Assembly (NCBI GenBank): GCA_030951095.1
Contig: JAUZQI010000121.1
Coordinates: 1 to 14,848, forward strand
Direction of reading: 5' to 3'
Length of the DNA stretch: 14,848 nucleotides
From: Mariprofundus sp.
GTDB lineage: Bacteria > Pseudomonadota > Zetaproteobacteria > Mariprofundales > Mariprofundaceae
Part shown: piece by piece, positions 1-14,848 of the stretch
Position numbering within the stretch: the stretch's first letter is position 1
How the letters are laid out: the number at the start of each line of letters is the position of its first letter
Translations under genes and position numbers: made by a program
Notes under the pieces: generated by a model
Told to the model about the DNA's origin: nothing
What the model saw: the letters and a program-made list of their open reading frames with translations, nothing else
The model's database searches: none

Positions 1-361
1 CACGATCCACCGATGTAATCACCACATGTTTTAAACCGATCTGCGCCACGGCTTTGGCCAGATTAACCGCCTCATCGGGGTCAATCGGATCCGGTCGGCC
101 CGTCGCCACATCGCAGAATGCACAGGTGCGTGTACAAACACGTCCGAGAATCATGAAGGTGGCCGACCCCTGTTTCCAGCAGCCACCGATATTCGGACAG
201 GATGCTTCTTCACACACCGTGTTCAGCTTGAGCTTGCGCATCAACTGGACGATATCCTTGTATTCTTTCGACATCGGAGCGCGCACTTTTAGCCAGCCGG
301 GCTTGCCTGCCATCGGCTCACCCTGATTGGATGTCTGAATGGGGATCACTTTACGACTCAT
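1..361 (-). CDS. lipA: Lipoyl synthase LipA, N-terminal part (runs off the left edge)
   Basis: LipA is a radical SAM enzyme that inserts two sulfur atoms into protein-bound octanoyl groups, making the lipoyl cofactor of the 2-oxoacid dehydrogenases and the glycine cleavage system. The visible 120 codons carry both cysteine sets. The auxiliary-cluster motif reads [12 protein letters not shown] (C-x4-C-x5-C), and the radical SAM motif reads CTRTCAFC (CxxxCxxC), followed by [14 protein letters not shown]. The rest of the barrel lies outside the window. The ATG at 361 gives an N-terminus starting MSRKVIPIQ but has no clear Shine-Dalgarno. A second in-frame ATG at 313 ([13 protein letters not shown]) has an AGGG about 7 bases upstream and could be the true start. 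No neighbour on this strand is visible upstream. Confidence 0.95.
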
Positions 362-677
362 AGCGCCAAAGCTAACGCATCCATCCATTTCGTAAATCCA
401 TCATATTTTATGGACAATTCTGATCTCCTCGTAAAAAGGCCATCCATGGCCTGTTTACTTACGGAAAGCGAAAAGTGTGATTTTCACTTCCTTTACAAAT
501 CAAGCACTTGCAAAGCAGACTCTTGATTTGCACGCCCGTCCATGGGCGCGCTGATGACTTTTTACAAAGTCATCAATTCTCGTTGAGCTGAAAATAAACA
601 GACGTGCTTTTCAGTATGATTATTGGCATGATTCGCGATCGTAAACTGCGTATTTGTGCAGTCTTTGGAGTGATTGA
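362..677. other. Gene-free stretch between lipA and the RRM gene
   Basis: This 316-base divergent intergenic region has no convincing reading frame. Bases 438-575 hold the hairpin cluster described separately. A small inverted repeat, TCCAT/ATGGA, lies at 397-414. Another, CTGAAAA/TTTTCAG, lies at 588-594 and 608-614. A TATGAT hexamer at 615-620 could be a -10 box for the downstream gene, but no -35 box lies at the right distance. Both promoters of this divergent pair should lie here, and I cannot place either with confidence. Confidence 0.6.
438..575. repeat. Cluster of five consecutive hairpins, probable dispersed repeat element
   Basis: Five inverted repeats follow one another almost without gaps. 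(a) GGCCA/TGGCC at 438-451. (b) An imperfect pair, GGAAAGCGAAAA at 463-474 with TTTTCACTTCC at 481-491. (c) A perfect 9-bp pair, CAAATCAAG at 496-504 and CTTGATTTG at 522-530. (d) CGCCC/GGGCG at 533-548 around GTCCAT. (e) A perfect 10-bp pair, TGATGACTTT at 552-561 and AAAGTCATCA at 566-575. So many ordered stems in about 140 bases is unlike ordinary spacer DNA. From memory, similar strings (GATGACTTTTTAC..., GCCCGTCCATGGGCG) recur in intergenic regions of some proteobacteria, especially deltaproteobacteria. I cannot verify this here, and no second copy is present in the window. Confidence 0.6.
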
Positions 678-1130
678 ATGAATTTATCCTGTTTTATGAA
701 ATTGTTTGCTGTGGCTATTGCGGCATCACTTGTCGGTTATTACGCCTTGTCGGCGATTAATCCGATGGGTGTGCCCGCAGCGTCCCTGTTTGCCACAGGC
801 ATTACTTTAGGCACAATCCTTGGCGGTTTACTCGTTGCACTTGCGCCGAAACCCGGTGCATCGGAAACGGTTACAGCCAGCAGTAATATATACGTGGGCA
901 ACCTGCCGTTTAATGCAGGCAACGATGATGTTAAAAATCTGTTTTCCCCATATGGCGAAATTATCGATGTCCGATTGGTGAAAGATCGTCGTAGCAAACG
1001 ATTCAAGGGTTATGGATTTGTGGAAATGTCTGTGGCTGATGCCAAGTCCGCCATTCAGCACCTGGATGGTACCGACTACGCCGGACGTACCCTGCGTGTC
1101 AATGAGGCCAAAAAGAAAGGCGAAGAATAA
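678..1130 (+). CDS. Membrane-anchored RNA recognition motif (RRM) protein
   Basis: This 150-residue protein has two parts. Residues about 8-26 and 33-56 are hydrophobic and look like two transmembrane helices forming a hairpin. Residues 70-145 form an RRM fold with RNP-2 (IYVGNL, 71-76) and RNP-1 (KGYGFVEM, 110-117), then a lysine-rich tail (AKKKGEE). RRM proteins bind single-stranded RNA. With both termini on the same side, the RRM would face the cytoplasm (inference). Free bacterial RRM proteins are usually about 80-100 residues and soluble, so the anchor is the unusual part. GGAG at 667-670 lies 7 bases before the ATG and supports this start; Met7 is an alternative. The gene stands alone and converges with aroG 46 bases downstream. 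The RNA target is unknown. Confidence 0.88.
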   Translation: MNLSCFMKLFAVAIAASLVGYYALSAINPMGVPAASLFATGITLGTILGGLLVALAPKPGASETVTASSNIYVGNLPFNAGNDDVKNLFSPYGEIIDVRLVKDRRSKRFKGYGFVEMSVADAKSAIQHLDGTDYAGRTLRVNEAKKKGEE

Positions 1131-1176
1131 ACATCAGCAGTGGAAAAACAGGCGTGAAGAAGAAATAATTCACCCC

Positions 1177-2244
1177 TCACCCCTGAATTTCCCTGCGCTT
1201 ACGTACGGCTTCAGCAAGTGTATGCAGCAGCTCCTCTGAATCTTCCCAACCCAGACAGGCATCGGTAATACTGATGCCAAATTCCGGTTGCTGACCGGCA
1301 ATAATATCCTGACGCCCCTCATTCAGATGGGATTCAATCATAATACCGGTGATACAACGATTCCCGGCTGCGATCTGGCTCGCCAGATTCTCACCCACTT
1401 GCACCTGACGTTTAAACTGCTTGCGACTGTTGGCATGGCTGCAATCCACCATCAAATGACATGGTAAATCTGAAGCTTCCAATTCAGATACTGCACGAGC
1501 CACACTATCGGCATCAAAATTCGGCTCCTTTCCACCGCGCAAAATAATATGACAATCATCATTGCCGGATGTAGAGAAAATAGCCGATTTTCCCTGCTTG
1601 GTCAGCGACAAAAATACATGCGGATGGCGAGCTGCATGGATAGCATCAACGGCGATCCGAAAACCGCCATCGGTTCCGTTTTTGAAACCAACCGGACATG
1701 ACAGGCCGCTGGCCAACTCCCGGTGGCCCTGTGATTCCGTCGTACGTGCCCCAATAGCACCCCAGCTAACCAGATCAGCGACATATTGCGGTGTAATCAA
1801 ATCGAGAAATTCGGTGCCGGCAGGCACACCCATTTCATTCACATCAAGCAGCAGCTGACGTGCCAACCGGATACCTTTATTGATTTCAAAGCTTTCATCC
1901 AGATTGGGGTCGTTGATCAAACCCTTCCAGCCCACCGTCGTGCGTGGTTTTTCAAAATAAACACGCATCACAAGCAGCAAATCCTGGCCAAGCTCCTCCC
2001 GCATACGCTGAATATGACGTGCATATTCGAGGCCTGCTTCAGGATTATGAATTGAACACGGGCCGATAATAACCAGCAACCGGTCATCTTCGTCCTGCAG
2101 AATTTCATGGATGGCATTACGGGTATCATGGGTGATTCGGGCCGCTGTTTCGCTGATCGGATACTCAGCATGCACCTGTTCCGGTGCTGCGATTTCACTC
2201 ATCCCGCTAATGCGGAGATCGTCGGTAATGTATTTCATTGCCAT
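1177..2244 (-). CDS. aroG: 3-deoxy-7-phosphoheptulonate (DAHP) synthase, AroG type
   Basis: This enzyme condenses phosphoenolpyruvate and erythrose 4-phosphate to DAHP, the first step of the shikimate pathway, in the cytosol. The 355-residue protein aligns along its length with E. coli AroG (350 residues) at an offset of two. The metal ligands are all present: C63 in IGPCSIH, H270 in DCSHANS, E304 in IESHL and D328 in SITDACLGWED. Substrate-binding segments KPRTTVGWKG and GLSCPVGFKNGTDG are intact. In FLSLTK, residue 213 is Ser. As I recall, this matches phenylalanine-sensitive forms, while tyrosine-sensitive ones carry Gly, so Phe inhibition is inferred. AAGGA lies 4 bases before the ATG at 2244; Met3 at 2238 is equally plausible. 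The gene follows trhP with an 83-base gap and may be co-transcribed with it. Confidence 0.96.
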   Translation of the reverse strand: MAMKYITDDLRISGMSEIAAPEQVHAEYPISETAARITHDTRNAIHEILQDEDDRLLVIIGPCSIHNPEAGLEYARHIQRMREELGQDLLLVMRVYFEKPRTTVGWKGLINDPNLDESFEINKGIRLARQLLLDVNEMGVPAGTEFLDLITPQYVADLVSWGAIGARTTESQGHRELASGLSCPVGFKNGTDGGFRIAVDAIHAARHPHVFLSLTKQGKSAIFSTSGNDDCHIILRGGKEPNFDADSVARAVSELEASDLPCHLMVDCSHANSRKQFKRQVQVGENLASQIAAGNRCITGIMIESHLNEGRQDIIAGQQPEFGISITDACLGWEDSEELLHTLAEAVRKRREIQG

Positions 2245-2327
2245 GGTGTCCTTATGCCTTTCTGCCAGTCATTTGCCAGCGTGCTACGCTTGCGGCGGCG
2301 CAGTATCGCAGAAAATAAACAAAACTG

Positions 2328-3689
2328 TTAGCCCTTCAGGTACACCGCCAACAACGCATGTGTGCCCGGTCTGACAGGTACCGGAATTTTGACCTGATGA
2401 CCGCTACCCGGTGCAACCTCCATCGGGTTGCCGTAGCGGGCATCGTTGATGGCATCGATCGTGAATGTGGTATTACCACCCGGATTGACCAGTTCGACCG
2501 AGTCTCCGAGCGCGAATTTGTTTTTCACGATCACTTCGGCCAGTTGTTTCTCTGCATCGTAACCGATCACCTCACCGACAAAGCGCTGCGCATCGAATGT
2601 CGAATTGCCGGTATCATAACTCTGGGTAGCAGAAGATCGTTTTCGAGTATAAAAACCATCGGTGTAGCCACGATTGGCCAATGCATCAAGCTGAAACATC
2701 AGTGATTTATCGAACGGTTTACCGGCCACCGCATCATCAATGGCCTGCCGATAGGTTTGTGTTGTACGTGCCACATAATAATGCGATTTGGTACGCCCTT
2801 CGATTTTCAGCGAATCCACCCCGATCTGCACCAGTTGTTCAACATGCTGAACCGCACGTAAATCTTTCGAATTCATGATATAGGTACCATGCTCATCCTC
2901 GAATACCGGCATCTGATCATCCGGTCGATTCGGTTCGGTCAGCGTATAAACCTGATCGGCCAGCGGATGTCGCTCCACCTGACCCGTTTCTGCAAACGGT
3001 TGCGCATTCATGCCGTCAAGAATCTGATTCGGTACAATCGGAATAATATCACCGGAAATATCCTCAACGGCTTTTTCCATGCCATATTCCCAGCGACAGG
3101 CGTTGGTACAACTACCCTGATTGGCATCACGGTGATTGAAATAACCGGATAACAAACAGCGCCCGGAATAGGCCATGCACAAGGCACCATGCACAAATAC
3201 TTCTAGTTCCATGTCCGGGCACTGCTGCCGAATCTCGGCCACCTCATCAAGCGACAGTTCACGCGATAGAATGATCCGGGAAATACCGACCGACTGCCAG
3301 AATTTCACCGCTGCCCAGTTCATCGTATTGGCCTGCACCGATAGGTGAACCGGCATATCAGGCCAGCGTTCACGCACCATCATGATCAGACCGGGATCGG
3401 CCATAATCAGCGCATCAGGCTGCATATCAATCACCTGCTGCATATGCTCCAGATAACGTTTCAGCTTGTTGTTGTGCGGCAACAGATTGCTGGCAACAAA
3501 AAATTTCCGCCCAAGTGCATGCGCCTCATCAATGCCGGTTTTCAGGTTTTCCAGCTGGAAATCATTGTTGCGCACACGCAGGGAATAGCGTGGCTGACCG
3601 GCATAGACGGCATCGGCACCAAAAGCGAACGCATAACGCATGTTTTTGATGGTGCCGGCTGGCGCCAGTAATTCGATATCGGTTTTCAT
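2328..3689 (-). CDS. trhP: tRNA uridine(34) hydroxylase TrhP (YegQ, peptidase U32 family)
   Basis: TrhP makes 5-hydroxyuridine at wobble position 34 of certain tRNAs, the first step toward cmo5U/mcmo5U. In E. coli this depends on prephenate and on iron-sulfur cluster assembly. The 453-residue length equals that of E. coli YegQ. The N-terminus (ELLAPAGTIKNMRYAFAFGA) and the U32 signature around residues 163-181 (E-x-F-x2-G-A-L-C-x4-G-x-C-x-L-S) are intact. Four cysteines at 171, 178, 194 and 198 form the expected cluster-binding set. The ATG overlaps the stop of the upstream TAXI gene by four bases (ATGA), which suggests translational coupling. aroG lies downstream on the same strand. The old name 'collagenase/peptidase U32' should not be read as proven proteolytic activity. 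Confidence 0.96.
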   Translation of the reverse strand: MKTDIELLAPAGTIKNMRYAFAFGADAVYAGQPRYSLRVRNNDFQLENLKTGIDEAHALGRKFFVASNLLPHNNKLKRYLEHMQQVIDMQPDALIMADPGLIMMVRERWPDMPVHLSVQANTMNWAAVKFWQSVGISRIILSRELSLDEVAEIRQQCPDMELEVFVHGALCMAYSGRCLLSGYFNHRDANQGSCTNACRWEYGMEKAVEDISGDIIPIVPNQILDGMNAQPFAETGQVERHPLADQVYTLTEPNRPDDQMPVFEDEHGTYIMNSKDLRAVQHVEQLVQIGVDSLKIEGRTKSHYYVARTTQTYRQAIDDAVAGKPFDKSLMFQLDALANRGYTDGFYTRKRSSATQSYDTGNSTFDAQRFVGEVIGYDAEKQLAEVIVKNKFALGDSVELVNPGGNTTFTIDAINDARYGNPMEVAPGSGHQVKIPVPVRPGTHALLAVYLKG

Positions 3690-4960
3690 GGTTTACCCTT
3701 TTCGGTTTTTCCCTTCTCAATAAGATCGCGCACCAGCGCCAGGTGCAAACGCAGATCATACAATTCCTGAGCATAGGACAGCGGCACATGAACCTTCCTG
3801 ATTTCCGATTCAATACGATTCAGATCGTCCAGCAATGTTGTGGTATCGCCATCACCCAGCTCCGCATCAATTTGCCCCAGCTCCTCATACCAGCGATAAA
3901 TCCGTGAGCGAATGCGCCAGCGATACAACGGCGGCAATACTTTGAACAACGGTAACAACAGCGCAATAAACGGCAGTAACATGATTTTCAGCCGATCCAT
4001 CAGTGTGGCCGCCCAGAATGGCAGAAAGCGCTGCAAAAACGGCGGCCCGGATTTATAATAATGGTCGGCAGTTTTGCTCAATGCGAATCCTGCATGCCGT
4101 GGCGTGGGAAATGTACCTGCCCTGGAAAACAGGCTGCTACTGGCATGAATGGCAGAACTCGCCTGCATCACAAGACTCTGTAAAGCTGGATGCATGTTTT
4201 CATTCACCATCAGTGTCGCTGTTGCAGCCAGCATCTGCGTATCCCGTGCAGGAATATTCAAAGCAAGATTTAGTGCTCCTTGCGGCAACAATACCGATGT
4301 CAGCGCATCAAACCTGCGCGTGTATGCTTCGGCACGCTCGATATTCAGCATGCGGGCGTCATCACTGGACAACAAGGCCTGCACCGATGCACTGGTTTCC
4401 GCCGACACAATAAACAGGGCATCCAGCCCGCCCTGCATCAATGCGTTTGCAGCCGTTGCTGTTGGCATAGAAGATAGTATCGCCGTACCACCATCAATAC
4501 CGTTGGCTGCCAACAACTGCATGGCCAGTGCCTGCGTGCCGCTGCCTTTCAGGCCGATCGCAATGCGTTTGCCTTTGAGCTCGCGCAGAAAATGTATGTC
4601 CAGTCCGCGACGCAGAAAAACCCACAATGGTTCAACATACATACTGCCGAGTGATTGCATATCTTGTTCGTCTGGGTTGGCAATACCGCTCTGGGCAAAG
4701 GCAATATCAGCTTTCCCGGTTTTCAGTCGCTGAACATTTTCTACCGAGCCAGCTGATTCCAGGATATTGACGGTGATGCCACGCTGCTTGAGATAATCCC
4801 GATAGCGCTCGGCATAAGCATAATAGGCACCACCTTTTTGACCCGCTGTGAATGTCAGTATTGTCGGTGGAGCCGGATCAACAAACTGCCAGGCAATCCC
4901 GAAACCCAGCACAGCCAGGATCATGGCCGGTATATAAATTTTCAGTTTGTCAGTGCTCAT
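3686..4960 (-). CDS. TAXI-family TRAP-type solute-binding protein, anchored at both ends
   Basis: This 424-residue protein belongs to the TAXI group of TRAP-transporter solute receptors. Residues about 8-27 form an N-terminal membrane anchor without an obvious cleavage site. Residues 33-300 form the periplasmic binding fold: FTAGQKGGAYYAYAERY near 37-53, ESAGSVENVQRLKTGKADIAF from 68, and KRIAIGLKGSGTQ near 131-143. A second hydrophobic segment lies at about 324-346. It is followed by a basic patch (RWRIRSRIYRW) and a charged, probably helical C-terminal tail of roughly 70 residues that should be cytoplasmic. No TRAP permease gene is visible nearby, so the ligand and partner are unknown. It may act as a sensor or accessory protein rather than a transporter receptor (inference). 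The start at 4960 has no clear Shine-Dalgarno. The stop overlaps trhP by four bases. Confidence 0.88.
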   Translation of the reverse strand: MSTDKLKIYIPAMILAVLGFGIAWQFVDPAPPTILTFTAGQKGGAYYAYAERYRDYLKQRGITVNILESAGSVENVQRLKTGKADIAFAQSGIANPDEQDMQSLGSMYVEPLWVFLRRGLDIHFLRELKGKRIAIGLKGSGTQALAMQLLAANGIDGGTAILSSMPTATAANALMQGGLDALFIVSAETSASVQALLSSDDARMLNIERAEAYTRRFDALTSVLLPQGALNLALNIPARDTQMLAATATLMVNENMHPALQSLVMQASSAIHASSSLFSRAGTFPTPRHAGFALSKTADHYYKSGPPFLQRFLPFWAATLMDRLKIMLLPFIALLLPLFKVLPPLYRWRIRSRIYRWYEELGQIDAELGDGDTTTLLDDLNRIESEIRKVHVPLSYAQELYDLRLHLALVRDLIEKGKTEKGKP

Positions 4961-5013
4961 AGAGCCGAAGTGTAAAGAAAGTCAGCATAAGTGCATCCAT
5001 GTGCTTATTCAGG

Positions 5014-5044
5014 GCAAACAAAAGCCCGGCAATAGGCCGGGCTT
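5014..5044 (-). terminator. Rho-independent terminator of the OmpA-family lipoprotein gene
   Basis: A perfect 9-bp stem, AAGCCCGGC at 5022-5030 and GCCGGGCTT at 5036-5044, encloses a 5-base loop. Read on the minus strand it is followed by TTTTGTTT, as expected for a terminator. It lies 24 bases past the stop codon at 5069. On the plus strand the stem is followed only by CGATTTTG, so activity that way is doubtful. It insulates the lipoprotein gene from the downstream TAXI-trhP-aroG block. Confidence 0.88.
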
Positions 5045-5068
5045 CGATTTTGCTGATTTGAAAGCTGT

Positions 5069-5749
5069 TTACTGAATATCCTTGTCCGGAATAACTAGCA
5101 TCTCGACGCGGCGATTCAGTTGCATACCTGCTTCCGTTTCGTTGGATGCCCTCGGCTGCATTTCACCACGGCCTTCAGTTACAATTCGGCGAGAATCCAC
5201 CCCGTGATCGGACAGATACCATTTCACTGCCTGCGCCCGCTGTTCGGAAAGACGCTGATTATACTCGGCCGATCCACGACTATCGGTATGACCGGTAATC
5301 TGGATGGTGCTGCGCGGGTAACGATTTAGAATATCTGCCACTTTATCCAGCGTATTGTGAAATGCCGGGGTCAATTGAGCAGAATTATAGGCAAATGATA
5401 TTTCAGAATTCATGGTGATTTTCAGGTTCTCATTTTTCAAACGCTCAACCTCAATCTGATTGGTACGGCGCTCTTCAGCCAGTTGCTGATTAAATTCAGC
5501 TTCCTGCTTGTCCATATAAACGCCGGTACCGGCACCGAGCACGCCGCCGGCAGCTGCACCAACTAATGCGCCGCGCAATGCGCCGCCGGAATGATCGCCC
5601 TGAAAGCCGATAACAGCACCGGCAATTGCACCCAGCGCTGCGCCTGCTGCTGCATTTTCCTTGGTATGCCTGTTCGGATCATTCGGATTACTGGCGCAAG
5701 CAGTCATCACAAGCCCGGTAGCAATGGCAATAAACATAATTCGTTTCAT
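5069..5749 (-). CDS. OmpA-family lipoprotein with glycine-zipper domain (YiaD/Pal-like)
   Basis: This is a predicted outer-membrane lipoprotein that binds peptidoglycan through its C-terminal OmpA domain. The ATG at 5749 is chosen because GGAGGA lies 6 bases upstream. It gives the signal peptide MKRIMFIAIATGLVMTAC with a lipobox-like Cys18 (the -3 residue is Met, slightly atypical). Ala19-Ser20 follow, with no Asp at +2, which favours the outer membrane. Residues 33-77 are a glycine-zipper stretch (GAALGAIAGAVIG, GALVGAAAGGVLGAGTG). Residues about 80-110 look coiled-coil. The OmpA domain (about 113-222) carries TGHTDSRG (D156) and NQRLSEQRA (R171), the diaminopimelate-binding pair. The architecture matches E. 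coli YiaD. Lgt, encoded near the right end, would acylate it. A 243-residue upstream extension in the same frame lacks support. Confidence 0.93.
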   Translation of the reverse strand: MKRIMFIAIATGLVMTACASNPNDPNRHTKENAAAGAALGAIAGAVIGFQGDHSGGALRGALVGAAAGGVLGAGTGVYMDKQEAEFNQQLAEERRTNQIEVERLKNENLKITMNSEISFAYNSAQLTPAFHNTLDKVADILNRYPRSTIQITGHTDSRGSAEYNQRLSEQRAQAVKWYLSDHGVDSRRIVTEGRGEMQPRASNETEAGMQLNRRVEMLVIPDKDIQ

Positions 5750-5879
5750 TTTTCTTCCTCCGTAGCAGTTAAGCGTGAACCATGCATTGCACAGTTTCAA
5801 AATTGTTCAGTCGACAAGCGGCAATCAACCTTAGCGGAATTCTATATGCTGTGCGCAATGTCACCAAGCGGAATTTACG

Positions 5880-5965
5880 CCCCGTTTGTTCCCCGTTTGT
5901 GCCCCGATCGTACGCCATTTACTCCCGATGGTATTCCCTTTGTGCCTGGAAGTGGGCCATGTAGT
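5880..5965 (+). repeat. Short tandem repeats upstream of the hydroxylase gene
   Basis: Two 11-base units (CCCCGTTTGTT, CCCCGTTTGTG) occupy 5880-5901 and are followed by CCCC. They run into three degenerate 21-base units at 5903-5923, 5924-5944 and 5945-5965. In the frame continuous with the downstream gene, these units read PDRTPFT, PDGIPFV and PGSGPCS. The frame is open here, and an ATG at 5858 would include the repeats as an N-terminal extension. A direct repeat AGCGGAATT lies at 5833-5841 and 5867-5875. Function is unknown; the repeats could be regulatory or merely slippage products. Confidence 0.45.
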
Positions 5966-6010
5966 GCGACTATCCTTTTCGGGCAGGCTATTTTCATTCA
6001 TCATTGCTAC

Positions 6011-6838
6011 ATGGATGAGACAAGTATTCGCGTCAGTGTGTTTTTTTCGGTATTACTGATTATGGCTGTCGCCGAAACCGTTGCCCCTCGCCGATCTTTG
6101 AGTATTGGCCGGGCAAGATGGTCGGCCAATTTGAGTATCGTCATCATGGATGTATTAATCGTGCGCCTGCTGCTACCCGGTGGCGCAATTGCTGCCGCAT
6201 TATGGGCCGATACGCACGGTTTAGGTCTGTTCAACTGGCTGACATGGTTAAACAGTGTGGAAATCATCGCAGCAGTGATTCTGCTTGATCTGGTCATTTA
6301 CGGGCAGCATGTATTGTTTCATGCCGTGCCGTTGTTGTGGCGACTGCATATGGTGCATCATGCCGACCGTGATATTGATGTGACCACCGGCCTGCGCTTT
6401 CACCCGATTGAAATCATCCTGTCGATGCTGATCAAGATGATTGTAGTTGTACTGCTTGGCGCTCCAGCGCTGGCCGTTTTTATCTTTGAAATTGTGCTCA
6501 ACGGCATGGCCATGTTTAATCATTCCAATGTTCGCTTGCCGAAAAATCTCGATTACCTACTCAGGCTACTGATAATTACGCCCGATGTGCACCGGGTACA
6601 CCATTCCGTCATCAAAGCAGAAACCAACAGCAATTTCGGTTTTTATTTGTCTATCTGGGATCGTCTGTTTAGCACATACCGCGCGCAGCCAAAACTCGGC
6701 CATACGGATATGACTATTGGTCTGGAACATTTACAATCTGCACCAACCTACAAGCTGGGGTTCATGCTGCGCTTGCCGTTTAGCGGTGAAATCGGCCAGT
6801 ATCCGATGTTCAAAAGCCAAGAGGGTCGACATGAGTGA
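6011..6838 (+). CDS. Sterol desaturase / fatty acid hydroxylase family membrane protein
   Basis: This is a predicted integral-membrane di-iron oxygenase that hydroxylates or desaturates a lipid; the substrate is unknown. The 275-residue protein has several hydrophobic helices (about 9-25, 41-66, 82-98, 136-166). The family histidine clusters are H100-x3-H104 (HVLFH), H113-x2-H116-H117 (HMVHH), H171 in NHSN, and H194-x2-H197-H198 (HRVHH). The ATG at 6011 is chosen because the protein then begins as family members do (MDETSIRVSVFFSVLL). There is no good Shine-Dalgarno, and the frame stays open upstream, with possible starts at 5846 and 5858. The stop overlaps the next gene by 8 bases, so the two are probably translationally coupled. 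Confidence 0.9.
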   Translation: MDETSIRVSVFFSVLLIMAVAETVAPRRSLSIGRARWSANLSIVIMDVLIVRLLLPGGAIAAALWADTHGLGLFNWLTWLNSVEIIAAVILLDLVIYGQHVLFHAVPLLWRLHMVHHADRDIDVTTGLRFHPIEIILSMLIKMIVVVLLGAPALAVFIFEIVLNGMAMFNHSNVRLPKNLDYLLRLLIITPDVHRVHHSVIKAETNSNFGFYLSIWDRLFSTYRAQPKLGHTDMTIGLEHLQSAPTYKLGFMLRLPFSGEIGQYPMFKSQEGRHE

Positions 6839-7049
6839 GTGCAATCTGGATGAAGAGCAGGTCAATCGCTGCGAATGTATTGGTAAAACATTCACGCAAT
6901 TGAAAACATTTGAAAATTTTGAAGCTGCACAAGCAACAACCCGGTGTGGTATCGAATGCGGTGGCTGCGTACCCTATATCAAACTGATGTTCGCCTGTGG
7001 TGAAACCGCTTTCGATATTGATGATCCGCGCCTGGCCGAATACGAATAA
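6831..7049 (+). CDS. Small BFD-like [2Fe-2S]-binding protein
   Basis: This 72-residue protein resembles bacterioferritin-associated ferredoxin-like domains, which use a CxC pair and a later cysteine pair to hold a [2Fe-2S] cluster. Here C14-x-C16 (RCECIGKTF) is followed by C39, C43 and C46 (RCGIECGGC). The spacing differs slightly from canonical CxC-x31-CxxC, so the ligand assignment is inferred. Extra cysteines are C4 and C56. GAGGG at 6821-6825 lies 5 bases before the ATG. The gene starts inside the hydroxylase gene (8-base overlap) and ends 3 bases before the AI-2E gene. This places it in one operon with a membrane oxygenase that would need electrons. Confidence 0.8.
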   Translation: MSECNLDEEQVNRCECIGKTFTQLKTFENFEAAQATTRCGIECGGCVPYIKLMFACGETAFDIDDPRLAEYE

Positions 7050-7052
7050 ATT

Positions 7053-8108
7053 ATGCAATCAAACATGCAAACGGATAGCAAGCACCACCCGCTGATTGGC
7101 GCTGCCGCGTTTGTGGTGATCATCGCCGGCATGCAGGCTGCCGCCTCGCTGCTGGTGCCTTTCCTGCTGGCTGCATTTATTGCCATCATCTGCCTGCCGC
7201 CACTGAACTGGCTGACTGCCAAACGTATCCCTGCTACTGCCGCTGTGCTGATTATCGCGCTCGTCATTATTGTGGTCGGGCTGCTCATCGGCGCTTTTGT
7301 CGGCTCCTCGGTAGCGGACTTTTCCCGGAATTTGCCAGCCTATCAGGAACGCCTGCAAGCATTGACCGGCAACACAATGCACTGGCTTGCCGGCTGGGGC
7401 ATTTCCATCTCATCACAGTCCCTGCTCGATGCGCTCAACCCGTCTGCAGCCATGGGAATGGCCGGCAAACTGTTGTCCGGACTTGGCAATATGCTGGCCA
7501 ATACCTTTCTGATTGTATTAACGGTGATTTTCCTGCTGATCGAAACCACTGCCCTGCCGCATAAATGGCATGCTATGGAAACTCGTGCGCCATCGATGCA
7601 AGGGTTTGATCAATTTGTACGCAGTGTCAGCGCCTATTTCTCCATCAAAAGCTGGGTCAGTCTGGCTACCGGTGTATTCATCACGATCTGGCTAGCTGTA
7701 ATCGGTGTCGATTATCCGCTGTTGTGGGGACTGGTGGCATTTCTGTTCAACTTCGTTCCCAATATCGGTTCTATCATTGCCGCCGTACCGGCCATTTTGC
7801 TGGCGCTGGTACAGCTGGGTGGTGGCGAAGCACTGCTGGCAGGCCTGGGTTATGTGATTGCCAATGTCATTATGGGAAATGTCATTGAGCCAAAATTTAT
7901 GGGGAAAGGTGTCGGGGTATCCACCCTCGTCGTCTTCCTGTCTCTGATATTCTGGGGCTGGGTGCTCGGCCCTGTCGGCATGTTGCTTTCCGTTCCACTG
8001 ACCATGATTGTAAAACTGGCACTGGAATCGAATGAACAAACACAGTGGTTGGCCATCCTGCTTGGCCCTGATGTGCCGAAAGCTAGGGAAGTGCTGATTA
8101 AACCATGA
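7053..8108 (+). CDS. AI-2E family transporter (PerM/TqsA-like), C-terminus altered by an inserted element
   Basis: This 351-residue inner-membrane protein belongs to the AI-2E superfamily of exporters and antiporters. Known members export autoinducer-2 or move Na+/H+; this one's substrate cannot be read from sequence. Hydrophobic helices lie near residues 13-50, 62-88, 145-165, 200-222, 225-275 and 285-330. Family segments include FVPNIGSIIAAVPAILLAL, GNVIEPKFMGKGVGVS and LGPVGMLLSVPLTMIVKLALE. It starts 3 bases after the BFD-like gene and lacks a Shine-Dalgarno, so coupling is likely; Met5 (7065) is an alternative start. The last codons (REVLIKP, stop) are encoded by the inverted repeat of the MITE-like element at 8083-8244. 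Without the insertion the protein would end ...DVPKAS. Confidence 0.93.
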   Translation: MQSNMQTDSKHHPLIGAAAFVVIIAGMQAAASLLVPFLLAAFIAIICLPPLNWLTAKRIPATAAVLIIALVIIVVGLLIGAFVGSSVADFSRNLPAYQERLQALTGNTMHWLAGWGISISSQSLLDALNPSAAMGMAGKLLSGLGNMLANTFLIVLTVIFLLIETTALPHKWHAMETRAPSMQGFDQFVRSVSAYFSIKSWVSLATGVFITIWLAVIGVDYPLLWGLVAFLFNFVPNIGSIIAAVPAILLALVQLGGGEALLAGLGYVIANVIMGNVIEPKFMGKGVGVSTLVVFLSLIFWGWVLGPVGMLLSVPLTMIVKLALESNEQTQWLAILLGPDVPKAREVLIKP

Positions 8109-8244
8109 TTCACGATCCTGCATGTGAAATAAACGATTTCTTCGTTAAAGATTTGAGCCATAGCGGTGCTATGCCTTGCAATCTTTGCCTTGAACTCATC
8201 CATCTGCGGTCTCATCAAACCAGATTTAATCAGCACTTCCCTAG
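8083..8244. mobile_element. MITE-like element with 16-bp terminal inverted repeats and CTAG target duplication
   Basis: The ends are perfect inverted repeats: GGAAGTGCTGATTAAA at 8087-8102 and its complement at 8225-8240. Both are flanked by CTAG (8083-8086 and 8241-8244), consistent with a 4-bp target duplication. The body is 154 bp, too short for a transposase. Inside are nested arms AAAGATT/AATCTTT (8147-8153, 8180-8186) around CATAGC/GCTATG (8159-8173), and AACGA/TCGTT (8132-8146). From memory, IS5 ends read GGAAGGTGCGAATAAG and IS5 targets YTAR, so an IS5-like parent is likely (inference). The element lies across the 3' end of the AI-2E gene. Deleting it with one CTAG gives GCT AGC TGA, a stop 7 bases before the next gene's ATG. 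On the minus strand it stays open throughout. Confidence 0.82.
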
Positions 8245-8255
8245 CTGACTGGCAC

Positions 8256-8375
8256 ATGGAAATTCTGTATCGCTGCCGCACATGCAAAACTGAGTTCCGA
8301 CTGGATGAACGAGAGCCATGCTGCTGCCCCAAATGCGGCAGTACCGTGGCCGATCTGATTCAGCGATTTTATTGA
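8256..8375 (+). CDS. 39-residue zinc-ribbon protein
   Basis: This tiny predicted zinc-binding protein has C7-x2-C10 (YRCRTCKTEF) and C24-x2-C27 (CCPKCGS), in the layout of FmdB-like zinc ribbons. Its role is unknown. The ATG at 8256 is preferred because the ribbon begins at once and the preceding frame belongs to the inserted element; no strong Shine-Dalgarno is visible. Before the MITE inserted, the ATG would have lain 7 bases after the AI-2E stop, as the last gene of that operon. Its 3' end overlaps the convergent yajD gene by 7 bases. It is short enough that a coding call rests mainly on the cysteine pattern. Confidence 0.65.
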   Translation: MEILYRCRTCKTEFRLDEREPCCCPKCGSTVADLIQRFY

Positions 8376-8680
8376 TCCATATCTTTCAATAAATCTTTAA
8401 GACCGGCAAAGCCCTTGTAGGTTGAACCGCTCGCATCCTCCCGCTTTACCGGCCCATGTGCATCGGCCTCCAGATAGCGTTGATGTTCATTGTCGTGGCA
8501 ATAGATGCAGAGCAATTCCCAGTTACTGCCATCAGATGGATTATTGCTATGATTGTGATCCTTGTGATGCACCGTGAGTTCGCGTAATTGTTTGCCTGCA
8601 AAATCACGACCACAACGGCCACAAACCCATGGAAACAGTTTTAAGGCCTGCTCACGATAACTCTCCGTATTGTTCTTCAT
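8369..8680 (-). CDS. yajD: HNH nuclease-family protein YajD
   Basis: This 103-residue protein is a close relative of E. coli YajD, an uncharacterised HNH-fold protein. Structural zinc cysteines are C20-x2-C23 (CGRCGRDF) and C58-x2-C61 (CIYCHD). The catalytic ββα-metal core is HHKDHNH (38-44), followed by DGSNWELLC and the final H66. The family resemblance is strong (RELTVHH, NNP-DGSNWELLC-YCHD-EH). Nuclease activity is expected from the fold, but the biological substrate is not known to me. It begins 10 bases after the SpoIIAA-like gene and is the last gene of the glyQ-led block. The Shine-Dalgarno is weak (GGTGAG 9 bases before the ATG). Confidence 0.93.
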   Translation of the reverse strand: MKNNTESYREQALKLFPWVCGRCGRDFAGKQLRELTVHHKDHNHSNNPSDGSNWELLCIYCHDNEHQRYLEADAHGPVKREDASGSTYKGFAGLKDLLKDMDQ

Positions 8681-8690
8681 AGTACGCTGC

Positions 8691-9068
8691 TCACCTGTTC
8701 TGTCCGTTGGCCTGAAGCCATGTCAAGGCGTCACTGTATTCATTAAAATGAAAATGTTTAAGTTCGGCACTGATAAAATGTGCTGAGATATGAGGAAAAA
8801 TATTCAATACAGCTGAATCGGAAACCACGGCGAGTTTTTTGATATGCCGGTGATGATCTCGCACAAAGCGGAAATGACTGAGCATACTGGCAAAGCTGTC
8901 CCAGCCGGGAAAAGCTTTGGTATGAATAATCAGGCCAGTCAGTTCCCCTTGCAGCTCTATGATCGGATCCACTGCCGCCGCCACACGTGCGAAATCCTGT
9001 TCGCTCAAAGCACCCTCCGGACAAACTGTCAGAATGGCATGCTCCTCATCGATATTAAAATGAATCAT
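8691..9068 (-). CDS. SpoIIAA-like (STAS-fold) protein
   Basis: This 125-residue soluble protein resembles the SpoIIAA-like family, which adopts a STAS-type fold. Members are mostly uncharacterised, with suggested roles in membrane or lipid association. Recognisable features are the opening strand (MIHFNIDEEHAILTV), a helix with LSEQDFARVAAAVDP, the GLIIHTKAFPGWDSF segment, and KKLAVVSDSA before the C-terminal helix. There is no serine in the canonical anti-sigma antagonist context, so partner switching is not implied. GGGAG 8 bases before the ATG at 9068 fixes the start; the frame is open for 30 more codons upstream, but these overlap the MEKHLA gene end. It lies 25 bases after that gene's ancestral stop and 10 before yajD. 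Confidence 0.85.
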   Translation of the reverse strand: MIHFNIDEEHAILTVCPEGALSEQDFARVAAAVDPIIELQGELTGLIIHTKAFPGWDSFASMLSHFRFVRDHHRHIKKLAVVSDSAVLNIFPHISAHFISAELKHFHFNEYSDALTWLQANGQNR

Positions 9069-9093
9069 ATCCCATCTCCCTTCGCACCACTGT

Positions 9094-9576
9094 TTACGCC
9101 AGTTTATGCCACATGCCAAACATCGCCGCCTGCCCGCAATATCCACCATCGTTATCATGCAAATTCCATACCGTTGCCTGCTCGATTAGAAAACGTCAGC
9201 CAGTACTGGAAACCCTGATGCCACAATAATCATCGATATAACCGTTTTCTGTCACACGTTTGAGCAGAGCCTCGCGTTCGGTTCGAACGGTTACTTCGGC
9301 TGATAACCTTGATGGCAGAGTCGTGAATGCATGCCAATCCATTTCAAACAATTCCTGCGCTCTGTGGTTGGCGTAGTTGATCACAGGATCCGCTTCGGTT
9401 CCATGAGAAAGCAGGGCAAAGGACGCAAAATAGAGCTTGCGGGCAGTAATAGCGGAATCGGTATCATCTTCAATCAATCCACAACCGCACCAGTGATTCA
9501 AACTGTCACTGAGCAATCTGATGTGATCCACCAGGAACCGGTTTGCATCACATGGCTCGGGAAAACGGTTATTCAC
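9094..9576 (-). pseudogene. MEKHLA-domain protein gene interrupted by an in-frame TGA
   Basis: The frame from the GTG at 9576 encodes a MEKHLA (PAS-related) domain: DPVINYANHRAQELFEMDW, then LPSRLSAE, EREALLKRVTENGYIDDY and GIRVSSTG. It then meets TGA at 9198-9196. Beyond it the same frame reads RFLIEQATVWNL...GQAAMFGMW and ends at TAA (9096-9094). This is exactly how the family continues, and the TGA sits where homologs have an arginine (SS-x-G-R-RF). One C-to-T change from CGA explains it. As it stands, a 126-residue product lacking the last strands would be made. UGA followed by C is a leaky context, so some readthrough is possible. The gene lies 26 bases after glyS. MEKHLA function is not established. 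Confidence 0.85.
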
Positions 9577-9602
9577 CCGGGCACACCCTGACCGAAACAG
9601 GC

Positions 9603-11705
9603 TTATAAACGGGAAACATCCGCCAGATTCAGGGACAGGGCACGCAAACGGGCCAGCAGGGCCAGCCGGTTGCCACGCGCCGCTTCATCTTCAGCCATTA
9701 CCATCACATCATCGAAGAAACTATCCACCGGCGTTCTCATCCGGGCCAGCACACTTAATGCAGGAGCAATGCTGCTGTTAAAGTCGGCCACTGATATGGC
9801 TGCCTGAAAATCCACTTCGGCTTTGATAAGCTCGTCATAGAGTACTGTTTCAGCAGCTTCGCTGAACAGCCTGACATCAACGGCATCGGGGGTGCTGTCG
9901 GCTTTCTTGAGGATATTGGCAATGCGCTTGTTGGCGGCGGCAATGGCCTGCCCTTCTTCCGAGTTTTCGAAACCTGTCAGTTGGCGCGCAATCAATGCCT
10001 CCCGGTATAAAGGCCGTGTTTCCGAAGAATGGACGGCGGCATCAATCGAGGTTCTGGAAAAGCCCAGATTGCCACTCAGGCCCAACAACCGTTCAATAAT
10101 AAAATCATGCACTTTTGACTTGGTGTCGTCCGAAATCGCAATGGTAACACGCTGCTGATTCCATTGTTTAGAAGCTTCATCAATCACCTTATCCAACGTC
10201 ATATCTATAGGATTTTTGGTATCGGTGAGCAGACGAATCAGACCGATGGCGGCGCGTCGCAGACCGAACGGGTCGGCACTTGCCGTCGGGATGCGCCCCA
10301 GATGGAAATAGCCCAGCAGTTTATCGGTGCGCTCAATAATACCGATAGCACGGGCAATGCGGTTCGCAGGCAAATTATCATCTGCACCAGTCGGGGCATA
10401 ATGGCGTTCAATGCCGTCAGCGACAGCATCTTTTTCACCATCCATGCGGGCATAAATACCACCCATATATCCCTGCAATTCCGGGAATTCGCCAACCAGT
10501 CCGGTGGTCAAATCAGATTTACACAACAGTGCTGCACGTTGTGCATCATCGGCATCCACCCCAAGCGCTTTGGCATTATCAAGCACAAAAGCACGCATGC
10601 GGCGCACCTGATCGCCAACCATGCCGAGACCGTCCTGAAAAACGATTTCGGATAATTTTTCGACGCGGGCATCCAGCGACTGTTGCGGATCGCGATCAAA
10701 ATAAAATGCTGCATCGGCGAGACGCGCATTGACCACGCGTTCATTGCCATGCGCCACAGCTGCAGGATTCTTCGATGCAATATTGGCCACGGTGAAAAAC
10801 ACCGGGCTGACCTTGCTGTCACTATCATATGAGGAAAAACAGCGCTGGTGATGTTTCAATTCAATACGGCTGACCTCTTCAGGAAGCCGCAGAAAATCCG
10901 CATTATATCGCGCCGCAATCGCCTGCGGCCATTCGACCAGATCGGTCACTTCATCCAGCAAAGCTGTATCTTCCACCAGCGTCACCTGTTCGCTGGCAGC
11001 TGCCTGAAGCAGTTGCTTTGCAATCAGCGCCTTGCGAGCATCACGGTCAGCGCGCACATATTGCGATTCCAGCCAACCGAAGGGATCGTTCACATCGATT
11101 TCACCACAGCTGCCATGTACGCGGTGCCCTCGACTTTCGGTACCGGTTGTGACGCCGGCAAAGGAGAAATCAATCACGTGGTCGCCTAAGCGCCCCACCA
11201 TCCAGCGTATCGGGCGAATAAAGGCATCGCTTCGTGTTTCGCCATCCTGCCATTGCATCTGTTTGGGGCTGGGTAATTTGCGCAACAATCCGGGCATGGC
11301 TTCAGCAATAATATCGGCAACAGGACGACCTTTGACCGTGCGCACCGCTTTCATGTAGTTGCCCTTGCCATCGCCCTTGTCGGCCAGTTCGAAATCATGC
11401 AGCGAAAGCCCGGATTTTTTGGCGAAGCCGTGGGCTGCGCCGGTTGGTTTTCCATCGGCAAAGGCTATGCGTTCCGGCGGCCCCCAAATGGTTTCTTCAC
11501 GATCTGCCTGCATGATCGGACATGCAGCCGCATGCAGCAATAAACGGCGTGGCGAAACGCCCAAACGGATGGATTCGGGAGCCACACCGGCACCGGCGAG
11601 TAGATTTTCGACAGCTTCTTTCAAAGCCGTGCCCATACGCGGCGCAACACCGGCTGGAATTTCTTCCGTGCCAATTTCGATCAGCAGTGGTTTCATATCA
11701 TTCAT
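9603..11705 (-). CDS. glyS: Glycine-tRNA ligase beta subunit
   Basis: GlyS is the beta subunit of the α2β2 bacterial glycyl-tRNA synthetase; it recognises tRNA and is required for charging. The 700-residue length fits the family (E. coli about 689). The N-terminus [13 protein letters not shown] is characteristic. Other landmarks are [17 protein letters not shown], the [22 protein letters not shown] segment, [16 protein letters not shown], and a C-terminal anticodon-binding (DALR-type) region ending near [20 protein letters not shown]. Its ATG overlaps the glyQ stop in an ATGA quartet, the usual coupling that helps equal subunit synthesis. It is followed by the MEKHLA, SpoIIAA-like and yajD genes on the same strand, with gaps of 10-26 bases. 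Confidence 0.98.
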
Positions 11706-12562
11706 GCTTCCACCCCTGCATACGCTCTCGCCACAGTTCTTGCCAGCCCTCGAACCCGGCCGATAAAGCGCTGACGTTCTGCTACTGAAATTGCACCGCG
11801 CGCATCAAGCAGATTAAATGCATGGGAGGCTTTCATCACTTCCTCATAAGCAGGCAGTACCAGATTCTTTTCGCTTAACCGTTTGCATTCGCCTTCGGCA
11901 TGGTCGAATTGTTCATGCAGCCAGCTGCTATCCGCCACTTCGAAATTGTAGGTAGAGAACTCCACTTCATTGCGGTGGAATACTTCGCCGTAGGTCGTCT
12001 GTTTACCGTCTTCGGTTTCCACCCAGACCAGATCGAATACGTTTTCAACGCCCTGAATATACATCGCCAACCGTTCCAGCCCGTAGGTGATTTCACCAGG
12101 TGTGCGGGATAATTCTACACTACCCACCTGCTGGAAATAGGTAAACTGGGTGATTTCCATGCCGTTCAGCCATACTTCCCAGCCCAGCCCCCAGGCACCG
12201 AGCGTGGGTGATTCCCAGTCATCTTCGACAAAACGGATATCATGCACCTCCGGGTCGATACCGATGGTGCGTAGCGAATCGAGATAGAGTTCGAGAATAT
12301 TGTCCGGTGCCGGTTTGAGAATTACCTGAAACTGGTAATAGTGTTGCAAACGATTCGGGTTCTCACCATAGCGACCATCGGTCGGACGACGACAGGGTTG
12401 CACATAGGCTGTGCTCCAATCTTTATCGTCCAGCACGCGCAGAAAAGTGGCCGGATGAAATGTCCCCGCCCCCATGGATGAGTCGTAAGGTTGTTGCACC
12501 ACACAACCCCGTTTGGCCCAGAATTGCTGTAATGTAAGAATTAAATCCTGAAATGTTAACAC
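11702..12562 (-). CDS. glyQ: Glycine-tRNA ligase alpha subunit
   Basis: GlyQ is the catalytic class II alpha subunit that forms glycyl-adenylate. The 286-residue protein begins [20 protein letters not shown], with the family's GAGTFHP and LRVL segments. It continues with [20 protein letters not shown] and [21 protein letters not shown], both hallmark motifs. It is slightly shorter than E. coli GlyQ (303). The start is GTG at 12562 with GAGGGG 6 bases upstream. It is the first gene of the five-gene minus-strand block. Its promoter should lie in the 12563-12692 region, where no clear -35/-10 pair can be assigned. TTGCCG and TGATAT stand 17 bases apart, but this would put the transcript start almost on the ribosome-binding site. 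Confidence 0.98.
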
Positions 12563-12607
12563 GATAACCCCTCATATCATGGCTGGAAAAACCGAACGGC
12601 AAACCTA

Positions 12608-12646
12608 GCCGCGCATGCAGATGCTTGCCAGCAAAGCATGCGTGGC
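12608..12646. repeat. Inverted repeat upstream of glyQ
   Basis: GCCGCGCATGC at 12608-12618 pairs with GCATGCGTGGC at 12636-12646 over 11 positions with one G-T wobble, enclosing 17 bases. Inside it, ATGCTT/AAGCAT at 12621-12639 offers a competing shorter stem. It lies 46-84 bases upstream of the glyQ start. Neither strand shows a T run after it, so it is not a standard terminator. It could be a leader structure or an operator. Confidence 0.5.
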
Positions 12647-12693
12647 ATTTGCGACACGGCAGACACTCAACCCAACCGGTCACAGGATATGAC

Positions 12694-12699
12694 TATAAT
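12694..12699 (+). promoter_or_regulatory. Consensus -10 box (TATAAT) for the outer-membrane barrel gene
   Basis: TATAAT is a perfect sigma-70 -10 hexamer. No good TTGACA-like -35 is found 16-18 bases upstream (the region reads CCCAAC). A TG lies 2 bases before it rather than the single base of an ideal extended -10. Transcription would start near 12706, inside the hairpin described next and about 70 bases before the first ATG. Calling it a promoter is inference from the hexamer and its position. Confidence 0.5.
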
Positions 12700-12742
12700 A
12701 GCCATGTATATCCGGGCTTCCTTCCCGGCTGTACATGGCTAT
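12698..12742 (+). promoter_or_regulatory. Long 5'-leader hairpin / operator-like inverted repeat
   Basis: Two 19-base arms, 12698-12716 and 12724-12742, are complementary except for one wobble and one mismatch, around a 7-base CTTCCTT loop. The arms share ATAGCCATGTA and end in CCGGG/CCCGG. The left arm overlaps the last bases of the TATAAT box and the expected transcription start. The structure could be a protein-binding operator or a stabilising 5'-UTR stem. No T run follows, so a terminator is unlikely. It lies about 20 bases before the GGAG of the barrel gene. Confidence 0.55.
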
Positions 12743-12774
12743 CATGCCGCGCCATCAAGCACTGGAGTACAGAT

Positions 12775-12792
12775 ATGCGCACATGGATCTAA
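12775..12792 (+). other. Five-codon start fragment (MRTWI, stop) directly before the barrel gene
   Basis: GGAG at 12763-12766 lies 8 bases before an ATG at 12775. That frame reads M-R-T-W-I-TAA and is followed immediately, in the same frame, by ATG (12793) of the barrel gene. MRTWI plus one residue plus MLTTLLALGLASPAWA would make a normal signal peptide with a positive n-region. The simplest reading is that the TAA replaced a sense codon such as AAA. Alternatively it is a deliberate leader minicistron with restart at TAAATG. Confidence 0.7.
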
Positions 12793-13341
12793 ATGCTTAC
12801 CACATTGCTGGCACTGGGGCTGGCAAGTCCGGCATGGGCTGCCGGCGAACATTATGTCGGAGCAGGGCTGGGAGCATTCAACCTGAATAATGGCGTCAAC
12901 AGAGACACCGTGTTTGGCGGCTATGTTATTCTCGGCCATCATTTCAATGAATATTTCAGTGCGGAGATTCGTCTGGGCGGCACGGCTAGCAGTGGTGATG
13001 GCGATGCTGTTATCGCTCAGCCAAAGCAGCGTATGGATTTTGTTGCGCATTACCTGAAACCGCAAATTGCCATCGCTTCAGACTTTATTGTCTATGGACT
13101 AGCTGGTTTTGCGGTGGTTCATGGCACGTATCAGGCTCCCGGTAAAGCGAAACAGAGCAAAAACCGCATCAGTTATGCCTACGGTGCCGGTGTAAACTAT
13201 CAGGCAACGGACGATTATTCAGTCGATGTCGAATTCACACACATGCTGGGTAAGCCCGGCAACACTGCAGCCACCATCAACACCAACTACAAAGGACTGG
13301 AAGCCAACACGTTCACTGCAGCCCTCAAATATCACTTTTAA
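12793..13341 (+). CDS. Outer-membrane beta-barrel protein (Opa/OmpA-like porin fold)
   Basis: This predicted small outer-membrane barrel has 182 residues from the ATG at 12793. The start encodes a signal peptide core (MLTTLLALGLASPAWA, cleaved before AGEHYVG) that lacks the usual positively charged n-region. Alternating-residue strands follow (YVGAGLGAF, TVFGGYVILGHHF, FSAEIRLGG, DFVAHYLKPQIAIAS, FIVYGLAGFAVVHG, SYAYGAGVNYQ, YSVDVEFTHML). The chain ends in Phe (FTAALKYHF), the normal BAM recognition end. No Shine-Dalgarno precedes 12793; the GGAG upstream serves the 5-codon fragment at 12775, so translation may rely on restart. The rest of the gene shows no damage. The stop overlaps the convergent lgt stop by 4 bases. 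Function is unknown. Confidence 0.85.
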   Translation: MLTTLLALGLASPAWAAGEHYVGAGLGAFNLNNGVNRDTVFGGYVILGHHFNEYFSAEIRLGGTASSGDGDAVIAQPKQRMDFVAHYLKPQIAIASDFIVYGLAGFAVVHGTYQAPGKAKQSKNRISYAYGAGVNYQATDDYSVDVEFTHMLGKPGNTAATINTNYKGLEANTFTAALKYHF

Positions 13342-14135
13342 TTCTTTTTCCGAAATAACAGAAACAGCCAGATCATACCTGCGGTCAGCATAGCAAAAGA
13401 GAGCAACATGCCCATGGTCACCTGGCCAAACAGGAATCCGAGTTGCACATCCGGCTGCCTGAAATTTTCACAGATAATGCGTGCAATCGCATAACCGATG
13501 AGGAATACAGCCACGCGAGCGCCAGCTGGCCAGTCCTTGTGGCGCAGCGACCACATCACGCCGAATAACACAATGCCTTCCAGCGTCATTTCATATAACT
13601 GACTTGGATGTCGCGGTTCAGAGCCGGCTTGCGGAAATACGATCGCCCATGGCACGTCGCTGACCCGCCCCCACAGTTCTCCGTTGATAAAATTGCCGAT
13701 GCGGCCAAACATCAGGCCAAGCGGTGCGACGGTGAAAAAACGATCTGCCAGTCCAAGAAACGGTAAATCATGTTTGCGGCAATACCACCAGCCGGCAATA
13801 ATCGGTCCGATCATGCCGCCGTGAAACGACATGCCGCCCTGCCAGATATACAGGATTTCAACCGGATGCCCCAGGTAGTAGCTAAAATTATAAAACAGCA
13901 CATAGCCAATGCGTCCACCAAGCACGACACCGAGAATCAATGTCGTAAACAGGCCTTCATAGACATCACGGGAAATCACTGTCTCCCACATGCCATCCTG
14001 CTGCAATTGGCGGCGCACCAGATACCAGGTGCCGAAGAAGCCGGCGATATACATCAGCCCGTACCAATGGATGGCCAACGGGCCAATTTGCAGCGCAACC
14101 GGATCAATACCGGACCAAACCCAATGCGTATCCAC
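13338..14135 (-). CDS. lgt: Prolipoprotein diacylglyceryl transferase
   Basis: Lgt is an inner-membrane enzyme that transfers diacylglyceryl from phosphatidylglycerol to the lipobox cysteine of prolipoproteins, the first step of lipoprotein maturation. Signature motifs are HWYGLMY near the start, the SFHGGMIG loop, the family signature GRIGNFINGELWG and the late ICENFRQPD. Seven hydrophobic helices can be followed. I chose the GTG at 14135 because GGAGGT lies just upstream (14144-14139, short spacing) and because it leaves 10 residues before DPVALQIGP, as in other Lgt proteins. In-frame ATGs at 14162 and at 14150 (TGATG overlap with the uppP stop) are real alternatives, giving up to 274 residues. 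uppP lies directly upstream on the same strand. Confidence 0.96.
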   Translation of the reverse strand: MDTHWVWSGIDPVALQIGPLAIHWYGLMYIAGFFGTWYLVRRQLQQDGMWETVISRDVYEGLFTTLILGVVLGGRIGYVLFYNFSYYLGHPVEILYIWQGGMSFHGGMIGPIIAGWWYCRKHDLPFLGLADRFFTVAPLGLMFGRIGNFINGELWGRVSDVPWAIVFPQAGSEPRHPSQLYEMTLEGIVLFGVMWSLRHKDWPAGARVAVFLIGYAIARIICENFRQPDVQLGFLFGQVTMGMLLSFAMLTAGMIWLFLLFRKKN

Positions 14136-14149
14136 AGTACCTCCATTCA

Positions 14150-14848
14150 TCAGATCACCCATAATAACAGCGTGCCAAACAGGATACGGTACACACCGAA
14201 GGCAACAAAGGTAAAGCGTTCCAGAAAATGGATAAATAACCGCATCACCAGCCAGGCCGAGATAAAGGCAACCACAAACCCGGCTCCGAGCACTGCAAGA
14301 TTCGCGCCGCTGAAATCCTGATAATGCTTTATCAGATCAAAACCGCTGGCCGCCAGCATCACCGGCAATGCCAGCAGAAAGGAAAACTCGGCACTGGCTT
14401 TGCGACTCAAACCAACCAGCAATGCACCAACGATGGATGCGCCAGCTCTGCTGGTGCCCGGAATCAATGCAAATATCTGGGCGATGCCAATCCACCCTGC
14501 TTGCCGATAACTCATGTCTTCAAGGCGTTGTATGGGTTGTGTCTTTTTTCGCTGAAAATACTCGATAATCAGAAAAACAAGTCCGCCGATAATGAACATG
14601 ATGGCGACAATATCGACAGTGAACATGGCCTTGATCTGTTTGTGAAATAGAAAACCAACCAGACCAATCGGAATAAAGGCCAGCACTACTTTTTTCCACA
14701 AATCGATATTCACCTGATTGAAGATGAATCTGCCTCGATAATTGGCCACCACAGCTAGAATGGCTGCTAATTGGATGATGACCTCAAACGCCTTGTTGCT
14801 ACCAGTTTGCGGCAAGCCCAGCCACTGGCTGGCAACAATCATATGGCC
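14150..14848 (-). CDS. uppP: Undecaprenyl-diphosphatase UppP (BacA), N-terminus cut by the window edge
   Basis: UppP removes a phosphate from undecaprenyl pyrophosphate, recycling the lipid carrier for peptidoglycan and other envelope polymers; it also underlies bacitracin resistance. About 232 codons are visible. The frame is open to the edge (G-H before MIVASQWLG), so the first roughly 20 residues, including the SSTGH end of the first motif and its E-x3-E part, lie outside. The Met at 14842 is internal, not the start. The second catalytic motif is clear: [31 protein letters not shown], where the family has PGxSRSxxT. Here the serine after Arg is Ala and the threonine is Ile, as happens in some homologs. 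The stop TGA adjoins the lgt start region, suggesting an operon. Confidence 0.95.

Follow-up and report, generated by a model that had tools for sequence, protein, structure and literature searches.

How did the AI-2E transporter gene of this Mariprofundus sp. come to end inside a fold-back repeat, and what did its junction with the next gene look like before? In the window (the whole stretch of 14,848 nucleotides analysed), the AI-2E frame crosses a CTAG and stops within a short element that a second CTAG closes (Table 1). The ends of this copy, GGAAGTGCTGATTAAA, are inverted and perfect over 16 bases, or over 20 with the target CTAG included, and its 154 bp contain no transposase gene and no coding signal, just as the initial annotation had described it (perfect 16-bp terminal repeats, CTAG on both sides, no room for a transposase). 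We consider it highly probable that a miniature inverted-repeat element (MITE), most likely mobilised in trans by the transposase of an IS5-family element of the same genome, entered the CTAG at the end of the AI-2E gene: the insertion is accompanied by a 4-bp duplication, the element has a family of copies, IS pieces with matching ends reside in the same genome, and three congeners have the junction free of any insert. When the flanks are joined by script, they read AAA GCT AGC TGA, followed by 7 nt and the ATG of a 39-aa gene, which is exactly the ancestral junction first proposed for the locus. Without the insertion the transporter has 345 aa and ends in PKAS*, against 351 aa now, and the REVLIKP codons consist of the last two target bases plus element sequence; the proposal that the element supplies this tail thus holds, with a small contribution from the target. 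The 39-aa product is a putative zinc ribbon, as read from its two CxxC motifs, with a weak Pfam match to HypA that lies below the HypA cut-off.

Table 1. Features of the insertion locus (window positions) and related mini-elements (positions within the named loci)
Feature	Position	Strand	Basis or remark
AI-2E family transporter, 351 aa	7053..8108	+	PF01594, E 1.1e-60; REVLIKP tail insertion-derived
Left target-site duplication CTAG (YTAR)	8083..8086	.	Sequence reading, flank comparison
MITE body, 154 bp	8087..8240	+	6 bp short of the 160-bp consensus; non-coding
Left terminal inverted repeat	8087..8102	+	End comparison
Right terminal inverted repeat, 16 bases identical to left	8225..8240	-	End comparison
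Right target-site duplication CTAG	8241..8244	.	Sequence reading, flank comparison
39-aa zinc-ribbon-like protein	8256..8375	+	Direct neighbour of AI-2E in G004, G014 and G022
Mini-elements, 37–39 bp, both ends	L039:830-866, L040:1224-1260, L041:1987-2023, L042:1711-1747 and five more		

The further copies for which the initial annotation had suggested a search are abundant in the host assembly (G000; 1.65 Mb in 193 contigs, 78% complete). With 40 of 57 candidates scored, a DNA search gave at least 45 matches at no fewer than 40 places, at least 30 of which are 144 bp or longer; five of the 45 are second hits, in the opposite orientation, to places already counted, as a palindromic element produces, and four of the 30 long copies are terminal on their contigs (C102, C24 twice, C77) and hence may be halves of two copies. 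These three contigs start or finish inside near-identical MITE copies and, since they stop there, the repeat probably breaks the assembly. A search for the end pattern, one mismatch allowed, returned 80 matches against 0 for the reversed control, a few of them (for example, C84:8712, C139:2767 and C141:20834) resembling chance matches within genes. Ends and flanks were analysed for 38 loci, at which 34 elements had both ends: 25 of 154–162 bp (22 of exactly 160) and nine minis of 37–39 bp. Identical 4-bp flanks border 13 of the 25 long elements and 5 of the 9 minis, and 14 of these 18 pairs fit YTAR, the target described for IS5 (PMC10359306); the flanks of the other 16 of the 34 elements are not identical, which we read as decay. 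The long copies are 74–97% identical in pairwise comparisons, with a mean of 90%. With its terminal repeats, YTAR-type duplication, lack of a transposase and dispersed copies, the window element is an IS5-type MITE, for which comparison with a plasmid collection gave no match.

The minis are most simply read as products of slipped-strand deletion of the fold-back. The 160-bp consensus carries the 9-bp repeat ATCAAACCA at positions 11 and 134, and deletion between the two predicts a 37-bp product that six of the nine minis match with 0–2 mismatches; the remaining three depart from it, with 5 mismatches, with 6 mismatches and, in the case of the 39-bp one, by resembling the IS 3' end. The 37-bp unit may itself be mobile. 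Another genome, G085, has a mini of 34 bp.

Five host contigs break off within an IS that shares its end sequence with the MITE; C132, C89, C142 and C115 show its 5' end and C17 its 3' end. Fragments of the transposase on C115 and C17 match the IS5-family model NF033581 (E 3.7e-13 and 1.6e-12, respectively, below the whole-protein cut-off) as well as the Pfam families DUF772 and DDE_Tnp_1. The ends of IS and MITE are identical over 16 of 16 bases, in keeping with the resemblance to IS5 ends suggested in the initial annotation. The two ends of the MITE consensus, GGAAGCGCTGATCAAA and GGAAGTGCTGATTAAA, differ at two positions; the IS 3' end is GGAAGCGCTGATCAAA, three of the four IS 5' ends are GGAAGTGCTGATTAAA over 16 bases, that of C115 is mixed, and the window copy has the GGAAGTGCTGATTAAA form at both of its ends. 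Of the full-length IS with the same ends that the initial annotation had proposed to look for, the host assembly contains pieces of IS5-family type at contig ends; no complete copy is found there, all five IS-bearing contigs stopping within the IS, and the complete parent would be expected to measure, by estimate, about 1.2 kb and to have the ends GGAAGTGCTGATTAAACC and GGAAGCGCTGATCAAAAG. On these sequence comparisons, the resident IS is likely to be the autonomous partner of the MITE, and we infer that its transposase would act on the MITE in trans. Related transposase N-termini occur in 4 of 22 other genomes of the genus, the best with 73% identity in G017 (for a query one residue short).

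Searched with the window copy, 5 of 41 genomes match, the host's own included; with the consensus as query, 10 of 78 genomes of the class do so at E 1e-3, again including the host's own. Full-length or nearly full-length matches are present in G081 (88%), G085 (86%), G004 (85%), G018 (76%, positions 1–152) and G046 (71%), and the other four matching genomes have short pieces. As these five genomes and the host represent four genera, the family predates the species. In G085, which belongs to another genus, 10 of 87 candidates were scored and there are at least 10 matches; many related MITEs are seen there (L201-L210, L228-L240), some directly adjoining one another with a single YTAR in common (L206, next to an IS5 copy, L235 and L238). 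In alignment A1, columns 13 and 152 show that both ends have changed together, being mostly of the GAT type in G000 and of the GAA type in G081 and G085. We considered whether MITE ends track the local IS, but this is unsupported in G085, where most MITE ends found differ from the IS end read: 21 are exactly of the GAAYAAA type and 3 of the GATYAAA type, while the single IS end read is GATCAAA. A brief literature search found no published account of an IS5-type MITE family in Zetaproteobacteria; the present data document one, at high copy number in at least two genomes, and its 37-bp remnants and its fold-back kept across genera can be used to examine how MITE bodies persist and how they are lost.

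The placement of the copies relative to genes was surveyed in 43 contigs or parts of contigs (425,512 bases, over half of them picked for holding copies), with genes called as greedy ORFs and not by a trained predictor. The MITE copies avoid gene bodies: of 31 elements placed, 20 are intergenic, 6 lie on a stop codon, 4 at a 3' end and 1 in a called CDS, when 1211 of the 1926 YTAR sites in the surveyed sequence fall within a CDS. Moreover, the lone element in a CDS (C165) would sit on a stop codon under an alternative ORF list. Besides that of the window, six elements are entered by reading frames that have 70 codons or more outside the element, although some of these frames are probably not genes. 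Targeting of stop codons was considered because YTAR contains TAA and TAG, and was rejected, since 6 of 30 non-CDS elements against 91 of 715 (12.7%) non-CDS YTAR sites is not a significant excess (p 0.17).

The fold-back invites a different view of the element. Shuffled sequences fold far less well than either strand of the window copy (z -6.4 and -9.4), and in an alignment of 17 sequences 24 of 53 pairs have two-sided changes, against 10.4 in shuffles, none of 500 of which scored as high; since these sequences share ancestry and their alignment also yielded the structure, this is support for the fold-back, not proof. It is very unlikely that the importance of a hairpin in the transcript of one strand accounts for the survival of the 160-bp fold-back in different genera of one family, between which identity falls to about 71%, and less likely still that the body is a functional RNA, a processing or regulatory hairpin under selection that transposition merely spreads. 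If one strand's hairpin did matter, the element would be a mobile, RNA-structured one and not a passive MITE. Several observations do lean in that direction: in all 10 representatives the window's minus strand folds better than its complement; in a strand-neutral count over 21 copies, G-T contacts number 38 (minus-strand G-U) against 6 (plus); and in all 6 genomes the family majorities point in this direction too, G-U contacts by family majority being 22 on one strand and 3 on the other in G000, G081, G085 and G046, which are not independent. The skew weakens to 19 against 9 (p 0.087) when collapsed to distinct column pairs, and to 13 against 6 (p 0.17) in the interior; in the G000 consensus alone it is 5 against 5, and orientation relative to the upstream gene is unbiased (6 against 5 of 11 co-directional sites). 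Selection for a strand-specific RNA, strong as its signal was initially, was thus rejected. Window positions 7900–8500 gave no match in Rfam up to E 1, and a pattern search of the window element gave no promoter or terminator; arm-to-arm conversion, or a requirement for two matching ends, also explains the paired changes.

A coding interior finds even less room. One minus-strand frame is open in 9 of 17 translated copies, including the window's (that of L212 shifts frame near its end), as might befit a captured gene fragment with a translated minus-strand frame. Stops interrupt the other 8 of 17 translations (in one, L215, from a one-base coordinate offset), and the changes among the 25 long copies are spread evenly over the codon positions of this minus-strand frame (73, 72 and 74); we regard this origin as scarcely credible, and reject a coding interior.

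The passive MITE moved by a resident transposase is the reading that we retain, and insert-free loci supply its earlier state. Mariprofundus MAGs are the closest named relatives, the AI-2E protein being 91% identical in JAUZQH010000062.1, a record that is probably G004, to judge by coinciding coordinates and identity. Some AI-2E match exists in all 23 genomes of the genus; G009, G018 and G021, in which it is distant or partial, were excluded, leaving 20 close loci in 19 genomes outside G000. The comparison with orthologues that the initial annotation had called for shows three insert-free congeners: the zinc-ribbon ATG follows the AI-2E stop after 2 nt in G004 and G014 and after 5 nt in G022. 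In 15 further genomes (16 loci), a search of the covered sequence next to AI-2E at E 1e-4 showed no such small gene; the junction is therefore supported by 3 of the 19 genomes, close relatives and not the whole genus. In G007, a sister species, the two genes are separated by some 506 nt of unrelated sequence (L078:2530-3035), with an open frame that may resemble the ends of DUF4143 proteins. An ancestral origin of the REVLIKP tail, with the repeat there by coincidence, is refuted, no supporting point having been found, as 0 of the 20 orthologue loci end in this way and the closest congener, G004, ends in PKASD*.

The insertion would have proceeded as follows. A 154-bp element would have entered the CTAG within the last AI-2E codons and duplicated it, exchanging the final serine for REVLIKP; the stop codon, formerly 7 nt ahead of the zinc-ribbon-like gene, now precedes it by 147 nt, and a long fold-back separates the two. 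Close translational coupling of the two genes would probably have been lost in the process. A change in the function of the transporter is not implied, because the replaced tail already varies among orthologues. In any event, the case offers a clean before-and-after example of a MITE that rewrites the C-terminus of a protein and parts two tightly spaced genes.

Several known elements resemble this one in part. BrickBuilt and other IS5-related MITEs of Porphyromonas gingivalis are described as non-autonomous, with ends identical to, or within 1–2 bases of, those of resident IS5-family elements (PMC4596501). BrickBuilt, however, differs in sequence and contains a minisatellite; both of its ends are intact in 4 of 19 copies, three of these four having target duplications of varying length and sequence (PMC4596501). 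Copies of QMITE1 and QMITE2 of Coxiella burnetii form a stable stem and overlap the 3' ends of genes, and in one strain the C-terminal 33 residues of a protein come from such a copy, but they are different elements, for which the account consulted names no IS5 parent (PMC5896051). Chunjie of Geobacter uraniireducens likewise lies within an operon and has many intergenic copies of varying size; compared by description, it is distinct in its 235 bp (PMC10969869). The enterobacterial RU-1, fused to the 3' end of the amidase gene ECA3499 in place of the normal stop, differs in having 127 bp and a TA target duplication and in not being of the IS5 type (PMC2759123). Insertion into an operon (Chunjie) and fusion to gene ends (the QMITEs, RU-1) are thus already known elsewhere, and the window presents an ordinary IS5-type MITE with a well-resolved history of insertion.
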